Shown here: positions 1-64,000 of the stretch, piece after piece | Layout of the letters: every line of letters begins with the position of its first letter | Position numbering within the stretch: position 1 is the stretch's first letter | Origin: Natrarchaeobius halalkaliphilus | Lineage (GTDB): Archaea > Halobacteriota > Halobacteria > Halobacteriales > Natrialbaceae | Assembly (NCBI RefSeq): GCF_003841485.1 | Contig: NZ_REFY01000003.1 | Location: 372,001-436,000 of the forward strand | DNA length: 64,000 nucleotides | Direction of reading: 5' to 3' | Notes under the pieces: generated by a model | The model's input: only the letters and a program-made list of their open reading frames with translations | Databases searched by the model: none | What the model was told of the DNA's origin: nothing | Made by a program: the position numbers and the translations under genes

Positions 1-2
1 GG

Positions 3-458
3 CCGCGGCTTCGGTCGCTCCTGCGAACGCCGCTCGTCGGAACGACGCTCTACAACGCACTCGCCAGCAAACCCTCGATAGAATACTTCTACGATCGCGA
101 CGGCTACTACGACAGCGACCGACTCGAGACGGAGACGATCGATTACGCCTGGCGCAGTGCCCACCAGCCCGGCGCTCGGTACGCTCCCGCCTCCTTCGTC
201 GCCGGCTCACTCGACCCCGATTTCGATCTCGCGACGAAGCTCGCCTCCCTCGAGACGCCGACGACGCTGGTCTGGGGCCGAGACGCCGAACTCGTTTCGC
301 TTCGAGACGGTCGCGATCTCGCGGAGGCCGCCGACCTCGAACTGGTCGTCATCGACTACGCGACGCAGTTGCCACACGTCGAACATCCCGAGAAATTCGC
401 CGAGTACCTCTCCGCAGAACTCGTTCACAGCGATCTCGAGTCCGGCCGGGACGAGTAG
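3..458 (+). CDS. alpha/beta hydrolase, C-terminal part (truncated by window edge)
   Basis: Open frame from the window edge to TAG at 456-458, about 151 residues. The last third has the usual ending of alpha/beta-hydrolase-fold enzymes: a strand with TTLVWGRDAELVS, which places the acidic member of the triad, then LPHVEHPEKFAEYL, where the first His fits the catalytic position. This matches the C-terminal half of haloarchaeal hydrolases of about 300 residues. The nucleophile region lies outside the window, so substrate and true catalytic status cannot be judged. It is convergent with the minus-strand pair that follows, separated by 7 bp. Confidence 0.75.
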   Translation, partial: PRLRSLLRTPLVGTTLYNALASKPSIEYFYDRDGYYDSDRLETETIDYAWRSAHQPGARYAPASFVAGSLDPDFDLATKLASLETPTTLVWGRDAELVSLRDGRDLAEAADLELVVIDYATQLPHVEHPEKFAEYLSAELVHSDLESGRDE

Positions 459-465
459 TGACCAG

Positions 466-873
466 TCACCGCACCAGCGGATCGAACCCGATTACCCGTT
501 CGCCAGTCGTCTGCGAGACGGTGATCTCGAGTTCGACCTCGAGGCCGTCCTCGACGACATCCGGATCCGTACCGACGACTTGGCCGGTAATTCTGACCGG
601 ACCGAAATCCGCGATGGCCGTCGCGTAGGGTGCGTCGTCCTCGAAGGCGGGCGTCGGAACGTGCGTGACGGTGTACGTCTCGACCGTTCCGGTTTCGGGC
701 ACGTCGACGCGCTCTAGGTCCGTCAGGCCGCACTCGGGACAGACCCGCCGCGGTGGCAAGGACCCGTGTCCGTCAGGACACTCGAGATAGTACGCCGTCC
801 CCTCCTCTGCGGCGTCGACCCAGTCGTCGAAGCCGGCGTCCTGGACGCCCTCTGACTCGCCGCTGTCGCTCAC
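466..873 (-). CDS. DUF35 zinc-ribbon/OB-fold acyl-CoA-associated protein
   Basis: A 135-residue protein with an N-terminal zinc ribbon (CPDGH around residue 33, CPECG around 46) followed by an OB-like beta segment (VETYTVTHVPTPAF, ITGQVVG). This is the DUF35 (DUF35_N plus OB) architecture. DUF35 proteins partner thiolases and HMG-CoA synthases and are thought to channel or bind acyl-CoA. Its start ATG overlaps the stop of the upstream thiolase gene by 4 bp, so the two are translationally coupled and probably form a complex. The first half of the ribbon is CPDGH rather than CxxC, so metal binding may use His or be weak. Confidence 0.85.
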   Translation of the reverse strand: MSDSGESEGVQDAGFDDWVDAAEEGTAYYLECPDGHGSLPPRRVCPECGLTDLERVDVPETGTVETYTVTHVPTPAFEDDAPYATAIADFGPVRITGQVVGTDPDVVEDGLEVELEITVSQTTGERVIGFDPLVR

Positions 874-2036
874 GGGATCACCTCCAGTACGTGAACGGTC
901 GCACTGGCAACCGTTCCGCCTGCGTTGTGGGCCACGCCGGTGGTCGCACCCTCGACGAACTCGCTGTTGGGGTGTGTGCCGGCCAAAAGGGCCGCGATCT
1001 CGGCAATTTGAGACGCGCCGGTGGCACCGACGGGGTGTCCTTTCGCTTTCAACCCTCCCGAGAGGTTGACCGGGGTGTCGCCGTCCGCGGTCGTGCGCCC
1101 GTCTCGAGCCGCCGAAATTCCCTCACCGACACTCTCGAGACCGAGCGCCTCGATCGCGAGGACCTCCGCGATGGTAAAGCAGTCGTGGACCTCCGCAACG
1201 TCGACGTCGCCCGCGTCGACGCCGGCATCGGCGTACGCCTCCTCGCTCGCCTCGCTGGCTGCGGGCGAACGCGCGAGATAGTCGCGATCGTGGAGGGCCA
1301 TTCGGTCGCCGCCCTGTCCCGTTCCCGTGATCGCGACCGGGGCCTCGAGGCCGTGTTCCTCGGCGTAGGCCTCGCTCGTCAACACGAGTGCGGCCGCGCC
1401 GTCGGAGATCGGACAGGAATCGTAGAGACCGAGCGGCGAGGACACCTGCGGGGCCTCGAGGACGTCTTCTACCGTAATTTCGCTCCGGTACTGTGCCTTC
1501 TCGTTGGGCAGCGCGTTCTCGTGATTTTTGACCGCGACGTGGGCCAGTCCCTCGCGGTCGCCGCCGTACTCCGCGAAGTAAGCCTGTGCCATCAGCGCGT
1601 ATGCCCCGGGAAACGTCATCCCTGCGCGGACTTCCCAGAGGTCGTCGGCGGCGATGGCCAGCGCCTCGGTCGCGCCAGCGGTTCCGAGGTTCGTCATCCG
1701 TTCGGTACCGCCGACGAGGACGACGTCGGCCTCGCCGTTTCGAATCCGGAAGACGGCGTCTCTGACCGCAACGCCGCTCGAGGCGCACGCGGATTCGTAC
1801 CTGGTTGCGGGTGCTCGGACGCCTGCTGCCTCGGCCATCAGCGGCCCCTGGTGGCCCTGGTGCTCGGAGAGTTCGCCCATGAAATTCCCGTAGAAGACGG
1901 CTTCGACGTCCTCGCGTTCGACACCGCTGTCTTCGAACGCAATCGTACTCGCCTCGGCAAAGAGGTCTCGGCCAGTCCGTTCGGGAACGTTTCCGAACGG
2001 AGTCAGCCCCGCTCCTGCGACACGGACGGGAGACAT
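870..2036 (-). CDS. thiolase family protein (acetyl-CoA C-acyltransferase)
   Basis: A 388-residue thiolase. The acylated cysteine lies in YESACASSGVAV. The His of the first catalytic loop is in VAEVHDCFTIAE, and the second catalytic segment is KGHPVGATGASQ. The family condenses two acyl-CoA or cleaves 3-ketoacyl-CoA. The sequence type (AEVHDCF, short length, DUF35 partner) is that of SCP2-like archaeal thiolases, which form a complex with DUF35 and often supply acetoacetyl-CoA for the mevalonate route. Start ATG at 2034-2036; the following DUF35 gene overlaps by 4 bp. Whether the role here is biosynthetic or fatty-acid oxidation is not decided by sequence. Confidence 0.9.
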   Translation of the reverse strand: MSPVRVAGAGLTPFGNVPERTGRDLFAEASTIAFEDSGVEREDVEAVFYGNFMGELSEHQGHQGPLMAEAAGVRAPATRYESACASSGVAVRDAVFRIRNGEADVVLVGGTERMTNLGTAGATEALAIAADDLWEVRAGMTFPGAYALMAQAYFAEYGGDREGLAHVAVKNHENALPNEKAQYRSEITVEDVLEAPQVSSPLGLYDSCPISDGAAALVLTSEAYAEEHGLEAPVAITGTGQGGDRMALHDRDYLARSPAASEASEEAYADAGVDAGDVDVAEVHDCFTIAEVLAIEALGLESVGEGISAARDGRTTADGDTPVNLSGGLKAKGHPVGATGASQIAEIAALLAGTHPNSEFVEGATTGVAHNAGGTVASATVHVLEVIP

Positions 2037-2148
2037 ACACTCCCATAGCAGGTCGAACCGTTAATATCCCGCGGTCGAAGAAGACTCGAGACGGCGCCAC
2101 CGAGACGGTCCGCTGAAACGAACCCGGTAGCCCGATCGAAAAGCCGGC

Positions 2149-3366
2149 TCAGGCGAACGTTTTGGAGACGTCGTCAGTCTCGTCGCCATCGGCCTGGATC
2201 TTCTCCCAGGCGTCGCGGAAGTCGTCCATCCTGATCTCGGTGCGATCGTCCCTGATCGCGAACATGCCGGCTTCGGTACAGATAGCCTTGATATCCGCTC
2301 CCGAGGCCACGTCGGCTTCCTCTGCGAGGGCCGTGAATTCGACGTCGTCCGAGACGTTCATCCCGCGCGTGTGAATCTCGAAGATGAGTTCGCGTCCCTC
2401 CTTGCCGGGTTTGGGAACCTCGATGAGGCGGTCGAATCGACCGGGACGCAAGATCGCCCGATCGAGCATATCGAAGCGGTTGGTCGCGGCGATAATACGG
2501 ATCTCGCCCCGCTCTTCGAAGCCGTCCATCTCTGCGAGCAACTGCATCATCGTCCGCTGGACCTCGGCATCGCCTGACGTCTTCGATTCCGTTCGCGTGG
2601 CGGCGATGGCGTCGATCTCGTCGATGAAGATAACCGCAGGCTCGTGTTCTCGAGCGACCTTGAACAGGTCGCGTACGAGCTTTGCGCCCTCTCCGATGAA
2701 CTTGTGGACCAGCTCCGAGCCGGCCATCTTGATGAAGGTCGCGTCGGTCTGGTTGGCGACGGCCTTTGCGAGCATCGTCTTCCCGGTTCCCGGTGGCCCG
2801 TAGAGCAAGACGCCGCTCGGGGGCTCGATTCCGACGTCGTCGAACATGCCCGGGTTTTCGAGGGGCATCTCGACGGTTTCGCGGACCTCCTGCATCTGAT
2901 CTTCGAGCCCGCCGATGTCCTCGTAGCTGACGTCGGGACTTTCGGTGACTTCCATCACGCGAGCGCGGACGTCGGTCTCGCTCGAGAGAGACTTGACGAT
3001 AGACAGCGAGTTGTTGACGGCCACGCGAGCGTCCGGTTCGAGGTCTTCGCGCATCTCCGCGGTGACCTCGGTCAGCGCCTCCTGGTTGTTCCCGTGCTGT
3101 TTGATGATGACGCCCTCGTCCGTAATCTCCTGGATCGTGGCGACGAACAGTGGCGACTGCTTGAGCTTTTTGTTCTCGTGAGTGAGCCGTTCGAGCTTCT
3201 GCTGGTATTTGTTGTTCTCAGCGTTCGCGTCGAGGAGTTTGTCTCTCATCTCCTCGTTTTGGGCCTCGAGGATTTCCAGCTGGTCCTCGAGCGCCTGGAT
3301 CTTCTCCTGTTGGGACGTCTCGTCCTCGTCGTACGGGAGGTCGACGTCGTCCACAGTGTCACTCAT
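2149..3366 (-). CDS. pan: proteasome-activating nucleotidase (PAN, Rpt-like AAA ATPase)
   Basis: A 405-residue AAA ATPase that unfolds proteins and feeds them to the archaeal 20S proteasome. Order: acidic N-terminus, coiled coil (about residues 15-75), OB segment (about 76-135), then the AAA module with Walker A GPPGTGKT at 190-197, aromatic pore loop FIG at about 223, Walker B VIFIDEID near 245-252 and arginine-finger region RPGRFDR near 307. I use ATG at 3366; the codon before it is GTG and adds only one residue. The C-terminus ends Thr-Phe-Ala instead of hydrophobic-Tyr-X. Haloarchaea often carry two PAN paralogues; which one this is cannot be told. Confidence 0.97.
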   Translation of the reverse strand: MSDTVDDVDLPYDEDETSQQEKIQALEDQLEILEAQNEEMRDKLLDANAENNKYQQKLERLTHENKKLKQSPLFVATIQEITDEGVIIKQHGNNQEALTEVTAEMREDLEPDARVAVNNSLSIVKSLSSETDVRARVMEVTESPDVSYEDIGGLEDQMQEVRETVEMPLENPGMFDDVGIEPPSGVLLYGPPGTGKTMLAKAVANQTDATFIKMAGSELVHKFIGEGAKLVRDLFKVAREHEPAVIFIDEIDAIAATRTESKTSGDAEVQRTMMQLLAEMDGFEERGEIRIIAATNRFDMLDRAILRPGRFDRLIEVPKPGKEGRELIFEIHTRGMNVSDDVEFTALAEEADVASGADIKAICTEAGMFAIRDDRTEIRMDDFRDAWEKIQADGDETDDVSKTFA

Positions 3367-3488
3367 CACCCAAGCTTTAGGTGTTTGTTCATAAGAGGCT
3401 TCGGGTATATGCAGGTGGCCCTAATATAACCACAGAGCATTAGATTAAACAGAAAATATTATTAGCTCGTATTGGGAAAGGGTATACG

Positions 3489-3758
3489 ATGAGTGCATCA
3501 GAGACGGTTCGGCGGGAGGCCGACCAACGAGGAACGTGGGAGGACGTGCGGGATCTACCACCGAGTGCGAAACTCGTCGCGAAGGTACTCGAGTACAACG
3601 ATACGATGACCCAACAGCAGATCGCAGACGAGACGCTGCTCCCCTCTCGAACCGTTCGATACGCGCTGAATCGCCTCGACGAGGAGAACGTTATCGACTC
3701 GCGATTTTCGTTCTCGGACGCTCGCAAGCGGCTGTACAGCCTGGACATCGACTCGTAG
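3489..3758 (+). CDS. small winged-helix (MarR-like) DNA-binding protein
   Basis: An 89-residue protein that is almost entirely one winged-helix domain: KLVAKVLEYNDTMTQQQIADETLLPSRTVRYALNRLDEENVI places a helix-turn-helix at about residues 38-68, followed by a wing with RFSFSDARKRLYSL. This is the common haloarchaeal one-domain MarR/TrmB-like regulator. There is no ligand domain, so it may act as a constitutive or partner-dependent factor. It diverges from pan (119-bp AT-rich spacer) and lies upstream of mre11 on the same strand, but the 182-bp gap with its own TATA-like stretch argues against one operon. Target unknown. Confidence 0.85.
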   Translation: MSASETVRREADQRGTWEDVRDLPPSAKLVAKVLEYNDTMTQQQIADETLLPSRTVRYALNRLDEENVIDSRFSFSDARKRLYSLDIDS

Positions 3759-3785
3759 ACTTCGAGCCGTTTTTGTACTCCCTCT
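3759..3785 (+). terminator. T-tract terminator candidate after the HTH gene
   Basis: Twelve bases after the TAG the sequence reads GCCGTTTTTG, with five T at 3770-3774 directly after a G+C-rich stretch. Haloarchaeal transcripts often end at such T-runs. There is no clear hairpin, so this is only a positional suggestion. Confidence 0.3.
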
Positions 3786-3940
3786 AGTCTCCGCTCGACT
3801 TTCCGTTCGATCCGACCGCGAACGATAAGACACGACCGAAGTGGTCGATTGGAGTTGCGTTCTCGTCCGTTCACGAGCACTGGTCACGTTCGCTCCGGTC
3901 ACGGAATCCCTATAGGGGCGACTCTCCAATGGCCGGATAG

Positions 3941-5338
3941 ATGACACGGGTGATACACACGGGCGACACCCACATCGGGTATCAACAGTACAACGCGCCC
4001 GAGCGACGACGGGACTTCCTCGAGGCGTTCCGGAGCGTCATCGAGGACGCCGTTACCGCGGACGTCGACGCCGTGGTCCACGCCGGCGACCTCTTTCACG
4101 ACCGTCGACCGGGACTGATCGACCTCCAGGGAACCGTCGAGGTCCTGCGGACGCTCGCCGACGCCGAGATTCCGTTTTTGGCCGTCGTGGGAAATCACGA
4201 AGGGAAACGCGACGCCCAGTGGCTCGACCTCTTCGCGGATCTCGGGCTCGCCGTCCGCCTCGGTGGCGAACCGGAGGTCGTCGACGACGTCGCTTTCTAC
4301 GGTCTCGATTTCGTTCCTCGTTCGCGACGCGACGACCTCGAGTACGACTTCGGGCCGGTTCCCGACGACGCCGACCACGCGGCGCTCGTGAGCCACGGCC
4401 TCTTCGAGCCGTTCGCCCACGCCGACTGGGATACCGAACGGCTGCTCTCGGAGTCGACCGTCGAGTTCGACGCCGTCTTGCTGGGGGACAACCACAAACC
4501 CGATACCGCCGAGGTGCTCGACACCTGGGTCACCTACTGCGGGTCGACCGAACGCGCGAGCGCGAGCGAGCGCGATGACCGGGGCTACAATCTCGTGAGC
4601 TTCGAGAGCGAGGTCGCGATCAGCCGGCGCGGTCTCACCTCGACGCGCGAGTTCGTCTTCGTCGACGTCTCCCTCGAGGACGACGAGGGAGTGGATCGCG
4701 TCCAAGAGAGCGTCCGTCAACACGACCTCGAGGACGCGGTCGTAATCGTCACGATCGAGGGAGACGGAAGGCCAATCGCGCCGGCAGCGATCGAAGAACT
4801 CGCCGTCGACCGCGGTGCCCTCGTCGCTCGGGTCAACGATCGTCGCGAGCTACCCGACGAAGAGGAGGCGGTCTCGGTGAGTTTCGCGGACCCCGACGAC
4901 GCCGTTCGTGATCGCGTCCGCGAACTCGGATTCAGCGACGCCGCACTCGAGATCGACCGGACCGTCCGAGACGGCGATCTGCCCGATTCGACCGTCCGTG
5001 AGAGCGTCGAACGGCGGGTTCGGGAGCTGCTCGAGGACGACCACGACGCCTTCGAACCGACATCCGAGCGCGACCCGGAGACGATAACGACGGTCGCAGA
5101 CCGCCGTGGAAACGGTGGTGATGAGACGGATGGGGGTGCCATCGAGTCGGCGGCCGTCGAGGACGAGACCGACTCCACCGACGGAGTCGACGAATCCGAT
5201 ACTGACTCCACCGACGAGATCGACGGGTCCGACACGAACGACACCGACGAGCGGATTGAGAGAGCCGATCGAACCGATGAATCCGACTCGACGGAGTCGG
5301 ACGAACAGGCCGATGCGTCACTGGGTGATTTCGCGTGA
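3941..5338 (+). CDS. mre11: DNA double-strand-break repair nuclease Mre11
   Basis: A 465-residue metallophosphoesterase. Motifs in order: TGDTHIGYQ near the N-terminus, HAGDLFHDR, VVGNHEGKR (catalytic His), VSHGLFE, and LLGDNHKPDT where most nucleases have GHxH. This assigns it to Mre11, the manganese nuclease that processes DNA ends with Rad50. The last ~110 residues are a low-complexity acidic tail rich in D, S and T (DSTDGVDESDTDST type), longer than in non-halophilic homologues and probably disordered. Its TGA overlaps the GTG start of rad50 (GTGA), so the two are translationally coupled. ATG at 3941 is the only start that keeps the first motif. Confidence 0.97.
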   Translation: MTRVIHTGDTHIGYQQYNAPERRRDFLEAFRSVIEDAVTADVDAVVHAGDLFHDRRPGLIDLQGTVEVLRTLADAEIPFLAVVGNHEGKRDAQWLDLFADLGLAVRLGGEPEVVDDVAFYGLDFVPRSRRDDLEYDFGPVPDDADHAALVSHGLFEPFAHADWDTERLLSESTVEFDAVLLGDNHKPDTAEVLDTWVTYCGSTERASASERDDRGYNLVSFESEVAISRRGLTSTREFVFVDVSLEDDEGVDRVQESVRQHDLEDAVVIVTIEGDGRPIAPAAIEELAVDRGALVARVNDRRELPDEEEAVSVSFADPDDAVRDRVRELGFSDAALEIDRTVRDGDLPDSTVRESVERRVRELLEDDHDAFEPTSERDPETITTVADRRGNGGDETDGGAIESAAVEDETDSTDGVDESDTDSTDEIDGSDTNDTDERIERADRTDESDSTESDEQADASLGDFA

Positions 5339-8019
5339 AAGTCGACCGGATTCGGCTCCGAAACTTCAAGTGCTACGGCGAGGCCGACCTCGATCTGGAT
5401 CGCGGCGTCACGGTCGTCCACGGCGTCAACGGCAGCGGGAAATCGACGCTGCTCGAGGCCGTCTTCTTCGCGCTGTACGGCTCGAAAGCACTCGACAATC
5501 GGACCCTCGACGACGTCATCACGACCGGCGCGGACGACGCCGAAGTCGAACTCGAGTTCACCCACGACGGACGGGCGTTCCACGTCGAGCGCCACCTCAC
5601 GCTGCGCGGCGATCGAGCCTCGACCACGAAGTGCGTCCTCGAGACGGGGACGGAGACGATCGAGGGCGCTCGCGACGTGCGCGCCGAGATAACGACGTTG
5701 CTGCGGATGGACGCCGACGCGTTCGTCAACTGCGCGTACGTCCGCCAGGGCGAGGTGAACAAGCTTATTCACGCCTCGCCGGGCGAGCGCCAGGACATGA
5801 TCGACGACCTCCTCCAGCTGGGCGCGCTCGAGGAGTACCGCGAGCGGGCGAGCGACGCGAGACTCGGCGTAAAGACGGTACTCGACGGACAGCGTGAGGT
5901 GATCGAGGACGTCCACGGACAGGTCGAGACCAAGGAGGAAAAAGACCTTCACGAGCGCCTCAACGGTCTCGAATCCAAAACAGCCGAACTCGGAGAGCAG
6001 ATCGGTAACTACGAGTCCCAGCGCGAGCACGCACAGCGAACGCTCGAAACCGCTGAAGACGTTCTCGACCGTCACGAGGAGACGAGAGCGGAGATCGAGA
6101 CCCTCGGTGACGAAATCGAGACGCTCCGATCGAAGATTTCGGAGACCGAACGCGACCGAGACGACGCGAAAGACGAGATCCGCTCCCTCGAAAGCCGACG
6201 GGAAGAACTCGAGGAGGAACGATCAGCGCTGCTTGCCGACTCCGATCTCGAGGACGGAGCCGACATCGAAGCGATCGAGTCACACATCGACGACAGAGAA
6301 AAGCGAGACGACGAGCTTCGGGACGAACTAGAGGAGGTTCACGTCTCGATCACGGAGACGAACGGGAACGCGGATCGGCTCCGGGAGGAAGCCGCCGATC
6401 TCGAATCCCGCGCGAGTGACGCCCGCGAGGAGATCGCTGACCTCGAGTCGAGACTCGAAGCGGACGAAGAAACGATCACCGAACGCGAGGAGAAACTGGC
6501 GGATCTCGACGGCGAGATCGAATCGGCGCGGGCGACGTTCGACGACGCCGAGGTCGCCTTTGGCGAGACCGAATCGTACCTCGAATCACTTCGGGACGAC
6601 CGCGACGAGCTGGTCTCCGAGATCAACGACGTGACCGCGGAGATCAAGACGGTCGAAAACGCGATCGAGGAGGGGACTGCGCTCCTCGAGGCGGGAAAAT
6701 GCCCCGAGTGCGGTCAACCGGTCGAAGACTCCCCCCACGTCAACGTTCTAGACGACAAGCGCGACGACCTCGAAACTCTCGAGGAGCGTCTCGAATCCCT
6801 CGAAAACGATCGCGACGAACTCGACGAGCGGATCGAACGTGCCGACGCGCGACGGGAGAGCGAACGACGGCTCGAGCGACTCGAGGAAAACCGAGAGAAC
6901 GCCTCACAGCTACTCGCGGAGAAACGCGAGGCGGTTCAAGAGCGACGCGAGCAACGCGAGCAACTGCGTGAAAACGTCGAGACGTACGAACGGGAGGTGG
7001 CGGAAAAACGCGAGAAAGCCGAGGAACTGACTGACGAAGTCGAGACGCTGCAGGCCGAAATCGGAGAGATCAACTCCGAACGCGGGGAGATTTCGACTCG
7101 TCTGGAAACGCTCGAGCGGTTGACGGAGATCCGGGACGAACGCGCGGAACGTCTGAACGAGATCGAAACGCTGCGCGAGCGTCGCAGCGACTGGCGGACG
7201 CTGAACGACGAGCGTCGCGAGCAACTCTCGGACAAGCGCGATCGAAAGGAAGAACTCGAAGCGGAGTTCGACGAGGAACGAGTAGCGACCGCTCGAGAGG
7301 ACAGAGAGAGCGCCCGAGAGTATCTCGAGAAGGTCGACGAGAAGCTGACGGAGCTGCGCGAGAGGCGCGACGAAGTCCAGAACGCCATCGGGGCCGTCGA
7401 GAACGAACTCGACGAACTGGATCGTCTCCGCGAGCGTCTCGAACGCCTCCGCGAGCGCTGTGATCGCCTCGAGTCGCTGTACGAAGAGGCCGAGACGTTA
7501 CAGACGACTTACGGTGACCTTCGTGCGGAGCTTCGACAGCGAAACGTCGAAACCCTCGAGCGGTTGCTCAACGAGACGTTCGATCTGGTGTACCAGAACG
7601 ACTCGTACGCGTCGATCGATCTCGATGGAGAGTACCGGCTGACCGTCTATCAGAAAGACGGCGAGCCGCTCGAGCCCGAACAGCTCTCGGGTGGGGAACG
7701 AGCGTTGTTCAACCTCAGTCTCCGGTGTGCGATCTACCGACTTCTCGCGGAGGGCGTCGAGGGGAACGCGCCGATGCCGCCGTTGATTCTCGACGAACCG
7801 ACCGTCTTTCTCGACTCCGGGCACGTCACCCAGCTCGTCTCGCTCGTCGAATCTATGCGGAATCTGGGCGTCGAACAGATCCTCGTCGTCAGCCACGACG
7901 AGGAACTCGTCGGCGCGGCCGACTCGATCGTTCGCGTCGAAAAAGACGCGACCTCGAATCGCTCCCGTCTCGAGCGACGGTCGCCGCCGGAAACGTCGCT
8001 TCTCACGTCTGAGACGTAG
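5335..8019 (+). CDS. rad50: DNA repair ATPase Rad50
   Basis: An 894-residue SMC-like ATPase. Walker A GVNGSGKST is at 30-38. Long antiparallel coiled coils, very rich in E, R and D, flank a zinc hook CPEC at 456-459. The C-terminal lobe carries the ABC signature LSGGERALFNLS near 784 and Walker B LILDEPTVFLD near 817. It forms the Mre11-Rad50 complex that tethers and resects broken DNA. The start is GTG at 5335, overlapping the mre11 stop; this codon places VDRIRLRNFKCYGE at the N-terminus as expected. The gene is full length with no sign of damage. Confidence 0.97.
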   Translation: MKVDRIRLRNFKCYGEADLDLDRGVTVVHGVNGSGKSTLLEAVFFALYGSKALDNRTLDDVITTGADDAEVELEFTHDGRAFHVERHLTLRGDRASTTKCVLETGTETIEGARDVRAEITTLLRMDADAFVNCAYVRQGEVNKLIHASPGERQDMIDDLLQLGALEEYRERASDARLGVKTVLDGQREVIEDVHGQVETKEEKDLHERLNGLESKTAELGEQIGNYESQREHAQRTLETAEDVLDRHEETRAEIETLGDEIETLRSKISETERDRDDAKDEIRSLESRREELEEERSALLADSDLEDGADIEAIESHIDDREKRDDELRDELEEVHVSITETNGNADRLREEAADLESRASDAREEIADLESRLEADEETITEREEKLADLDGEIESARATFDDAEVAFGETESYLESLRDDRDELVSEINDVTAEIKTVENAIEEGTALLEAGKCPECGQPVEDSPHVNVLDDKRDDLETLEERLESLENDRDELDERIERADARRESERRLERLEENRENASQLLAEKREAVQERREQREQLRENVETYEREVAEKREKAEELTDEVETLQAEIGEINSERGEISTRLETLERLTEIRDERAERLNEIETLRERRSDWRTLNDERREQLSDKRDRKEELEAEFDEERVATAREDRESAREYLEKVDEKLTELRERRDEVQNAIGAVENELDELDRLRERLERLRERCDRLESLYEEAETLQTTYGDLRAELRQRNVETLERLLNETFDLVYQNDSYASIDLDGEYRLTVYQKDGEPLEPEQLSGGERALFNLSLRCAIYRLLAEGVEGNAPMPPLILDEPTVFLDSGHVTQLVSLVESMRNLGVEQILVVSHDEELVGAADSIVRVEKDATSNRSRLERRSPPETSLLTSET

Positions 8020-8083
8020 CGCGGGTCGTTCGATCACCGCGCGGCGGACCGAAACGCGAGAGCACCGTGGCTCTGATTCCGCG

Positions 8084-8554
8084 TCAGGGCTCACCCTCGA
8101 GTCGCGTTTCCGACGGCGAATCGACGATGGGTCCGGTTCGGAAAGTCTCGAGTGCGGTCCGGCAGGACTCGGTGAGTTGATACGCGGGCTCGCCGGCGAC
8201 CGCCGTCTCTGCGAGCAGTCCGGCGGACGTCAGGACCGTCAACCTGCCGTGGAGGTCGCTCTCACATAGCGTGTAGCGATCGAGCAGCGTGCGGACGTCG
8301 ATGGGTCCTCGCTCGGACAGTTCGATAAGCAATCCCAGCGTCTCTTCGTCGTGGACGGTCGTCAGGAGTCTTCGGTGTGGGTCGGGGATCGTTCGCGCAG
8401 CGGTTTCGAGGGCGGTCGCATCGTCGACAGTTTCGAGGCGGTCGTTCCGTACGTAACACTCGTTTCCGTTCTGTGGGTCACGTACGAGACTCGCGTGTTC
8501 GGACTGCTTGAGCAACAGGTATCGCTTGCCGGTGTCGTCCTGGACGGTTTTCAT
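8084..8554 (-). CDS. haloarchaeal HTH protein (DUF7346-like)
   Basis: A 156-residue protein. The N-terminus (VQDDTGKRYLLLKQS) is a small beta segment, and the middle and C-terminal half read as a winged-helix fold (GLLIELSERGPIDVRTLLDRY, LHGRLTVLTSAGLLAE). I recognise the type as a haloarchaea-only family sitting beside rad50 (DUF7346, from memory). Its ATG overlaps the TGA of the upstream membrane-protein gene (8551-8553), so the two are coupled. It is convergent with rad50 across a 64-bp gap. A regulatory role is inferred from the fold only. Confidence 0.7.
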   Translation of the reverse strand: MKTVQDDTGKRYLLLKQSEHASLVRDPQNGNECYVRNDRLETVDDATALETAARTIPDPHRRLLTTVHDEETLGLLIELSERGPIDVRTLLDRYTLCESDLHGRLTVLTSAGLLAETAVAGEPAYQLTESCRTALETFRTGPIVDSPSETRLEGEP

Positions 8555-9000
8555 GATCGTTCTGATTCGTCCGGTATCTGTTCCGATGTGTCGTTGGCGG
8601 CTTGATAGTTGTGGTATCGTCTGACAGCCAACGCGAACAACACCACGCCACCAACGACAAGCGCGATGCCGTGCGTCGAGAGACCGTTGAACAGCGAAAG
8701 GATGAGGCCGAGCGAAACCGCGAGAACGGCGGCATTGACGACGAGAACGATTACCCAGAAGGTCCGTCGAAGGTCAGCGGGTACCTCCGACGGCTCGGGC
8801 AACGAGTCGGGTATCTCCGGTGTACCGTTGCCGAACTCGGCCGCGAGGTCGGCGCGTAACGTCGAGCCAGCGTCCTCGGTCGGAACGCGGGGGATCGTAA
8901 TCGAATCGCTGTCGGGATCCCGAAACTCCGCTTCGGGGTCGTACTCTTCCGGTTCGTTTTCTGCCCGGTCTGGGGCCACACGCGAGTAGTCGACGGGCAA
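8551..9000 (-). CDS. small haloarchaeal membrane protein (DUF7322-like)
   Basis: A 149-residue protein. The first ~80 residues are acidic and proline-rich. Two transmembrane segments follow (WVIVLVVNAAVLAVSLGLIL, then IALVVGGVVLFALAV), ending in a short charged tail. It is first of a two-gene unit with the coupled HTH protein. No enzymatic motif is visible; the family is known to me only as haloarchaeal (DUF7322, from memory). Function unknown; a membrane anchor or sensor partner for the HTH protein is a guess based on coupling. Confidence 0.7.
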   Translation of the reverse strand: MPVDYSRVAPDRAENEPEEYDPEAEFRDPDSDSITIPRVPTEDAGSTLRADLAAEFGNGTPEIPDSLPEPSEVPADLRRTFWVIVLVVNAAVLAVSLGLILSLFNGLSTHGIALVVGGVVLFALAVRRYHNYQAANDTSEQIPDESERS

Positions 9001-9095
9001 GACGAAAAAACGTTCGCGTTCGACCCGTGCTCTCGAGGTCGTCTCCGATCGGATCGACGCCGGGTAAGCGGTAAAAAGCGAGTCTTCCGGCGATA

Positions 9096-9305
9096 TCAGG
9101 CGAGTTCAGCGAGCGGAATCGTCTCGGAGGTTTCCACCCATGCGAGTGGATTTTCGGCGTCGTAGAAGACGACACCGTCGTCGATTTCGTAGGTCTCGAT
9201 CGTCGCAGTTCCCTTGGGCAGGGTTCGGTTCTCGCTCCGATCCATCACGTCGTCATCGTTCAGGGTAGACACATCGATCACCTGGTTCGTGGTATGTGTT
9301 ACCAT
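9096..9305 (-). CDS. small haloarchaeal protein (DUF7331-like)
   Basis: A 69-residue protein whose core ATIETYEIDDGVVFYDAEN followed by PLAWVE is characteristic of the DUF7331 family of haloarchaea. No domain of known activity. ATG at 9303-9305; the start codon itself lies in an ATATTATATG run that may serve as a TATA element on either strand. It is divergent from polB with a 127-bp spacer. Confidence 0.75.
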   Translation of the reverse strand: MVTHTTNQVIDVSTLNDDDVMDRSENRTLPKGTATIETYEIDDGVVFYDAENPLAWVETSETIPLAELA

Positions 9306-9400
9306 ATTATATGTCTTTTTGCTCCTGCAATATCACGTCGTTCGATCGGTCGGATCGCGGATACCACCACACCCGACACGCCGTGAGTCGATTCGCAGGG

Positions 9401-9409
9401 GTTTTTATT
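9401..9409 (+). promoter_or_regulatory. TATA element of polB
   Basis: GTTTTTATT centred near 9406, 27 bp before the ATG at 9433. This is the spacing of a leaderless haloarchaeal transcript, and it is the main reason to reject upstream in-frame starts of the polymerase frame (open back to 9214). Confidence 0.6.
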
Positions 9410-9432
9410 CGGTGGCTTCGAACTCCGATATC

Positions 9433-12162
9433 ATGACTGAGGCGGGCCAGACCGGACTCGCGGAGTTCGGCACGAAGTCCGAAGACCGGCCGGACGAAGA
9501 GGCAGTCGCCGTCGCGGGTAACGGTGGCTCGAGCGCCGCTGACGTGGTTGACGTCGTCGAAGAAACCCTCCCGGAATCCCAGGGTTCGCTCGAGCTCGCC
9601 GTGATGCAGGTCGACTACACGATCGCGGGCTACGGCGACGACGAACGGCCGATCATGCACGTGTTCGGTCGGACCACCGACGGCGAACTCGAGCACGTTC
9701 GGGTCGTCGGGTTCCGTCCATACTTCTATGCGCCGACGGAGACGCTAGAACGGCCGCCCGAAGAGGAATACGACCGACTGACGGGAAGTGCACAGTCGGA
9801 CGAGGACGGCGATCCCTACGAGAGCATTCGCGGCGAGCGCCTGACAAAAGTGTTCGGACAGACGCCACGTGACGTCGGACAGGTCCGCGACGACTTCGAG
9901 CACTACGAAGCGGATATTCTCTTTCCGAATCGGTTTCTGATCGACAAAGACGTTCGCAGCGGCATTCGGGTGCCGGAACGACGGGCCGACGACGACTCGC
10001 TGGTCGTTCCACACGTGGAAGTCGAGGCGACGGACGTCGACGCCGAGCCTCGCGTGCTTACCTTCGACATCGAGGTTGAGGATCGTCGTGGCTTCCCGGA
10101 GGACGGCGAGGAGCCGATCGTCTGTCTCACCAGCCACGACTCCTACCGCGATGAGTACGTCATGTGGCTCTACGAGGCACCGGTCGGAGACGGCGAGATC
10201 CCGGCCGAAATCGACGCCTACGAGCCGATCGAGGGCGACATCGACCACGAGATCCGCAGCTTCGACGAGGAAGAAGCGATGCTCGAGGCCTTCATCGAAT
10301 ACGTCCGAGAAACCGATGGAGACGTCCTCACCGGCTGGAACTTTGAGGATTTCGACGCACCGTATCTCCTAGATCGCCTCGAGGAACTACAGGATCCCAA
10401 CCACGACTACGACCTCTCGATCGATCGACTGTCGCGGGTCGACGAGGTCTGGCGGAGCAACTGGGGCGGCCCGGACATCAAAGGGCGCGTCGTCTTCGAT
10501 CTATTGTACGGCTACCAGCGGATGGTCTTCTCCGAACTGGATTCCTACCGGCTCGACGCCGTTGGCGAGGCCGAGCTAGGTGTCGGGAAGGAACGCTACG
10601 CCGGTGACATCGGTGACCTCTGGGAAGGCGATCCAACCCAACTGCTCGAGTACAACCTTCGGGACGTCGAACTCTGCGTCGAACTCGATCGCCAACAGGA
10701 GATCATCCCGTTCTGGGACGAGGTCCGCTCGTTCGTCGGCTGCAAACTCGAGGACGCCCCGACGCCCGGAGATGCGGTCGACATGTACGTTCTCCACGAG
10801 GCACACGGTCGCTTTGCGTTGCCCTCGAAAGGCCAGCAGGAAGCGGGCGAAGAGTACGAGGGTGGGGCGGTGTTCGAACCGATCACGGGCGTCAAAGAGA
10901 ACGTTACCGTACTCGACCTGAAAAGCCTGTATCCGATGTGCATGACGACGGTCAACGCCTCGCCGGAGACGAAGGTCGACCCCGACGAGTACGACGGGGA
11001 GACGTACGTCGCACCGACCGAACCCGACCCGATTCACTTCCGAAAGGAACCGGACGGCGTGATGCGCGAGATGATTACGGAACTGCTGGCCGAACGCGAG
11101 GAGAAAAAGGGGCTGCGAAACGAGTACGAACCCGGATCGGCGGAGTACGAACAGTACGACCGTCAGCAGGGGGCTGTCAAGGTTATTATGAACTCCCTCT
11201 ACGGAGTATCGGGGTGGGAACAATTCAGACTCTACGATAAGGAAGCAGCATCAGCGATCACCGCGACCGGGCGTGAAGTGATCGAATTTACCGAGGTTGC
11301 CGCACAGGAACTCGATTACGACGTCACGTACGGTGATACGGACTCAGTGATGCTCGAACTCGGCTCGAGCATCTCGAAAGACGACGCTATCGAGCAATCC
11401 TTCGAGATCGAGAAACACATTAATGGGCGATACGACGACTTCGCTCGCGAGGACCTGAACGCCGGCTCCCACCGCTTTCAGATCGAGTTCGAGAAACTCT
11501 ACCGCCGGTTCTTCCAGGCCGGGAAGAAGAAACGCTACGCCGGTCACATCACCTGGAAAGAGGGGAAAGACGTCGACACCGTCGACATCGTGGGCTTCGA
11601 GTACCAGCGATCCGACATCGCACCGATCACGAAAGAAGTCCAGCACCGAGTCATCGAGATGATCGTCAAAGAAGGCGACGTCGAAGGTGCAAAAGAGTAC
11701 GTAAACGGCGTCATCGAGGACGTCCTCGCGGGCGATATTTCGCTCGAAGAGATCGCTATCCCCGGCGGAATCGGAAAGCGCCTCGACAATTACGACACCG
11801 ACACGGCCCAGGTGCGGGGTGCGAAGTACGCAAACTGTCTGCTCGGAACGAATTTCCAGCGCGGCAGCAAACCCAAGCGTTTGTACCTCGATCGGGTCGA
11901 TCCCGCGTTCTTCGAGCGTCTCGAGAACGAGGGGGCGTTCGACGCGCGCACCGATCCGATTTACGGTGCGTTCAAACGCGATCCGGACGTCATCTGCTTC
12001 GAATACGACGATCAGATCCCCGGGGAGTTCGAGATCGATTACGACACCATGCTCGAAAAAACGCTCAAGGGTCCGATCGAACGTATCCTCGAGGCGCTCG
12101 GCGTCTCCTGGGACGAGGTCAAATCCGGACAGGAACAAACCGGGCTCGATACGTTCATGTGA
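9433..12162 (+). CDS. polB: family B DNA-directed DNA polymerase
   Basis: A 909-residue replicative polymerase with 3'-5' exonuclease. Exo I is FDIEV (Asp near 212) and Exo II is NFEDFDAPYLLDR. Polymerase motif A is DLKSLYP near 495, motif B VKVIMNSLYGVSG, and motif C YGDTDS near 633. The C-terminal thumb ends ...EQTGLDTFM, where QTGLDTF looks like a PCNA-interacting peptide (Q-x-x-h-x-x-aromatic). The frame is open far upstream, but ATG 9433 fits the TATA spacing and drops a low-quality 73-residue extension. No intein interrupts motifs A, B or C, although many haloarchaeal polB genes carry them there. Confidence 0.97.
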   Translation: MTEAGQTGLAEFGTKSEDRPDEEAVAVAGNGGSSAADVVDVVEETLPESQGSLELAVMQVDYTIAGYGDDERPIMHVFGRTTDGELEHVRVVGFRPYFYAPTETLERPPEEEYDRLTGSAQSDEDGDPYESIRGERLTKVFGQTPRDVGQVRDDFEHYEADILFPNRFLIDKDVRSGIRVPERRADDDSLVVPHVEVEATDVDAEPRVLTFDIEVEDRRGFPEDGEEPIVCLTSHDSYRDEYVMWLYEAPVGDGEIPAEIDAYEPIEGDIDHEIRSFDEEEAMLEAFIEYVRETDGDVLTGWNFEDFDAPYLLDRLEELQDPNHDYDLSIDRLSRVDEVWRSNWGGPDIKGRVVFDLLYGYQRMVFSELDSYRLDAVGEAELGVGKERYAGDIGDLWEGDPTQLLEYNLRDVELCVELDRQQEIIPFWDEVRSFVGCKLEDAPTPGDAVDMYVLHEAHGRFALPSKGQQEAGEEYEGGAVFEPITGVKENVTVLDLKSLYPMCMTTVNASPETKVDPDEYDGETYVAPTEPDPIHFRKEPDGVMREMITELLAEREEKKGLRNEYEPGSAEYEQYDRQQGAVKVIMNSLYGVSGWEQFRLYDKEAASAITATGREVIEFTEVAAQELDYDVTYGDTDSVMLELGSSISKDDAIEQSFEIEKHINGRYDDFAREDLNAGSHRFQIEFEKLYRRFFQAGKKKRYAGHITWKEGKDVDTVDIVGFEYQRSDIAPITKEVQHRVIEMIVKEGDVEGAKEYVNGVIEDVLAGDISLEEIAIPGGIGKRLDNYDTDTAQVRGAKYANCLLGTNFQRGSKPKRLYLDRVDPAFFERLENEGAFDARTDPIYGAFKRDPDVICFEYDDQIPGEFEIDYDTMLEKTLKGPIERILEALGVSWDEVKSGQEQTGLDTFM

Positions 12163-12399
12163 GCGGGTTCGAAACGCCCGGGCGTTCTCGAATTTCATTT
12201 CCGCGGTTCGAAGCGTTCATTCCGACTCGTCCGTGACACCCACCATTTGACGGGAAATATCACCGTATATCGGCCGTTGTACAGCATGAACGATTCTATT
12301 TTACCGTTTCGGAAAATTATCTTCTGGCTTTGTTATTGTATTCAATCAGATACGAAACCGTTATCAGGTGGACTCACTAGTACTCACACGACAGAACAT

Positions 12400-13299
12400 A
12401 TGGCACGTCTCGAACTACGTAACCTACACGCAGAAGTCGCGGAGGGCGACGAGAAGATCCTCGAGGGTGTCGATCTCGAGGTCGAGTCGGGTGAGATCCA
12501 CGCGCTGATGGGACCGAACGGCTCCGGAAAGTCGACGACGGCAAAGGTCATCGCCGGCCATCCGGCCTACGAGGTCACGGAAGGCGAGGTCCTGATTCAT
12601 CTCGACGCGAACGAGTTCGGTTCGGACGTCGACATCGACGACGACCAGCGCACCTGGAACATCCTCGAGCTCGAACCCAACGAACGCGCAGCGCTCGGGG
12701 TCTTCCTCGCGTTCCAGTATCCGGCCGAAATCGAAGGCGTCACGATGACGAACTTCCTTCGAACGGCGCTCAACGCGAAGATCGAAGAGCGTGAGGAGCT
12801 CTTCGAGGGTGCAGACGAAGACGACGAAGAGGCTGGATTCGAGTCGTCTCCGATGGAAGGACCGCAGGACGACGGCGAAGTCGGCGTTGCCGAGTTCCAG
12901 GAAATCCTCGCGGAGAAGATGGAACAACTGGATATGGACGAGAAGTTCGCCCGCCGCTACCTCAATGCTGGCTTTTCCGGCGGGGAGAAAAAGCAGAACG
13001 AAGTCCTCCAGGCGGCCATCCTCGAGCCGTCGGTCGCCGTCCTCGACGAGATCGACTCCGGGCTCGACATCGATCGCCTGCAGGACGTCTCGAACGGGAT
13101 CAACGCCCTTCGTGACGAGCAGGGAACCGGTATTCTCCAGATCACGCACTACCAGCGCATCCTCGATTACGTCGAACCCGATCACGTCCACGTGATGCTC
13201 GATGGAAAGATCGCAAAGAGCGGCGGGCCCGAACTCGCTGAGGAGCTCGAGGACAAGGGGTACGACTGGGTCCGTGACGAAGTCTACGGCACCGCGTAA
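12400..13299 (+). CDS. sufC: Fe-S cluster assembly ATPase SufC
   Basis: A 299-residue ABC ATPase. Walker A is GPNGSGKST near residue 40, the Q-loop is in FLAFQYPAEI, the signature SGGEKKQNEVLQ, and Walker B VAVLDEIDSGLD with the switch His in ITHYQR. It energises the SufB-SufD scaffold. An acidic insertion (GADEDDEEAGF region) is typical of haloarchaeal SufC. ATG 12400 is preferred over the long upstream opening because the family starts with MARLELRNLHAEV. It is the first gene of sufCBD; the gap to sufB is 61 bp. Confidence 0.97.
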   Translation: MARLELRNLHAEVAEGDEKILEGVDLEVESGEIHALMGPNGSGKSTTAKVIAGHPAYEVTEGEVLIHLDANEFGSDVDIDDDQRTWNILELEPNERAALGVFLAFQYPAEIEGVTMTNFLRTALNAKIEEREELFEGADEDDEEAGFESSPMEGPQDDGEVGVAEFQEILAEKMEQLDMDEKFARRYLNAGFSGGEKKQNEVLQAAILEPSVAVLDEIDSGLDIDRLQDVSNGINALRDEQGTGILQITHYQRILDYVEPDHVHVMLDGKIAKSGGPELAEELEDKGYDWVRDEVYGTA

Positions 13300-13360
13300 C
13301 CGAATGTGCCTAGAACAACGGTAATAACCCTGCAGCCGTAACCATATACACAATCACATT

Positions 13361-14791
13361 ATGAGTTCCGAACAAGATCACCTCAAAGAGACGGACACCG
13401 AAGCTCGGTTCGAGTTCAAAAAAGAGCAGAACGCCGCGGTCAAATCGGGCAAGGGTCTGACCGAGGAGGTCATACGCATGATCTCCGAGGACAAGGACGA
13501 ACCCGACTGGATGCTTGAGCGACGCCTTCGTGCGCTCAAGCAGTATCACAACATGCCGATGCCGACGGACTGGCCCGGCCAGCCGGACCTGACGCAACTG
13601 GATATCGGCGAGATCGTTCCGTACATCCGCCCGGACGTCGACAAGCGCGAAGGCGTTGACGACTGGACGGAACTCCCCGACGAGATCAAAGACACCTTCG
13701 ACAAGCTGGGCATCCCAGAAGCCGAGAAGAACGCTCTCTCGGGCGTCGGCGCACAGTACGAATCGGAGGTCGTCTACCAGAACATGCAAGATCAGTGGGA
13801 AGAAAAGGGTGTCGTCTTCATGAACATGGACCGCGCGGTCCAGGAACACCCCGACCTCGTCAAAGAACACTTCATGACGACGTGCGTGCCGCCGAGCGAC
13901 AACAAGTTCGCGGCGCTCCACGGAGCCGTCTGGTCGGGCGGTTCGTTCGTCTACGTTCCCGAAGGCGTCACCGTCGAGATGCCGGTTCAGGCCTACTTCC
14001 GAATGAACTCCGAGGGAATGGGGCAGTTCGAACACACCCTCATCATCGCAGAAGAAGGGGCGGAAGTCCACTACATCGAGGGCTGTTCCGCGCCGAAGTA
14101 CGGGTCCCACAACCTCCACTCCGGTGGCGTCGAAGTCTTCGTCGGTGAAGACGCTCACGTCCAGTACTCGACCGTCCAGAACTGGTCGAAGAACACGTTC
14201 AACCTCAATACCAAACGTGCGATCTGTGAGGCCGACGGAACGATGGAGTGGATCTCCGGCAGCATGGGATCGAAAGCGACCATGCTCTATCCCTGTACGA
14301 TCCTCAAGGGTCGCGGCTCGACCGACACCCACATCACCATCGCCTTTGCGGGCGAGGGTCAGGATATCGACACCGGGGCAAAAGTCTATCACAACGCGCC
14401 CGACACCAGCTCGACGATCGAGTCCAAATCGATCTCGAAGGACGGCGGCCGGACCAACTACCGCGGCCTCGTTCACATCGCAGACGGCGCGGAGAACTCG
14501 AGCACTGCGGTCGAGTGTGACGCGCTGATGTTCGACAACGAATCGACCTCGGACACCATGCCGTACATGGAGATCGAAGAGTCGAAAGTCGACGTCGCCC
14601 ACGAGGCCACCGTCGGTAAAATCGGTGACGAGGACATCTTCTACCTTCAATCGCGTGGACTCGACGACGACGACGCAAAGAAGATGATCGTCGCCGGCTT
14701 CATCGAGCCGATCACGGAGGAACTGCCGATCGAGTACGCGGTCGAACTCAACCGCCTCATCGAACTCGAGATGGAAGGAAGCCTCGGATAA
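13361..14791 (+). CDS. sufB: Fe-S cluster assembly scaffold SufB
   Basis: A 476-residue SufB. Recognisable segments: FVYVPEGVTVEMPVQAYFR, VHYIEGCSAPKY (a conserved cysteine region), and the C-terminal beta-helix with IEESKVDVAHEATVGKIGDEDIFYLQSRG. SufB is the main scaffold on which the nascent [Fe-S] cluster is built, working with SufC and SufD. It lies between sufC and sufD; the sufD start follows its stop by one base. Full length and undamaged. Confidence 0.97.
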   Translation: MSSEQDHLKETDTEARFEFKKEQNAAVKSGKGLTEEVIRMISEDKDEPDWMLERRLRALKQYHNMPMPTDWPGQPDLTQLDIGEIVPYIRPDVDKREGVDDWTELPDEIKDTFDKLGIPEAEKNALSGVGAQYESEVVYQNMQDQWEEKGVVFMNMDRAVQEHPDLVKEHFMTTCVPPSDNKFAALHGAVWSGGSFVYVPEGVTVEMPVQAYFRMNSEGMGQFEHTLIIAEEGAEVHYIEGCSAPKYGSHNLHSGGVEVFVGEDAHVQYSTVQNWSKNTFNLNTKRAICEADGTMEWISGSMGSKATMLYPCTILKGRGSTDTHITIAFAGEGQDIDTGAKVYHNAPDTSSTIESKSISKDGGRTNYRGLVHIADGAENSSTAVECDALMFDNESTSDTMPYMEIEESKVDVAHEATVGKIGDEDIFYLQSRGLDDDDAKKMIVAGFIEPITEELPIEYAVELNRLIELEMEGSLG

Positions 14792-14792
14792 C

Positions 14793-16013
14793 ATGTCTAT
14801 GAGTACGCAGGTACACGCCAACCTCACGGAAGAACAGGTTCGGGAGATCAGCGGTGGCCTCGACGAGCCGGACTGGCTCACGGAGACCCGTCTCGAGGCG
14901 CTCGAGGCACTCTCCGACCTGGAGATGCCGGACGTCATCCGGACGCCCGGTCGGGACTGGACCAACCTCCACGAACTCGACTTTGAGTCGCTTGTGGACC
15001 CGTTGAACGCGGCCGAAAACAAAGATCAGGTCGGTCCAGCCGACGTGGACGTCCTTCCGTGGACACAAGCCGTCGACGAACACGAAGAGCTGCTGAAAGA
15101 GCACTTCGGTTCCGTCGTCGACCCACAGGAGAACTACCTGACGGCCCTGTCGACCGCGCTCTTTAGCACCGGAACCGTCGTCTACGTTCCCGCGGGCGTC
15201 GACGCCGAGGACGTCACCATCCGAACCGAGCAGAACTCCCGATCGCTGTTCAACTACACGCTCGTCGTCACCGAGGAATCGTCCTCCGTCACGATTCTCG
15301 AGCGTCAGGCGACCGGATCGGAGCGAGACGAACAGTACTACAGCGGCATCGTCGAAGTCGCCGCGGGCGAAAACAGCTACGTCCAGTACGGCGGACTCCA
15401 GAACCTCTCGGAAGACGCCTACAACTTCACCGTCAAACGCGCCGACGCGGGCACGTACGCGACGGTCAACTGGATCGAAGGCAATCTCGGAACCCAGCTG
15501 ACCAAGACCGAGGTTTCGACGGAACTCAACGGCGACTCCTCCGAAACGCAGATCGTCGCTGCCTTCTACGGTCACAACGACCAGCACTTCGACCTCGATG
15601 TCAAAGTCTGGCATCGCGCAGAGCACACGACGGCCGATCTCGTTACCCGTGGCGTCACCGACGACGTCTCCCGATCGGTCTACGAAGGCGTCCAGGACGT
15701 CGGCCGAAGCGCCTGGGATACGAGTTCCTATCAGCGCGAGAATACGCTCATGTTGAGCGACGAGAGCGAGGCCGACGCCTCCCCGAAGCTCATCATCAAC
15801 AACCACGATACCGAGGCGAGTCACTCCGCAACGGTCGGCCAGATCGACCAGGAAGATCTGTTCTACATGACCTCTCGGGGCGTCTCGCCGCGCGACGCGC
15901 GAAACATGCTCGTCGAGGGATTCTTCGTTCCCGTTCTCGAGGAGATCGCCGTCGACGAACTACGCGACGACCTCGAGGAACTCATTCGGGCGCGGCTTCG
16001 ACAGCGCGAGTAA
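14793..16013 (+). CDS. sufD: Fe-S cluster assembly protein SufD
   Basis: A 406-residue SufB/D-fold protein. VVYVPAGVDAEDVTIRTEQ and the C-terminal HDTEASHSATVGQIDQEDLFYMTSRG show the shared beta-helix. It is shorter than SufB and lacks the SufB cysteine motif, as expected for SufD. It pairs with SufB and receives cluster and electrons in the SufBC2D complex. It starts one base after the sufB stop; a second ATG two codons downstream (14799) is possible. Confidence 0.95.
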   Translation: MSMSTQVHANLTEEQVREISGGLDEPDWLTETRLEALEALSDLEMPDVIRTPGRDWTNLHELDFESLVDPLNAAENKDQVGPADVDVLPWTQAVDEHEELLKEHFGSVVDPQENYLTALSTALFSTGTVVYVPAGVDAEDVTIRTEQNSRSLFNYTLVVTEESSSVTILERQATGSERDEQYYSGIVEVAAGENSYVQYGGLQNLSEDAYNFTVKRADAGTYATVNWIEGNLGTQLTKTEVSTELNGDSSETQIVAAFYGHNDQHFDLDVKVWHRAEHTTADLVTRGVTDDVSRSVYEGVQDVGRSAWDTSSYQRENTLMLSDESEADASPKLIINNHDTEASHSATVGQIDQEDLFYMTSRGVSPRDARNMLVEGFFVPVLEEIAVDELRDDLEELIRARLRQRE

Positions 16014-16029
16014 CACCTCTCGCGTCGGC

Positions 16030-16045
16030 TCTCGTTTTTGTCTTC
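16030..16045 (+). terminator. T-tract terminator candidate after sufD
   Basis: GGCTCTCGTTTTTGTC follows the sufD stop, with five T at 16035-16039. No stable hairpin is evident. Proposed because the next gene has its own TATA-like element. Confidence 0.3.
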
Positions 16046-16137
16046 CGATATCCGGTGTGAACCGTTCGACCGACTGACGTTCCGGTCGGCGCGACAAACC
16101 GTCGATACTTAGGTATCGTCTCTCGAACGTGTCCCAC

Positions 16138-17040
16138 ATGGCCACCGCTGAGGACGACGACAACGCCGACGAGACCGGGGGCGTCGGCTCGACCGGCGAG
16201 GATCGCTGCACCCGAAAGAAGTGCGTCCTGATCACCGGCTGCTCGTCCGGGATCGGACGGGCAACCGCGCTCGCCTTTCTCGAGGAAAACTGGCAGGTGA
16301 TCGCGACCGCACGAAACGTCGACGATCTCACCGCTCTGGACGAAGCGGGTTGTACGACGCTCGAACTGGACGTCACCGATCACGACCAGATCACACGCGT
16401 CGTCGAACGGACCGTCGAGATCGGCGGTGCGATCGACTGTCTCGTCAATAACGCGGGGTACGCACAGCTGGGACCGCTCGAGGACGTCTCGACGGTCGAT
16501 CTCCACCGCCAGTTCGACGTCAACGTCTACGGTCCACATCGGCTGATCCGGGCCGCGCTTCCGCACATGCGCGCACAGGGAGACGGTCGGATCATCAATA
16601 TCTCGAGCGTCATGGGTCGGCTATCGCTACCGGGTTCGGGGGCGTACTCCGGCTCGAAACACGCACTCGAGGCGATGAGCGATTCGCTCCGCGGTGAAGT
16701 CGAAGAGTTCGGTATCGACGTCGTCGTGATCGAACCTGGGACGGTCGAGACGAACTTCGAAGAGCGTACCGCGGAGGAGCTTCCGGGAGCCGAACGAACG
16801 CCAGCATACGGGACGCTCTACGAGATTATCGGAGACGTTCAACTGATCGGTGGCGGGAACGGAGGACCGTTCGCATCCGATCCCGAGGACGTCGCACGGG
16901 CGATCATAGAGGCTGGAACGCATCCCGAGCCGCCGGCCCGATATCCGGTCGGCCCGCTCGGCCGGTTCGGCGTCTACGCGCGATTCCTTCCGGACCGACT
17001 GCGGGATGCAGGGTACGTACTCCTGCGAAAAGTCGTCTGA
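16138..17040 (+). CDS. short-chain dehydrogenase/reductase
   Basis: A classical SDR of 300 residues with an unusual acidic N-terminal extension of about 24 residues before the Rossmann fold. Cofactor motif TGCSSGIG, NNAG, the catalytic Ser in the NISSVMG segment, and YSGSKHALEAM with the Tyr/Lys pair are all present. TARNV after the second strand suggests NADP(H). Substrate unknown. ATG 16138 lies about 27 bp after a TACTTAG element; an in-frame GTG at 16129 is a weaker option. It is a monocistronic gene after the suf operon. Confidence 0.9.
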   Translation: MATAEDDDNADETGGVGSTGEDRCTRKKCVLITGCSSGIGRATALAFLEENWQVIATARNVDDLTALDEAGCTTLELDVTDHDQITRVVERTVEIGGAIDCLVNNAGYAQLGPLEDVSTVDLHRQFDVNVYGPHRLIRAALPHMRAQGDGRIINISSVMGRLSLPGSGAYSGSKHALEAMSDSLRGEVEEFGIDVVVIEPGTVETNFEERTAEELPGAERTPAYGTLYEIIGDVQLIGGGNGGPFASDPEDVARAIIEAGTHPEPPARYPVGPLGRFGVYARFLPDRLRDAGYVLLRKVV

Positions 17041-17154
17041 AGGGAGTGTTGTGTTCCGGCCGACAGCTACCGTTTGCCCCCGGTCGTCCGCCCTGAGCCG
17101 CTCAACGCAACGTATTTCCAGATCGTTCCCGTTAGCAACACGATAGCACTCACG

Positions 17155-17787
17155 ATGTCGGATGCGACACCGGATATCGTCGACCTCGCGGACACCGTCT
17201 CGGCGCTGCTGTATGCGGTTGCCGGATGGCTGTCGATCGCCTTCGGGATCATCGTCGCCGGCGGAGCGATCCTCGGTCTCGTCCAGAGCGGTATCTCTAC
17301 CGGATCGGCGCTACTCGCGGGATTTATGCTCCTCTCTGCGTTCGTTTTCGTCTCGCTCGGCGTCTTCGTCAATCCCCGGTTTCGCCGCCGGCTGAATCGT
17401 CGTCACGGCCGCTCACAGTTCGGCAAAATCCGATCCGTCGATCAACGGGTCGTTCGACCGGACGAATCCCACTCCCAACGCTGCGTTGCCTGTCGGTCTC
17501 GAGTCGAAAAGGGACTCGTTCGCCGCTATCGAGAGGAGTACGCGGTCGCAGGGGTTCCCGTCTACACCAGCTCAGAGGGATACAACTACTACTGCCTCGA
17601 GTGTGCAACGAGCGATTTTCTCGGTGAGACGACGACCGGGGCTTCTAAACGCGACCTAGCGGTGGGCGACGATCGTCGCTCGACTTCGGCGGACGATCGG
17701 ACGGAGCCGCCTGACGAACCGAGGGGTGAATCCACAAATCCAAGACGCGAGCGCGAATCCGACGACCAGCTTCGCGAACGGGAGTGA
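17155..17787 (+). CDS. two-TM membrane protein with paired CxxC motifs
   Basis: A 210-residue protein. Two transmembrane helices (about residues 20-45 and 53-75) are followed by a basic cytosolic stretch (PRFRRRLNRRHGRSQF). A putative zinc-binding pair follows: CVACRSRVEKG and, some 37 residues later, YYCLECATSDF. The tail is highly charged and low-complexity. I recognise no named family. Start ATG 17155 chosen over the upstream opening because the preceding 27 codons are not protein-like. A membrane-anchored zinc-ribbon role (redox or nucleic-acid binding) is only inferred. Confidence 0.7.
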   Translation: MSDATPDIVDLADTVSALLYAVAGWLSIAFGIIVAGGAILGLVQSGISTGSALLAGFMLLSAFVFVSLGVFVNPRFRRRLNRRHGRSQFGKIRSVDQRVVRPDESHSQRCVACRSRVEKGLVRRYREEYAVAGVPVYTSSEGYNYYCLECATSDFLGETTTGASKRDLAVGDDRRSTSADDRTEPPDEPRGESTNPRRERESDDQLRERE

Positions 17788-17899
17788 TCGAGCCAGCCGG
17801 TCTACTGAACCGATCTCTCGGTACAGTCCCAGACGAGTCGCGGCCCCACCGGAACTGATGTCCACCGCAGACCGTCCCATACCTTCCCCGTCTCGGTGG

Positions 17900-18439
17900 C
17901 TACGACAGCCGCCGTGCGATGTCGGCTTCCGTGATGATGCCGACGGTTTCGCCGGCCTCCGTGATCATGACGGCCTTGTAGTGTTCGAGCAGGTTACTGA
18001 TCTCGTCCAGGGTTGCGTCCTTCGAGACGGTGGGGAAGCTTTCGCTCATGTGTTCTTCGACAGGCTCGTCGCGAACGTCCGAGTCCAGGTGGACGAGGTC
18101 TCCCTGGCTGATCGAGCCGACGGGAATTCCGTCCTGAATGATGGCGAGTTGCGAGTACGCTTCGGCCTCCATCTTTCGTGCGGCCTCGCTCACGGGGTCT
18201 TCTGGAGCGATACTCACGACGTCTTCGTTCATCAGGTCGTCGGCGCGGACGACGTCGCTTTCTGCCTTCTCGAGGGCGTTGACGATGCGTCGGAGCGTCG
18301 AAAGTCTCGGATCGACGTCCCCGCCTTCGATACGCGCGATCAACGGCTGTGAGACGTCGGCTTTCTCCGCGAGCTCGCTCTGGGTCAACCCGAGGTCGGT
18401 GCGGCGCTGGCGCAGATCCGCAGGGGTCGGAAGCTCCAT
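17900..18439 (-). CDS. CBS-domain transcriptional regulator with XRE-type HTH
   Basis: A 179-residue protein. The N-terminal Cro/C1-type HTH (LRQRRTDLGLTQSELAEKA, then DVSQPLIARIEGG) occupies about 8-60. Two CBS repeats follow (MNEDVVSIAPEDPVSEAARKM and MSESFPTVSKDATLDEI, each ending in a DLVHLD or EADIARRL-like motif). Such proteins are conserved in archaea; paired CBS domains bind adenosyl nucleotides and may tune DNA binding. Start at 18439, about 25 bp after TTTCTATAACCC on the minus strand, consistent with a leaderless message. The frame is open upstream to 18829 but that part is antisense to the next gene. Confidence 0.92.
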   Translation of the reverse strand: MELPTPADLRQRRTDLGLTQSELAEKADVSQPLIARIEGGDVDPRLSTLRRIVNALEKAESDVVRADDLMNEDVVSIAPEDPVSEAARKMEAEAYSQLAIIQDGIPVGSISQGDLVHLDSDVRDEPVEEHMSESFPTVSKDATLDEISNLLEHYKAVMITEAGETVGIITEADIARRLS

Positions 18440-18518
18440 ACCAGTAGATAACCACGGGTTATAGAAAGTACTTTGGATGGACGCCAATCCGTCGCGATCC
18501 GTTGACGCGACGAACGGA

Positions 18519-18872
18519 TTACTCGTCTTCGTCGGTTTCGATGACTTGAGACACCGACAACGGGACGTCCCGGAGTGCGCCGCCGACCTCGCTCTTTGCG
18601 ATCCGAGAGGCGTGTTCCTCGTTGTCGGCGTTGAACACCTCCATCTCGAGTCCGAGACCGACGAGGGACGTCTGGGCGGCGATAAACGCCGAATCGAACG
18701 GCTCGCCGCAGGCGGGACAGCCCGTTGCGCCCACTTCGACCTCGACGTATTCCAGCCCTTCACTGTTGAGTCGTTTCCCCGCTTCGCTGACGGCGACACC
18801 GATCGCGTCGTCGATTTCGTTGACGTCACGAACGAGCCACGCTGCTTCCATCGCGACGAGATAGTTTCCCAT
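18519..18872 (-). CDS. UPF0212 (DUF555) protein
   Basis: A 117-residue archaeal protein starting [17 protein letters not shown] and containing [17 protein letters not shown], a CxxC that may bind zinc. This matches the UPF0212/DUF555 family, conserved in euryarchaea, function unknown. ATG at 18872; the frame continues upstream to 18992 but that segment lacks family similarity. It may share a transcript with the CBS regulator (79-bp gap) although that gene has its own TATA. Confidence 0.88.
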
Positions 18873-19188
18873 ACGCTGTGGTCGGTCCGGGGGGTTTCCT
18901 GCTTTGCGGTTCCGATCCATCACTGCAAAACGGAGAATCCGGGGTCGAACTCTCCCGTACTCGAGTGCGCACGAGAATCCGATGATGCTCATAAGTTACG
19001 AGAAATGCTCGCGTCGATTCCCTCCCGCTTAGTTGGATTTCGTCTCGAGTGCAGGCTCGCTTGTCTCCTTCGAAACTACAGTTGAATCGCATGACTGCGC
19101 CGACCCGGTTTTGAATTAACGATCAGGATACTCTCTCTGAGTTGAGAAAGCTTATATACTACCTGCGTCTGGGGTCGTCTGAACGCCG
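18873..19188. other. intergenic region, divergent promoters
   Basis: 316 bp between the divergent UPF0212 and 56-residue membrane-protein genes. Apart from the TATA of the rightward gene at 19150-19157 I see no coding frame with a plausible start and no repeat. Confidence 0.5.
19150..19158 (+). promoter_or_regulatory. TATA element of the 56-residue membrane protein gene
   Basis: GCTTATATA sits about 33 bp before ATG 19189. It is among the best TATA matches in the window and supports expression of the small gene downstream. Confidence 0.6.
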
Positions 19189-19359
19189 ATGATATCCCGC
19201 GTGTACCGCGCAACGCTGTTCGCACTGTACCAGCTCTGTATTGTACTCGGCATCGCCGCGATGCCGGTCGCAATGGCTGTCCGTCAGGCTGGAATCTCGC
19301 TCCCAGTCCACCGTCTCCTCGCAAACGTAGAGCAGGCCTACGAGGGAACGGGCCAGTAA
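19189..19359 (+). CDS. 56-residue single-pass membrane protein
   Basis: A complete frame of 57 codons with ATG, TAA and strong third-position G/C bias. The N-terminus is basic (MISRVYRATLF), followed by one hydrophobic helix (YQLCIVLGIAAMPVAMAV) and a short amphipathic tail. A canonical TATA lies just upstream. It is followed after 85 bp by gatB. Small membrane proteins of this kind are common in haloarchaea; no function is known to me. Confidence 0.7.
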   Translation: MISRVYRATLFALYQLCIVLGIAAMPVAMAVRQAGISLPVHRLLANVEQAYEGTGQ

Positions 19360-19444
19360 GCGGTCCTCGAGCAGTCCCGTCAGCCGCCGTTCTCTCGAAG
19401 TCGTCCCGTTACGCTTTACCCCTGCCAGCCCGAACCGAGGGCTA

Positions 19445-20935
19445 ATGACTGCCCAAACCGTCCAACAGGGCGATCTCGTGACCGTTATCGGCCTCGAGGT
19501 CCACGTCCAACTGGAGACCGATACGAAGATTTTCTGTGGATGTTCGACCGATCAGCAGAACGGGCCGAACGAAAACGTCTGTCCGGTCTGTCTCGGCCTG
19601 CCGGGTGCACTCCCCGTCGTCAACGAGGGTGCGGTCGAAGCCGCCGTCAAGATCGGCAAGGCGATCGACGCCGACATTCCCGAGGAAACCCGGTTTCACC
19701 GCAAGAACTACTACTACCCCGACTTGCCGAAGAACTTTCAGATCACGCAGTACGACGAGCCGATCTGTGCCGACGGCGAGCTCGAGGTCTCAGTCGAGAG
19801 TACCCGGCGAACGATCGCGATCGAGCGCGCTCACCTCGAGGAGGATCCCGGAAGCCTCCAGCACGTCGGCGGCGGAATCGACACCGCGGAGTACACGCTG
19901 GTCGACTACAACCGTGCCGGAACGCCGTTGATGGAGATCGTCACGGCACCGGACTTCCGAAGCCCGGACGAAGTACGTGCGTTCCTCGCGGAACTCGAGG
20001 AGGTCCTCGAGTATCTCGGCGTCTTCGATGCGGAGCGAGACGGTAGCCTGCGTATCGACGCCAATCTCTCGATTATTCCGTCGGAAGAAATCGACGGAGA
20101 TGGCGAAGACGACATCGGCGCGGATGCACTCGAGACGGCAAACCGGACCGAAGTCAAGAACATCTCGAGTCACAAGGGCGCACAGAAGGCGCTGGCGTAC
20201 GAGGAAACCCGCCAGAAGAACGCGATCCAGCGCGGGCGCGCGGTCGAACAGGAAACGCGCCACTGGGACGAGAGTCGAGGGATCACGGTGTCGATGCGCT
20301 CGAAGGAGGAAGAAAAGGACTACCGCTACTTCGAGGAGGCCGATCTACCCCCGCTGCGAGTCTCTCACTGGAAAGACGAGATCGCGATCCCGGAACTGCC
20401 GACGGCCCGCCGAGAACGCTTTCAGGCGGAGTACGAGCTGACCGAAGAAGCGGCCTCGAAGCTCACCTCGACGAAACAAGTTGCGGACTTCTACGAGGAT
20501 GTCGCCGGCGAGTACGATCCCGACCTCGCCGCGACCTGGGTCGCAGACAACCTGCTCGGTGAACTCAACTACCGCGACATGGAGATTACGGACATCGAGG
20601 GGCGACTCGAGGAGGTTACCCGGCTCGTCGAGCTCGTCGCGACGGACGAGATCACGGCGAAAAACGCCCGCGAAACGGTGCTTCGAGCGATGCTCGATGG
20701 CGGCCGAACGCCGGACGAGGTCGTAGCCGAAGCGGATCTCGGAAAAACCGACGAAGGCGAGGTGAAACGGGCCGTCGTCGATGCGGTCGAGGAGAACCCC
20801 GATGCCGTCTCCGACTACGAGTCGGGCGACGACGGTGCGATCAACTTCCTCGTCGGTCAGGTCATGCAAAAGACCGGCGGCAGCGCAGATCCCGGCGACG
20901 TCAACCAGCTGTTGCGCGCCGAACTCGAAGAGTAG
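19445..20935 (+). CDS. gatB: Asp-tRNA(Asn)/Glu-tRNA(Gln) amidotransferase subunit B
   Basis: A 496-residue GatB. The N-terminus VIGLEVHVQLETDTKIFCGC and the motif CPVCLGLPGALP are diagnostic. The C-terminal tail with YqeY-like helices (AKNARETVLRAMLDGGRTPDEVV) is intact. GatCAB converts mischarged Asp-tRNA(Asn) or Glu-tRNA(Gln); GatB provides the kinase and tRNA-binding part. The zinc cysteines (FCGCS, CPVC) are visible. No gatA or gatC is adjacent, as usual in haloarchaea. Confidence 0.97.
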   Translation: MTAQTVQQGDLVTVIGLEVHVQLETDTKIFCGCSTDQQNGPNENVCPVCLGLPGALPVVNEGAVEAAVKIGKAIDADIPEETRFHRKNYYYPDLPKNFQITQYDEPICADGELEVSVESTRRTIAIERAHLEEDPGSLQHVGGGIDTAEYTLVDYNRAGTPLMEIVTAPDFRSPDEVRAFLAELEEVLEYLGVFDAERDGSLRIDANLSIIPSEEIDGDGEDDIGADALETANRTEVKNISSHKGAQKALAYEETRQKNAIQRGRAVEQETRHWDESRGITVSMRSKEEEKDYRYFEEADLPPLRVSHWKDEIAIPELPTARRERFQAEYELTEEAASKLTSTKQVADFYEDVAGEYDPDLAATWVADNLLGELNYRDMEITDIEGRLEEVTRLVELVATDEITAKNARETVLRAMLDGGRTPDEVVAEADLGKTDEGEVKRAVVDAVEENPDAVSDYESGDDGAINFLVGQVMQKTGGSADPGDVNQLLRAELEE

Positions 20936-21003
20936 CGACGGAGCGAGAGCGCCCGGGCCCGGCGAGGGGTTCAAATTGTTCGGATCACTAGGATCGCTCG
21001 AGC

Positions 21004-21600
21004 ATGGAGCGAACCCCGAACGGGACCGCCGTGGGAGTCGACGACCCCTACGAGTTCGCCGGCATCTGTGACTATCTCACGAACGACGGACGATGCCGAT
21101 ACGCCTTCGATCACTACGAAGCCGACCCGGAGTTCGCTCGCGACCGGGCACGGGAGGACTACGCCTGCCCGGTCGTCGACTCTGGATCCGAGGCTGATAG
21201 CGGCGCGCCGGACCGCGAGAGCGACGCTCTCCCTGGCTGGTCCGACTGTCCCCACTTCCGGTCGCGAAATCACGACCGCGAGTGCGTCCGCTGTGGCCTC
21301 GAGGAAAAGCGAATCGCTCACGACGACGAGCGCCCGTTACTCGAAGAACACCACCTCTCCTACGCCGACGGGCTTCGGTCCTCGGGCGAATCCGACGCGT
21401 CGGATTCTGTGAACCTCTCTCACGAGATCACGATCTATCTCTGTCGGTGGTGTCACGCCAAAGTCCACACGTCCTGGGCGCGGATCACCGACGACGTCGC
21501 GCCCGACCCGGACGCGATCGCCGCACTCGAGGATCGCCGGGGACGGGAGTACGACGAACTGGGGTTCGAATCGGCGGCCGAGCGGCGTGACGAACGGTAG
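21004..21600 (+). CDS. haloarchaeal zinc/HNH-like protein (DUF7097-like)
   Basis: A 198-residue protein rich in Cys and His: CDYLTNDGRCRYAFDH, CPHFRSRNHDRECVRCGLEEKR, then LLEEHHLSYADG and IYLCRWCHAKVHTSW. The last two blocks have the spacing of an HNH-type beta-beta-metal finger: a paired His, then CxxCHxxxH. I recall haloarchaeal proteins of this type as DUF7097. The HNH resemblance suggests nucleic-acid binding or cleavage but the family is uncharacterised. It follows gatB by 68 bp, possibly cotranscribed. Confidence 0.75.
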   Translation: MERTPNGTAVGVDDPYEFAGICDYLTNDGRCRYAFDHYEADPEFARDRAREDYACPVVDSGSEADSGAPDRESDALPGWSDCPHFRSRNHDRECVRCGLEEKRIAHDDERPLLEEHHLSYADGLRSSGESDASDSVNLSHEITIYLCRWCHAKVHTSWARITDDVAPDPDAIAALEDRRGREYDELGFESAAERRDER

Positions 21601-21698
21601 GCGGTCGATTGCTGGAAGAAGGGACGAGGCGTGGTCTCGGAAACCCACGGAGGGAAGCGGGAAACGACCGAGTCGAGTCGTCGGGTTCGAAACCGTCG

Positions 21699-21896
21699 TC
21701 AGTCGAGGATATCACCGACGCGCCGGGGCTCTCCCTGCAGGTTCGGCTGTTGGGCGACGATCTTCAACACCTCGTGGTCGGTCACGTCGTAGTAGGATTT
21801 CTCCGTCGCTTCCTCGATGAGTTCACGCTCGAGGCGAAACTCGGTTCCTTCGTAGACGACGTCGACGCCGTCGTCGTCGAACGCAAGCGTTGTCAT
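21699..21896 (-). CDS. small haloarchaeal protein, DUF5800 family
   Basis: A 65-residue protein starting MTTLAFDDDGVDVVYEGTEF and ending in QQPNLQGEPRRVGDILD, which I recognise as DUF5800. Acidic, no membrane segment, no known function. ATG 21896 chosen; it diverges from the bactofilin-like gene. Confidence 0.85.
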   Translation of the reverse strand: MTTLAFDDDGVDVVYEGTEFRLERELIEEATEKSYYDVTDHEVLKIVAQQPNLQGEPRRVGDILD

Positions 21897-22027
21897 CGCC
21901 GGTCGTACGCGCCGGGAGTGTAAAAACGAGACGACTGCGACTCACCGTTCGTCCGCGAGACGGACGTCAGACGGACGTCAGCGCTAACGACGAAGTTTAT
22001 TACCGGGCGGTCACATTGGACCGGAGT

Positions 22028-22882
22028 GTGGCCGTACGCAGGGATCCACTCGACGAACTCGTCGTCCCCGACGGAACGCAAGCCAAAGAAGTCGCCCTCG
22101 AGACCGGCGGAGACGTCCTCGTCGGTGCCCGATCGACCGTCGAGTTCGGCGTGCGCGGTCGGAACGTCCTCGCCGGCGAGAACGTCGATTTCGGCGGCGA
22201 GATTGAAGCCGACGGCGACTGTCGGCTCGATATGTGGTGCGACGTCGCGGCGAACGTACTGGTCGGACAGGACGCCTACATCGGTGAACGAGTCCACATC
22301 GGCGGCGAGCTCAGGGTCGCTGGTGACCTCGATATCGGTGACGACGTCGATATCGAGGAGGGCTTCGAGGCCAACGGCTGGATAGTTATTCGAAACCCGA
22401 TGCCGACGATCGTCTTCCTGTTCGTCTATCTCAAACACCTCCTCCTCCTCGGTGAAGAAGACACCGCCCAGCGGCTCATCGACGAACTGGTCGACGACGA
22501 CGGAGAACCCGATGCCGAGCCGCTCGTGATACCCCGAAACGCGACCGTCGGGGACGACGCCTGGCGCGTCTCGACGCCCGCGACGATCGGTTCCGACTGT
22601 CGCCTGCACGGAAACGTCCGGGCCGAAACGATCGAGGTCGACACCGACTGCGACATCTTCGGGAGCCTTCGCGCTCGAGGCGAGGTCACGGTCGGTGAGG
22701 GAACCCGAATCCACGGAGATCTGACGACCCGAGACGGAAACGTGCTCATCGAAGCCGATGCGCGCGTCCTCGGTGACGTTTCCTGTACTGACCTCGAACT
22801 CCGTCCGGGTGCCGAAGTCGACGGAACGATCCGCGCCGACGGCGAGATTACGATGGGAACGTCCGAGCGTGACCTCGAGTGA
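22028..22882 (+). CDS. polymer-forming bactofilin-like protein
   Basis: A protein of about 284 residues made of short repeated beta-helix rungs with alternating hydrophobic and G/D residues (VDFGGEIEADGDCRLD, VHIGGELRVAGDLDIGDDVDI, VDTDCDIFGSLRARGEVTVG). This matches polymer-forming cytoskeletal proteins (bactofilin fold). A hydrophobic interruption in the middle (MPTIVFLFVYLKHLLLL, about residues 120-140) splits two beta-helix blocks and may be a membrane-associating hairpin. GTG 22028 is preferred: a TTTATTACC element at about 21996-22004 sits 27-30 bp upstream, so the message would be leaderless. The ATG-less upstream opening was rejected. Confidence 0.8.
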   Translation: MAVRRDPLDELVVPDGTQAKEVALETGGDVLVGARSTVEFGVRGRNVLAGENVDFGGEIEADGDCRLDMWCDVAANVLVGQDAYIGERVHIGGELRVAGDLDIGDDVDIEEGFEANGWIVIRNPMPTIVFLFVYLKHLLLLGEEDTAQRLIDELVDDDGEPDAEPLVIPRNATVGDDAWRVSTPATIGSDCRLHGNVRAETIEVDTDCDIFGSLRARGEVTVGEGTRIHGDLTTRDGNVLIEADARVLGDVSCTDLELRPGAEVDGTIRADGEITMGTSERDLE

Positions 22883-23259
22883 GGATTGGGTCGATGTTCG
22901 AGCGAGGTGAGGTCTCGTGGTCGACGCCGACTTCGAGTCGAGAGTTGATGATGGCGACGTCGATGACCATTCCCTCGTGGTCACCGATCAGGACTCGTCA
23001 CCGATCCCGAATAGGCGCGAGAACACCAAGACGAAACCGGCGATAAACGACCTCGGCGTCCGGCGAGCGGTCGTCTCCGGGACGGTTCCGAGAAATCCTG
23101 CGCTGACGAGTGAGCCGACGAGATCGACCGTCAGTATCCCTCACCTTCGCCAGTGAACGGATTTTCTGTGGATTGTTACCCACATCCTTAATATCAACAA
23201 CTACGATAGAGAAAAACGAGCATGATACTACTAGACATACTGCCGGGATGGAGGTATCC
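22883..23259. other. intergenic region before etfB
   Basis: 377 bp. It holds the coding-like minus-strand fragment described separately and, near its right end, TTAATATCA at about 23190-23198, the likely TATA of the etf operon. Nothing else is evident. Confidence 0.5.
22988..23137 (-). other. coding-like minus-strand frame without a start codon (possible gene remnant)
   Basis: A minus-strand frame of 49 sense codons reads VDLVGSLVSAGFLGTVPETT then RRTPRSFIAGFVLVFSRLFG and ends IGDES plus TGA at 22988-22990. Third positions are mostly G or C and the segment has a membrane-like helix. In-frame TGA lies directly upstream (ATA is the first possible codon), and no ATG, GTG or TTG precedes the conserved-looking part. 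It is either a remnant or a gene with an undetected indel near 23138-23145. The overlapping plus-strand frame at 22917-23156 looks less protein-like. Confidence 0.3.
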
Positions 23260-24135
23260 ATGCGGTCGATCGTACTGACGAAAGGCGTTCCCGACTTCTC
23301 GGAGGGTGCTGTGTCCTTCGACGAAGACGGCCACCTGGAGCGAGGAAAGACACCGACAGTCATGAACCCGAACGACGGCTTCGCCGCCGAGGCGGCCTTA
23401 CAGACGAGGGTTCGCCACGGCGGGCACGTCAGCGCGATGAGCATGGGGCCGCCGGGGTATGCCGAAGTACTCGAGGAAGCGATGGAGTCGGTGTACGCCG
23501 ACGACAGCTACCTGCTTTCGGATCGCGAACTGGCCGCGTCGGACACGTGGGCGACGGCGATCACGCTCAGCGCCGGTCTCGAGAAGTATCAGGAAGAAGT
23601 CGGTGAGATCGACCTCGTCTTTGCCGGCTTCAAGTCGGCCGACGGGGAAACGGGCCAGACCGGTCCCCAGACGTCCTGGGCGCTGGACTGGCCGATCGTC
23701 ACCCACGTGATCGCGCTCGATATCGATCCCGACGAGCGCCTCCTGCGGGCGAAGCGCCTCGTCGAGGGAGACGTCGACGAGATCGAGACCGTCGAAGCAC
23801 CGCTCCCGTGTTTCGTCGTCACCGATCCGGAGTTCGAACCGACGTACCGCAAAGCGTCCCATCGACTGTCGCACAAACGGCTTCGATCGGAGACCCAAGG
23901 GCGAGCGAGCGACCACGAAGAGCATCTCACGACCTGGAGTCAGGAGGATCTCAACCTCGATCCGGAGTACATCGGACTCGATGGCTCTCCGACGATCGTT
24001 TCCTCGGTCGACCCGATTCCCAAAGCGCCGTCGGAGCGCGAAGCGACTATGATCGAGTTCGACGATGACGACGGGATGGGACAGGTTCTCGGAGAAATGC
24101 AGCCGTTCGCCGCGAGCGGAGGTGACGGTCCGTGA
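23260..24135 (+). CDS. etfB: electron transfer flavoprotein beta subunit (FixA-like)
   Basis: A 291-residue ETF-beta/FixA. Segments VMNPNDGFAAEAALQTR, AMSMGPPGYAEVLEEAMES, DLVFAGFKSADGETGQTGP and LEVE-like PCFVVT correspond to the FAD/AMP-binding fold. It forms a heterodimer with EtfA and passes electrons to the FixC-type oxidoreductase. ATG 23260 is set by GGAGG at 23250-23254, five bases upstream; the ATG at 23248 overlaps that site. First gene of etfB-etfA-fixCX-unknown; its stop overlaps the etfA start by 4 bp. Confidence 0.95.
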   Translation: MRSIVLTKGVPDFSEGAVSFDEDGHLERGKTPTVMNPNDGFAAEAALQTRVRHGGHVSAMSMGPPGYAEVLEEAMESVYADDSYLLSDRELAASDTWATAITLSAGLEKYQEEVGEIDLVFAGFKSADGETGQTGPQTSWALDWPIVTHVIALDIDPDERLLRAKRLVEGDVDEIETVEAPLPCFVVTDPEFEPTYRKASHRLSHKRLRSETQGRASDHEEHLTTWSQEDLNLDPEYIGLDGSPTIVSSVDPIPKAPSEREATMIEFDDDDGMGQVLGEMQPFAASGGDGP

Positions 24136-25676
24136 CGGAGATCGAACCCGGCGAGCACACGGTCGACGAACTGAACGAGCGCCTCGAGACGGTCGACGAT
24201 GAAGAGGTCTTAGAAACCGTCCTCGAGGCCGAGCAGTCCGGACAGGATCGAAAGACGGCCCGCGAAGCGATCCGCAGTCGACTCGAGGCCGTCGATGCGC
24301 CCGGTAACGAGGAGAACGGAGCGAGCGGCGGCGATGAAGACGACGAGAGTGCTGGCGAAGAAGAACCCGACGCGGGAGACGACGAGAGTGCTGGCGAAGA
24401 AGAATCCGACGATGGAGGCGAGGAAGACGACGGGCTCACTCACCCCACCCGTGACAAACGCCACGTTCGGGCGCTTGCGGACGGTGACTACGAGGACATG
24501 TGGGTCTTCTGTGAGACGCAGGGTGGCGAGTTGCTCGAGGTGTCGCGTGAGATGCTCGGCAAGGCTCGCCGGCTGATGGACCAGTTCTCAGAGGACTACG
24601 GGGACGAAGAGCGCGTCGTCGCGTACCTCATGGGTGACGACTGCGAGGGGCTGGCCGAGGAGTGCATCGCCTACGGCGCGGACGTCGCGCTCTACCACGA
24701 CGATACGCGACTGGAACGGTTCCTCCACAAGCCGTACACCGAAATATCGGCTCATATGGCTCGCGGCGAGGGGACGGCCGAGAGTACGGACTGGCGCGAC
24801 TACGACAAGCCCCGGTATATCCTGTTCCCGGCGACGAACAACGGACGGGATCTCTCGGCAAAGGTACAGGCGGAGCTCGACTCGGGGCTCGCCTCGGACT
24901 GTTCTGACCTGTTCATCGAGGAAAACGAGGTCTCGAATCCCGTCAAGACCGGCGAACCCGGCGTCAAAAAGACCTTCGAGAAGGTACTTCACATGAAGCG
25001 ACCGGACTTCTCGGGCTTCGAGTACTCGACGATCCTCTGCCTCGACAACCCGGGTCGAGAGTTCCACCCCCAGGGGGCATCGATTATTCCGGGTAGCTTC
25101 GACCCGATCGAGCGCGACGACGACCGGGAGGGGGACGTGATCGAACACGACATGGAACTCGACGAGGACTGGTTCCGCGTCGAGATCACCGAGTACGACC
25201 AGCTCGAGGCCGGCGTCGATCTGACGGGCCACGAGGTCGTCGTCTGTCTCGGTCGCGGCATCGCGGACGACCCGACCGTGGGGATGGAGCTCGGACTCGA
25301 TCTGGTCGACGCGTTCGAGGACGCCGAACTCGCCATTACTCGAGGAATCGTCACCTCCTCGTACCAGTTCGAGGGCCACGTCGAACGGTACTCGAAAGAA
25401 GAACGCCAGATCGGTGAAACCGGACAGGTCGTCGCCCCCCAGCTCTACATCGCAGCGGGTGTCTCGGGTGCGGTCCAACACAAGGTCGGCATGGACCAAT
25501 CGGACACGATCGTCGCGATCAACACCGACACCGACGCGCGGATCCGAGACTTCAGTGATTACTTCATCGAGGGTGACCTGTTCGAGGTCCTGCCACGGTT
25601 GACCGACGCGGTCGAAGCGGGCGAGACGACGCTCGAGGCGGTTGCGGACGGACATGGAGGTGACGGACATGAGTAA
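24132..25676 (+). CDS. etfA: electron transfer flavoprotein alpha subunit with haloarchaeal N-terminal extension
   Basis: A 514-residue protein. Residues ~100-500 are ETF-alpha/FixB, with the FAD motif region VVVCLGRGIADD, then TRGIVTSSYQFEGH, GETGQVVAPQLYIAAGVSGA, and INTDTDARIRDFSDY. The first ~45 residues (HTVDELNERLETVDDEEVLE, ending TAREAIRSRLEAV) look like a separate helical module. It is joined by an acidic linker that contains a 13-residue tandem duplication. Start GTG 24132 overlaps the etfB stop. Normal FixB is about 310-330 residues, so the extension is about 100-180 residues depending on where the ETF core starts. Confidence 0.95.
   Translation: MTEIEPGEHTVDELNERLETVDDEEVLETVLEAEQSGQDRKTAREAIRSRLEAVDAPGNEENGASGGDEDDESAGEEEPDAGDDESAGEEESDDGGEEDDGLTHPTRDKRHVRALADGDYEDMWVFCETQGGELLEVSREMLGKARRLMDQFSEDYGDEERVVAYLMGDDCEGLAEECIAYGADVALYHDDTRLERFLHKPYTEISAHMARGEGTAESTDWRDYDKPRYILFPATNNGRDLSAKVQAELDSGLASDCSDLFIEENEVSNPVKTGEPGVKKTFEKVLHMKRPDFSGFEYSTILCLDNPGREFHPQGASIIPGSFDPIERDDDREGDVIEHDMELDEDWFRVEITEYDQLEAGVDLTGHEVVVCLGRGIADDPTVGMELGLDLVDAFEDAELAITRGIVTSSYQFEGHVERYSKEERQIGETGQVVAPQLYIAAGVSGAVQHKVGMDQSDTIVAINTDTDARIRDFSDYFIEGDLFEVLPRLTDAVEAGETTLEAVADGHGGDGHE
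24339..24404 (+). repeat. 27-bp in-frame tandem duplication in etfA linker
   Basis: The 27-bp unit at 24339-24365 (GACGACGAGAGTGCTGGCGA then AGAAGAA) recurs identically at 24378-24404, offset 39 bp or 13 codons. It encodes DDESAGEEE twice in the acidic linker. A recent slippage-type duplication is inferred from the exact identity. Confidence 0.85.
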
Positions 25677-27348
25677 CCAATCCGAGAGAGAACACTACGA
25701 CGCGATCGTCGTCGGCTGTGGTCCCGGCGGGGCGGCCGCCGCCGTACGACTTGCCGATCACGGCATCGAAACGCTCGTCTTAGAGCGCGGGACGGAAGCA
25801 GGTTCGAAGAACGTCTCCGGCGGTCTGATCTACGCGGAGGAGTCGGCACCGTACACCATCGACAGCCTCTTCGATGGCTTTCGCGAGCAAGCGGCCGAAC
25901 GGCCGGTCACGGAGTACCGCATTCACAACGTTGCGGGAAACAGCGTCAAAACGTACGATCTCACCGACCTCCACGAACACGACACCGACTGGTGTGACGC
26001 CGTCCTCCGGCGACGGATGGACTCGTGGCTCGAGGACCGCGTTCACGAGAAGACGAGCGAAACCGGCGGCGGCGTACTGACCGATGTCCGTGTGAACGGC
26101 CTCCTGCGCGAAAACGGGGAGATCGTCGGCGTCACCTGCGACGAACTCGATCCGATCGAAGCGGATCTGATCGTCGCCGCAGACGGGGTTAACTCCGAAC
26201 TCGCCCGTGATGCGGGACTGATGGACTGGGACGAGCCCGATGAGTGGTTCCAGGGCGTCAAGGCGGTCGTCGACATGGAGCCCGACGTGATCGACGATCG
26301 ATTCGATCTCGAGGCCGACGAGGGCGTTGCTCACCTGTTCTCGGGCGACCTCTTCGAGGACGTTCGCGGCGGTGGCTTCCTCTATACGAACGAAGACTCG
26401 CTGTCGATCGGGACCGTCTTCCACCTCGACAGCCTCGTCGAACAGCAAGCGGAGCCACACGAGCTGCTCGACGCGCTGCTCACTCATCCGCTCCTCGCGA
26501 CCTGGCTCGGGGACGAGTACGACGAGCGGGAGTACGCCGCAAAGCTCGTACCAGACTCGAAAAAGGTCGCCCATCCAGAACCCTACCAGGATCGGCTCGT
26601 CCTCGTCGGAGACGCCGCCGGCCAGATGCAGGCACAGGGACCCATTATCAAGGGAATGAACCACGCGGTGACGGCGGGTGCGCTCGCGGCCGACGCGTTC
26701 GCGGTTACCCGCGGCAACGCCGATCCCGAGGCTGCCGGCCGACGGTACGCACAGATGCTCGAGGACTCGGGAACGATGGACAAACTCCGTCCCCGACGGT
26801 ACGAGGTCGCCCGCGCCGTCGGAGAACGCGACCTCGTCACGAACGCCGTCGATCGCGTTCTCGAGTCGCCGATCGGATCGATCGCGGTTGGTAACCCGAT
26901 CTCGAACCGACTGCTAAAGCGGGCGTACAACTCGCCGTTCCTCGTGTCGATGCTTCCCGACACCAGCACGGGCTACGTCACGCTCCCGTCCGTCATCGGT
27001 GAGACTCACGGAAAAACGATCCACTGGGACAACGAGATCGAACCGCCGACGCTCGAAGAACGCATCGGGGATCTCACCTACGACACGGACGTCGGCAACC
27101 CGCACATCGAACTCGTCGACGAGTCCTACGACGCGAGCGGGGCCGCAGTCGCCACCTGTCCGGTCAGCGCGGAGGACTTCGGCGGCGGCTGTTATCGCTC
27201 GGAGACCGTCCAGACGAACGGAACCGAAAAGACGGTCGTTAGCCTCGACACCCAGCCCTGCGTCGAATGCGGGACCTGCGCCGTCGTGGCCGAAACCGAG
27301 TGGGAACACCCACGTGGCGGCAAGGGCGTCGAGTACCGGGAGGGATAA
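25669..27348 (+). CDS. fixC: FixC-FixX fusion: FAD oxidoreductase with C-terminal ferredoxin-like domain
   Basis: A 559-residue protein. The N-terminal FAD fold has GCGPGGAAAAVRLADHG, GSKNVSGGLIY and VLVGDAAGQMQAQGPI, as in ETF-quinone oxidoreductase and FixC. The last ~85 residues match FixX: ATCPVSAEDF, then CVECGTCAVVAETEWEHPRG and KGVEYREG, giving cysteines for one [4Fe-4S] cluster. FixC and FixX are usually separate genes. It should move electrons from EtfAB to the membrane quinone pool or a ferredoxin. Start ATG 25669 is set by a strong site GGAGGTGA at 25656-25663 and overlaps the etfA stop; ATG 25654 is too close to that site. Confidence 0.95.
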   Translation: MSNQSEREHYDAIVVGCGPGGAAAAVRLADHGIETLVLERGTEAGSKNVSGGLIYAEESAPYTIDSLFDGFREQAAERPVTEYRIHNVAGNSVKTYDLTDLHEHDTDWCDAVLRRRMDSWLEDRVHEKTSETGGGVLTDVRVNGLLRENGEIVGVTCDELDPIEADLIVAADGVNSELARDAGLMDWDEPDEWFQGVKAVVDMEPDVIDDRFDLEADEGVAHLFSGDLFEDVRGGGFLYTNEDSLSIGTVFHLDSLVEQQAEPHELLDALLTHPLLATWLGDEYDEREYAAKLVPDSKKVAHPEPYQDRLVLVGDAAGQMQAQGPIIKGMNHAVTAGALAADAFAVTRGNADPEAAGRRYAQMLEDSGTMDKLRPRRYEVARAVGERDLVTNAVDRVLESPIGSIAVGNPISNRLLKRAYNSPFLVSMLPDTSTGYVTLPSVIGETHGKTIHWDNEIEPPTLEERIGDLTYDTDVGNPHIELVDESYDASGAAVATCPVSAEDFGGGCYRSETVQTNGTEKTVVSLDTQPCVECGTCAVVAETEWEHPRGGKGVEYREG

Positions 27349-27349
27349 C

Positions 27350-27745
27350 GTGAGTCGGTACGGTCCTCGAATCGCCGCGCTCGAGCGCCGGGCGCTGCGC
27401 GAGCGCGCATCCCTCGACGCGGCCGACCTCGAGTCGGACGAGGCGACGAGGTTCCTTCGGGACGGTGCCGGGCAGGCGATCTGGCTCTACGTCGAGGGCC
27501 GAACCGGTGGCCGGATGGTTCGGTTCCCACCGGCGGAGATGCGAGCTCTCGAGTGCGCGATGAACGCGTGGCTCGAGTGTTACACCCGGTGTTACGGAGT
27601 CGAACTCGACGCCGAGTTTACCGTCCGAGAAGCCGCGGAACTACTGCTAGAGACGCATAACATCGTCGACGTCGCTCAGTTACTCACCGGTGTGCCGTCG
27701 CGTGAGTGTCAGAGCAGTCGAGACGCTGTAGACACTACGACGTAA
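27350..27745 (+). CDS. uncharacterised protein of the etf-fix operon
   Basis: A 131-residue protein starting at GTG 27350, one base after the fixCX stop, so almost certainly cotranslated. The sequence is soluble and mixed-charge (ALERRALRERASLDAADLES, AIWLYVEGRTGGRMVRF, ALECAMNAWLECYTRCYGVE). Two cysteines in LECYTRCYG and one in LECAM could bind a cofactor or metal, but no recognised motif is present. I know no family name. The operon context suggests an accessory factor of the FixABCX-type electron-transfer complex. Confidence 0.75.
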   Translation: MSRYGPRIAALERRALRERASLDAADLESDEATRFLRDGAGQAIWLYVEGRTGGRMVRFPPAEMRALECAMNAWLECYTRCYGVELDAEFTVREAAELLLETHNIVDVAQLLTGVPSRECQSSRDAVDTTT

Positions 27746-27875
27746 GCGAGCGTGAGGGAACTGACGCCTCGACGTGAGCGATCTGAAGCCGTTCGAGTCG
27801 GTGGCTAATCGCGCCTCCGGCCGGTGAACGACCGTCCGGATATAAGTCCACTCCGGTGGTACGATCTCAGCGACC

Positions 27876-28541
27876 ATGTCCGTTCAATTCGAAAAACTCA
27901 CGTTCGATCGACTGGGACACGCGACCGTTCGCGTCGAAACCGACGACGAGACCGTCATCTACGTCGATCCGTGGGGGGAGGTGCTAGAAGAAGAGACGGG
28001 CGATGGCGATATCGTACTCATCACCCACGACGATTTCGATCACTACGATCCAGCCGCGATCGATACGGTATCCTCGCCGGCGGCGACGGTCGCCGCCTAC
28101 GAGGCGATCGACACGTCCGACCTCGATTTCGACGTCGTCGACCTGCCACACGACGGCAAAACGATGGTCGAGGGAATCGAGATCCGAACGGTCCCGGCCT
28201 ATAACGATCCGAACGGTGCCCACGTCGACGACGATGGGAACCCGTTCCACGCGGAGGGGGAGGTCGTCGGTCTCCAGTTCACGCTCGCGGACGCGACGAT
28301 CTATTTTCCGTCGGATACCGACTTCCTCGAGCATCACGGGTCGATCGATGCCGACGTATTCGTTCCACCGATCGGGGGTCACTACACGATGGATCGCAAC
28401 GAAGCCGCAGCGTTCGCCCGGAGCGTCGATCCGGAGCTCGTGCTTCCGGAGCACTACGATACGTTCGAGGCGATCGAAACCGACGCCGAGGCGTTCGCCG
28501 CGGACCTCTCCGAGGACGGTATCCGAGTCGAACTGTTCTGA
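27876..28541 (+). CDS. metallo-beta-lactamase-fold hydrolase (UPF0173 type)
   Basis: A 221-residue MBL-fold protein. The metal motif is THDDFDHYD (THxxxDH variant). Further ligands are in VPAYNDPNGAH, YFPSDTDF and LVLPEHYDTF. This is the compact UPF0173-like group of uncharacterised metal hydrolases. The usual HxHxDH is changed in that the first His-x-His reads H-D-D-F-D-H, typical of this subgroup. ATG 27876. The gene is followed by palindromic element copy A. Confidence 0.88.
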   Translation: MSVQFEKLTFDRLGHATVRVETDDETVIYVDPWGEVLEEETGDGDIVLITHDDFDHYDPAAIDTVSSPAATVAAYEAIDTSDLDFDVVDLPHDGKTMVEGIEIRTVPAYNDPNGAHVDDDGNPFHAEGEVVGLQFTLADATIYFPSDTDFLEHHGSIDADVFVPPIGGHYTMDRNEAAAFARSVDPELVLPEHYDTFEAIETDAEAFAADLSEDGIRVELF

Positions 28542-28576
28542 TCGTGACGTGCGCGCCGGTCAACAGACGGAGAGTT

Positions 28577-28662
28577 TGATACGGATTACTGTAACGATTT
28601 ACCGGCGCACCCGCGACCCGGGCGGCGGGTGCGCCGGCAACGATTTACAGTAAACCGTATGA
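28577..28662. repeat. 86-bp palindromic element, copy A
   Basis: Imperfect 86-bp palindrome. Outer arms of 25 nt (28577-28601 and 28638-28662) share ATACGGNTTACTGTAA in inverted orientation. The inner stem of 13 bp pairs perfectly (28602-28614 with 28625-28637, CCGGCGCACCCGC), and the loop is 10 nt (28615-28624). It lies 35 bp after the UPF0173-like gene and 149 bp before the next ATG, outside any reading frame. Copies B and C have the same length and layout. Confidence 0.9.
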
Positions 28663-28811
28663 GGGGATTTGGTCACTGAATCCGACCGTATTATCCACGA
28701 GTCATACAGGAAGAACGAAACCTATAGACGAACAGAAAGTCGCTATCGACGCCTCTAATCCCTTTGGAAGTGCTGTTAATGCCGTTGCAGATGTACCCGA
28801 TTACGAGAACC

Positions 28812-29480
28812 ATGACATCGATAGCTGACATAGAAATTCCAGCCGACGGAACCGGATTGGGGGAGCTCTTCGACGACGTCCCCGGGCTGACCTGTGAGAT
28901 GGAACGCGTTATCGCCTCGAGCGGCCACGGCCTGTGGCTCGCTGGTAGCTCCCGATCGAAGATCGAGGACGCCCTCACGGACGCAGCAGCGATCGACACG
29001 TACTCGTGCATCACTGATGACGAAGAACGGTATCTGTACGACATCGAGTTCGACGACGGGACCGTCGATCCCTTCGAAGTCGTCCTCGAGCAGAACGGAA
29101 CGGTTCTGAGCGCGTCGGCGTCGAACGGATCCTGGCTGTTGAGCGTTCGCGTCATCGATCGAGAAAACGTCAGCACGCTGTACGACCGGCTGGTCGAGTA
29201 CGACGTTTCACCGACCATCGTCCGGCTGTTCGATCTAGCCGAAGAGAGCCGCACCCAGTGTGGCCTGACCGCGCGCCAGTACGAGACGTTGGTCGCTGCG
29301 ATCGATCACGGCTACTTCGAGATCCCACGCGAAGTCTCGATGCAGGAACTTTCGGACGAGCTCGACATCTCCCACCAGGCGCTGTCAGAGCGCCTCCGTC
29401 GGGCGTACCGAGCGCTCGTCACCTCCGAACTCAACGTCACCGAGGAAGAAGCCACCGCACCGCCGCTTGCCTCGGACTAG
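28812..29480 (+). CDS. HTH-10 (bacterio-opsin-activator-like) regulator
   Basis: A 222-residue protein with a C-terminal HTH-10 domain (GLTARQYETLVAAIDHGYFE, IPREVSMQELSDELDISHQA, LSERLRRAYR). The ~150-residue N-terminal half (sensor-like beta/alpha, DIEFDDGTVDPFEVVLEQNG) is a typical small-molecule or partner-sensing module of this very large haloarchaeal family. ATG 28812 is chosen because the family's N-terminus begins a few residues before the first strand; in-frame starts at 28764 and 28794 are possible. Monocistronic, targets unknown; element copy A lies in its upstream region. Confidence 0.85.
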   Translation: MTSIADIEIPADGTGLGELFDDVPGLTCEMERVIASSGHGLWLAGSSRSKIEDALTDAAAIDTYSCITDDEERYLYDIEFDDGTVDPFEVVLEQNGTVLSASASNGSWLLSVRVIDRENVSTLYDRLVEYDVSPTIVRLFDLAEESRTQCGLTARQYETLVAAIDHGYFEIPREVSMQELSDELDISHQALSERLRRAYRALVTSELNVTEEEATAPPLASD

Positions 29481-29604
29481 CACACGCAACACGGGTCGTC
29501 GTCGGTACGCCCCCTCGTCCCGCCGACGAAGAGATCGAAATTTGGCAATCACTCGTTGTAGACTCGCCCCTACCTTTTTGTACGGGGTTGCTAATCGAAT
29601 AGGC

Positions 29605-30243
29605 GTGACCGTTGATCCGTTCAACCGCGGTAAACATCACGGCGCAGTCGTCGTCGGGAGCCTCGCGCTCGCATCGCTGTTGTGGGCGGTGGGATATCCG
29701 TTTTCGCGGATTGTCGCCGCCATCCCGTGGTTTCTTCTATTTTTGGTGATGATCATCGGCCCGGTCACGAAGATCTGGCCGTCGATCAGTCGCCGCTATT
29801 CGGGGAACTTCCCGTTGAACTGGCGATCGGAACTCGGAATCTGGTTCGTGGGTTGGTCGCTGGCACACGTGGCCCTCGTGTTCCGATCGATGGGGTGGGA
29901 CGTCGTCGGATTCGTCGTTGGCATGAGCGCGTGGGCGTTCGCCGCAACGGTCGGAGTGATCATCGCCGTGATTCTGGCGATCACCTCGAACAACGTGGCC
30001 TACCAGTATCTCGGGCCGAAAGCCTGGAAGTGGCACCAGAGTCACGGAACGTACGTCATGTTCTGGCTCCTGACGGTACACATCTATGATCAGACGTTCC
30101 TTCGGGGAGGGGTTCCGCCGGAGGATCCGCTTCACTTGCTGTACGTGGCCACTATTCTCGTCGTCGTGGGGTTGCACATTTGGGCGTTCCTTACCGTCGT
30201 CTTCCACTACCGAACGCACGGTTCGTATCCACCGAACATCTAG
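29605..30243 (+). CDS. ferric-reductase-like haem membrane protein
   Basis: A 212-residue integral membrane protein with about six helices. RSELGIWFVGWSLAHVALVF, ILAITSNNVAYQYLGPKAWK and WHQSHGTYVMFWLLTVHIYD follow the ferric reductase-like transmembrane domain pattern. Paired His in separate helices (SLAH, WHQSHG, TVH) could bind b-type haem. It resembles YedZ/MsrQ-type subunits, but no partner oxidoreductase is adjacent. GTG 29605 is the only start near the first helix; the frame is open upstream into the preceding gene. Palindromic element copy B follows 124 bp downstream. Confidence 0.82.
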   Translation: MTVDPFNRGKHHGAVVVGSLALASLLWAVGYPFSRIVAAIPWFLLFLVMIIGPVTKIWPSISRRYSGNFPLNWRSELGIWFVGWSLAHVALVFRSMGWDVVGFVVGMSAWAFAATVGVIIAVILAITSNNVAYQYLGPKAWKWHQSHGTYVMFWLLTVHIYDQTFLRGGVPPEDPLHLLYVATILVVVGLHIWAFLTVVFHYRTHGSYPPNI

Positions 30244-30367
30244 TGAGAGTACTGGCTACACTCAGAGTGTTCAGTAACAACGAGGACGCTCGTTCGACGC
30301 GCCAAAGCCGGCGGAGAAGATAGTTCATTGCGGAGCCGTCGTCTCGAGGTCGGTCCCGATTGACTGC

Positions 30368-30453
30368 TGATACGGTCTGCTGTAAGTCAGTACCGACGTA
30401 TCCGGAGACCGGGTGCCGGATGCGCCGGTAAACAGTTACAGCAGACCGTATGA
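30368..30453. repeat. 86-bp palindromic element, copy B
   Basis: Same 86-bp layout as copy A: outer arms 30368-30392 and 30429-30453 share a perfect 16-bp inverted repeat ATACGGTCTGCTGTAA. The inner stem is 30393-30405 with 30416-30428 (CCGACGTATCCGG against CCGGATGCGCCGG, one mismatch and one G-T pair), and the 10-nt loop is 30406-30415. Intergenic, between the haem membrane protein and the 44-residue membrane protein. Confidence 0.9.
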
Positions 30454-30511
30454 CACGAAAGCTACGGTGATTCGTTTGCTTATTCGCTCGAGACCGGATG
30501 GATCAATCGGG

Positions 30512-30646
30512 CTATGCACTCTTGAGTAGCCGAAGCGCGATTCCGACGAGGATTACCAGGATTCCGGAAATCGTCGCGATCGGCGGAATCGGAACGAAAA
30601 GCAACACGACACCAGCGAGGATGACGACCGTCGAGAGTCGAACCAT
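30512..30646 (-). CDS. 44-residue two-helix membrane protein
   Basis: A complete 45-codon frame, ATG at 30644-30646 and TAG at 30512-30514. The protein is MVRLSTVVILAGVVLLFVPI, then a Pro-rich turn, ATISGILVILVGIALRLL and a basic end KSA. The two hydrophobic stretches around a Pro turn suggest a helical hairpin. The low-charge, high-GC codon pattern is coding-like. Haloarchaea have many such small membrane proteins; function unknown. Confidence 0.7.
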   Translation of the reverse strand: MVRLSTVVILAGVVLLFVPIPPIATISGILVILVGIALRLLKSA

Positions 30647-30706
30647 GTGGGTCGTTCGACGACTGGCGAAGTAGAATTGTGGCCGGCATTCTCAGCTAGC
30701 CACGTC

Positions 30707-31705
30707 TCACTCGATCGTTCCGACGATCTCCTCGAGATCGACGTCCGACTCGATCAGCCGGTACTCTCCGCCCTCGAGCGAAACCACGCCTTCGTGATGG
30801 AGGTGATCGAGGTGTGCGAAGGCCTCCCCGGGACCGTGAACGATGTGGATACCCGACAGGTCGCCAAACAGATGGGCGCTGACGGTCCACGGATCGGCCG
30901 GGCCGTGTTCTTCGAGAACGTCGAGAACCCGTTCGGTTCGGTCGCGGTGGTGATCGGCGATCGCCAGCGCGCGGTCGGTCGGCTCGTCGATGGGATCGCG
31001 GTGACCGGGCCAAACTCGGTCGTAGTCACGGTCGACGATCGTTCGAAGCGTCTCGAGATACTGCTCGAGCGGTCGATCGACTCGGACGTCAGCTCCGCCG
31101 ACGTTCGGCGTGTAGACCGGTAAAATGGCGTCGCCGACGAACGCCTCGCTACCGTCCCCACCATCGCCGCCGTCGACGATCTCGAAGCAACAGAGCCCGG
31201 CCGCGTGCCCGGGTGCGTGAACGGTTTCGATCGTCCGTCCACCAACCTCGAGGATCGTCCCGTCCTCGATCGGCGTGGCGTCCGCCGGTTTTCCGTCGAT
31301 CTCCCTCGTTCCATCGAGTATCGAGAGAAGCTCTGCAGTTGCCTCCGCCGGAACGCCCCAGACGTCGAGGAGCTCCCGTCGTCTCTCATCGAGTTCCGTC
31401 ATCGCCTCGGGGTCGTGTTCGACGAGCGGCGCGTCGGCCTCGTGAACGAAGACGGTCGCGTCACTTTCGGCCTGAATCTCACCGGCGAGTCCCGCGTGGT
31501 CGACGTGAAAGTGGGTGAGAACGATATCGTCGACGTCCTCGAGTCCGTAGCCACGCGCGGCGAGACCGTCCTCGAGATCCGCTCGAATGTCCGGCGCGGA
31601 GACGCCGGTGTCGACGAGAGCGAGATCGTCGGTCTCCTCGTCGAGGAGAACGTAGACGTTGTTTCGCCCCTCAAATTCGTCGTTCCCCAGCGTGATTCGG
31701 TCCAT
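30707..31705 (-). CDS. metallo-beta-lactamase-fold hydrolase
   Basis: A 332-residue MBL protein. Metal motif LTHFHVDHAG (HxHxDH), HAPGHAAGLCCFE (fourth ligand), AFVGDAIL (bridging Asp) and VWPGHRDPI (last His). A C-terminal winged-helix-like segment (RVLDVLEEHGPADPWTVSAH, HLHHEGVVSLEGGEYRL) follows, as in LACTB2-like and RNase Z-like metallohydrolases. Start ATG 31705 fits GTTAATACT on the minus strand about 27 bp upstream; ATG 31717 in the same frame is too close to that element. Substrate not evident. Confidence 0.9.
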   Translation of the reverse strand: MDRITLGNDEFEGRNNVYVLLDEETDDLALVDTGVSAPDIRADLEDGLAARGYGLEDVDDIVLTHFHVDHAGLAGEIQAESDATVFVHEADAPLVEHDPEAMTELDERRRELLDVWGVPAEATAELLSILDGTREIDGKPADATPIEDGTILEVGGRTIETVHAPGHAAGLCCFEIVDGGDGGDGSEAFVGDAILPVYTPNVGGADVRVDRPLEQYLETLRTIVDRDYDRVWPGHRDPIDEPTDRALAIADHHRDRTERVLDVLEEHGPADPWTVSAHLFGDLSGIHIVHGPGEAFAHLDHLHHEGVVSLEGGEYRLIESDVDLEEIVGTIE

Positions 31706-31824
31706 GGTCGAACCCATTCTCCGGCGAGTATTAACGTGACTGATCGCGGAACGCTGATCGCTCTGTAGGTCCACGTTCGGGACAGCGCTTTCCTCGCTGG
31801 ACAAACTACGTCGAATCGAAACCG

Positions 31825-32358
31825 ATGCAACCGGTCGTTCACCTGATAATCGGATACCTCTGTTATGCGGTTTACACCCGCTGGCAGCGCGACGAGGTGC
31901 CTACCGATCGGGGAGCACTCGTGGCGATCGTCGCCGCGGCGCTGCCGGATCTCGTGGATAAGCCGCTCGCGGCCGCCGGGGTCGTACCCGTCGGACGAAC
32001 CGTCGGTCACTCGTTGCTGGTCGTCGTTCCGGTCACTCTCGCCGTCTGGCTCGCCGCAGACCGATACGGTCGTCGAACGCTGGGAACCGCGTTCGCTATC
32101 GGGCTGCTTTCACACGTCGTAACTGACGTCCCCTGGCACGTTCTCTCCGGAGAGTTCCACGAACTCGGTTTTCTCCTCTGGCCGATCACGGAAATGCCGT
32201 CGTACATCGGAATCAAGCCCCTCGGTACGGTCCCTATCCTCGGGGTAGAGGCGACGACGCTGTGGCTCGAGGCGGTTATCTTCGTCGTCGGAGTCGCGCT
32301 GTGGATCCGCGACGGAAAGCCTGGATTCGACCCCATCGCGGAGCGGCTACTTCGGTAA
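31825..32358 (+). CDS. membrane-bound metal-dependent hydrolase (DUF457 type)
   Basis: A 177-residue membrane protein. VVHLIIGYLCYAVYTRW, ALPDLVDKPLA, VGRTVGHSLLVVVPVT and GLLSHVVTDVPWH place H, D, H and HxxxD residues between helices as in the DUF457/YdjM family of putative membrane metal hydrolases. It diverges from the MBL gene and is convergent with zntA. Activity in the family is largely predicted. Confidence 0.85.
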   Translation: MQPVVHLIIGYLCYAVYTRWQRDEVPTDRGALVAIVAAALPDLVDKPLAAAGVVPVGRTVGHSLLVVVPVTLAVWLAADRYGRRTLGTAFAIGLLSHVVTDVPWHVLSGEFHELGFLLWPITEMPSYIGIKPLGTVPILGVEATTLWLEAVIFVVGVALWIRDGKPGFDPIAERLLR

Positions 32359-32458
32359 CTTCGCTCGTCTCGACGACCGCCCAACGTCGTGAACCGATGG
32401 AACGGTTTCGCGTCGCAATCTATCGATCTGACTTGCGGTCGCGAACCGACGGTTCAAC

Positions 32459-35023
32459 TCACCGTTCGGTCTCGTTCGACTCGAGGTCCGCCGGCGTCTC
32501 GGGTTCGACGTCCGCGAGTCGCATCGCGTTGCCCGTCACACCGAGGCTCATCCCCATGTCCCCGATGAGGACCGCATGGATGACGGTGACGATACCGACC
32601 GGGGTTCCGGCGGCGAGGACGGCCTTCACCGCGAGACTTGCCCAGATGTTCTGTCGAATGACGTCGTTGGCCTTCCCAGAGAGTTCGTAGAGATACGGCA
32701 ATCGAGTGAGATCGTCGCCCATCAGCGCCACGTCGGCGGTCTCGAGCGCCGTGTCGGTTCCCGCGGCACCCATCGCGATACCGACGGTCGCGGTGGCGAG
32801 TGCGGGGGCGTCGTTGATCCCGTCACCGACCATGGCGACGTGACCGCGTTCGTCCCCGCCAGTTCCGTGCTCGCGCTCGAGTCGGTCGATCCACTCGAGT
32901 TTCTCGTCGGGGAGCAACTCGGCGTGGTACTCGTCGATGCCGACCTCGGCCGCGATCGCACGGGCGGTCCCCTCGTTGTCGCCGGTGAGCATGACGACGC
33001 CGACGCCCTGATCCTGCAGTCGCGAGACGGCCCACTTCGCTTCCGGCCGGACCCGATCCGAGACGGCGACGATCCCGAACGGCTGGTCGGCGGTTCCGAC
33101 GATGACGACCGTCTTCCCCTCGGCCTCGAGTCTCGGAAGGACGTCCTCGAGCACGTCGAGACAGCCCGCGCGGTCGCACTGAGACGTCGACTCGTAGCCC
33201 ATCGACTCGAGCGTCACCCCTCCGTCGGTCGTCGCGTGGGCGTGAGAGAGGTTCGCCAGCCCGTCGAAGAGATCGGGTTTACCGACGTAGTGTGTCGTGC
33301 CATCGATCTCCGCGCGGACGCCCTCGCCGGTCAGCGCCTCGAACTCGTTGATGCGGATGTCGTCCGTCGAGACGCCGCGTTCGTCCGCGTAGCCGACGAT
33401 CGCGCGTCCGACGGGGTGTTCGCTCCGGTCTTCGACAGCGCTCGCCCGCCGGAGTACGTCGTCCTCGTCGGCTCCCTCGAGCGGAATCACGTCGGTGACC
33501 GAGAGGTCGCCCTCGGTCAGCGTTCCCGTCTTGTCCACCGCGAGGACGTCGCTGTCGCCGACGGCCTCTAAGTGACGGCCGCCCTTGATGAGGACGCCGT
33601 TTCGTGCGGCGCTCGTGATGCCCGAAACCACGCTGACGGGCGTCGAGATCACGAAGGCACAGGGACAGGCGATAACGAGCAGCGTCAGCCCCCGCAGGAA
33701 CCAGGTGTTCCAGGACGCGCCGGCGAGAAGCGGCGGACCCACCGCAAGTCCGACCGCGAGGACGACGACGATCGGCGTATAGACGCTCGCAAACCGGTCG
33801 ACGAACTGCTCGCGTTTCGTCTGCTCGCGTTCTGCGTCTTCGACGAGCCGAACGATCCGGGCGATCGTCGAGTCGTCGGCCTCGCGGTCGACCGAAATCT
33901 CGAGATACCCCGATTCAGCGATCGTACCGGCGTACACCTCGTCGTCCGCCGCCCTGTCGACGGGAACGCTCTCACCGGTGATCGGTGACTGGTCTACGGC
34001 GCTTTCACCCGCGAGAACGACGCCATCGGCGGGAATCTTCTCACCCGGTCGAACCACCACGACGTCGCCGACCTCGAGGGCCTGGACCGGAACCGTCTCC
34101 TGACTGCCGTCTTCGCGCCGAACGGTCGCCGTTTCGGGGGAGAGATCCATCAGCTCGCGCAAGGAGTCCCGAGCACGATCCATCGAGAATCGCTCCAACA
34201 GTTCAGCGACGGAGAACAACACGGCCAGCATCGCCCCTTCGAAGGGGTGGTGTGCCGCGACGCTGGCGACGATACCCACGCTCATCAGGAAGTCGATGTC
34301 CAGACTCCGATTGCGAACGGAGTAGTACCCGTTGCGAATGATCGGCGTGCCCGCGATCACCACAGCTCCGATGAACAGAAGATGCGAGAGGGCGTACGTT
34401 CGCCCGGCGACGCTCGCCAGCGCCGGATCGAGAGCGGGAACGACGAACTTCAACGCCATTCCGGCGGTCACGAAGACGGCACCGATCGCGGTAGCGACCG
34501 CGCGACGGCTCGTCAGGATGGTCCGCTTTTCGATGAGTCCGTCGTCGTGTTCGCCGTGGAAGGTCGCCTCGTATCCGGCGGACTCGATCGCGCCGGTGAT
34601 CGCGCTCCGATCGATTCCGTCGGTGACGGCGACGGTGACGCGTCCAGACGCCGGCTGGGTTTCGATTCTCTCGAGATCCTCGAGGCCATCGAGTGCGTTC
34701 TCGACCTTCGACGCACACGAGGCACAGTCCATATCGGGGACCGAAAGCGTCAGTTCGGATTCGCCGGAGTCGACTTCGTAACCGGCCGCCCGAACACGCT
34801 CGCGGACTTCGTCTTCGCTCGCGAGCGCCGGATCGTACTCGACGAGCAATCGCCCGCTCGTTACCCGCGGCTCGAGATGGTCGATGCCCTCGAGCCGTTC
34901 GACGCTGTTCGTCACTTTCCCGGCACAGGACGGACAGTCCATGTCGGGGACCCGAAGCTCGAGCCGACGAGTCGTGCTCGTGGTTCCCGGCCGGGGAGAA
35001 GCCGACGGATCGGAATCGCTCAT
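32459..35023 (-). CDS. zntA: Zn/Cd/Pb-exporting P1B-type ATPase
   Basis: An 854-residue heavy-metal P-type ATPase. Two HMA metal-binding domains have CPSC at 30-33 and CASC at 100-103. The transmembrane metal site is CPC at 453-455 (IACPCAFVISTPVS), the phosphorylated Asp is 497 in DKTGT, TGES is present, and the last helices carry VLIGDMGMSLGVTGNAMRL. CPC with a polar/acidic site in the last helix points to the P1B-2 (Zn, Cd, Pb) group rather than copper. Start ATG 35023, about 28 bp after a TATA-like CTGTATAGT on the minus strand. The upstream co-oriented HTH-10 gene is a candidate regulator; element C separates them. Confidence 0.95.
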   Translation of the reverse strand: MSDSDPSASPRPGTTSTTRRLELRVPDMDCPSCAGKVTNSVERLEGIDHLEPRVTSGRLLVEYDPALASEDEVRERVRAAGYEVDSGESELTLSVPDMDCASCASKVENALDGLEDLERIETQPASGRVTVAVTDGIDRSAITGAIESAGYEATFHGEHDDGLIEKRTILTSRRAVATAIGAVFVTAGMALKFVVPALDPALASVAGRTYALSHLLFIGAVVIAGTPIIRNGYYSVRNRSLDIDFLMSVGIVASVAAHHPFEGAMLAVLFSVAELLERFSMDRARDSLRELMDLSPETATVRREDGSQETVPVQALEVGDVVVVRPGEKIPADGVVLAGESAVDQSPITGESVPVDRAADDEVYAGTIAESGYLEISVDREADDSTIARIVRLVEDAEREQTKREQFVDRFASVYTPIVVVLAVGLAVGPPLLAGASWNTWFLRGLTLLVIACPCAFVISTPVSVVSGITSAARNGVLIKGGRHLEAVGDSDVLAVDKTGTLTEGDLSVTDVIPLEGADEDDVLRRASAVEDRSEHPVGRAIVGYADERGVSTDDIRINEFEALTGEGVRAEIDGTTHYVGKPDLFDGLANLSHAHATTDGGVTLESMGYESTSQCDRAGCLDVLEDVLPRLEAEGKTVVIVGTADQPFGIVAVSDRVRPEAKWAVSRLQDQGVGVVMLTGDNEGTARAIAAEVGIDEYHAELLPDEKLEWIDRLEREHGTGGDERGHVAMVGDGINDAPALATATVGIAMGAAGTDTALETADVALMGDDLTRLPYLYELSGKANDVIRQNIWASLAVKAVLAAGTPVGIVTVIHAVLIGDMGMSLGVTGNAMRLADVEPETPADLESNETER

Positions 35024-35137
35024 TACCGCTCCGTAATCACCGAGTGACTATACAGGTTATTTGGCGTGCGCTAACTCTATCGTTGCAGAGTGCCAATCGA
35101 GCCACACTCCGACGGAATCTTCTCGTCCCAGGCCGTC

Positions 35138-35223
35138 TCATACGGTTTGCTGTGACTTTTTACCGGAGCGACCGCGAGCCGTCCTGCGGTCGCTCCGGTA
35201 ACGACTTACAGTAGACCGTCTCA
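35138..35223. repeat. 86-bp palindromic element, copy C
   Basis: Third copy with the same 25-13-10-13-25 layout: outer arms 35138-35162 and 35199-35223, inner stem CCGGAGCGACCGC at 35163-35175 pairing perfectly with 35186-35198, loop 35176-35185. Its right end (TCA, 35221-35223) is the stop codon of the HTH-10 gene on the minus strand, so it lies exactly between that gene and zntA. Confidence 0.9.
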
Positions 35224-35967
35224 AAGGGACGCAGCGAGCCCGTCGATCGGTTCGGATCCGTCGACGAACGTCGTCGCAAGCGTCGCCTCAGCTCGACGGA
35301 GGCGATACGAAAGCGTCGATCGCGGCACGTCCAGTCGGTCTGCGAGATCGGAGAGTTCGATCGCTCTCGGCGTCTCGTAGTAACCGTAGTCGACTGCGGC
35401 GCGAAGGGCGTCCCGCTGCTCGTCGGGGAGAGTCTCCTCGGGTTCGATGCCGGCACGCTGGGGATCGAGTTCCGTCAATCGGAGCATCTCCATTCCCGTA
35501 CACTCGCCGACTTCCTCGCCCAGCGCGTCGAAAAACTGGTGGATCGGTGCCTCGTTCCCGAGAACGATTCGCCACCGGTATCTGCGGCCCTCGCGGTAGG
35601 TCTCGAACAGCAGTCCGTCACCGAGATGCTCGAGGGCGACGTGGGGCACCGACGTACAGACGGAGGTCCGCTCCCAGTACGTGTAGACGACGAGGGTGTC
35701 GTTGGACCGATCGAGAACCTGAACCTCACAATCCGCGCCACAGTCGTCCTTGACGAGACAGTCCGCGAAGTAGTCGGCGTTCTCGTAGGCGCGCTCGAGC
35801 GCCTCGAGGGCCTCACCGGATCCGCTGGCGTGGTCGACCCGCCAGAGACTGTCCGCGCTGACGTGACACGACAGCGATCGGATCGACGTGTCGGGGTAGT
35901 CGGCAAGTACGTCTGCGACCGGATTTGTCCCCGGATCGTACTCGAGGGCGAAGACGAATTCTCGCAT
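35221..35967 (-). CDS. HTH-10 regulator, possible metal-responsive activator of zntA
   Basis: A 248-residue regulator. The C-terminal HTH-10 domain (LPDEQRDALRAAVDYGYYET, PRAIELSDLADRLDVPRSTL, SYRLRRAE) is clear. The N-terminal module starts MREFVFALEYDPGTNPVADV and contains a cysteine cluster C-x6-C-x3-C (CLVKDDCGADC) plus a further Cys in RTSVCTSV. Such cysteines are not general in HTH-10 proteins and could bind Zn or Cd. The gene lies directly upstream of zntA in the same orientation. The frame is open to 36027, but the ATG at 35967 gives the family N-terminus. Metal sensing is an inference. Confidence 0.85.
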   Translation of the reverse strand: MREFVFALEYDPGTNPVADVLADYPDTSIRSLSCHVSADSLWRVDHASGSGEALEALERAYENADYFADCLVKDDCGADCEVQVLDRSNDTLVVYTYWERTSVCTSVPHVALEHLGDGLLFETYREGRRYRWRIVLGNEAPIHQFFDALGEEVGECTGMEMLRLTELDPQRAGIEPEETLPDEQRDALRAAVDYGYYETPRAIELSDLADRLDVPRSTLSYRLRRAEATLATTFVDGSEPIDGLAASL

Positions 35968-36026
35968 GGTTCTAGAGAGGGGAGGACGCATCAAATGGTT
36001 TCCTCCTCGGCGTCGTAGCTCGGACA

Positions 36027-36485
36027 ATGACCGAGCCGGCCGACTCGAGTGAAACGAGCGGGTTCCGTGATTTCTGGTCGTTTTACCGACGGTACACGGC
36101 TACGGCCGTCCACACAGCCGCAACAGCGGGACTCGCGATTTTCGGCCTCCTCGTGTTCGTCGATCCGCTCTTTGCGGTGGTCGCGATCGCCTGTTATCTC
36201 GCTCCACCGATCGTCTTGTACGTCCGGACCGACGAGCCGACGTATCCGCAGGCATCCGATCCGAGCACGAACGCCAGCGGACGTGAACTCGACACTGAAG
36301 CCGACCCGGTCGCTGATGAGATGACCGAAACCGCTGTCAACGGCGTTTCTGAGTCGACCATATCAAATACCGACACCGACAGCGACAACGGTGATAGCGA
36401 CACCGACAGAGACAACGGTGATACCGACACCGACAGCGACACCGATTCTGACAGCGATGACCGTGATGCCGACTCCGATGGCTGA
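36027..36485 (+). CDS. membrane-anchored acidic repeat protein
   Basis: A 152-residue protein with two closely spaced hydrophobic helices (AATAGLAIFGLLVFVDPLFA and VVAIACYLAPPIVLYV) and a C-terminal ~70-residue tail of D, S, T, N repeats (DTDSDNGD, DTDRDNGD, DTDSDTDSDSDD). The first ~85 residues look like a common haloarchaeal membrane-protein type. The tail is low complexity and probably grew by slippage. It diverges from the HTH-10 gene. Function unknown. Confidence 0.75.
   Translation: MTEPADSSETSGFRDFWSFYRRYTATAVHTAATAGLAIFGLLVFVDPLFAVVAIACYLAPPIVLYVRTDEPTYPQASDPSTNASGRELDTEADPVADEMTETAVNGVSESTISNTDTDSDNGDSDTDRDNGDTDTDSDTDSDSDDRDADSDG
36364..36470 (+). repeat. GAYACC/GACAGC-type microsatellite coding D-T/S-D repeats
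   Basis: Imperfect hexamer repeat (GACACCGACAGCGACAACGG and variants) covering about 100 bp and encoding the acidic tail of the membrane protein. It is in frame throughout. Confidence 0.75.
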
Positions 36486-36546
36486 TCGGTCGGTTCGAGG
36501 AAGTCGATGACTGCTCGAGTCGGATCGATCCGAAACGGATTCGTTT

Positions 36547-36870
36547 TCAGGCGCGCTTTTTCTCGGGATCGGCTCCCTGTGGGTGATAGTCCCAGAAGTC
36601 ACCGGCACGCATCGCCGCACCGACGGCCTTGTGCATATCCGTGATCGTCTCGAACTCCGTCTCCTCGACGTACTCGAAAATTTCGCTGAGCGGGACGACC
36701 GTCTCGTAGTTGATTCGGATCGGGTCGTCTCCATACTCGGCGACGAACTCGTCGCGCTCGAGCGGGAAGTCCGCCTCTTCGTCGACCTTCTTGGCGATGA
36801 TCGCCATATCGTACTTTCGTCCACCCTCGCTGCCCTCCTCGCCGTCCGGATCGTGGGGCCACTCGCTCAT
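36547..36870 (-). CDS. DUF5785 family protein
   Basis: A 107-residue acidic protein beginning MSEWPHDPDGEEGSEGGRKY and containing AIIAKKVDEEADFPL, which I recognise as the haloarchaeal DUF5785 family. No catalytic motif. ATG 36870 is the family start; the frame extends to 36897 without similarity. It diverges from the mevalonate-pathway gene with a 102-bp spacer. Confidence 0.88.
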   Translation of the reverse strand: MSEWPHDPDGEEGSEGGRKYDMAIIAKKVDEEADFPLERDEFVAEYGDDPIRINYETVVPLSEIFEYVEETEFETITDMHKAVGAAMRAGDFWDYHPQGADPEKKRA

Positions 36871-36972
36871 ACGCTGACGTGTGTGTGGCTCGCGCAAAAG
36901 GGTTTCTCTCCGCTTCCAGACGCACGCTCGAATGCCGTGACCTTTAAGCAGCCTTCACTCACGTGTGAGGGT

Positions 36973-37956
36973 ATGAAAGCAACCGCGATGGCCCATCCGA
37001 TTCAGGGGCTGATCAAGTATCACGGGATGCGCGACGATATCGAACGCCTCCCGTATCACGACAGCATCAGTCTCTGTACCGCGCCGAGTCACACCCGGAC
37101 GACCGTCGAGTTCTCGATGGAGTACGACGAGGACACGTTCGTCGTCGACGGCGAGGAACTCGACGGGCGCGCGTACGAACGCGTCGAAGCCGTCGTCGAG
37201 AAGGCCCGCTCGCTGTCGGACGCCGCACACACGGTGTATCCCGTTCGTCTCGAGAGCGAGAACAGCTTTCCCTCGAACGTCGGACTCGGCTCGTCGTCGT
37301 CTGGCTTCGCTGCCGCGGCGGTTGCACTCGCTGAGGCGGCGGAACTCGACCTCTCGCTGTCCGAAATTTCGACGATCGCCAGGGTCGGCTCGGCGTCGGC
37401 CGCCAGGTCGGTGACCGGCGCGTTCTCGCAACTCGATTCGGGATTGAACGACGATGACTGTCGGTCCCGCCGCCTTCCGACGAATCTCCACGAAGATCTG
37501 AAGATTATCGTCGGGCTGGTTCCCTACCACAAAGAGACCGAAGACGCCCACCAGGAAGCCGCGGAAAGTCACATGTTCGACGCCCGGATGGCACACGTCC
37601 ACGACCAGCTGGTGGAGATGCGAGACGCGCTCAGAGCCGACGATTTCGAACGCGCGTTCGATCTCGCAGAGAAGGACTCGCTGTCGTTGACGGCGACGAC
37701 CATCACCGGGCCCTCGGGATGGATCTACTGGCAGCCGGCGACGCTGAAGATATTCAATCGGGTCCGCGAACTTCGCGAGGAAGAAGAGATTCCGGTTTAC
37801 TTCTCGACAGACACCGGCGCGACCGTCTACGTCAACACCACTGAAGACCACGCCGAGTACGTCGAGGAAGAAATCGCAGATTGTGGCGTCTCGACGACGA
37901 CGTGGGAAGTCGGCGGTCCGGCGCGCCTGCTCGAGGATGACGACCACCTGTTCTAG
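36973..37956 (+). CDS. mvaD: phosphomevalonate decarboxylase (haloarchaeal MvaD)
   Basis: A 327-residue GHMP-fold decarboxylase. The N-terminus HPIQGLIKYHGMRDDIERLP and the phosphate loop FPSNVGLGSSSSGFAAAA are diagnostic for the MvaD family. In Haloferax the homologue decarboxylates mevalonate 5-phosphate rather than the diphosphate, feeding isopentenyl phosphate kinase; I assign that activity by lineage. It serves synthesis of isoprenoid lipids and carotenoids. ATG 36973 lies about 28 bp after CCTTTAAGC, fitting a leaderless transcript. Convergent with fen. Confidence 0.92.
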   Translation: MKATAMAHPIQGLIKYHGMRDDIERLPYHDSISLCTAPSHTRTTVEFSMEYDEDTFVVDGEELDGRAYERVEAVVEKARSLSDAAHTVYPVRLESENSFPSNVGLGSSSSGFAAAAVALAEAAELDLSLSEISTIARVGSASAARSVTGAFSQLDSGLNDDDCRSRRLPTNLHEDLKIIVGLVPYHKETEDAHQEAAESHMFDARMAHVHDQLVEMRDALRADDFERAFDLAEKDSLSLTATTITGPSGWIYWQPATLKIFNRVRELREEEEIPVYFSTDTGATVYVNTTEDHAEYVEEEIADCGVSTTTWEVGGPARLLEDDDHLF

Positions 37957-38049
37957 AGTCGAACTGTCTTTCGGTCCACGCGCTTTTCGATCTCGCTGAC
38001 GTCGTCGCAGAGCGCAGGTGACGAATCGAGTCCCGAGACGCGAGGAAGG

Positions 38050-39027
38050 TCACGTCCAGCGATCGAGTCCCGTCTGCGTGAGGCTCTCCTCGATGCGCTC
38101 GAAGCCGCGTTCGACCTCCCCGGCGTCGACGTTCCACTCGTCGGTGACGTACTCTCGAGCCGCCTCGATATCCGGGTCGAGCGACGGTTCGACGTCGTAG
38201 TCGTCGGTCACGTTCGGCTGTCGGAAAAGCTGTCGAACGCGGTCGCCGTACTCGATGCTGTCACCGCGGGCCTCGAGGACGCTCCAGAGGTCGCCGTGTT
38301 CCGTGATCTCCGCGATGGCCGTCTTCGGACCGATTCCCGACACGCCGTCGTTGAAGTCGGTCCCGATGAGAATCGCGGCGTCGATGAGTTGCTCGAGGGT
38401 GAACTCGTGGTGATCGAGGGTCGCCTCGAGGTCCATCGACTCGGGATTTCCCTTGCTGGTAAGCTGGCGCAGCGTCAGCGGCGCACCAAAGAGCAGCGCA
38501 TCGTAGTCCTCCGATCCGACGTACTCTGCGTCGCCGCGACGGGCCATGTGTGCCGCCTGTGCTTCCCCCTCCGCGGGGGCTTCGACGATCGGAACGTCGA
38601 GCAATCGGAGGAGCTCGCGGCTGGTCTCCTGGATCGTCGGCGTCAGCCGCTGGGTACGCGACTCGAGTTGGGCGATCGCGACCGCATCACCCTCCTCGCG
38701 GGCGACCTCGAGTTGTTCCTCGTACGTCTGGCGTTGTTCGCGTCGGGACTCGATCTCGTCGGCTTTGAGTTCGGAGGGGCCACCGTCGAACACCATAACC
38801 GGCGTAACGTCGTTCTCGAAGAACTTCGGGAGTCCCTGAACGATTCCGATCAGGTTGGCGACTTCCGTTCCATCACCCGTCGTGTATTTCTCGCTGTTCG
38901 TCCACTTTACCGTTGTCGTCAGGTACCGGTAAAGCCAGTTGTGTGCGTCGACGGCGACGACACCTTCGATCTCCTCGAAGGGAACCTCTTCGATCACGGC
39001 GATATCCCGGAGCGCAGCGTTTCCCAT
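38050..39027 (-). CDS. fen: flap endonuclease FEN1
   Basis: A 325-residue structure-specific 5' nuclease. The acidic active-site residues lie in [59 protein letters not shown] and [15 protein letters not shown]. The C-terminus QTGLDRWT is a PCNA-interacting peptide (Q-x-x-h-x-x-a). It removes flaps during Okazaki-fragment maturation. The helical arch region (about residues 80-125) is charged and intact. Start ATG 39027. Immediately upstream begins the degraded region. Confidence 0.96.
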
Positions 39028-39093
39028 TGCAGTGGTCTTCGCAGGAGTGGGATTTGAATCGTTGGCTTCCGGCGTGGCCGGGACCCGTCCGGA

Positions 39094-39409
39094 TTATTCG
39101 ACCTCGTGTTCCATCACGTAATCGCACTCCCACTCGTCTGCAGACCACGGGAACCGAGTCAACGTCTCGGAACGATCACTGTCGCTTACAGTTACCTCGC
39201 TATATTATTGATCCGCGTGCAGGCTGTACCTCGTCAGCGTATTCGTTGACGTTGATATCCAGCCTTCCACCAAGTTCCGGTAAGACAGTGGCAGTCGAGA
39301 GATCGAGTACGACTCGTTCTGGTTCATCGCCTGGCTGGGCCAGCATCTCGTGACCAATATAAGCGACGGGAATATTGACGAAATCGGCACGTCCGGTGTG
39401 ATTCGATAA
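39094..39409 (-). pseudogene. remnant of an unknown gene, frameshifted and lacking a start
   Basis: Two abutting minus-strand frames look like one protein broken by a shift near 39200-39204. Upstream part (39409-39200): RADFVNIPVAYIGHEMLAQP, then GDEPERVVLDLSTATVLPEL and GGRLDINVNEYADEVQPARG. Downstream part (39204-39094): SEVTVSDSDRSETLTRFPWS, then ADEWECDYVMEHEVE and TAA. Neither has a usable start codon. The residue pattern is coding-like, but I do not recognise the family. It would be co-oriented with FEN1 and end 66 bp before its start. Confidence 0.45.
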
Positions 39410-39640
39410 TTACGCACGAACAGTTCCGCGTTGTGACTTCGATGAAGTCTATTCTGTAAGAGAGAAGTTCTCAGCCGAAAAGTGGGGAGTCCAGCCGTTT
39501 CGAAGGTCCTACCTCGGGGTAGAGAACCCTCTCCATGGCTTTAATTCCGAGTGGACTCGCCGCGCGGGCAACTGAAATCCGCCGTCATGGGCAATCGCAG
39601 TACGGAGGTGGCGGATCGTGATCCGACACCGCCTGGCTTC
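39410..39640. other. non-coding stretch at the left edge of the accessory island
   Basis: About 230 bp with no convincing frame. It contains the 11-bp copy of the tRNA-Ala 3' end at 39552-39562. Confidence 0.4.
39552..39562 (-). other. putative decayed attachment site (copy of tRNA-Ala 3' end)
   Basis: TGGACTCGCCG at 39552-39562 is identical, in the same orientation, to 44813-44823, the last 11 nt of the tRNA-Ala(GGC) gene including its discriminator base. The match begins exactly at the tRNA 3' end. Elements that integrate at tRNA 3' ends leave such a displaced fragment at their far boundary. Eleven bases is short, so this is suggestive only. Confidence 0.4.
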
Positions 39641-39841
39641 CTATGGTCGAACGGGTGATGAAAATCTCTCGGAAACCATCCGGACGAAGCCGTCGTCGAA
39701 CTTGTCCCCGCGAGTCGACTGTACGACGTCGAAAGCGGATTCGTCACCGTCCATCCCGCTTTGCAAGCGACCGACGAACAGGTTCGTCGCGCGCTCGAGA
39801 ATCGAGGTGAGTCGGCTTGACCTCCTTCCAAGACGATGGTT
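39641..39841 (-). pseudogene. coding-like fragment without start
   Basis: Minus-strand frame of 66 codons: SSRLTSILERATNLFVGRLQ, then SGMDGDESAFDVVQSTRGDK and FDDGFVRMVSERFSSPVRP, stop at 39641-39643. It has plausible amphipathic content but no start codon before the internal ATG of GMDG. It lies directly downstream of the zinc-finger frame at 39882-40067 and may be its out-of-frame continuation. Family unknown. Confidence 0.35.
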
Positions 39842-39881
39842 CTACTCGACGCGAGTGCAGAAAAGGGGCGACTGCATCGGT

Positions 39882-40067
39882 TCATCTGAGCGCTCGGAAC
39901 TCGTTCGGCCCACAGGAGCAACGCTCTGTTCCGATAGGGCGAATACTCCCATCCGAGAGTTGTTTCGCTGCATATGACGAATTGCAGCGGTTGCACACGC
40001 CCACAACGCGGCTGTGGTCGCGCAAGACAATCACCCCGCTCGGTGTTGTGCATGAGTCTAACTTCAA
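39882..40067 (-). CDS. small zinc-finger-like protein
   Basis: A 61-codon frame starting at TTG 40067 (or GTG 40034) with metal-binding cysteines: VVGVCNRCNSSYAAKQLSDG and then RCSCGPNEFRALR, i.e. CxxC and, 23 residues on, CxC. Haloarchaea have many small proteins of this kind, and the pattern SYAAKQLSDGSI is protein-like. No ATG start is available and the surrounding DNA is degraded, so it may be part of a larger broken gene. Function unknown. Confidence 0.45.
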   Translation of the reverse strand: MKLDSCTTPSGVIVLRDHSRVVGVCNRCNSSYAAKQLSDGSIRPIGTERCSCGPNEFRALR

Positions 40068-40187
40068 CCCCTATGAGAACGCACGTGTAAGTCGACGAGA
40101 AGCGATATTCACGATCCCGAACCGGTCGCGAACGATCGATTCTCCGAAGGAGTCGATCGGTCTCGAAAAGCGTCCGAACGAGACGCT

Positions 40188-40312
40188 CTACAACGAGATC
40201 GACCACTCGTGGTCACAGCTCAGACACCGAAAGTTCGCGAGCGTATCTCCTCGCTCACGTACTTCTCTAGTTCTCCCCAGCCATCGCCACACGCCGGACA
40301 GCGGGCGTTCAT
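40188..40312 (-). pseudogene. frameshifted two-knuckle zinc-ribbon mini-protein
   Basis: ATG at 40310-40312 opens MNARCPACGDGWGELEKYVS followed by EEIRSRTFGV and TGA. One base out of frame at CTTTCGG (about 40228-40235) the reading continues RCLSCDHEWSISL to TAG at 40188-40190. Together they form a 41-residue protein with CPAC and CLSC knuckles, the layout of haloarchaeal CPxCG-type small zinc proteins. A single-base deletion explains the break. Confidence 0.55.
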
Positions 40313-40447
40313 TCCCACTCTGTTTAGCGACCCGACCCGTTTCGGTACCGTCCCTGAACGTTTTGGTATTCCGAGCGGTGCACAACTCTCCCGTCTCGAC
40401 CATCGGACGCGCTACACCAGAACCGTTCCCGAGGACGGTGATTCTCG

Positions 40448-41005
40448 ATGAGTCGTCTCGTCGAATCGGACGAGTGCGACCGGTGTGATGCGTCCGTTCC
40501 AGCAACGCGTCGTCTCTGTCCTGCGTGCGCTCGAGAGGTTCGGCGCGCTCGAGGTGGGTCCGCTGTGAGTTCTCGAGCGTCCGCCCTCGAGAGTCCGAAG
40601 GCCAGCGGTGCCGCTCTCGAGGCGCACCTGATTCAGTCGATCGAGGCGCTCGAGTACGCCGGTGACCGAACGGCGACCTGGTACGACGCGCGGACGACGA
40701 CAATTCTCGAACCGAGTTCGTCATTGCTGTTCTTTGGCATCGTTCTCGTCGAGCCGGACGTCCCGGTCGAGATCAAAGGCTGCCAGATCGAGACGAGTGA
40801 CGGAAGCCGGTCGACTCGAGGGCGCTTCTACGTCAAACGTGACGCCCACGAGCAACTGATCGAGCACCAAAATCGCTCGAGCCGCGATCTGTGGCGGCAT
40901 CGTCCGAGCGACTTCCTTCGTTCGCGTCGACTCACCTTCGACAGCGTCCTCTCGATTGACTTCGACGGTCTCAACGCTGTAAATCCACGGATCAAGGTTC
41001 TTTAG
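40448..41005 (+). CDS. 3'-truncated zinc-motif protein of mobile-element type
   Basis: A 185-codon frame. Residues 1-40 have CDRCDASVPATRRLCPACAR (CxxC-x11-CxxC). Residues ~55-140 (AHLIQSIEALEYAGDRTATW, YDARTTTILEPSSSLLFFGI, RGRFYVKRDAHEQLIEH) look like a real folded domain. From about 40866 onward the sequence turns into the antisense of a convergent gene, and the product ends in unlike residues (SSRDLWRHRPSDFLRSRR). The gene therefore seems cut at its 3' end by a rearrangement. The intact part resembles proteins I associate with haloarchaeal plasmids or proviruses, without a name. Confidence 0.5.
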   Translation: MSRLVESDECDRCDASVPATRRLCPACAREVRRARGGSAVSSRASALESPKASGAALEAHLIQSIEALEYAGDRTATWYDARTTTILEPSSSLLFFGIVLVEPDVPVEIKGCQIETSDGSRSTRGRFYVKRDAHEQLIEHQNRSSRDLWRHRPSDFLRSRRLTFDSVLSIDFDGLNAVNPRIKVL

Positions 41006-41290
41006 CCCTTTCACCCATCCTTGGTCGTTCTTGTAGAGCTGCGCTTGCTCACAGTAGTAGTCGGAGGTCAACGCCCATGGGCGAAGTGACACCCAATAGT
41101 GGACGACAGCAACGTGTAGCGTCGTTTTCGCCTGCTCGAGAATGTCCGAATCTTGCTGTCTCGCCATCGTCTCGTTGAATTTTCGGAGGGCAAGGCGTGT
41201 TTCTCGAGCTGCCTGTTGTGTATCTCGGACTACTAAACCAGTATTGTTTGTTTGCACAACTACCGCTTTCAAATTACCTCCCTTATACAT
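40721..41290 (-). CDS. 3'-truncated unknown protein
   Basis: A 189-codon minus-strand frame starting ATG 41290: YKGGNLKAVVVQTNNTGLVV, ARETRLALRKFNETMARQQD, VVHYWVSLRPWALTSDYYCE. The coding character holds to about residue 140 (MPPQIAARAILVLDQLL) and then becomes the antisense of the plus-strand gene (40721-40866). The two convergent genes share a junction near 40866, as if both lost their 3' ends in one recombination. The first codons are AT-richer than the chromosomal average. Family not recognised. Confidence 0.5.
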   Translation of the reverse strand: MYKGGNLKAVVVQTNNTGLVVRDTQQAARETRLALRKFNETMARQQDSDILEQAKTTLHVAVVHYWVSLRPWALTSDYYCEQAQLYKNDQGWVKGLKNLDPWIYSVETVEVNREDAVEGESTRTKEVARTMPPQIAARAILVLDQLLVGVTFDVEAPSSRPASVTRLDLAAFDLDRDVRLDENDAKEQQ

Positions 41291-41380
41291 TCGGTTAGTA
41301 CGACCAATAGGGCTACGATGATCGAAAACTATGAGGGGGCTTCAATCGTTAACATAATTATTTTTATGTTCCAGGAAAAA

Positions 41381-41391
41381 TTTTAATATAG
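41381..41391 (+). promoter_or_regulatory. TATA element of the AT-rich exported module
   Basis: TTTTAATATAG, centred near 41386, in a strongly AT-rich stretch. A leaderless start 27-30 bp downstream would fall at TTG 41415. Confidence 0.5.
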
Positions 41392-41414
41392 TACCTATTG
41401 TGGTAGTGTCATAG

Positions 41415-41980
41415 TTGTTGAAAAAACCAGCAGAAGGACGGTATTGAAGGTAGTTGGAGGAACCACGGCTCTGAGCGGGACAAGCTTAGCTACTGGTCAA
41501 CGGCCAGAGAAAGATTTCGCAGGAATTGCGTACAATATGAAGACCGGTGACGTGCTCGAAGAGATGACGGCAACAATTGAGAACAGAAGAGCAAAGCTGA
41601 GTGGAGATCTCCGATTTCATCGATCACCATCTGTGTTGACAGAGAACTCATTAACCATTAGCAGTAGCAATCTCATAAGTCAAGAGACGAATGCATTCCC
41701 ACAAGTGACTGACGAACGCTTTGATAAGGATGTTGGACGAGAAGCGGTATCTCACTTTGCCACGAGCATAGATGATGGCGATGAGAATTCCCCACCTGTG
41801 AGAATACAAGCGAGCTCAGTCGGCAATGCAGGGGTATCCGGGATTATCAAGCCAACATTTGACCGAAAGGATAGATTTGGGTTCCTATTGGAACCAATAT
41901 CGAAGAATGAGCGAAAGGGGCAGGTAATAGATGAAGTTGAGACACAAATAATCAGGCTCTTTTCAGGAGGTGATCAGTAA
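41415..41980 (+). CDS. twin-arginine-signal protein, apparent frameshift in an A-tract
   Basis: The frame ending at TAA 41978-41980 begins, without start codon, TSRRTVLKVVGGTTALSGTS, a twin-arginine export signal with hydrophobic core. TTG 41415 opens Met-Leu-Lys-Lys in a different frame. Adding one A to the A6 run at 41421-41426 would join them into MLKKTSRRTVLKVVGG. Strict reading allows only TTG 41444, which removes the Arg pair. The mature part (~150 residues: IAYNMKTGDVLEEMTATIEN, ASSVGNAGVSGIIKPTFDRK) is AT-rich and unlike neighbours. The last bases carry a strong ribosome site AGGAGGTGAT for the next gene. Family unknown. Confidence 0.55.
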
Positions 41981-42663
41981 TGCCTCCAACTGATGGGAAT
42001 GATGTCGGCGTAGCAAAATATGATTCCTACTATGATTCCTCTCCAGCAGTAGGTGATAACTATGAACTACACCTCGCGGTTACGGGCGCCGACGATAAGC
42101 CCGGGTACGGACACGGTTATTATGAGGTTCCAGATGGTAATCGAAATAGATTTTATGTGGCAAGCTGGTGGGATAACCAACCTGAAATAGAGTGTGAAGA
42201 TTGTCGTTGCGCTGGCTGTTGTACATGGACGGCGACTGGATCAGCGGTGAACATTTATACGGGTATCACCTCAAAAAACCCTGGCGGTGTGGCTGATTTC
42301 GAAGCATATTATCCGAATTCGATCACTCAAGATGAACGAGAATATCCAATTACAGTTAGTGTTTCACTAGGCCATATTCTTGGAATTTCTGTCGGGTTTG
42401 ATACTAGTGAAGGGGATGATGTTACTTATGATCCGTATGATAAGCTAGAATACGACATGGGTTTATATGGTGATCAACCAGACTCTCAAGAAGAATCTGC
42501 AGGATTCGAAACAGACATCGCAGGGGATGGTTCTGCATATGACGATGATTGGGTTCATTTTGACGCATATACTGAGTTTGACTATCAAATAGGGTGTACA
42601 TCTCTAGTACCGGTCTCAACAGACGAATTTAAATTTGAGGTACCACTGGCCTTGACGGTTTAG
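41980..42663 (+). CDS. cysteine-cluster protein coupled to the Tat-signal protein
   Basis: A 227-residue protein whose ATG overlaps the preceding stop (TAATG) and is preceded by GGAGGTGAT at 41967-41974. It has no signal peptide. The central segment is IECEDCRCAGCCTWTATGSA, five cysteines in ten residues, followed by beta-rich acidic sequence (ISVGFDTSEGDDVTYDPYDK, FDAYTEFDYQIGCTS). Base composition is AT-rich. Coupling to a Tat substrate suggests it could be co-exported as a folded partner, with the Cys cluster forming a metal site or disulfides. I know no family; a secreted effector, halocin-like factor or surface protein are possibilities. Confidence 0.65.
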   Translation: MPPTDGNDVGVAKYDSYYDSSPAVGDNYELHLAVTGADDKPGYGHGYYEVPDGNRNRFYVASWWDNQPEIECEDCRCAGCCTWTATGSAVNIYTGITSKNPGGVADFEAYYPNSITQDEREYPITVSVSLGHILGISVGFDTSEGDDVTYDPYDKLEYDMGLYGDQPDSQEESAGFETDIAGDGSAYDDDWVHFDAYTEFDYQIGCTSLVPVSTDEFKFEVPLALTV

Positions 42664-42671
42664 AACAGACA

Positions 42672-43346
42672 TTATTGCCCTCGCCACTGCCACGCTATTA
42701 CAATTGCACAGAAACCTAGTAGAAAAAGAGTAAGACGGATAGGAATAATATGCTGATGAGGGCTACCCCTGTGAGAAACCTGACTTACATAGTACACTTC
42801 TCCCTCGTGTTCAATTGGAACTTGTCTCTCAAATTCGGGAATTGTCTTATCGATAAGAGTAATCGATCCGGTGTCAACAGCCTCTTTAACTTCCACTGAA
42901 GTTTGATTACTTGAAATTGAAGTATGATTGAGTGCTTCTGCTGTTGTTACTTGTTCATGAGTTAATACTGTTTCCTGGTTTGTGATTTCTTCTCTTGGCA
43001 AATAAAAGTCCCCGTCGAAACTAACAATCGAATATTTCCTCCAACTATTGCTATAATATCCCAGTTGATCTTCTGATTCTATTTCAATTGTCCCATTATA
43101 TTTTACATCTCCTTCCGCCATTATTTTTTCTTCAAGTACACATGAGCGCTCATTTCCGCACCGAAGTGTTTGGTCTGAAAATCTAACAACTGATCCTGCG
43201 ATAGTTTCATTTTCAATTGGAGCCACTTCGTACGTGATTTCGGTCCCTACCCCATCAAGTGAATGGGGCGAAAAATAGACCGGATTTAAAAGCAATCCAA
43301 TCCCTACAAGCAATAGAATAGTGGCTTTGGTGTCTCTAGATACCAT
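42672..43346 (-). CDS. membrane protein with extracellular domain flanked by two helices
   Basis: A 224-residue protein. The N-terminal helix (ATILLLVGIGLLLNPVYF) is followed by a ~170-residue polar domain with several N-x-S/T sites (NETI, NHTS, NQTS). Two cysteines (LRCGNERSCVLEEK) can pair, and the C-terminal helix is LTLFLLGFCAIVIAWQW. Strongly AT-rich. It is convergent with the Tat/Cys pair (9-bp gap). A TATA-like ATATTATTA lies about 27 bp before ATG 43346. It could be the receptor or immunity partner of the adjacent module, which is an inference from position and shared composition only. Confidence 0.65.
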   Translation of the reverse strand: MVSRDTKATILLLVGIGLLLNPVYFSPHSLDGVGTEITYEVAPIENETIAGSVVRFSDQTLRCGNERSCVLEEKIMAEGDVKYNGTIEIESEDQLGYYSNSWRKYSIVSFDGDFYLPREEITNQETVLTHEQVTTAEALNHTSISSNQTSVEVKEAVDTGSITLIDKTIPEFERQVPIEHEGEVYYVSQVSHRGSPHQHIIPIRLTLFLLGFCAIVIAWQWRGQ

Positions 43347-43484
43347 AATTCAATTCATATGTGTGGATAATAATATCTTTCGATCCTCGTCAAAATACAC
43401 AAGAGCTGTTCAGGTATGGTCACAAAATTAATGTTATAATAGGTTCGGGAAGTTTAAGTACAAGCGTTTGACCACACCGCGGGC

Positions 43485-44042
43485 ATGGCTACATCAAGCC
43501 AGACCGCTGACGAGATCGAAATCGAGGTGGCGCGTCCGACCGAAGAGCAGAGTTTCAAGGAACGGATCGCAGACGTCGCGACCGTCGGAGGCATTTCTGG
43601 TGCGGGAGACGCCGCGATCGCGGCGAACGAACACGCCGAAGAAGTGGCGGATCAGCACTTCGACAACGTGCTGATCAACGGTATCATGACCGTCCTTATC
43701 GGCGGGATTCTCCTCACGCTAGCGGGGGTGATCATCACCGACTTCGTCGAGATCATGCCGGAGGAAGGCTTCATGGATCAGGGTGATATCACGTCGCCGC
43801 TCTCGACGGCGCTGGGACTGACGGCAATTTCCCTCGTTGTTCCTGTCGTCGCTGGCGTCGTTGCGTTGCTGATGGGGTCGTTCGGCGGCTTCATGGGTAC
43901 GGCGGTGGAATCGGCGCTCGAAAACGCTAACGCGGCCTCAGTGATTTTTTATGAAGCCCACGGGAACGCTGGCATCGCTGATACTCGTTGCTGTCCTGGC
44001 AGTAACCACAACCATCGCACCGTCCGGGTTTTACGCAGGTGA
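43485..44042 (+). CDS. virus-like integral membrane protein, 3' end probably shifted
   Basis: A 185-codon frame. The acidic soluble N-terminus (DEIEIEVARPTEEQSFKERI) is followed by two long hydrophobic segments (INGIMTVLIGGILLTLAGVI and LGLTAISLVVPVVAGVVALL). The last ~40 residues (HGNAGIADTRCCPGSNHNHR) overlap the next gene by 92 bp and look non-native. A +1 shift near the AAAA at 43921-43924 would instead end ESALEKTLTRPQ at TGA 43942-43944, seven bases before the next ATG, a normal operon layout. TATA GTTTAAGTA at about 43450. Resembles small membrane proteins of haloarchaeal pleomorphic viruses or plasmids in style only. Confidence 0.55.
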   Translation: MATSSQTADEIEIEVARPTEEQSFKERIADVATVGGISGAGDAAIAANEHAEEVADQHFDNVLINGIMTVLIGGILLTLAGVIITDFVEIMPEEGFMDQGDITSPLSTALGLTAISLVVPVVAGVVALLMGSFGGFMGTAVESALENANAASVIFYEAHGNAGIADTRCCPGSNHNHRTVRVLRR

Positions 44043-44199
44043 CGAAGAGGCAACCGACGTCGAATACGCACTCTTCGGAACCTTCGAATCTCTCTCGGCA
44101 CCGCTGTTCGGTGCGCTGATTCTGCTGCTGTTTGCCGTTTTCGTCCTGGCGATCGCAATCACCGCTCGAGACAGCACGTACGGAGGCGGTGGCCGATGA
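43951..44199 (+). CDS. 82-residue two-helix membrane protein
   Basis: N-terminal helix or uncleaved signal (LASLILVAVLAVTTTIAPSG), a short acidic ectodomain (YAGDEEATDVEYALFGTFES) and a C-terminal helix (FGALILLLFAVFVLAIAITA). The final residues are Gly-rich. ATG 43951. Its stop overlaps the next start (ATGA), so it is coupled. It is part of a three-gene membrane cassette of high-GC codon usage, unlike the AT-rich module to the left. Confidence 0.6.
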   Translation: MKPTGTLASLILVAVLAVTTTIAPSGFYAGDEEATDVEYALFGTFESLSAPLFGALILLLFAVFVLAIAITARDSTYGGGGR

Positions 44200-44750
44200 T
44201 CTGGCCCGTATTCCTCTCCCTGTTCTGGGCGGGAATCGCCACAGCGTACGTCTCGGTCGTCCGTCGAGAGGTCGAGCTGCTGTTCGCCGGGCTCTCGTTT
44301 CTGTGCTGGCTCGGCGTCGCGTTCTCGTCGACGTCGATCCAGGTCGCGGTCGGAGAGTCGCTCGAAACCGTCGGCGAGCCGGGACTGACCGCGACCACTG
44401 GCCGAAGCCCGATCCAGGGAGTCGCCCGCCGGCCGCGAGGAAAACCCGAATCGCTCGGCTCGAAAGACAGCGAGTACGTCGATACGATCGTCGAGGCCGA
44501 CAAGATACACGAGCGGTGGGAGTCCTGGCTCGAGACGGACTTCAGCAAGGACTTCCCGCTGGCGAAGTATCCTGGCGGTCACGCCGAAGACGAGGAGCTA
44601 CTGGTGCTGAACCGGATGGACATGTTCCTGGATCGCCACTACGACCGGCGTACGGGCCGAGAAGATGGAACAGCGACGAAAATTCATCGCAGACCTGTAA
44701 CTGAACATGACACACAATTAGCGCGGAGAACGCGTCGACTCAGTCAGTGA
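44196..44750 (+). CDS. membrane protein with cytosolic domain, 3' frameshift suspected
   Basis: A 184-codon frame. Two N-terminal helices (MIWPVFLSLFWAGIATAYVS and LLFAGLSFLCWLGVAFSSTS) are followed by a charged soluble domain (VEADKIHERWESWLETDFSK, DEELLVLNRMDMFLDRHYDR). After RRTGR (about 44655) the annotated frame becomes unlike (TKIHRRPVTEHDTQ), while another frame reads AEKMEQRRKFIADL and stops at 44698-44700. A single indel near 44655-44662 is likely. It is coupled to the gene before it. Role unknown; possibly a structural or anchoring gene of a provirus remnant. Confidence 0.5.
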   Translation: MIWPVFLSLFWAGIATAYVSVVRREVELLFAGLSFLCWLGVAFSSTSIQVAVGESLETVGEPGLTATTGRSPIQGVARRPRGKPESLGSKDSEYVDTIVEADKIHERWESWLETDFSKDFPLAKYPGGHAEDEELLVLNRMDMFLDRHYDRRTGREDGTATKIHRRPVTEHDTQLARRTRRLSQ

Positions 44751-44812
44751 CAACGAAAACCCTGAGAGAACGGAATTCGTAGGGCAGCGGGCATGAAACC
44801 CTTTTTCGTTAA

Positions 44813-44884
44813 TGGACTCGCCGGGATTTGAACCCGGGGCCTCTCCCATGCCAAGGGAGTGATCTACCGCTGATCTACGAGCCC
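44813..44884 (-). tRNA. tRNA-Ala (anticodon GGC)
   Basis: A 72-nt cloverleaf on the minus strand. Acceptor GGGCTCG pairs with CGAGTCC (one G-T pair), followed by discriminator A. The anticodon stem CTCCC/GGGAG encloses loop TTGGCAT, anticodon GGC. The T-arm is CCGGG-TTCAAAT-CCCGG. No intron and no encoded CCA. Its 3' end borders the accessory island, and the last 11 nt recur at 39552. Confidence 0.95.
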
Positions 44885-45241
44885 GCGTTCGCAGTTGCTG
44901 GTTTCCCGGGAGAACAGATAAACCCCTCGAAACGCTCGAGACCCTGCAGATACTCGCATGCGAACGAGTAACTGGCGGGCTGGAACTGGTGAACGTGACT
45001 AGCGGTACGGACAGCCGGAGGCGTTCTATCGGTTCTCGAGGTGGCCACTGGTGTGGACGCTGGAGTGCGTCTAGAAACTCTTTAGTTGGTTCCGAAGAAA
45101 GCAGTGGTGGGAAGCGCACGGCCGCAAATCCGACTCGTCGTTCACTCTTTCGAACGGCTTGGGATTGCGGAAGTGCACCGACAGCCCGCTGTTGGGCCGT
45201 CGCACGTCTCGAGCGGTCAGTGCGGTTCCTATCCTCGAACA
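44885..45241. other. intergenic region between tRNA-Ala and rps15
   Basis: 357 bp. Reading frames through it lack coding character. It should hold the promoters of the tRNA (leftward) and of the rps15 operon (rightward), but no strong TATA stands out. No repeat seen. Confidence 0.4.
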
Positions 45242-45712
45242 ATGGCACGAATGCACACACGCCGTCGCGGCTCGTCCGGTTCGGACAAGCCAACGGCAGA
45301 CGAACCACCGGAGTGGAGCGACGTCGACCCCGAGAAGATCGAACAGCGGGTCGTCGAACTGGCAGGACAGGGTCACGATCCAAGCCAAATCGGGATCAAA
45401 CTGCGTGACGAAGGCGTGACCGGGGTTCCCGTCCCGGACGTCAAGCTGGCGACTGGAAAGAAAATCACGCGAATTCTCGAAGAGAACGATGCCGATCCAG
45501 CGGTTCCTGAAGATCTTCGAAACCTGATGGAGCGCGCGGTGGGTCTGCGCGACCACATCCGAGAGAATCCACAGGACTACCAGAACAAGCGCGCCCTGCA
45601 GAACACCGAGTCGAAGGTGCGCCGACTGGTCGAGTACTACCGTGGCGACGAACTCGATCCGGACTTTGCGTACTCCTACGACGTCGCAGCGGAGATCATC
45701 GACGAGAACTAA
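45242..45712 (+). CDS. rps15: 30S ribosomal protein S15 (uS15)
   Basis: A 156-residue archaeal S15 (eukaryotic S13 type) with the characteristic MARMHTRRRGSSGSDKP start, IGIKLRDEGVTGVPVPD-type core and ALQNTESKVRRLVEYYRG at the C-terminus. It binds 16S rRNA in the platform. ATG 45242. It heads a cluster with recJ-like, pcc1 and rps3ae genes, an order conserved in haloarchaea. Confidence 0.97.
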   Translation: MARMHTRRRGSSGSDKPTADEPPEWSDVDPEKIEQRVVELAGQGHDPSQIGIKLRDEGVTGVPVPDVKLATGKKITRILEENDADPAVPEDLRNLMERAVGLRDHIRENPQDYQNKRALQNTESKVRRLVEYYRGDELDPDFAYSYDVAAEIIDEN

Positions 45713-45721
45713 TCGACCGAT

Positions 45722-46978
45722 ATGTCCACAGAGGGCCGTCCCGCCGGCGCGACGTACGCCGTTTCGGATCTCGAGAGCGCGAGCTTCGTCAGGCTCGTAA
45801 CGAGAGCCGACGGCGACGCGCTCGCTGCGAGCGGTCTCGTGGCGAGGGCGCTCACAGCCCGCGGAACGCCGTTTCAGCTGACCGTCGGCCGGACGGTTGC
45901 GGAGCGAACCCGTCGGGTAGAGACGGCGACGGAACACGTGGCGGGGGCGCACGATCTAACAGTCGCCGTCGGCGCGGTTGATGCGGACGTCAGCCGGCTC
46001 GACGTCGACGATCGACCGGCCACGCTCGCCGCCGTCGACCTCGTTCGCGACCTCGAGGCGACGCCGGATCCGGATCCGATACTCGCGCTGGCTGGTCTCG
46101 TCGCTGCAGGCGTCGACCCCGGTGCGGGCGAAAGCGAGTGGATCCTCGAGACTGCACGCGATCGGGGGCTCGTCGAACGTCGGCCTGGTGTCGCGGTTCC
46201 GACCGCGGATCCCGTCGATGGGCTGGCACACTCGACGCGCCTTCGTGCGCCGTGGTCGGGGGATCGCGACGCGACGCACGAGGCGCTGAAGAGCGTCGGC
46301 GTCGAGACGCCGACTGAGCTCGACGCTGACGATCATCGAGCGATCGGGTCGCTCGCGGCACTCGACGTCGTCGGTGCGGACGAGACGTCTGATGTCGCCG
46401 CGAAGTCGATTCAACGCGTTCTACGACCCTACGCAACGCCGGACGCTCCGTTCGAGACGCTCGGTGGATACGCCGACGTTCTCGAGGCGACAGCCCGGAG
46501 CGAGCCGGGGACGGGCGCAGCGCTGGCGATGGGCCACGATGCTCGCGAGCCGACGTGTTCGGTCTGGCGTGAGTACGGCCGAACCGTCCACGCCGGGTTG
46601 GATCGTGCGTCGACGGGCCGGTACGACGGACTGTTCGTCGTCGATATCGACGACGGTCCGGTCGAAGCGGCCGCGCGAACCGTCGTGGCGTATCGCTCGC
46701 CCGAACCGGTCGTCCTCGCGGTCGGCAACGGCGAGGCCGCGATCGCGACTCGAGGCGGTGGTGCTGTTGGACCGACGGTCGAACGGATCGCTCGTGAACT
46801 CGAGGGTGCGTTCGATGGTTCGGCCGGGGGAGAACCCGGAGCGACGGCGGTCGACGACCGTCCCGACGAGGCCGGCGTCGAGTACGACGTGGGCCACCAC
46901 CGCGGGTATCTGCGGTACGACCCGTCCGTGGACGAGTCGACGATCATCGCAATCGTTCGGGAGGTGAGCCGGCAATGA
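45722..46978 (+). CDS. degenerate DHH/RecJ-like protein
   Basis: A 418-residue protein in the position where haloarchaea encode a RecJ-like DHH protein between rps15 and pcc1. The first motif is recognisable but altered: VTRADGDALAASGLVARAL, where DHH nucleases have H-x-D-x-D. No D-H-H motif is visible where expected (VAVGAVDADVSRLD), and no GGH segment is seen near the C-terminus. It probably lacks nuclease activity and may act as a structural partner, as RecJ-like proteins do with GINS. It overlaps pcc1 by 4 bp and follows rps15 by 9 bp. Confidence 0.8.
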   Translation: MSTEGRPAGATYAVSDLESASFVRLVTRADGDALAASGLVARALTARGTPFQLTVGRTVAERTRRVETATEHVAGAHDLTVAVGAVDADVSRLDVDDRPATLAAVDLVRDLEATPDPDPILALAGLVAAGVDPGAGESEWILETARDRGLVERRPGVAVPTADPVDGLAHSTRLRAPWSGDRDATHEALKSVGVETPTELDADDHRAIGSLAALDVVGADETSDVAAKSIQRVLRPYATPDAPFETLGGYADVLEATARSEPGTGAALAMGHDAREPTCSVWREYGRTVHAGLDRASTGRYDGLFVVDIDDGPVEAAARTVVAYRSPEPVVLAVGNGEAAIATRGGGAVGPTVERIARELEGAFDGSAGGEPGATAVDDRPDEAGVEYDVGHHRGYLRYDPSVDESTIIAIVREVSRQ

Positions 46979-47340
46979 GCCGTCGACCGACCGATCCGGC
47001 GACGAGCCGACGAGCGACGATCCGAACGAGAAACGACGATCCCGAACTCGTCGCACGGGCATTGCGTCCAGATAACACCGACGAGATGGAGACGGATGTC
47101 GAGCACAGTGGCGCCACCGGCCGTTCCGAAAGCGGTACCGAACGTGCTGGCAGGGTCGTCACACGGATCGAACGCGAGTCGACTGCCGGACTGCAGTCGA
47201 CGGTCGACGATTACGTAGTCAATCTCGCAGTCGCGATCGACGTCGCCCACGGTGGACGAGATGAACAGTGCGGAAAACCGACGGACGCGGGCGAAGTGTC
47301 CGATAACGAATCAGAATACGACACAATACACGATGAGTGA
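46975..47340 (+). CDS. pcc1: KEOPS complex Pcc1-like subunit
   Basis: A 121-residue protein. RRATIRTRNDDPELVARALRPDN and TRIERESTAGLQSTVDDYVVNL match the small dimeric Pcc1 fold, the KEOPS subunit that links Kae1 molecules in t6A tRNA modification. Length fits, with a charged tail. ATG overlaps the upstream stop (ATGA), and its own end overlaps the rps3ae start by 8 bp, a tightly packed operon. Confidence 0.85.
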   Translation: MSRRPTDPATSRRATIRTRNDDPELVARALRPDNTDEMETDVEHSGATGRSESGTERAGRVVTRIERESTAGLQSTVDDYVVNLAVAIDVAHGGRDEQCGKPTDAGEVSDNESEYDTIHDE

Positions 47341-47974
47341 ACGATCAGTTTCACGTGCGAAACAGGAGAAGCGGTGGTACACCGTCCTGGCACCGGAGCA
47401 GTTCGACCGCCAGGAACTCGGAGAGACACCCGCAGACGAACCCGAGAAAGTCTACGATCGAACGGTCGAGACGACGCTCGGTGAACTAACGAACAACGCG
47501 AGCGAGAACAACACGAAACTCACGTTCAAGGTGACCGACGTCGGCAGCGACTCGGCGTACACGGAGTTCAAAGAGCACTCGCTGACCCGCGACTACCTGC
47601 GTTCGCTGGTCCGACGCGGTGCCTCGAAGGTCGAGGCGTACGTCACCGTTCTCACGACCGATGACTACCGCGTCCAGATCCAGCCGGTCGCGTTCACGAC
47701 CAAAAAGGCCGACGCGAGTCAGGAAAAGGCGATCCGTGAAACGATGGTCGAGATGGTCGAGTCCGCCGCCGAAGAGCGAACGTTCGAGGAGCTGATCTCA
47801 AGCATCGTCGAGGGACGGCTCTCCTCGGCAATCTACGGCGAAGCCAAGACGATCTATCCCCTTCGACGCGTCGAGATACAGAAGTCGACGCTCGAGGCCC
47901 ACCCCGACGAGGTCGCAGAGGAAGAGGCGACCTCCGTCAACGTCGACGAAGAAGACGTCGCGACCGACGACTAA
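47333..47974 (+). CDS. rps3ae: 30S ribosomal protein S3Ae (eS1)
   Basis: A 213-residue archaeal S3Ae. MSERSVSRAKQEKRWYTVLA at the start and RRGASKVEAYVTVLTTDDYR then IYPLRRVEIQKSTLEAHP are family signatures. ATG 47333 lies inside the pcc1 end; the upstream in-frame ATG at 47252 adds residues unlike the family. Last gene of the rps15 cluster. Confidence 0.97.
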   Translation: MSERSVSRAKQEKRWYTVLAPEQFDRQELGETPADEPEKVYDRTVETTLGELTNNASENNTKLTFKVTDVGSDSAYTEFKEHSLTRDYLRSLVRRGASKVEAYVTVLTTDDYRVQIQPVAFTTKKADASQEKAIRETMVEMVESAAEERTFEELISSIVEGRLSSAIYGEAKTIYPLRRVEIQKSTLEAHPDEVAEEEATSVNVDEEDVATDD

Positions 47975-48000
47975 CGGACGAACGAACGCCGTTTTCGATT

Positions 48001-49377
48001 TTATCCGAGATCCACCGGATCGGTCTTCAGGAACTCCCGCAAGACGACCGTGGCGTAGGAACCTTTCGGCAAGGAAAACGAGAGGGAGAGCGGATCCCGT
48101 TCGAGATCGATTCCGGTACGAACGAGGATCGCACGGCGGGTTCCACTCGAGTGGAACTCGTCAGGAAGATCGAAATCTGCAGGATCGAGGTCGAGGTCAG
48201 CGAGGACGGCCCGTTCGATCTCACCCTGTTCGCCGTCAGCGAGGTCGGTGTCGGTGCCGACCAGGGGGGCAGTCACGAACGCTCGCCCGCGTTCGCAGTG
48301 GCGGGTCACTGCCTCGACTCGACGGTCGTCGACGCGCTGGCTGCGGTCCGTATCCGGCAACTCGAGGCCTTCGGGCGCGTCCGTGTCGGAAAAACAGACC
48401 ATGTCACCGGCGACGGGTCGTTCGAAGGGGAGACCGCGTTCGAGACGCTCGCTCACCATCAGGTTGAACGCGTACGACTGGGCGGCATGGACGAACAGCC
48501 GCTGGAGATTGGATGGGAGTCGCTCGAGGGCGGCACGGAACGTCTCCTCGTCGGGATCGCCGGCACACTCGGTGAGTTCGTGGAGCATCGAGCGTTCGTA
48601 TCGCAACCGGTTCGGAAACCGCTCGAGAGCTTCCTTCCAGTCACGGGTTTCCTCGACGAACGTCCGTGCGTCTTGCGTTCCGTCGGGTTCGGCGTCGGTC
48701 GGATTGCCGAGGTAGGCCATCACTGCACCCTCCCAGTCGCCTCTGACGATCTCGAGTCCGACTGCGTGTGTGACCGGGCGACGGCTGCCAAAGCGCTGCT
48801 GACCGAAGAAGTTGGGGACGCCGATCGGCGTCGAACCACCGGCGTCTCTCCCGTCACTGTCCGGGCCGCTTCCGCCGCCGAAGCCGCCGAAATCCCGAAG
48901 TTCGTCACCGATCTGGGAGGCGTTCTCCGGGTGGTCGGGACCGCTCACGACGATCTCGAAGCCGTTTCCCGCGAGATCTCCGAACTCGAGGCGTCGTCCC
49001 GCCCGCCCGAGAACCTCGAGATCCGCGCCGTCGACGGACGGAAGCGCCGACGGGTCCGTACCGTACACCGAAAACAGTTGCGTGGTCACGGCGTACTTGT
49101 CCTTCGTGCCGGCCCAGTTGACTCGCTCCCGGGAGATGCCGAGGGCATCGGAGAGTCGTGAGGCGAAGTCGTTCGTATCCCAGCCCCGAAGCGTTGCACG
49201 AAAGACGAGATGCGGGTATGCGTCGGTCGAGGCCCCGACCGGCTCTGTCGAGAACCGCTCGAGCTCGCGGACGCGAAAGTGGTCATCGTCGTCACGTAGG
49301 CGGCCACCGACTCCGTCGACGTCGCTGACGTAGTATTCCATGCCGACGGCCTGTTCCGTGAGATGGGCTGGGCGCAT
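48001..49377 (-). CDS. truD: tRNA pseudouridine(13) synthase TruD
   Basis: A 458-residue TruD-family enzyme. The catalytic Asp is in [14 protein letters not shown], the N-terminus has [11 protein letters not shown], and the TRUD insertion contains [16 protein letters not shown]. It isomerises U13 of tRNA. A short Gly-rich insertion ([19 protein letters not shown]) before the conserved NFFGQQRFG is lineage-specific. ATG 49377. It is convergent with rps3ae. Confidence 0.95.
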
Positions 49378-49506
49378 GCTGAGTACCGACAGTTCGGGTG
49401 CCGGGATTAAATCGGTTCGTTCTCGAGCCCACCGGACGATACGGTTATTAGCGTCGGTTGCCTCTCGGCGTCAAGAGATCGAGCATACCTGATTCTCTCC
49501 CCTGAC

Positions 49507-49728
49507 ATGGACTCAAATCACACCTCATCACCTCCAACCGACGCGACCGAACGATTCGAACGGGATCTGGAGGAGCTTATTACGACGGCCTTCGCACGCG
49601 GCGCTGCAGTCGAAGCGACGTGGATGGTTACGACCCCCGTGGCCGATGCTCCGGACTGGTCGATTACGATCGAAAAGGAGTACTCGAGAACCGAGTCCGG
49701 GTTCGAACCCCGATTTCTCGAGGAATAG
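49507..49728 (+). CDS. small haloarchaeal protein, unknown
   Basis: A 73-residue acidic protein: TERFERDLEELITTAFARGA, VEATWMVTTPVADAPDWSIT, then IEKEYSRTESGFEPRF. No membrane segment or known motif. The pattern of one amphipathic helix followed by two beta strands is common among small haloarchaeal proteins. ATG 49507. Confidence 0.65.
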   Translation: MDSNHTSSPPTDATERFERDLEELITTAFARGAAVEATWMVTTPVADAPDWSITIEKEYSRTESGFEPRFLEE

Positions 49729-49890
49729 TCACTCGGCACTGATCAGTCGAAATGACTCTTTGTTTTTCCTATACAAATGAAACAAAAAAGACTATATGCT
49801 CTTGCGGATACCAGTATCTGTACTCAGCTGAAGTCGCCATGCGAGACGTGCCGATCCCGGGGAGCCGTGTAGGTGAAGTACGGAGTCAGT

Positions 49891-50259
49891 ATGAAGCCCC
49901 AGACAGAAAATCCTAACGACGGTGAGACGCCCTCAGTCGCCTCGACGGATCTGTTCGTCGCGTTTTCGGCGGAACGACGTCAACACGCGCTCGCTTATCT
50001 GGCACAGAAACCAGCGGCGATTCCGCTAGGTGATCTCGCAGAGTATCTCACCCTTGTGGAAGGTGACCCCTCCTACGACCGATACGAACGCGTGCTAACC
50101 GATCTGTATCACAATCACGTACCCAAGCTGGTCGACGCCGGTATCGTCACCTACGAGCGAGAAACCGAGCTCGTGGCTCTCTCGGTCACTCGTCGGGTCC
50201 TCTCGCCGTATTTGCAGCTTGCAGAGTTGGAAACGGTATCGTCGGCTTCGAACGACTAG
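49891..50259 (+). CDS. DUF7344-type winged-helix protein
   Basis: A 122-residue protein with the haloarchaeal signature FVAFSAERRQHALAYLAQKP, then DLYHNHVPKLVDAGIVTYER, which I recognise as the DUF7344 HTH family. These are small DNA-binding proteins related to ArsR/HTH-10 types. ATG 49891 is taken; an in-frame GTG at 49873 is possible. The upstream region is AT-rich with ACTATATG near 49791. Targets unknown. Confidence 0.8.
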   Translation: MKPQTENPNDGETPSVASTDLFVAFSAERRQHALAYLAQKPAAIPLGDLAEYLTLVEGDPSYDRYERVLTDLYHNHVPKLVDAGIVTYERETELVALSVTRRVLSPYLQLAELETVSSASND

Positions 50260-50382
50260 CGGACCGCCGGAAGTCAGTCTTTCTCGAGCATTCGACGACG
50301 ATCTCTCACCGGAGTGTACGACCGTGAGGTGGTCGGGTCCGACCCGTCTCAGCATCAATCGTAATCCGAGTCGCTCGGCCGA

Positions 50383-50721
50383 TTAAAAGAGCGAAAGTTC
50401 GCCGGTAACCGCGTCGACGCGATCATCACCGGCCGGGCCGACTGCCAGCGCAGTGACGGTTCCGGGCTCGAGTTGCGTGTGACCGGCGTCGCGGACGAGC
50501 GCGTTCGGGATTCCCTCGCTATCAGCGATCGCGGAGAGTTCGTGGAGCTGACGTTCGCTGTCGCCTTTGAGAACGACCTTCTTCTGGCCGTTTCGTTTCC
50601 ACTGATCGCGAAGCTGGCTGTCGGCCTTCTCGGAGGCCGACAGTGAGGCGTGGGCGACCTGTGCCGCGAGCTTTCCCTGGCCCATCCCGATGTCCGTGCG
50701 GGCGACGATGGCCTGTTTCAT
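50383..50721 (-). CDS. pth2: peptidyl-tRNA hydrolase (archaeal Pth2)
   Basis: A 112-residue Pth2. [26 protein letters not shown], and [20 protein letters not shown] carry the conserved Lys, His and Thr/Asp positions of the family. It frees tRNA from peptidyl-tRNA. Full length. It diverges from dcd. Confidence 0.96.
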
Positions 50722-50888
50722 AGAACGGACGACGCGACGCCGGGCTATAATCCCGGTGATCCGACGTTCGCTCTCGGTGACTCGGTTTCACGTCTCGACG
50801 ACACGGCCTCGCGTTCGGGACGGCGTCGCGAGTCCGCGGCCGGAACGTTTCGGTAGGTTTTACGAACGCTGGTGCGACTGCTACCGTA

Positions 50889-51491
50889 ATGATCCTCTCC
50901 GACGCGGACATCCTGGACCGTCTCGATAACGGCGATCTCGTCGTCGACCCCCTCGACGACCTCGAGTTGCAGATTCAGCCCGCGAGCGTCGACTTGCGAC
51001 TGGGACGGGAGTTTCTCGAGTTTCAGCGCACGAACATTCCCTGTATCCATCCGAACTCCGAACGGGAAGTGGACGAGTACGTCACCGAGACGGTCGTCGA
51101 GAACGGGGACGATTTTATACTCCATCCCGGGGATTTCGTTCTGGGGACGACCCACGAGCGCGTCGAGATTCCGGCGGATTTGATCGCACACGTAGAGGGA
51201 CGGTCGTCGCTGGGACGGCTCGCCGTCGTCGTCCACGCGACGGCCGGTCTCTGCGATCCGGGCTATCGTGGCCAGATCACGCTCGAGCTTTCGAACCTCG
51301 GCTCAGCGCCCGTCGCGCTCACTCCCGGCATGCGAATCTCGCAGCTCACGTTTACGGAGCTCAGGACGCCTGCCGAGCGACCCTACGGGAGCGACCGCGG
51401 CTCGAAGTATCAGGATCAGGACGGCCCGCAGGCCTCGCGCATCCAGAGCGACGACGAATTCGGCGGCGACCAACTCGAGCGGGACGAGTGA
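50889..51491 (+). CDS. dcd: dCTP deaminase
   Basis: A 200-residue Dcd. [37 protein letters not shown] (with the catalytic Glu region further on) and [20 protein letters not shown] are hallmarks. It deaminates dCTP to dUTP for thymidylate synthesis. ATG 50889. Convergent with tiaS. Confidence 0.96.
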
Positions 51492-51516
51492 CGAAGCGGC
51501 GGCCTCTCGCGTTCTA

Positions 51517-52887
51517 TCAGCGCTCCGGATGAACCGGTGCGTCGAAGCCGCCTCGAACGAGCGGCTTTGCGATGTGTCGGCGCGCACACGGTGGAACCTC
51601 GTACCATCCGTTCTCGAGGTCGCGCTCGACACCGATCACCGACTTCTTCGACGCGGTCGTCCCGCAGTCTCGACAGCGATACCCCTGTCCGCGGCCGGCG
51701 CTCTCCATCGTTCGCTCGCAGTCGGGACAGACCGGTGTCACGCTCGCGGTCGTCACGAGGCCGCGAACGGCGACCTTCTCGAGTTTGAGCGTTCCGCGCG
51801 ACACCTCGCCGCAAGCGGTGATCCGGTCGCCGGTCCTGAGCGCGCGGATCCGATCACGAAATCGCTTGGTCGGCTCGAAGGCGGCACACTCGAGGATCGG
51901 GCCGTCGACCCCTGCGGTTGAGTTCGCGGAACGGTCGGCGTCGTTGCGTGGCTCGACGAGGTCGAAGAAGACGTGTCCGCCGCGGCGGGTCTCGGGGTCG
52001 CTCGCGACCCGTCCCTCGAGTCGGTAGGCGTGGCCGTCGCGAACGTCGGCTATCGCGCCGTCCTGGAGGTGTGCGTCCGTTCCCTGATTGGTGACGAACA
52101 GCTGACTCGAGGCGACGGGTTCGCCGTCGATTCGTCGCGCGACCTTTCGAACGGTTTCCGGATCGTCGCCGCGGATTCCGTACAGGATCGGTCCCGGCGT
52201 GTGTGGAACGCAGACGGGTTCGTTCTCGCCGCGGTCGACCGTATCCCACGCCGCGGGATAGCCCGCCTCGGCCGCGTCGAAGACGCTTCCGACGTCGACG
52301 TTTCGGGGAGTCCCCCAACGGTTCTGATTCCGGTAGCTAATGTGCTCGTAGGTCCACTCGGAACGCCCGCGCCAGCTTCCGATCGCGGCCAGTGCGCCGA
52401 TGCGACCGCGACCGTCGCCGGACGACCAGGACCGATAGCCGTGGCGCTCGATCAGCGAGACGGCGTCGTCGATCTCGAGGTGTTCGCGAACGGCCCGTCG
52501 GGCGAACCGGACCACGTCCTCGGGGATCGACCCTGATCCCGTCGGTTCGTGGCTGGCGAACTCGAGGGGACAGTCGGCCACGACTAGTCCCGGATTCGTC
52601 CGCTCGTCGCCGGTCACGGCGAGCGATTCGAGTCGCTCACGTGCGACAGCGAACGCACGGTCGGGATCACAGTCGGTGTGAATCGCGAGGGCCGCGTTCC
52701 CTCGCGTCTTGTATTCGACTGCAGGGTTGAGTCTCACGAGACACAATCGCGGCTCATCCCCCCTCTCGTTCGGCTGGTCGGTCGTCGAGGGCTCCCGTTT
52801 CAGTCGCGCAGCGACGCTCGCAGCGACGTAGGTCGTACACATCCCGTGCTCTCGAGAGTCCGTATCGTCGAGGCCGACGACGGTCAT
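51517..52887 (-). CDS. tiaS: tRNA(Ile2) 2-agmatinylcytidine synthetase
   Basis: A 456-residue TiaS. N-terminal GLDDTDSREHGMCTTYVAAS is the ATP/Mg motif. The TCKD kinase-like and FLD-like regions follow, then an OB fold (GDRITACGEVSRGTLKLEKV) and a zinc ribbon CPDCERTMESAGRGQGYRCR with CGT. It modifies C34 of tRNA(Ile2) with agmatine so it reads AUA. ATG 52887. Confidence 0.95.
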   Translation of the reverse strand: MTVVGLDDTDSREHGMCTTYVAASVAARLKREPSTTDQPNERGDEPRLCLVRLNPAVEYKTRGNAALAIHTDCDPDRAFAVARERLESLAVTGDERTNPGLVVADCPLEFASHEPTGSGSIPEDVVRFARRAVREHLEIDDAVSLIERHGYRSWSSGDGRGRIGALAAIGSWRGRSEWTYEHISYRNQNRWGTPRNVDVGSVFDAAEAGYPAAWDTVDRGENEPVCVPHTPGPILYGIRGDDPETVRKVARRIDGEPVASSQLFVTNQGTDAHLQDGAIADVRDGHAYRLEGRVASDPETRRGGHVFFDLVEPRNDADRSANSTAGVDGPILECAAFEPTKRFRDRIRALRTGDRITACGEVSRGTLKLEKVAVRGLVTTASVTPVCPDCERTMESAGRGQGYRCRDCGTTASKKSVIGVERDLENGWYEVPPCARRHIAKPLVRGGFDAPVHPER

Positions 52888-53103
52888 CGTCGACTCTTAT
52901 CGGTGGATCGAGTAACCCCTTTCGAACGATCGTGCGGACCGTTCTAGCAACTACGCTGATACGCTTTGCTGACTGAATCGACATCCGTCTGGCAACTGTA
53001 TCGAGACGGTTCCGATGGCACCGATCGGTGAAAAACACCTATTTAACGATATCTCCCGAGGACCCCCGTAATTGCGACACAGCTCCCGGACATACCTGGG
53101 AAA

Positions 53104-53114
53104 TGCTTTTATAT
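53104..53114 (+). promoter_or_regulatory. TATA element of the COG1395 regulator
   Basis: TGCTTTTATAT centred near 53110, 27 bp before ATG 53137. It overlaps the alternative ATG at 53113, which is therefore unlikely to be transcribed. Confidence 0.6.
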
Positions 53115-53136
53115 GAGTAGTAGCTTACATCCGTCT

Positions 53137-54108
53137 ATGTCCCGATCCGCACTGGTCGGAAACGTAACCGCGATGCTAGAGGACGCGGGATTCGTGGTGA
53201 GCGATCGGTGTGCGATTCGGCCAAAGAGCTTCGATATCGCAGCACGCCGCGATGAGGATCTCATCCTGGTAAAGATCCTGGGGAACATTGACGCGTTCAA
53301 CGAGGCGACGGGTCACGAGATGCGCCGTCTGGGGACCTATCTTCAGGCGACGCCGCTCGTCATCGGCCTCCGGAGCCGCGATGAGGACCTCAAACCGGAC
53401 GTGGTTTACTTCCGACACGGGGTTCCAGTGTTCAGTCCCGACACGGCGTACAACCTCTTTATCGAGGGCGTTCCACCGCTGATCTACGCCGCACCAGGTG
53501 GTCTCTACGTCAACATCGATGGCGATCTGCTCGCGGACGAGCGAGAAGACCGCGAGTGGAGTCTCGGTCAGCTCGCGACCGAACTGGGCGTCTCCCGCCG
53601 AACCGTCTCAAAGTACGAAGACGGGATGAACGCCTCCGTCGAGGTGGCGATGGCCCTCCAGGAGCTGTTCGAGGCACCGTTGACCAGTCCCGTCGACGTC
53701 CTCGACGGGGCCGAAGACGTCCACGAAACCCAAGCGACGCCCGACGATCCCGAAGCCGACCCCGACGACGAGCAGGTCGTCACCGTGCTCACGCGAGCCG
53801 GCTACAGGGTTCACCCGACCATCCGCTCGCCGTTCAAAGCAGTTAGCCGAGACGAAGAAGACGCCGACGAGGAGGTCGTCCTTACCGGCCACTCCGAGTT
53901 CACCAAGACGGCGGAGAAACGCGCCCGAATCATGAGTTCGATCAGCCACGTTACCCGAACGCACTCGGTGTACGTCGTCGACCGAGCCAAACGCGAGTCC
54001 GTGGACGGAACCGCACTCGTCGAACGCGACGAACTCGAGGAGCTTCACGACGCCGACGATCTGAGAGCGGTTATCCGAGAACGGGCAGAGCGAGAGGAAG
54101 CGACCTGA
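53137..54108 (+). CDS. archaeal HTH regulator (COG1395, MJ0709 type) with nuclease-like N-domain
   Basis: A 323-residue protein. Residues ~1-115 ([20 protein letters not shown], then [20 protein letters not shown]) have the alpha-beta pattern of PD-(D/E)xK-like folds. A Cro/C1-type HTH follows at about 140-185 ([20 protein letters not shown]). The C-terminal half ([40 protein letters not shown]) repeats the same pattern. This is the conserved archaeal family annotated as putative HTH-type regulator. Single start ATG 53137 by TATA spacing. DNA target and any nuclease activity are unknown. Confidence 0.88.
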
Positions 54109-54410
54109 CAGCCGCCACCGCGATTCTCTTTCGGCGGTTTCGCCTCCAGTCTGTAGTTTCAGTTCGGTTCGATTTGTACAGCTCCGGTTCGTCTCGTCCG
54201 GAGTTTCCAGTCCGTTTCGTCTCCGATAGCGCTCGTCGGGTCAACTATTCACTCGACGCGACGTCGACGCATTGAACAGCACCTCGAGAGAGGAGACGGC
54301 CGGACGGCGTCTCTCGAGAGCGACGAAATAAATCCGTCGACAAAGTCGGGATCGACCGATCCGGCGTTGAATCTTCACAGTTATATCGGGTGAGTGGTAA
54401 CCGAAGGACA
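54109..54410. other. intergenic region before pantoate kinase
   Basis: 302 bp. GTTATATCG at about 54380-54388 is the TATA of the pantoate kinase gene. No frame with a credible start was found; several short GTTTCGTCTCC-like stretches recur but without regular spacing. Confidence 0.4.
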
Positions 54411-55253
54411 ATGCGAGAGGAGGCGACAGCGTTCGTGCCCGGACACATCACCGGATTCTTCAGCGCACACACCGATACCGATCCCACGAAAGCCGGCTCC
54501 CGAGGTGCGGGCGTGACTCTCACCGACGGGGTCGACGTCACCGTCCGACGGCATGCGGGTGCGAACGCGGCGGACTCGAGCGTCGTTCTCGACGGCGAAT
54601 CGATCACGGTCGAACCGGTTTCGACCGTCCTCGAGACGCTCGGAGTGTCGGCTCGCGTCGAAGCCGAAGCCGATCTTCCACTGGGCGCGGGATTCGGCGT
54701 CTCCGGAGCGCTGACGCTCGGGACCGCACTCGCCGCGAACCGCGTCTTCGAACGTAACCTCTCCTGGAACGAACTCGTCACGATCGCTCACGGAGCGGAG
54801 GTTCAGGCGGGAACGGGCCTCGGTGACGTCGTCGCACAGGCGTACGGCGGTATCCCGATCCGACTCGAGCCGGGGGGACCCCAGGTCAACCGGATGGACG
54901 CGATTCCCGAACGAGCGCGCGTCGAGTACGTTTCGTTCGGTGAGCTCTCGACGGAGGCCGTTCTCGCGGGTGACATGGAGGCGGTAACCGCCGCGGGCAA
55001 ACAGGCGCTCTCGAGGGTCGTCGAGGAACCGACGCTACTGTCGTTCATCTACGCTTCGCGGGTGTTCGCTCGCGAAGCCGGCCTGCTGACCGACCGAGTC
55101 AAAACGACGATCGACGACGTCTCGGACGCCGGTGGTCAGGCCTCGATGGCAATGCTCGGAGAGACGGTCTTCGCGTTCGGAACGGGACTCTCGGACGCCG
55201 GATACGAGCCGACCGCCTGTGCGACCCACCCCGCGGGGGCGATGATTCGGTGA
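54411..55253 (+). CDS. pantoate kinase (archaeal CoA pathway)
   Basis: A 280-residue GHMP-family kinase. The N-terminus EATAFVPGHITGFFSAHTDT, the phosphate loop LPLGAGFGVSGALTLGTALA and the C-terminal segment with AMLGETVFAFG are typical of archaeal PoK (COG1829). It makes 4-phosphopantoate from pantoate and ATP. The next enzyme, 4-phosphopantoate-beta-alanine ligase, begins at 63652. ATG 54411 lies 27 bp after the TATA; the in-frame GTG at 54390 is too near it. Confidence 0.93.
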   Translation: MREEATAFVPGHITGFFSAHTDTDPTKAGSRGAGVTLTDGVDVTVRRHAGANAADSSVVLDGESITVEPVSTVLETLGVSARVEAEADLPLGAGFGVSGALTLGTALAANRVFERNLSWNELVTIAHGAEVQAGTGLGDVVAQAYGGIPIRLEPGGPQVNRMDAIPERARVEYVSFGELSTEAVLAGDMEAVTAAGKQALSRVVEEPTLLSFIYASRVFAREAGLLTDRVKTTIDDVSDAGGQASMAMLGETVFAFGTGLSDAGYEPTACATHPAGAMIR

Positions 55254-55648
55254 TCGGACGGCTCTGCGACCGGTATCCTGGTGATCGGCGGCGTTCGAGA
55301 GTGCGACGACGAAACACCTAACACGGCTCCCGGCGGTACCAGCACGTATGAGCGACGCCGCCTGAGTCCGTCGTCGGTCTCGAGGCACGATCACGTACCG
55401 CAGGTTCCGGAGAGACCGTTTATCGTAGCCACCGTGCGTGACTGTACACCTCGACCGCACGGCTGCTGTGCGGTGGATGCGTCACACGGCGCAGTTGGCA
55501 CGATCCCCCACACAGCCGCCCCGTTTCGACGGATGTATTGTCACCGACCAGAATTCACCGATCAACGTCCAGTCGCAGCTATGACCGACCGATCACACGA
55601 CCGACCGAGACAGACGCACAGCCGATGCCCACGCCGGGCGGTGAGACT
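55254..55648. other. intergenic region before valS
   Basis: 395 bp. A short hairpin CCGCAC-7-GTGCGG lies at about 55456-55474. No convincing gene; the valS frame is open through the right part but lacks family similarity there. Confidence 0.4.
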
Positions 55649-58336
55649 ATGAGCACGGACGCACCCGACCGAGACGACGTCGACCAAACCGAACGAGAAC
55701 CGACGCTCGAGGGATCGTACGATCCCGAGGAGATCGAATCGCGCTGGCAACGGCGCTGGGTCGACGACGAAACCTACGCCTACGAGCGCGATTCCGAGCG
55801 GGATCCGAACACCGTCTACGCGATCGATACGCCGCCGCCGACGGTCTCGGGAAGCCTGCACATGGGCCACCTCTACGGCCATACGCTCCAGGACTTCGCC
55901 GCGCGTTTCCAGCGAATGTACGACGGCGACGTCCTCTTTCCGTTCGGCTACGACGACAACGGAATCGCCTCCGAGCGCCTGACCGAGAGCGAACTGGACA
56001 TCCGTCACCAGGACTACGAGCGCAGGGAGTTCCAGACGCTGTGCCGAGAGGTCTGTTCGCAGTACGAAGCGGAGTTCACCGAGAAGATGCAGTCGCTTGG
56101 CACCTCGATCGACTGGAACAGCACCTACAAGACGATCGAACCCCGCGTCCAGCGGATCTCACAGCTTTCGTTTCTGGATCTCTACGAGAAGGGGCGCGAG
56201 TACCGCAAGAAAGCGCCCGCGATCTGGTGTCCGGACTGTGAAACGGCTATCTCGCAGGTGGAGATGGAAGACGACGAGCGTGGCTCGCACTTCAACGACA
56301 TCGCGTTCGGAGTCGCGGGCGAACATCCGTCGCGAGAGGAGTTCGTCATCTCCACGACGCGACCGGAGCTCATTCCCGCTTGCGTCTCCGTTTTCGTCCA
56401 TCCCGACGACGACGAGAATCAGGACCTCGTCGGTGAACGCGCCAAGGTTCCGCTCTTCGGTCACGAGGTGCCGATCATCGCTGACGAGCGCGTCGACATG
56501 GAGAAAGGAAGCGGGATCGTCATGTGCTGTACCTTCGGTGACCAAAAGGACATCGAGTGGTACCAGGCACACGACCTTCCACTTCGCGTCGCGATCGACG
56601 AATCCGCGACGATGACCGACCTCGCCGACGACTACGAGGGGCTCTCGACCGAGGCGGCGCGCACGGCTATCGTCGAGGATCTCGAAGACGAGGGCTCCCT
56701 CCGGGATCGGTGGGAGATTACCCACGCAGTCGGCGTTCACGAACGCTGTGATACGCCCGTCGAATTCCGCGTCTCCAAGCAGTGGTACGTCGAGATCTTG
56801 GATCACAAAGACGAGTATCTCGAGGCCGGCGAGGCGATGGAGTGGTATCCCGAGAAGATGTTTACTCGGTATCGCCACTGGATCGAAGGCCTCGAGTGGG
56901 ACTGGCTCATCTCCCGACAGCGCGATTCGGGAATCCCGTTCCCGGTCTGGTACTGCGAAGAGTGTGACCATCCGATCATGGCCGATCGGGAGGATCTCCC
57001 AGTCGATCCGCTTTCGGACGAGCCGCCGGTCGATGCCTGCCCGGTGTGTGGACACGGCGGATTCGAACCCGAAGAGGACGTCTTCGATACGTGGGCGACC
57101 TCCTCGCTGACGCCGCTGATCAACGCCGGCTGGGACTGGGACGACGAGGTCGAGGAGTTCGCGATGGACAGCCCGGAGCTGTATCCCTTCGACCTCCGAC
57201 CACAGGGTCACGATATCATCTCGTTCTGGCTGTTCCACACCATCGTCAAGTGCTACGAACACACCGGAGAGGTACCGTTCGACGCGACGCTGATCAACGG
57301 CCACGTTCTGGACGAAAACCGTGAGAAAATGTCCAAATCACGCGGTAACGTCGTCGCACCCGACGACGTCCTCGCGGAGTACCCCGTCGATGCCGTGCGT
57401 TTCTGGGCCGCGAGCGCGGCCGTTGGTGACGACTTCCCCTACCAGGAAAAGGATCTGCGAGCGGGCGAGAAGCTCCTTCGAAAGCTCTGGAACGCGTCGA
57501 AACTCGTCGACAGCCTCGCGCCGGTCGAGCCCGACGAACCCGACGAGCTCGAGGCCATCGACCGCTGGCTCCTCGCGGAACTCGACGACGCGACCGACGA
57601 GTTGACGGCTAACTTCGAGAACTACGAGTTCGCGAAGGCTCGCGATCGCCTGCGTACGTTCTTCTGGAACACGTTCTGTGACGACTACCTCGAGATCGCC
57701 AAGGGTCGAGAGGACAATCCCTCGACGCAGTACGCGCTTCGGACGGCACACCGGGCGTTCCTCGAGCTGTGGGCGCCGTTTTTGCCACACGTCACCGAGG
57801 AGATCTGGCAGGCCGTCTACGCCACGGACGGGGCGAGCCGCGACGACGCGATCGACAGCGTTCACACCCGCGATTGGCCCGATCCGCAGGGATACGAGGC
57901 CGACCTCGAGGCCGGCGAGACCGGGATGGAGGTCATCTCTGCGCTCCGACGCTACAAGAGCGAAAACCAGCTGCCGCTGAACGAGGACCTCGAATCCGTC
58001 GCCGTCTACGGTTCCATCGAGGGCTTCGAGGACGCGATCCAGCAGGTGATGCACGTCCAGCACCTCGACCTCCTCGACGAGGAGCCGGAAGTGACGACCG
58101 ATATCGCCTCGATCGATCTCGATTACTCGACGCTCGGACCGCGGTTCGGCTCGAAAGTCGGCGAGATCGACGCCGGTATCGAACGCGGCGAGTACGAGAT
58201 CGACGAGGACGCGGACGTGTTGCGAGTCGCCGGTGAGGAACTCGAGGACGACCTCTTCGCCGTCGAACTCGAACGGTCGTACTCCGGCGAAGGCGAGATG
58301 CTCGAAACCGAGTCGGCGGTTATCGTCGTCGAGTAA
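55649..58336 (+). CDS. valS: valyl-tRNA synthetase
   Basis: An 895-residue class I synthetase. HIGH variant HMGH in PTVSGSLHMGHLYGHT, KMSKSRGN near the active site, the CP1 editing domain (SHFNDIAFGV, VISTTRPELIPACVSVF), and zinc-type pairs CPDCETAI and CEECDHPI with CPVCGHGGF. The C-terminal anticodon-binding part is intact. ATG 55649 is set by GGTGA at 55640-55644; an in-frame ATG at 55625 lacks such a site. The acidic N-terminus is typical of halophiles. Confidence 0.97.
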   Translation: MSTDAPDRDDVDQTEREPTLEGSYDPEEIESRWQRRWVDDETYAYERDSERDPNTVYAIDTPPPTVSGSLHMGHLYGHTLQDFAARFQRMYDGDVLFPFGYDDNGIASERLTESELDIRHQDYERREFQTLCREVCSQYEAEFTEKMQSLGTSIDWNSTYKTIEPRVQRISQLSFLDLYEKGREYRKKAPAIWCPDCETAISQVEMEDDERGSHFNDIAFGVAGEHPSREEFVISTTRPELIPACVSVFVHPDDDENQDLVGERAKVPLFGHEVPIIADERVDMEKGSGIVMCCTFGDQKDIEWYQAHDLPLRVAIDESATMTDLADDYEGLSTEAARTAIVEDLEDEGSLRDRWEITHAVGVHERCDTPVEFRVSKQWYVEILDHKDEYLEAGEAMEWYPEKMFTRYRHWIEGLEWDWLISRQRDSGIPFPVWYCEECDHPIMADREDLPVDPLSDEPPVDACPVCGHGGFEPEEDVFDTWATSSLTPLINAGWDWDDEVEEFAMDSPELYPFDLRPQGHDIISFWLFHTIVKCYEHTGEVPFDATLINGHVLDENREKMSKSRGNVVAPDDVLAEYPVDAVRFWAASAAVGDDFPYQEKDLRAGEKLLRKLWNASKLVDSLAPVEPDEPDELEAIDRWLLAELDDATDELTANFENYEFAKARDRLRTFFWNTFCDDYLEIAKGREDNPSTQYALRTAHRAFLELWAPFLPHVTEEIWQAVYATDGASRDDAIDSVHTRDWPDPQGYEADLEAGETGMEVISALRRYKSENQLPLNEDLESVAVYGSIEGFEDAIQQVMHVQHLDLLDEEPEVTTDIASIDLDYSTLGPRFGSKVGEIDAGIERGEYEIDEDADVLRVAGEELEDDLFAVELERSYSGEGEMLETESAVIVVE

Positions 58337-58437
58337 CCCGTCCCATTCCTCGAGAGACGAAACGACTCCGGAACCGGGTTCAAATGACTGTCTCTCGATT
58401 GTTCCGTCGTTGATTCCGAAATTGTACGGCCGGTTCG

Positions 58438-59139
58438 CTACGAGGTTCGCGCTCGCTCGAGCGCTATTTCGTACGTTTTGGCCCGAGTCGACAGCGCGAG
58501 AAAGAGCGCGAGGAGCGTAAACGTCACTTCGCCGGCGGCGATGACGCCGAGTGCGTCCGCGCCGAGGAACATCGCGGTGTCGCGGGCGACCGGGATCGTC
58601 GTGTGGTGTGGTTCACCGACGACCGGAACGAAGTAGTCGACGATCAGGTTGCTCGTATACCAGAGCGCGGCGACGGCGACGGCGTGGATCGAGAAGTCGG
58701 TGATTCGGTGAAGGACGAGAGCCTGGACGACCATCCCGAGGTGACTCCAGAAGAGGAACTGATACATCACCGGATGCGTCTGAGTCGCGTAGGTTTCATA
58801 AAACACCAGCAACGTGTACGGCGTCCAGAGCCCGAGGATGATGTTTCCAAAGAACGCGAGCGCCGTCAACCATGGCTGTTCGTACCCCAGCTTCCAGCTG
58901 GCGATCGCGAGCGCGATCAACAGCGTCGCCATCGGGCTGTCGGGAACCCACGGCCACATCACCGCGGGCGTCCGAGCGAACTGTCCGGAGTAGTACCAGA
59001 ACCCGAAGGCCGTCCCCGCGAGGTTGATCGCCACCACCACCCAGGCGAGTCGCAACCCGAGGTCCTCGAGCGCCTTCGGGACTGGCGCGAGGTATCTCGG
59101 CAACGGATCTCGAGCGGGCAACTCAGTCACCACGGACAT
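58438..59139 (-). CDS. DUF1405 membrane protein
   Basis: A 233-residue protein with about six membrane helices (WVVVAINLAGTAFGFWYYSG, MATLLIALAIASWKLGYEQP, NIILGLWTPYTLLVFYET, MYQFLFWSHLGMVVQALVLH). The pattern and length fit the DUF1405 family, found in archaea and firmicutes, function unknown. ATG 59139 is the first Met before PARDPLPRYLA; the frame is open to 59220 without similarity. Convergent with valS. Confidence 0.88.
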   Translation of the reverse strand: MSVVTELPARDPLPRYLAPVPKALEDLGLRLAWVVVAINLAGTAFGFWYYSGQFARTPAVMWPWVPDSPMATLLIALAIASWKLGYEQPWLTALAFFGNIILGLWTPYTLLVFYETYATQTHPVMYQFLFWSHLGMVVQALVLHRITDFSIHAVAVAALWYTSNLIVDYFVPVVGEPHHTTIPVARDTAMFLGADALGVIAAGEVTFTLLALFLALSTRAKTYEIALERARTS

Positions 59140-59351
59140 CGTTCGTCTCCCGTGAGGGACGACACTCGCAAAACAGTAGCGGTTGCTACCCGTCGTCCGG
59201 GGCGGATTACGTTTACGCACTCGGCAGAGTGTCGGTGACTCTGTGAGGAATGTACGCGCCTTACTCGAGAGTGTAGCGATTTACGGAGGATGTACGCACC
59301 TCACCGGAGAAACACGACACGCGTAAGTGGAGCGGATTCTAACGCCGGGGT

Positions 59352-60260
59352 ATGTCAGGAGAGACCGACCTCGAGGAACTAAAACGCGGAACCGACCTCG
59401 TCAAGCGTGGGTTCGCCCGGATGCAAAAGGGTGGCGTGATTATGGACGTCGTCAACCCCGAACAGGCCAGAATCGCGGAGGACGCCGGTGCAGTCGCCGT
59501 GATGTCGCTCGAGGCCGTTCCGGCAGATATCCGCAAGCGCGGCGGCGTCGCTCGGATGGCCGATCCCGCGGACGTCACGGAGATCGTCGACGAAGTGTCG
59601 ATTCCGGTGATGGGAAAATCCCGGATCGGCCACGTCAAAGAGGCACAGATCCTAGAATCGGTCGGCGTCGACATGATCGACGAGAGCGAGGTGCTGACAC
59701 CCGCCGACGACGCCTACCACATCGACAAGCGCGAGTTCACCGCGCCGTTCGTTTGCGGTGCCAGAAACCTCGGTGAGGCGCTTCGCCGGATCGACGAGGG
59801 CGCGGCGATGATCCGGACCAAAGGCGAGGCCGGAACCGGGGACGTCAACCAGGCCGTCCACCACCAGCGCACGATCAAGGGTGCGATCCGCGAACTCGAA
59901 GGGATGACCCACGAGGAACGCGAGTCCTACGCCCGCGACATCGAAGCCCCCGCAGAACTGGTCCACGAGACCGCTGAGATGGGGCGTCTCCCGGTCGTCA
60001 ACTTCGCGGCTGGCGGCATCGCAACGCCGGCGGACGCGGCGCTCATGATGCACCACGAGTGTGACGGTATCTTCGTCGGCAGCGGGATCTTCGGTGCGGA
60101 GAACCCGCCGGAGATGGCCGAAGCCATCGTTGAGGCGACGAACAACTGGGACGATGCCGACCGACTCGCCGCGATCTCGAGTAACCTCGGCGAGGGAATG
60201 AAAGGGGACGCAAACGCCGACCTGCCCGAAGAAGAGCGCTTGCAGGATCGCGGCGTCTAG
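59352..60260 (+). CDS. pdxS: pyridoxal 5'-phosphate synthase lyase subunit PdxS
   Basis: A 302-residue Pdx[50 protein letters not shown] (catalytic Lys) and [19 protein letters not shown] are hallmarks. It builds PLP from ribose 5-phosphate, glyceraldehyde 3-phosphate and ammonia from PdxT; no pdxT lies next to it. ATG 59352. Monocistronic. Confidence 0.97.
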
Positions 60261-60598
60261 TGGCGTTCCGAGCGTCGACGCTCGGGAGGGAACCAGTTTT
60301 GCTCCAGAACTGAATAGCAGGATCGAGAGCAGTGACGTGGCTCGATTCGACCCTGTAGCCGACGCCCGAACGGTACTGGTGATCGGAGGTCCGGGACGAA
60401 GATATCCGACAGCGGCCACACGACAGCGCGTCTTTTCCAGACTGTTACCCGAGAACGCGGGCGTTCGAGAGAACCTCCGCGACCCGACAGATATCCTCGT
60501 CATTTACTATACAGGTGTTTGACGTATTGAAATGAAATTCGAGTAAGATGATTACACATCTTTATTAACTATTGATCTAGTTATGGATTGAGTTTGCG
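60261..60598. other. intergenic region before the repeat membrane protein
   Basis: 338 bp. A 61-codon frame at 60337-60522 lacks coding character. The right third is AT-rich (TCTTTATTAACTATTGATCT) and should carry the promoter of the next gene. Confidence 0.4.
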
Positions 60599-63514
60599 AT
60601 GACGCACGCAATGAAAATATACCAGAACCTGTTCCGGTTGTACGAACGCTACGTCGGTGAACCCGACTCGAAAAAAGACGTCTACGGCTACTGGTTGTTC
60701 GTTCTCGGCTATCTCATCGCGGCGGCGGGCGTGTTCGCGTTCGTCGTCGGTTACGCGGGCGACACCGGCTCGTACGTCCTCATCAGAATCTCCGGCGTGA
60801 CGGCTGCGGCGGGACTGTCGGTCTGTCTGTTCGGGCTGGTCCTCATGCTCCCCGTCCGACGACGAGGGATACAGGCGAGCGCGTTCGGTCTCGTGATCTC
60901 GCTGGTCGGCGTCGTCTTTTTCGCCGCGGTCTATCCACACGACTGGCGAGGTCACGGTGCGGACTGGAGCGTCGAAGTGATCTCGGTTTATGCGGTCGGC
61001 ATCGGTATCATCGCTGGCGTCACCGCGCTCGTTCCGGTCGTGACCGGCCAGCGAGGAATGTTCGTCGAAGAGGAAGGGCAGACGGAGGATCCGCCGATTC
61101 TAACCGGCGACGCCCTCGAGGGGGCACAGTTTGCCGTCTTCCGCGACGAGGCGGGTGACTGGAGATGGCACGTCCTTCACCTCGAGGCGCTTGCCGCGAG
61201 CACCGAACGCGCGGTGACGCGCCCAGAGGCCACCGAGGGGATCGAACGCGTCAAATCCCAGATCAGCTCGGCGGGGCTGTTGGAGTTGACGACGTCGGCG
61301 TTCAGGCTCTACGAGGATCGAAACGGTGCCTGGAAGTGGACGCTCGCACGAGACGACGGAAGCGTGGTCGGCTCCTGCGTAGACGAGTTCGACTCTCGCG
61401 ACGAGGCGGAGGGATCGGTGAGCTTTCTGAAAGACCGCGGCCCCGATGCGGACGTCATCGAGATCGACGGTGCCGCGTTTACGTACACCGAAGAACGCGA
61501 CCAGTGGTACTGGCAACTCATCGACGACGAGCGAAGGGCACTGGCGTCGGACGACGTTGGCCACCGAAGCCAGAAGCGAGCCGAAGAAGCCGCCCGGACG
61601 TTCGCGGAGCGTTTCGAACACGCACGCGTACTCGACGTCGCGGATGTCGGCGTCGAACTCTACGAAGGCGAGAGCGGCTGGGCGTGGCGCGCCGTCGACG
61701 ATTCGGACGACGTGATCGCGACCGCGACCGACGAGTTCGAATCGCGACGCGATGCCGAGGAAGCCGTCGAGGCGATACTTCCCGCCCTCGAGTCGGCGTC
61801 GATCACCGTAGCCGGCGAACCCACCTACGAACTCTACCAGTCGGGCGAGGAGTGGCAGTTCCGCCTGATAGACGAGGCCGAACGCGTGGTCGCCCGGAGT
61901 CCGGAGGAACGACGGGATCACGAGGGAACCGAACGCCGCGTCGAACAGTTCAGTGAACGCGCTCGCGACGCCGATATCGTAGAGATCGACGACGCCGAGT
62001 ACGAGGTGTATCCGGCCGCGGACGGACGAGAATTCTCTTTCGACGACGGTGACGACCTGCCGGCGACCGTCGACGAGACGGAGAGACGAGAGGCGGAGCT
62101 GTCGGCCGACGGCGGCGTCGTCGGAGAGGACGGACGGGAGACCGGACCTGACTGGAACTGGCGACTCGTCACGGAGGGACGGGACGTAATCGCCGCGAGC
62201 AACGAACCGCATTCCGACGCCGAAACGGCCGAGGAGGCGATCGATCGGGTTCGAGAACAGGCGAGCGAGGCCGAACTCATCGAGTTCGAAAACGCGGCGT
62301 TTCAGGTCTACGAGGCGGACTCCGGCGAGTGGCGCTGGCGGCTCATCGACGAAGACGGGAACGTCCTCGCAGACAGCGGCGCAGAACACACCTCCCGAAA
62401 CGAAGCTGCCGAAGCGATGATGACGCTGAAAGAACAGGCCCCCGAGGCCGAACTGCTCGAGATCGAAACCGCCGCATTCGAGCTGTTCGTCGACGAGGAC
62501 GACGAGTGGGGCTGGCGGCTCATCGACGAGGGCGGCAAGCTCGTCGCCGAAGATCCAGCGACTCATCCGACCCGAGAAGCTGCCAAAGCGGCGATGGATC
62601 GCGTGCTCGAGCACCTCGAGTCGGACGTTCGAACGATGCACGAGGCTATCTTCCAGCCGTACGCGGCCGAAGACTGGCACTGGCGGTTCGTTCTGCCAAG
62701 CGGCGAAATCGTCGCCGTCGACGGTCAGGAACACCCGACGCGAGACGATCTCGTCGAACGGCTCGAAGCCGTTCGTGATGCGGCCGCGTCGGGACACCGA
62801 TACACGATCGGTGACGTGACCGTCCAGCTCTACGGGACCGATGACTGGCAGTTCCGGTTGTTGAATCGAGATCGAGAGACGATCGCGGACTCGACCGTGT
62901 CCTATACCAGCCAGAGTGAGGGACGCGCAGTCGTCGAGACGATAACCGACCACGCGACCGACGCTCCGATATTCGCGATCGAGGACGCTGTCGTCCGTCT
63001 CGAGAGCGACGGTGGATGGCAGTGGAGTCTGATCGACTACGAACGAGACGTGATCGGTTCGTCGGTCGACCCGGCGGCTGACAAATCGGCGCTGAAATCG
63101 GAAGTCGAAACCGTCCGTCGGCTCGCACCGCTGGCCGGTCGGGTCGACTTCGACGTCGCGTCGTTCGAACTCGTCACCGACGAGGACGACCGCTGGCGGT
63201 GGCGACTCCTCGACGAGGACGGCCGCACCGTCGCGATCAGCTCCGAGACGTTCGACTCGATCGAGGTCGGCCGGGAAGCACTCGAGGGGGTCCGTGAACT
63301 GATCGACGCGGCGAGTATCCTCGAGATCGACAGCGTCTCCTTCGAGTTACACGCGGCCGAAGACGACGATGGCTGGGTGTGGCAACTGGTCGATGAGTAC
63401 GGAACCACGATGGCCGAGAGCACGCGGGTGTACGACACACGAACGGCCGCTCGCGAGGCCATGAACAACGTGAAGGCTCAGGCACCTGGGGGATGGATCA
63501 CATTCACTGACTGA
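60599..63514 (+). CDS. giant membrane protein with about 13 DUF1508 (YegP)-like repeats
   Basis: A 971-residue protein. Residues ~25-150 hold four to five membrane helices (YWLFVLGYLIAAAGVFAFVV, VTAAAGLSVCLFGLVLMLPV). From about residue 180 there follow ~13 repeats of 55-60 residues. Each opens with F-x-x-Y/L and a W-x-W-x-L core, e.g. FRLYEDRNGAWKWTLARDDG, FQVYEADSGEWRWRLIDEDG and FELHAAEDDDGWVWQLVDEY, and each closes with an A-x-x-A helix and I/L-E-I-x. This is the DUF1508/YegP beta-beta-alpha unit, normally present once or twice. The sixth unit is degenerate. ATG 60599, second ATG 60611. Function unknown; a large intracellular repeat domain on a membrane anchor. Confidence 0.9.
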   Translation: MTHAMKIYQNLFRLYERYVGEPDSKKDVYGYWLFVLGYLIAAAGVFAFVVGYAGDTGSYVLIRISGVTAAAGLSVCLFGLVLMLPVRRRGIQASAFGLVISLVGVVFFAAVYPHDWRGHGADWSVEVISVYAVGIGIIAGVTALVPVVTGQRGMFVEEEGQTEDPPILTGDALEGAQFAVFRDEAGDWRWHVLHLEALAASTERAVTRPEATEGIERVKSQISSAGLLELTTSAFRLYEDRNGAWKWTLARDDGSVVGSCVDEFDSRDEAEGSVSFLKDRGPDADVIEIDGAAFTYTEERDQWYWQLIDDERRALASDDVGHRSQKRAEEAARTFAERFEHARVLDVADVGVELYEGESGWAWRAVDDSDDVIATATDEFESRRDAEEAVEAILPALESASITVAGEPTYELYQSGEEWQFRLIDEAERVVARSPEERRDHEGTERRVEQFSERARDADIVEIDDAEYEVYPAADGREFSFDDGDDLPATVDETERREAELSADGGVVGEDGRETGPDWNWRLVTEGRDVIAASNEPHSDAETAEEAIDRVREQASEAELIEFENAAFQVYEADSGEWRWRLIDEDGNVLADSGAEHTSRNEAAEAMMTLKEQAPEAELLEIETAAFELFVDEDDEWGWRLIDEGGKLVAEDPATHPTREAAKAAMDRVLEHLESDVRTMHEAIFQPYAAEDWHWRFVLPSGEIVAVDGQEHPTRDDLVERLEAVRDAAASGHRYTIGDVTVQLYGTDDWQFRLLNRDRETIADSTVSYTSQSEGRAVVETITDHATDAPIFAIEDAVVRLESDGGWQWSLIDYERDVIGSSVDPAADKSALKSEVETVRRLAPLAGRVDFDVASFELVTDEDDRWRWRLLDEDGRTVAISSETFDSIEVGREALEGVRELIDAASILEIDSVSFELHAAEDDDGWVWQLVDEYGTTMAESTRVYDTRTAAREAMNNVKAQAPGGWITFTD

Positions 63515-63651
63515 CACCCTCGTGAGGTGTAATGCGATCTACGAGTGGAAAAATAACTGTAGCCAGGAGCGTCGATCGAATCGGGACTCGAGCGAACGGC
63601 GTTACCGATCGAATCGGTCGCCTTTTTATTACCGACGCCTACCCATCGACA

Positions 63652-64000
63652 GTGAGCGACTACGACACCGTCTCTGCCGACGTCGAACACGAAGACGAGA
63701 TTCCGGAGGATCACCCGCGTTATCAGGATCTCCTCACCCGCCACCGAATCGAGAAGGGCGTCGACAAGGGAATCACGCATCTCCAGGGAATGCACGCCGA
63801 GGGCCGTGGTAGCGCCTTCGATTATCTGCTCGGTGAAGAGACGATTCCCAGCGCGAACGACGCAGAGCGGGCGGCCGCCGCGGAACTCCTGCTCGCGGAG
63901 CGACCGGTGCTTTCGATCAACGGTAACGTCGCGGCGCTCGTCCCCGGCGAGATGGTCGACCTCGCGGACGCCGTCGGCGCCGACCTCGAGGTCAACCTGT
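63652..64000 (+). CDS. 4-phosphopantoate--beta-alanine ligase, N-terminal part
   Basis: GTG 63652 opens MSDYDTVSADVEHEDEIPED, HPRYQDLLTRHRIEKGVDKG and LAERPVLSINGNVAALVPGE, the N-terminal half of archaeal phosphopantothenate synthetase (COG1701, DUF137). It condenses 4-phosphopantoate with beta-alanine, the step after pantoate kinase. It is cut by the window end after 116 codons. A TTTTTATTACC element about 25 bp upstream supports the GTG as a leaderless start. Confidence 0.92.
   Translation, partial: MSDYDTVSADVEHEDEIPEDHPRYQDLLTRHRIEKGVDKGITHLQGMHAEGRGSAFDYLLGEETIPSANDAERAAAAELLLAERPVLSINGNVAALVPGEMVDLADAVGADLEVNL

Follow-up and report, generated by a model that had tools for sequence, protein, structure and literature searches.

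What is the small frame that begins a single base behind a fused fixC–fixX gene in the haloarchaeon Natrarchaeobius halalkaliphilus, and does its product act with the flavoprotein system encoded ahead of it? The window (the whole stretch of DNA analysed, 64,000 nucleotides) carries the following genes at this point:

22043..22882 (start codon uncertain), + strand: bactofilin-domain gene (PF04519, E 8.5e-12), upstream of fixA
23260..24135, + strand: fixA, EtfB type, bifurcating-FAD subunit
24132..25676, + strand: fixB, EtfA type, with an N-terminal extension of ~110 residues; Arg290 corresponds to TmEtfB Arg140
25669..27348, + strand: fixCX, ATG at 25669 and TAA at 27346-27348; FixC with a C-terminal FixX-like domain
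27350..27745, + strand: orf131, 131 codons from a GTG start; no known family, proposed FixCX partner

The genes are tightly packed, with overlaps of four bases between fixA and fixB and of eight between fixB and fixCX; just one base (27349) separates the fixCX stop from the GTG of orf131, so that the coordinates (27348/27350) bear out an earlier note on this DNA, which had placed a 131-residue frame there. The same note had read fixCX as a FixC–FixX fusion and this too holds, as a single frame matches both PDB 7koe_C (FixC part, E 4e-45) and, at its C-terminus, 7koe_D (EtfX, E 6e-6).

A haloarchaeal protein family

A scan of genome contigs found orf131 homologues at 35 other loci, and when the window's protein is aligned with those of 27 of these loci (28 rows, eight loci being omitted) 23 columns are invariant; orf131 is therefore no chance frame, but a real haloarchaeal family. 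That it belongs to no known family, as previously claimed, is confirmed by searches of Pfam (two sub-cut-off matches, E 0.07 and 0.98) and NCBIfam (no match), with Pfam likewise silent on the homologue in locus L102 and a paralogue in L094. A protein-mode search of a plasmid collection returned no match, no fused fixCX-orf131 gene was seen among the loci read, and searches of the open-licence PMC literature turned up no mention of fused haloarchaeal FixCX or of orf131.

The AF2 model (mean pLDDT 87.4, pTM 0.81) predicts a soluble protein of five to six helices. Foldseek comparison of this model with the PDB gave a best E of 1.9, with nothing under 0.001, and the best VIA-align match is a designed filament (Z 6.4), in a range where common helical arrangements score alike. 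A role as DNA-binding regulator found no support, the best TetR match being 2rek (Foldseek probability 0.13, Z 4.1). When 25 fix-linked rows were compared with ten others, no Cys/His ligand set emerged: only Cys81 reaches the level of at least 22/25 fix-linked rows (22/25), and Cys77 is present in 13/25. Arg93, by comparison, is invariant in the fix-linked rows (25/25) and is found in 0/8 of the readable off-fix rows, where it is replaced by His (five) or Ala (three), two more rows being gapped.

Linkage of orf131 with fused fixCX

At all 35 loci of the first scan orf131 lies directly behind fixCX. Going by published gene numbers and the arrangement at this locus, the orf131 of Haloferax volcanii is probably HVO_2733, adjacent to HVO_2732. 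Across 293 genomes of the order (a set that overlaps in some genomes with the 35 named loci), fixCX is present in 186 and orf131 in 185 of those 186; the sole exception, G048, has its fixCX truncated by a contig end. The full tally is 185 genomes with both, one with fixCX alone, ten with an orf131-profile match alone and 97 with neither (Fisher p 1e-64, from genomes that are related to one another); the overlap was compared by eye and checked as 195-10 = 186-1 = 185. Among the matches listed for the 185 co-positive genomes, all 126 pairs share contig and strand, with a spacing of -4 to 161 bases (median 16) that is slightly too large, having been measured to the first profile-matched residue. 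At least 12 genera, again by eye and with a chance match in G214 scored as absent, mix species that have both genes with species that have neither. Beyond the order, orf131 had no match in a phylum sample of 294 genomes (members of the order included), and beyond it no full-length fused FixCX turned up among 186. The question of whether orf131 homologues are mostly unlinked to fix genes, on which the earlier proposal hung, can thus be answered in the negative from the 35/35 loci and from the 126/126 pairs among the matches listed. As side observations, fixCX appears as two matches in G134, G200, G050, G085 and G133; orf131 itself spreads over two frames in G156.

Two other genes were considered as the true partner. 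The bactofilin gene adjoins 25/35 loci (some cases being hidden where flanks are short or a contig ends), but was rejected, as 271/293 genomes have it and some of these, such as G193 and G285, show neither fixCX nor an orf131 match. In Natrialbaceae it is often found nearby, and the link between orf131 and fixCX does without it. Ferredoxin, as the sole gene that orf131 tracks, was rejected because it occurs in 286/293 genomes and because the best copy in the window's genome sits on another contig, C4.

Homologues away from the fix locus

The ten profile-only genomes divide into three apparent chance matches in a transporter-like gene, three with the homologue beside a ferredoxin gene and four with a divergent paralogue clade. 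Matches of E 0.001-0.01 in G122, G179, G214, G289, G182 and G117 were set aside as chance, falling in frames of 442-455 codons, five of which look by eye like membrane transporters; the sixth (L081) is similar in its matched piece. The genus g55 has three species without fused fix genes in which the orf131 homologue adjoins a ferredoxin gene, the two on one strand in 3/3 species with the homologue. Its branch in the orf131 tree is long (0.84); this tree holds 38 of 81 distinct rows, the chance matches L081 and L087 having been removed together with L085, L076 also being out, and the remaining omitted rows dropped to thin near relatives. The paralogue clade (related at 98.6% probability by hhalign) was seen in seven genomes, of which four lack fused fix genes, and adjoins the bactofilin gene in 5/7.

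A probable one-cluster FixABCX with conserved bifurcation-site residues

Homologues of FixA, FixB, FixC and FixX lie in one operon, as in group 2 bifurcating ETFs. That group is also defined by two clusters with eight Cys ligands, and here the FixX part departs from it: five cysteines (497, 508, 531, 534 and 537) are invariant in 48/48 rows (of which two, L034 and L109, seem to be one contig), which suggests a single [4Fe-4S] cluster rather than two. The earlier description of a complete FixABCX set is accordingly right as to the four homologues and wanting as to FixX. From its sequence, FixCX would provide the FixC FAD and the quinone side, with cysteines for one [4Fe-4S] site; Pfam Fer4_ETF_QO (PF05187; 18.6 bits, cut-off 24) and ETFQO_UQ-bd (PF21162; 17.8 bits, cut-off 27.7) both fall short on it.

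The closest PDB sequence to FixA is CarD (E 9e-37) and that to FixB is TmEtfB, with matches to CarE and LctC as well. According to the Thermotoga maritima study, the bifurcating FAD is surrounded by EtfB Arg140 and by EtfA Arg38, Pro239 and Val242 (PMC10734219). By alignment, equivalents of all four residues are kept, within RPDFSG (Arg290) in FixB and within LERGKT and GSPTIV in FixA. The flanking letters differ (RPXFGG has become RPDFSG, and RXGV has become RGKT), and the published motif GXXSPTXV has no literal match in FixA, where the aligned GSPTIV agrees with the T. maritima GSPTRV. As simple patterns, LERG[KD]TPTVMNP recurs in 40/49 loci and RPDFSGF in 44/49, eight of the 49 scanned loci being without a fixA match and four without a fixB match. 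The earlier note had favoured electrons from acyl-CoA or ferredoxin; given that the bifurcating-FAD residues are kept, and that a ferredoxin gene directly precedes fixA in 9/11 fused loci of other families, such a donor is not favoured over a reaction from NADH to ferredoxin and menaquinone.

Known systems help to place this one. The T. maritima EtfABCX (PDB 7KOE) is alike in its four Fix homologues and in the residues around the bifurcating FAD, but has nine FixX cysteines to the five here and keeps FixC and FixX as separate chains; the window's system adds orf131 and the FixB extension. Haloarchaea also possess an unfused FixABCX (L115-L122) with the same four functions, within the same order of archaea, some genomes holding both types; its subunits are 33-39% identical to the window's, its FixX has eight cysteines in 8/8 loci as against five in the fused form (FixC of 464 and 470 aa and FixX of 105 aa in both of the two loci listed), and an orf131 match was found at none of the eight. 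CarCDE and LctBCD, which include the CarD, CarE and LctC matched by FixA or FixB, have a dehydrogenase as partner. CarE and LctC have a ferredoxin-like N-terminal domain, whereas the FixB extension here gave no ferredoxin match in Pfam.

A proposed model and its alternatives

Synthesising these observations, the best reading is that orf131 is very probably a dedicated partner of the one-cluster, fused FixABCX, as a stable subunit or else as an assembly factor; this is supported by the 35/35 loci, by the 126/126 pairs among the matches listed and by a presence that tracks fixCX over 293 genomes. Linkage and co-occurrence thus support the earlier proposal of a new subunit as far as a dedicated partnership, with orf131 as a candidate subunit. 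We propose, as a model about evenly poised between right and wrong, that orf131 is a fifth component of a bifurcating complex in which NADH electrons would enter at the FAD in FixA of FixAB; one electron would pass to ferredoxin, and the other would reach menaquinone through the FAD of FixB, the lone cluster of FixX and then the FAD of FixC. Small, helical and cofactor-free, orf131 would bind FixCX and stabilise, or help to build, the shortened FixX module as well as the interface between that module and FixAB. Observation gives the linkage and spacing of the genes, the confinement of orf131 to the fused type among the loci studied, the loss of cysteines and the retained residues of the flavin site; that orf131 binds FixCX, that the enzyme carries out this redox chemistry and that orf131 is a bound subunit we infer. 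Against an obligate subunit, divergent orf131 homologues persist in genomes without fused fix genes.

Co-occurrence alone is no proof of contact, since adjacent genes come and go as one block, and an unrelated passenger of the operon would for that reason show equal co-occurrence; homologues off the fix locus also exist. Set against this, the position is kept in 126/126 pairs among the matches listed, with overlap down to -4 bases, and orf131 is under strong sequence constraint, all of which makes a passenger extremely improbable. A transient assembly or maturation factor, perhaps for insertion of FAD or [4Fe-4S] or for membrane delivery of FixCX, is a more serious contender, if still somewhat unlikely, and one that we draw by analogy: SdhE serves succinate dehydrogenase. 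Such a factor might well be small, helical and without cofactor ligands, paired with FixCX in 185/186 genomes and able to survive in one genus beside another Fe-S protein, ferredoxin; but the canonical two-cluster FixX has no such gene nearby at 8/8 loci and, to our knowledge, general Fe-S/FAD insertion factors are seldom bound to one operon. It is also conceivable, though decidedly doubtful, that orf131 acts mainly with ferredoxin or alone (perhaps by switching or regulating electron flow) and owes its place to a shared operon. The g55 species, with their adjoining ferredoxin and orf131 genes in 3/3 cases, and the paralogue clade in four genomes lacking fused fix, speak for this; yet ferredoxin is nearly universal (286/293) while orf131 tracks fixCX, g55 sits on a long branch, and all eight readable off-fix rows carry another residue in place of Arg93, as if freed from a constraint set by fix.

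As to chemistry, bifurcation by the fused FixABCX is, on the sequence evidence, the most likely reading, although a FixC chain with a single attached cluster is also reminiscent of ETF-QO, a one-chain quinone reductase that combines an FAD domain with one [4Fe-4S] site at its C-terminus. FixCX and FixAB might then be a plain ETF:menaquinone oxidoreductase, taking electrons from acyl-CoA dehydrogenases without bifurcation; the shared plan, in which FAD and a single cluster sit on the same chain, and the weak Fer4_ETF_QO and ETFQO_UQ-bd matches, lend this some weight. In natronoarchaea, EtfAB with an ETF:menaquinone oxidoreductase, beside a separate FixABCX, is assigned to acyl-CoA oxidation (PMC6176080). 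That set may be of the fused type. Nevertheless, those Pfam models stay below cut-off and the FixAB partner is of the bifurcating type, with FixA nearest CarD, FixB nearest TmEtfB, the four flavin-site residues kept and ferredoxin preceding fixA in 9/11 loci of other families, and we regard a plain oxidoreductase as unlikely.

Implications for haloarchaeal energy metabolism

Being present in 186/293 haloarchaeal genomes, the fused type is widespread in their energy metabolism. One review describes haloarchaeal Nuo as being without the NADH module NuoEFG, and counts two points as open in haloarchaea, which gene encodes the NADH dehydrogenase and how ferredoxin is re-oxidised (PMC8305020); a one-cluster FixABCX with an almost invariably linked orf131 is a definite candidate for this question. 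In its boldest form, which we think very unlikely, orf131 would be a true fifth subunit in place of the lost distal cluster, within a one-cluster bifurcating NADH:ferredoxin/menaquinone oxidoreductase that would be a main respiratory entry for NADH in those haloarchaea that have it; inhibitor studies in Halobacterium salinarum, as reported in the same source, favour a type II NADH dehydrogenase (PMC8305020), which argues against FixABCX as a main entry. The T. maritima report holds a two-cluster wire to quinone to be needed for a stable EtfABCX (PMC10734219), and the fused haloarchaeal system offers a natural test of whether a protein partner can replace that wire.

The fix operon and its last gene

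The window carries fixA, fixB, fused fixCX and orf131 (a 131-residue reading frame of no known family) as a compact plus-strand operon. An earlier note had reported the fusion, with the 131-residue frame starting one base on, and this proves right at the coordinates listed here.

Features of the operon and its flanks (window coordinates)
22043-22882, bactofilin-domain gene (PF04519), upstream of fixA
23260-24135, +, fixA, closest PDB sequence CarD
24132-25676, +, fixB, closest PDB sequence 7koe_B
24132-24460, N-terminal extension of FixB, about 110 residues
25669-27348, +, fixCX, matches to 7koe_C and 7koe_D
27157-27192, Cys497 and Cys508 of FixCX, in the FixX part
27350-27745, +, orf131, GTG start, 131 codons, one base after fixCX
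27876-28541, metallo-beta-lactamase-superfamily gene (PF13483, E 1e-21), 130 bases after orf131

The nearest PDB sequence to FixA is CarD (E 9e-37); a further match is the bifurcating T. maritima EtfABCX complex, to which FixB is closest through 7koe_B (E 1e-37); residues 9-354 of FixCX match 7koe_C, and residues 463-559 match 7koe_D (EtfX). The FixB extension, without a Pfam match over cut-off, combines a predicted helical motif, DELxxxLxxVDDxExLxxVLxAExxGxxR (identified by eye), with an acidic linker containing a short repeat; the fixB of L096 apparently has two copies of the motif. Among the loci compared, the PF13483 gene adjoins fix in the window's own genome only.

Linkage of orf131 to fixCX

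A scan of genome contigs placed orf131 homologues at 35 loci, downstream of fixCX and on the same strand in every one. Across 293 genomes of the order, an orf131 profile matched in 195 and FixCX (E up to 1e-60) in 186; counting the overlap by eye, 185 have both, one has fixCX only and ten have an orf131-profile match only (Fisher's test, p ~1e-64, for genomes that are not independent). The fixCX-only assembly (G048) is 64% complete, its fixCX running off the contig. Of the ten profile-only genomes, four belong to a divergent clade, three are species of a single genus, and three apparently owe their match to chance, in a transporter-like gene. Among the matches listed, both genes share contig and strand in 126/126 genomes, lying -4 to 161 bases apart (median 16). 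The earlier note had named homologues mostly unlinked to fix genes as evidence against its reading; given these 35 loci and 126 genomes, the linkage survives that test.

At least 12 genera (by eye) are mixed, some of their species having both genes and others neither. Outside the order, orf131 had no match in a 294-genome phylum sample that includes order members, and no full-length fused FixCX was found (among 186), with unfused FixC in four such genomes of the sample. In one genome (G156; L076, L085), the orf131 behind fixCX is split across two reading frames, either through sequencing error or as a broken copy.

A one-cluster FixX

The only cysteines of the fused FixX part, five in number (497, 508, 531, 534 and 537), are conserved in all 48 rows aligned (the window plus 47 loci, including two that seem to be a single contig). 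The stretch of T. maritima EtfX compared has nine, for two [4Fe-4S] clusters; relative to it, the fused FixX retains the CxxCxxC motif but has lost the equivalents of Cys29, Cys33 and Cys71, such that fused FixCX, judged by sequence, is a one-cluster form. In the accessible text of PMC10734219, T. maritima EtfX variants of Cys29, Cys33, Cys61 and Cys64 gave an intact complex in only one case, the authors concluding that both clusters are needed for stability. The insertion leaves an extra invariant cysteine, five where four ligands suffice (48/48 rows); as the alignment is ambiguous around Cys497 and Cys508, neither is singled out as the fourth ligand.

A second haloarchaeal type has separate FixC and FixX (L115-L122), with eight cysteines in FixX at all eight loci and no orf131 match in the 12-14 kb stretches scanned. 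With five-cysteine FixX in the fused rows and no orf131 at the eight-cysteine loci, orf131 goes with the fused, one-cluster type in the loci examined. Some genomes (e.g. G100, G145 and G240) have both types. The N-terminal extension is absent from the FixB of L117, which is of the unfused type.

The orf131 family and its members away from fix

No match over any cut-off was obtained for orf131 in Pfam or NCBIfam. Its alignment (the window and 27/35 loci) has 23 invariant columns and gave a confident, all-helical AlphaFold2 model (mean pLDDT 87.4, pTM 0.81), with no confident structural match among solved folds. As 25 diverse fix-linked rows contain no invariant cysteine, a metal or Fe-S role appears unlikely.

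Three species of one genus (G195, G198 and G271) lack the fused fix genes and have an unfused FixC elsewhere in the genome; in them, orf131 adjoins, on the same strand, the dicluster ferredoxin gene also found near fix. Their rows fall on the fix-linked side of the tree, on a long branch (0.84) where many forks are weak, a placement consistent with loss of fix genes. Seven further rows, drawn from a single family, make up a second clade whose homology is clear (98.6% by hhalign, E 4.8e-16, six of seven used); the gene adjoins a bactofilin gene in 5/7, and three of the clade's genomes (G104, G202 and G266) also have fused fix with orf131 elsewhere.

Divergent orf131 paralogues beside a bactofilin gene (locus coordinates)
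L094, 6257-6631
L095, 5574-6065
L084, 1447-1788

The L095 paralogue also precedes a gene recognised by eye as an Obg-like GTPase. The protein can thus persist after loss of the fused fix genes, which speaks against its working with FixCX alone. Arg93, present in 25/25 fix-linked rows, is replaced in all eight other rows readable there (two more are gapped); this change, along with the long branches of the off-fix rows, suggests that FixCX normally constrains orf131.

Flavin site, neighbours and proposed role

By alignment, FixB Arg290 (in RPDFSG) corresponds to TmEtfB Arg140, and FixA retains equivalents of TmEtfA Arg38, Pro239 and Val242; these residues adjoin the bifurcating FAD according to the text available of PMC10734219, whose GXXSPTXV motif has no literal match in FixA. 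A dicluster ferredoxin gene, a candidate acceptor of the low-potential electron, lies immediately upstream of fixA in 9/11 fused loci from other haloarchaeal families (L096, at 4576-4905, L097, L099, L102-L105, L107 and L108); it sits about 0.9 kb behind orf131 in L106 and is absent from L101. None occurs in the short flanks of the 35 first-scan loci, and the best copy in the window's genome is on a different contig. The bactofilin gene precedes fixA in 25/35 loci and is present in 271/293 genomes; L102 has the full array of bactofilin, ferredoxin, fixA, fixB, fixCX and orf131.

Carried over whole from the T. maritima enzyme, the electron path would run from NADH to the FAD of FixA, where one branch would lead to ferredoxin and the other through the FixB FAD, the one cluster and the FixC FAD to menaquinone. 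The fused enzyme may instead have an ETF-QO-like role in acyl-CoA oxidation: in the portion of PMC6176080 available, natronoarchaea have a FixABCX set with separate FixX beside EtfAB plus ETF:menaquinone oxidoreductase, and this latter set may be of the fused type. For orf131 itself, context and sequence best support a dedicated partner of one-cluster FixCX, which we favour as a bound subunit over an assembly factor. We would go further only with considerable doubt, to a fifth subunit filling the structural place of the lost distal cluster in a one-cluster bifurcating NADH:ferredoxin/menaquinone oxidoreductase that serves as a main respiratory NADH entry in haloarchaea having it.

FixABCX is known, and the haloarchaeal complex is already mentioned in PMC6176080 (as far as its text was available); the bifurcation review PMC6085437 gives FixX two cluster motifs, and the part searched lacks two haloarchaea terms. 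An excerpt of PMC10821996 lists Hvo_2732 among reductase paralogues, its locus including an ETF alpha gene, and one of PMC11349517 gives HVO_2729 as ferredoxin ferB2; locus numbers, combined with the gene order of the loci above, suggest HVO_2729-2733 as the H. volcanii counterpart operon. No published description of the FixCX fusion or of orf131 was found in searches of the open-licence literature. The enzyme is thus of the known FixABCX kind, here in a new variant with an almost invariably linked new component, orf131.

Follow-up and report, generated by a model that had tools for sequence, protein, structure and literature searches.

The window analysed here, a 64,000-nt stretch of the Natrarchaeobius halalkaliphilus genome, contains a strong palindrome placed exactly between the gene of an HTH_10 regulator and the heavy-metal exporter gene zntA. 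This arrangement raises the question whether regulator, palindrome and exporter act as one metal-response unit, as the first-pass annotation had proposed, or whether the palindrome reached the junction independently. The gene order and strands given there were found in the sequence (Table 1). In the neighborhood, the protein encoded at 36027-36485 (+) carries a Ser/Asp/Thr repeat tail at 36363-36485.

Table 1. Features at and near the regulator-zntA junction, with positions in the window.
Feature	Position	Strand	Remarks
Copy B, diverged, MITE superfamily	28581..28658		Target duplication TGA/TGA
Copy A, same MITE superfamily	30372..30449		Target duplication TGA/TGA
zntA, P1B-type heavy-metal ATPase	32459..35023	(-)	854 aa; two HMA domains, CPC motif
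Putative zntA core promoter region	35024..35060	(-)	ATAACCTGTAT... in place of BRE/TATA; conserved sequence and spacing
Dyad, predicted regulator binding site	35061..35074	(-)	TTAGCGCACGCCAA; consensus TTGG-N6-CCAA; 37 bp before zntA ATG
Left copy of target duplication	35138..35140		TCA; flank of copy C
Copy C, near-palindromic MITE core	35141..35220		80 bp, TACGG...CCGT, last base A mutated to C; 10-nt centre GAGCCGTCCT
Right copy of target duplication	35221..35223	(-)	Identical with regulator TGA stop (TCA on +)
HTH_10 regulator gene	35221..35967	(-)	248 aa; HVO_2928_N sensor-like domain and HTH_10 by Pfam matches

The regulator and the exporter form a conserved unit

The zntA product scored 496 bits against the Cd family model TIGR01512, above the cut-off of 313.5, and 392 bits against the Cu family model TIGR01511, just below the cut-off of 397, whereas its score against the NCBI ZntA model was well below the cut-off. 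Together with the HMA domains and the CPC motif, the match to the Cd-subfamily model places it among the P1B-2 exporters of the Zn/Cd/Pb type, with transport of these metals predicted. The regulator matched PF24281 (HVO_2928_N) with an E value of 6.9e-65 and PF04967 (HTH_10) with an E value of 1.4e-16. The latter match, at the C-terminus, reached 60.4 bits against a cut-off of 23.1, indicating a member of the HTH_10 (Bat-like) proteins, and the domain search of the regulator revealed no MerR, ArsR or TRASH domain. A Foldseek search with the AlphaFold model of the regulator (mean pLDDT 81) gave no convincing structural relative of the N-terminal domain, the best matches for the model being 5m86_A with a TM score of 0.42 and 3khx with an rmsd of about 15.

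In named haloarchaeal genomes, zntA follows immediately and on the same strand in 79 of 80 regulator orthologues, though the linked loci are not all independent, as some repeat genomes of the first set (linkage 28/30) and some are near-identical in different genera and probably mobile. The sole unlinked orthologue lies on a stretch that ends at a contig edge, and none of the other 79 was found apart from a metal transporter. Distant paralogues of 37-44% identity are not beside zntA and have assorted neighbours, such as TFB, rhodanese, radical SAM, GST and COX1. The proposal that the regulator and the Zn/Cd exporter make up one unit is borne out by this conserved linkage; copy C is not part of the unit.

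The regulator has cysteines at positions 34, 70, 76, 80, 104 and 156. The cysteine cluster singled out in the first-pass annotation is present, but its spacing is C70-x5-C76-x3-C80 and not C-x6-C-x3-C. C70, C76 and C104 are invariant in 81/81 aligned orthologues, which removes the concern that the cysteines might not be conserved, and C80 occurs in 42 of the 81. The cluster had also been called unusual for HTH-10 proteins; C80 is the only one of its residues special to this clade, and cysteines near the places of C70, C76 and C104 occur in several paralogues not adjoining zntA. Since C70 and C76 also turn up in paralogues that lie well away from metal genes, cysteines by themselves are no proof of metal sensing; conservation and gene context make them candidate metal ligands.

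A dyad at fixed distance from zntA

Between copy C and zntA lies a dyad with one mismatch (TTAG) to the consensus TTGG-N6-CCAA. Of the 79 linked loci, 66 have the strict consensus and 8 of the other 13 have a near variant, the dyad taking the form TTGGCGCACGCCAA in Natrialbaceae, TTGGAATATTCCAA in another clade and a TTGGTG type in others. A second clade of regulator-zntA pairs (L140-L174), bearing TTGGAATATTCCAA, is near-identical across several genera and partly plasmid-borne, suggesting that a metal-resistance cassette has recently been spread by horizontal transfer. In the 58 loci where an in-frame zntA ATG could be recognised, the dyad precedes it by exactly 37 bp in 54 and by 36-38 bp in four; the distance from regulator stop to dyad ranges from -20 to 1632 bp. 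In L008 and L010-L028, the spacer between regulator and zntA extends from a few bases to more than 1 kb with various insertions, and the distance from dyad to ATG is nearly constant.

The zntA transcript is probably leaderless. Upstream activating elements of the GvpE type adjoin the BRE, and their closeness to it is essential (PMC4390858). Similar to the GvpE element, the zntA dyad lies just upstream of the expected BRE/TATA, which favours metal-dependent activation over repression. A repressor model with ArsR/SmtB-like logic, in which the regulator occupies the dyad and blocks the zntA promoter until metal releases it, is unlikely. The dyad does abut the promoter-like sequence, where a bound dimer could block TFB, but it ends 37 bp before the ATG and so upstream of the BRE/TATA position of a leaderless transcript, which is the place of a GvpE-type activator (PMC4390858). 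The weakness of the promoter-like sequence would also fit a promoter that depends on an activator.

The occurrence of the dyad follows that of the regulator. In a comparison of P1B ATPase genes, in which L277 is truncated, the dyad was found at this place in 26 of the 27 genes with an adjacent regulator and in none of the 19 without, the latter including ZntA homologues of 56-61% identity. Three exporter genes have the dyad but no regulator in the examined stretch: the regulator of L261 lies about 1.7 kb upstream, that of L280 is found on a separate contig in a genome that is fragmented, and the genome of L281 is 67% complete. Of 72 strict dyads in 671 kb searched, 66 belong to linked zntA loci and six lie elsewhere. 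Genome-wide, TTGGCGNNCGCCAA has only 8 matches with at most one mismatch, below the 29 of the reversed control, so the zntA site is not part of a large set. A wider regulon in N. halalkaliphilus was discarded on the same count, which gave no sign of one beyond zntA.

Residues 216/220 of the HTH vary with the base after TTGG, R/S being paired with C, R/T with A, and Q/S or G/S with T. Mapped onto a tree of 68 proteins, the pairing amounts to three changes, so that phylogeny could explain it, and a role of these residues in setting the specificity for the inner base of the dyad is suggestive and not proven. It is very unlikely that some other protein, such as one of the DtxR/SirR or Lrp-TRASH type, reads the dyad and that the adjacent regulator is incidental. 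Binding of the regulator to the dyad is a prediction, and a Cu P1B ATPase of Halobacterium is known to be under Lrp-TRASH control (PMC3600143). However, the restriction of the dyad to genes adjoined by the regulator, the scarcity of near-matches in the genome and the joint variation of helix residues and dyad all argue against a different factor.

The linkage, the dyad, its fixed spacing and its co-occurrence with the regulator constitute the observed unit. From it we infer regulator binding, activation over repression, metal sensing and the kind of metal, and propose a mechanism in which a regulator dimer would sit next to the core promoter, bound to TTGG-N6-CCAA at roughly -51 to -38 relative to the zntA ATG. 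The N-terminal domain would bind the metal of the exporter through C70, C76 and C104, with C80 added in this clade, and the metal-bound regulator would then raise zntA transcription. The regulator is thus probably a metal-responsive activator of zntA.

The palindrome belongs to a MITE-like family

Including its flanks, copy C forms a strong palindrome (35138-35223) with a calculated RNA fold of -49.2 kcal/mol and a z score of -4.66, for which an Rfam search yielded no credible family. The host genome (3.5 Mb, 12 contigs) has 79 BLAST matches with both strands counted, about 40 close copies and, when diverged copies are included, about 100 element ends per strand. The cores measure 78 bp, or 80 bp with the terminal T/A, and the whole element is an inverted repeat. 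Of 61 genomes sampled, 22 contain the element; each of the 22 belongs to the taxonomic family of the host, and none of those from other families has it.

An exact direct 3-bp duplication (TSA) flanks 40 of the 47 copies read in the host genome and 59 of the 79 copies in six relatives, nearly always as TCA/TCA or TGA/TGA and at CTSAG-like targets. Were these bases part of the repeat itself, inverted TCA/TGA pairs should be seen; they occur only twice in the host genome, which identifies the bases as a target-site duplication. The elements are short, non-coding and multi-copy with inverted-repeat ends, their target duplication is of constant length, and empty sites exist in relatives. The family works like a MITE and is so called here, a label that does not assign it to an IS family. 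Mobility would depend on a transposase supplied in trans. The ends of the element are not found at any of the six DDE_Tnp_1 (PF01609) genes in the host genome, and eight stretches with seemingly unpaired ends contained no larger element bearing them.

The palindromes might alternatively be structural RNAs, or repeats of the REP type that a REP-associated (IS200-like) transposase has dispersed, and not a DDE-type MITE. Such an origin would agree with a palindrome spanning the whole element, with its extragenic position and with the search for a partner DDE transposase, which found none, but the exact direct 3-bp duplication in most copies makes it rather improbable. IS605-type elements and PATEs make no target duplication (PMC3119063), and a PATE or IS200-IS605 derivative was rejected by the presence of the 3-bp duplication.

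The 10-nt centre GAGCCGTCCT is inverted against the outer arms in about a third of the copies, as if the inner stem flips; such copies are L034 (4501-4587), L052, L053, L055-L059, L061 and L063-L066. Instead of T/A, the element often has G as its last base, with C as the counterpart at the opposite end; examples are copy C (35220) and several copies of relatives (L195, L197, L207, L213, L218, L231 and L235). This makes the end resemble the target GACGG, and end processing or conversion with the target flank is possible.

Excess at TGA stop codons

Using a home-made codon-usage gene caller trained on these loci, we found that 60 of the 126 copies in the host genome and six relatives sit exactly on a TGA stop (21/47 in the host and 39/79 in the relatives), and that none of the 126 lies inside a gene. 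TGA stops account for 5.6% and 7.7% of extragenic TSA sites and for 8% and 25% of CTSAG sites. Against the harshest background of 25%, the binomial tails are 0.003 for the host and 3e-6 for the relatives. The target consensus at stop-codon copies is GAC-TGA-GACGG, and the same but weaker consensus appears at other sites.

An empty site was sought for the stop-codon copy L036. Two same-genus genomes share the gene end GAC TGA, with the gap to the next gene unalignable, and a third aligns across with no room for an element, its stop being TAG. The stop codon of this copy thus most likely predates the insertion. The family has a weak tendency to orient its T5 run with the adjacent gene (25/37 C-type stop copies), and copies other than copy C may have a terminator role. 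By rebuilding the stop that it hits, the 3-bp duplication would render the mobile repeat harmless, which may explain the build-up of palindromes behind genes. If this is true, an insertion at TGA would restore the stop and give the transcript a hairpin at its 3' end, leaving the gene undamaged.

Probable insertion of copy C into the regulator stop codon

Copy C lies exactly on the stop codon because its family habitually sits on TGA stops. The first-pass annotation had rightly placed its right end at the regulator TGA and zntA beyond its left edge on the same strand; the gap to the ATG is 114 bp, however, and not 115, and the TGA is not newly supplied by the element but coincides with the 3-bp target duplication. 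This TGA is most likely native and was duplicated by the insertion, as element-free relatives end in TGA at the same length. We propose that copy C, a non-autonomous element, would have inserted into the regulator's own TGA, whereupon the TSA duplication would have recreated the stop with the protein unchanged.

An element is present at the regulator stop in 3 of 110 loci, namely the own locus (L001), L003 and L005, with L097 being L003 repeated. The same-genus relatives L002 and L004 have no element there, and the regulator of L002 ends in TGA. Element-free orthologues such as L002 and L006 have the same length, 248 aa and TGA, with tails that vary ordinarily in the alignment, which contradicts the suggestion that the insertion altered the C-terminus of the regulator. 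The family members that follow this regulator stop in L001, L003 and L005 differ in subtype; repeated insertion, or shared ancestry with later homogenisation, may account for them.

Copy C is independent of the metal unit, being absent from most orthologous junctions, and its 3-bp duplication and the excess at stop codons are features of the family as a whole. It is separated by 63 bp from the zntA dyad, which lies downstream of it together with the promoter-like sequence, and should not interfere with them. The first-pass view of copy C as a functional terminator or attenuator belonging to the metal unit is highly improbable: the hairpin is very stable and stands at the 3' end of the regulator gene, in a family enriched at gene 3' ends, but it occurs in so few junctions, lies upstream of the dyad and promoter, lacks the U-run of archaeal intrinsic terminators (from regulator stop to dyad, the sense strand nowhere has four or more consecutive U) and has relatives behind many other genes genome-wide.

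Comparison with known systems

Taken as a whole, the locus quite probably comprises a dedicated, most likely activating HVO_2928_N/HTH_10 regulator of zntA and an independent MITE in its stop codon. With less than even confidence, we suggest further that HVO_2928_N/HTH_10 proteins are an undescribed class of archaeal metal-sensing activators and that the palindromes are a mobile family targeting TGA stops. A literature search, with subscription journals mostly outside its coverage, found no earlier description of the regulator or of the repeat. With the regulator, its predicted site and the target gene located to the base in about 80 genomes, and with specificity residues predicted, the control of Zn/Cd export in haloarchaea becomes readily testable.

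The MITEs and small mobile repeats (SMRs) of Haloquadratum are likewise about 80-110 bp long and non-coding, with inverted-repeat ends and tens of copies per genome, but SMRs insert into other elements and do not duplicate their target (PMC3119063). The family described here differs from SMRs in its 3-bp TSA duplication and its excess at TGA stops. Insertion sequences of the IS1031 group (IS5 family) generate a 3-bp TNA duplication. The T-N-A type of duplication is thus common to both, whereas the six DDE_Tnp_1 genes of the host are without the ends of the element.

Similar to haloarchaeal activators of the GvpE/Bat type, the regulator has its dyad directly upstream of the core promoter at fixed spacing. 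Bat is also an HTH_10 protein, whereas GvpE is leucine-zipper-like. The dyad sequence TTGG-N6-CCAA and the HVO_2928_N domain set the present system apart from both, and its response would be to metal. Bacterial ZntR-zntA and archaeal CopR/CopT or Lrp-TRASH are likewise systems in which a P1B metal exporter has a regulator of its own, either as a neighbour or in control of it; here this role is taken by an HTH_10 protein with an HVO_2928_N domain in place of a MerR, ArsR or TRASH domain.
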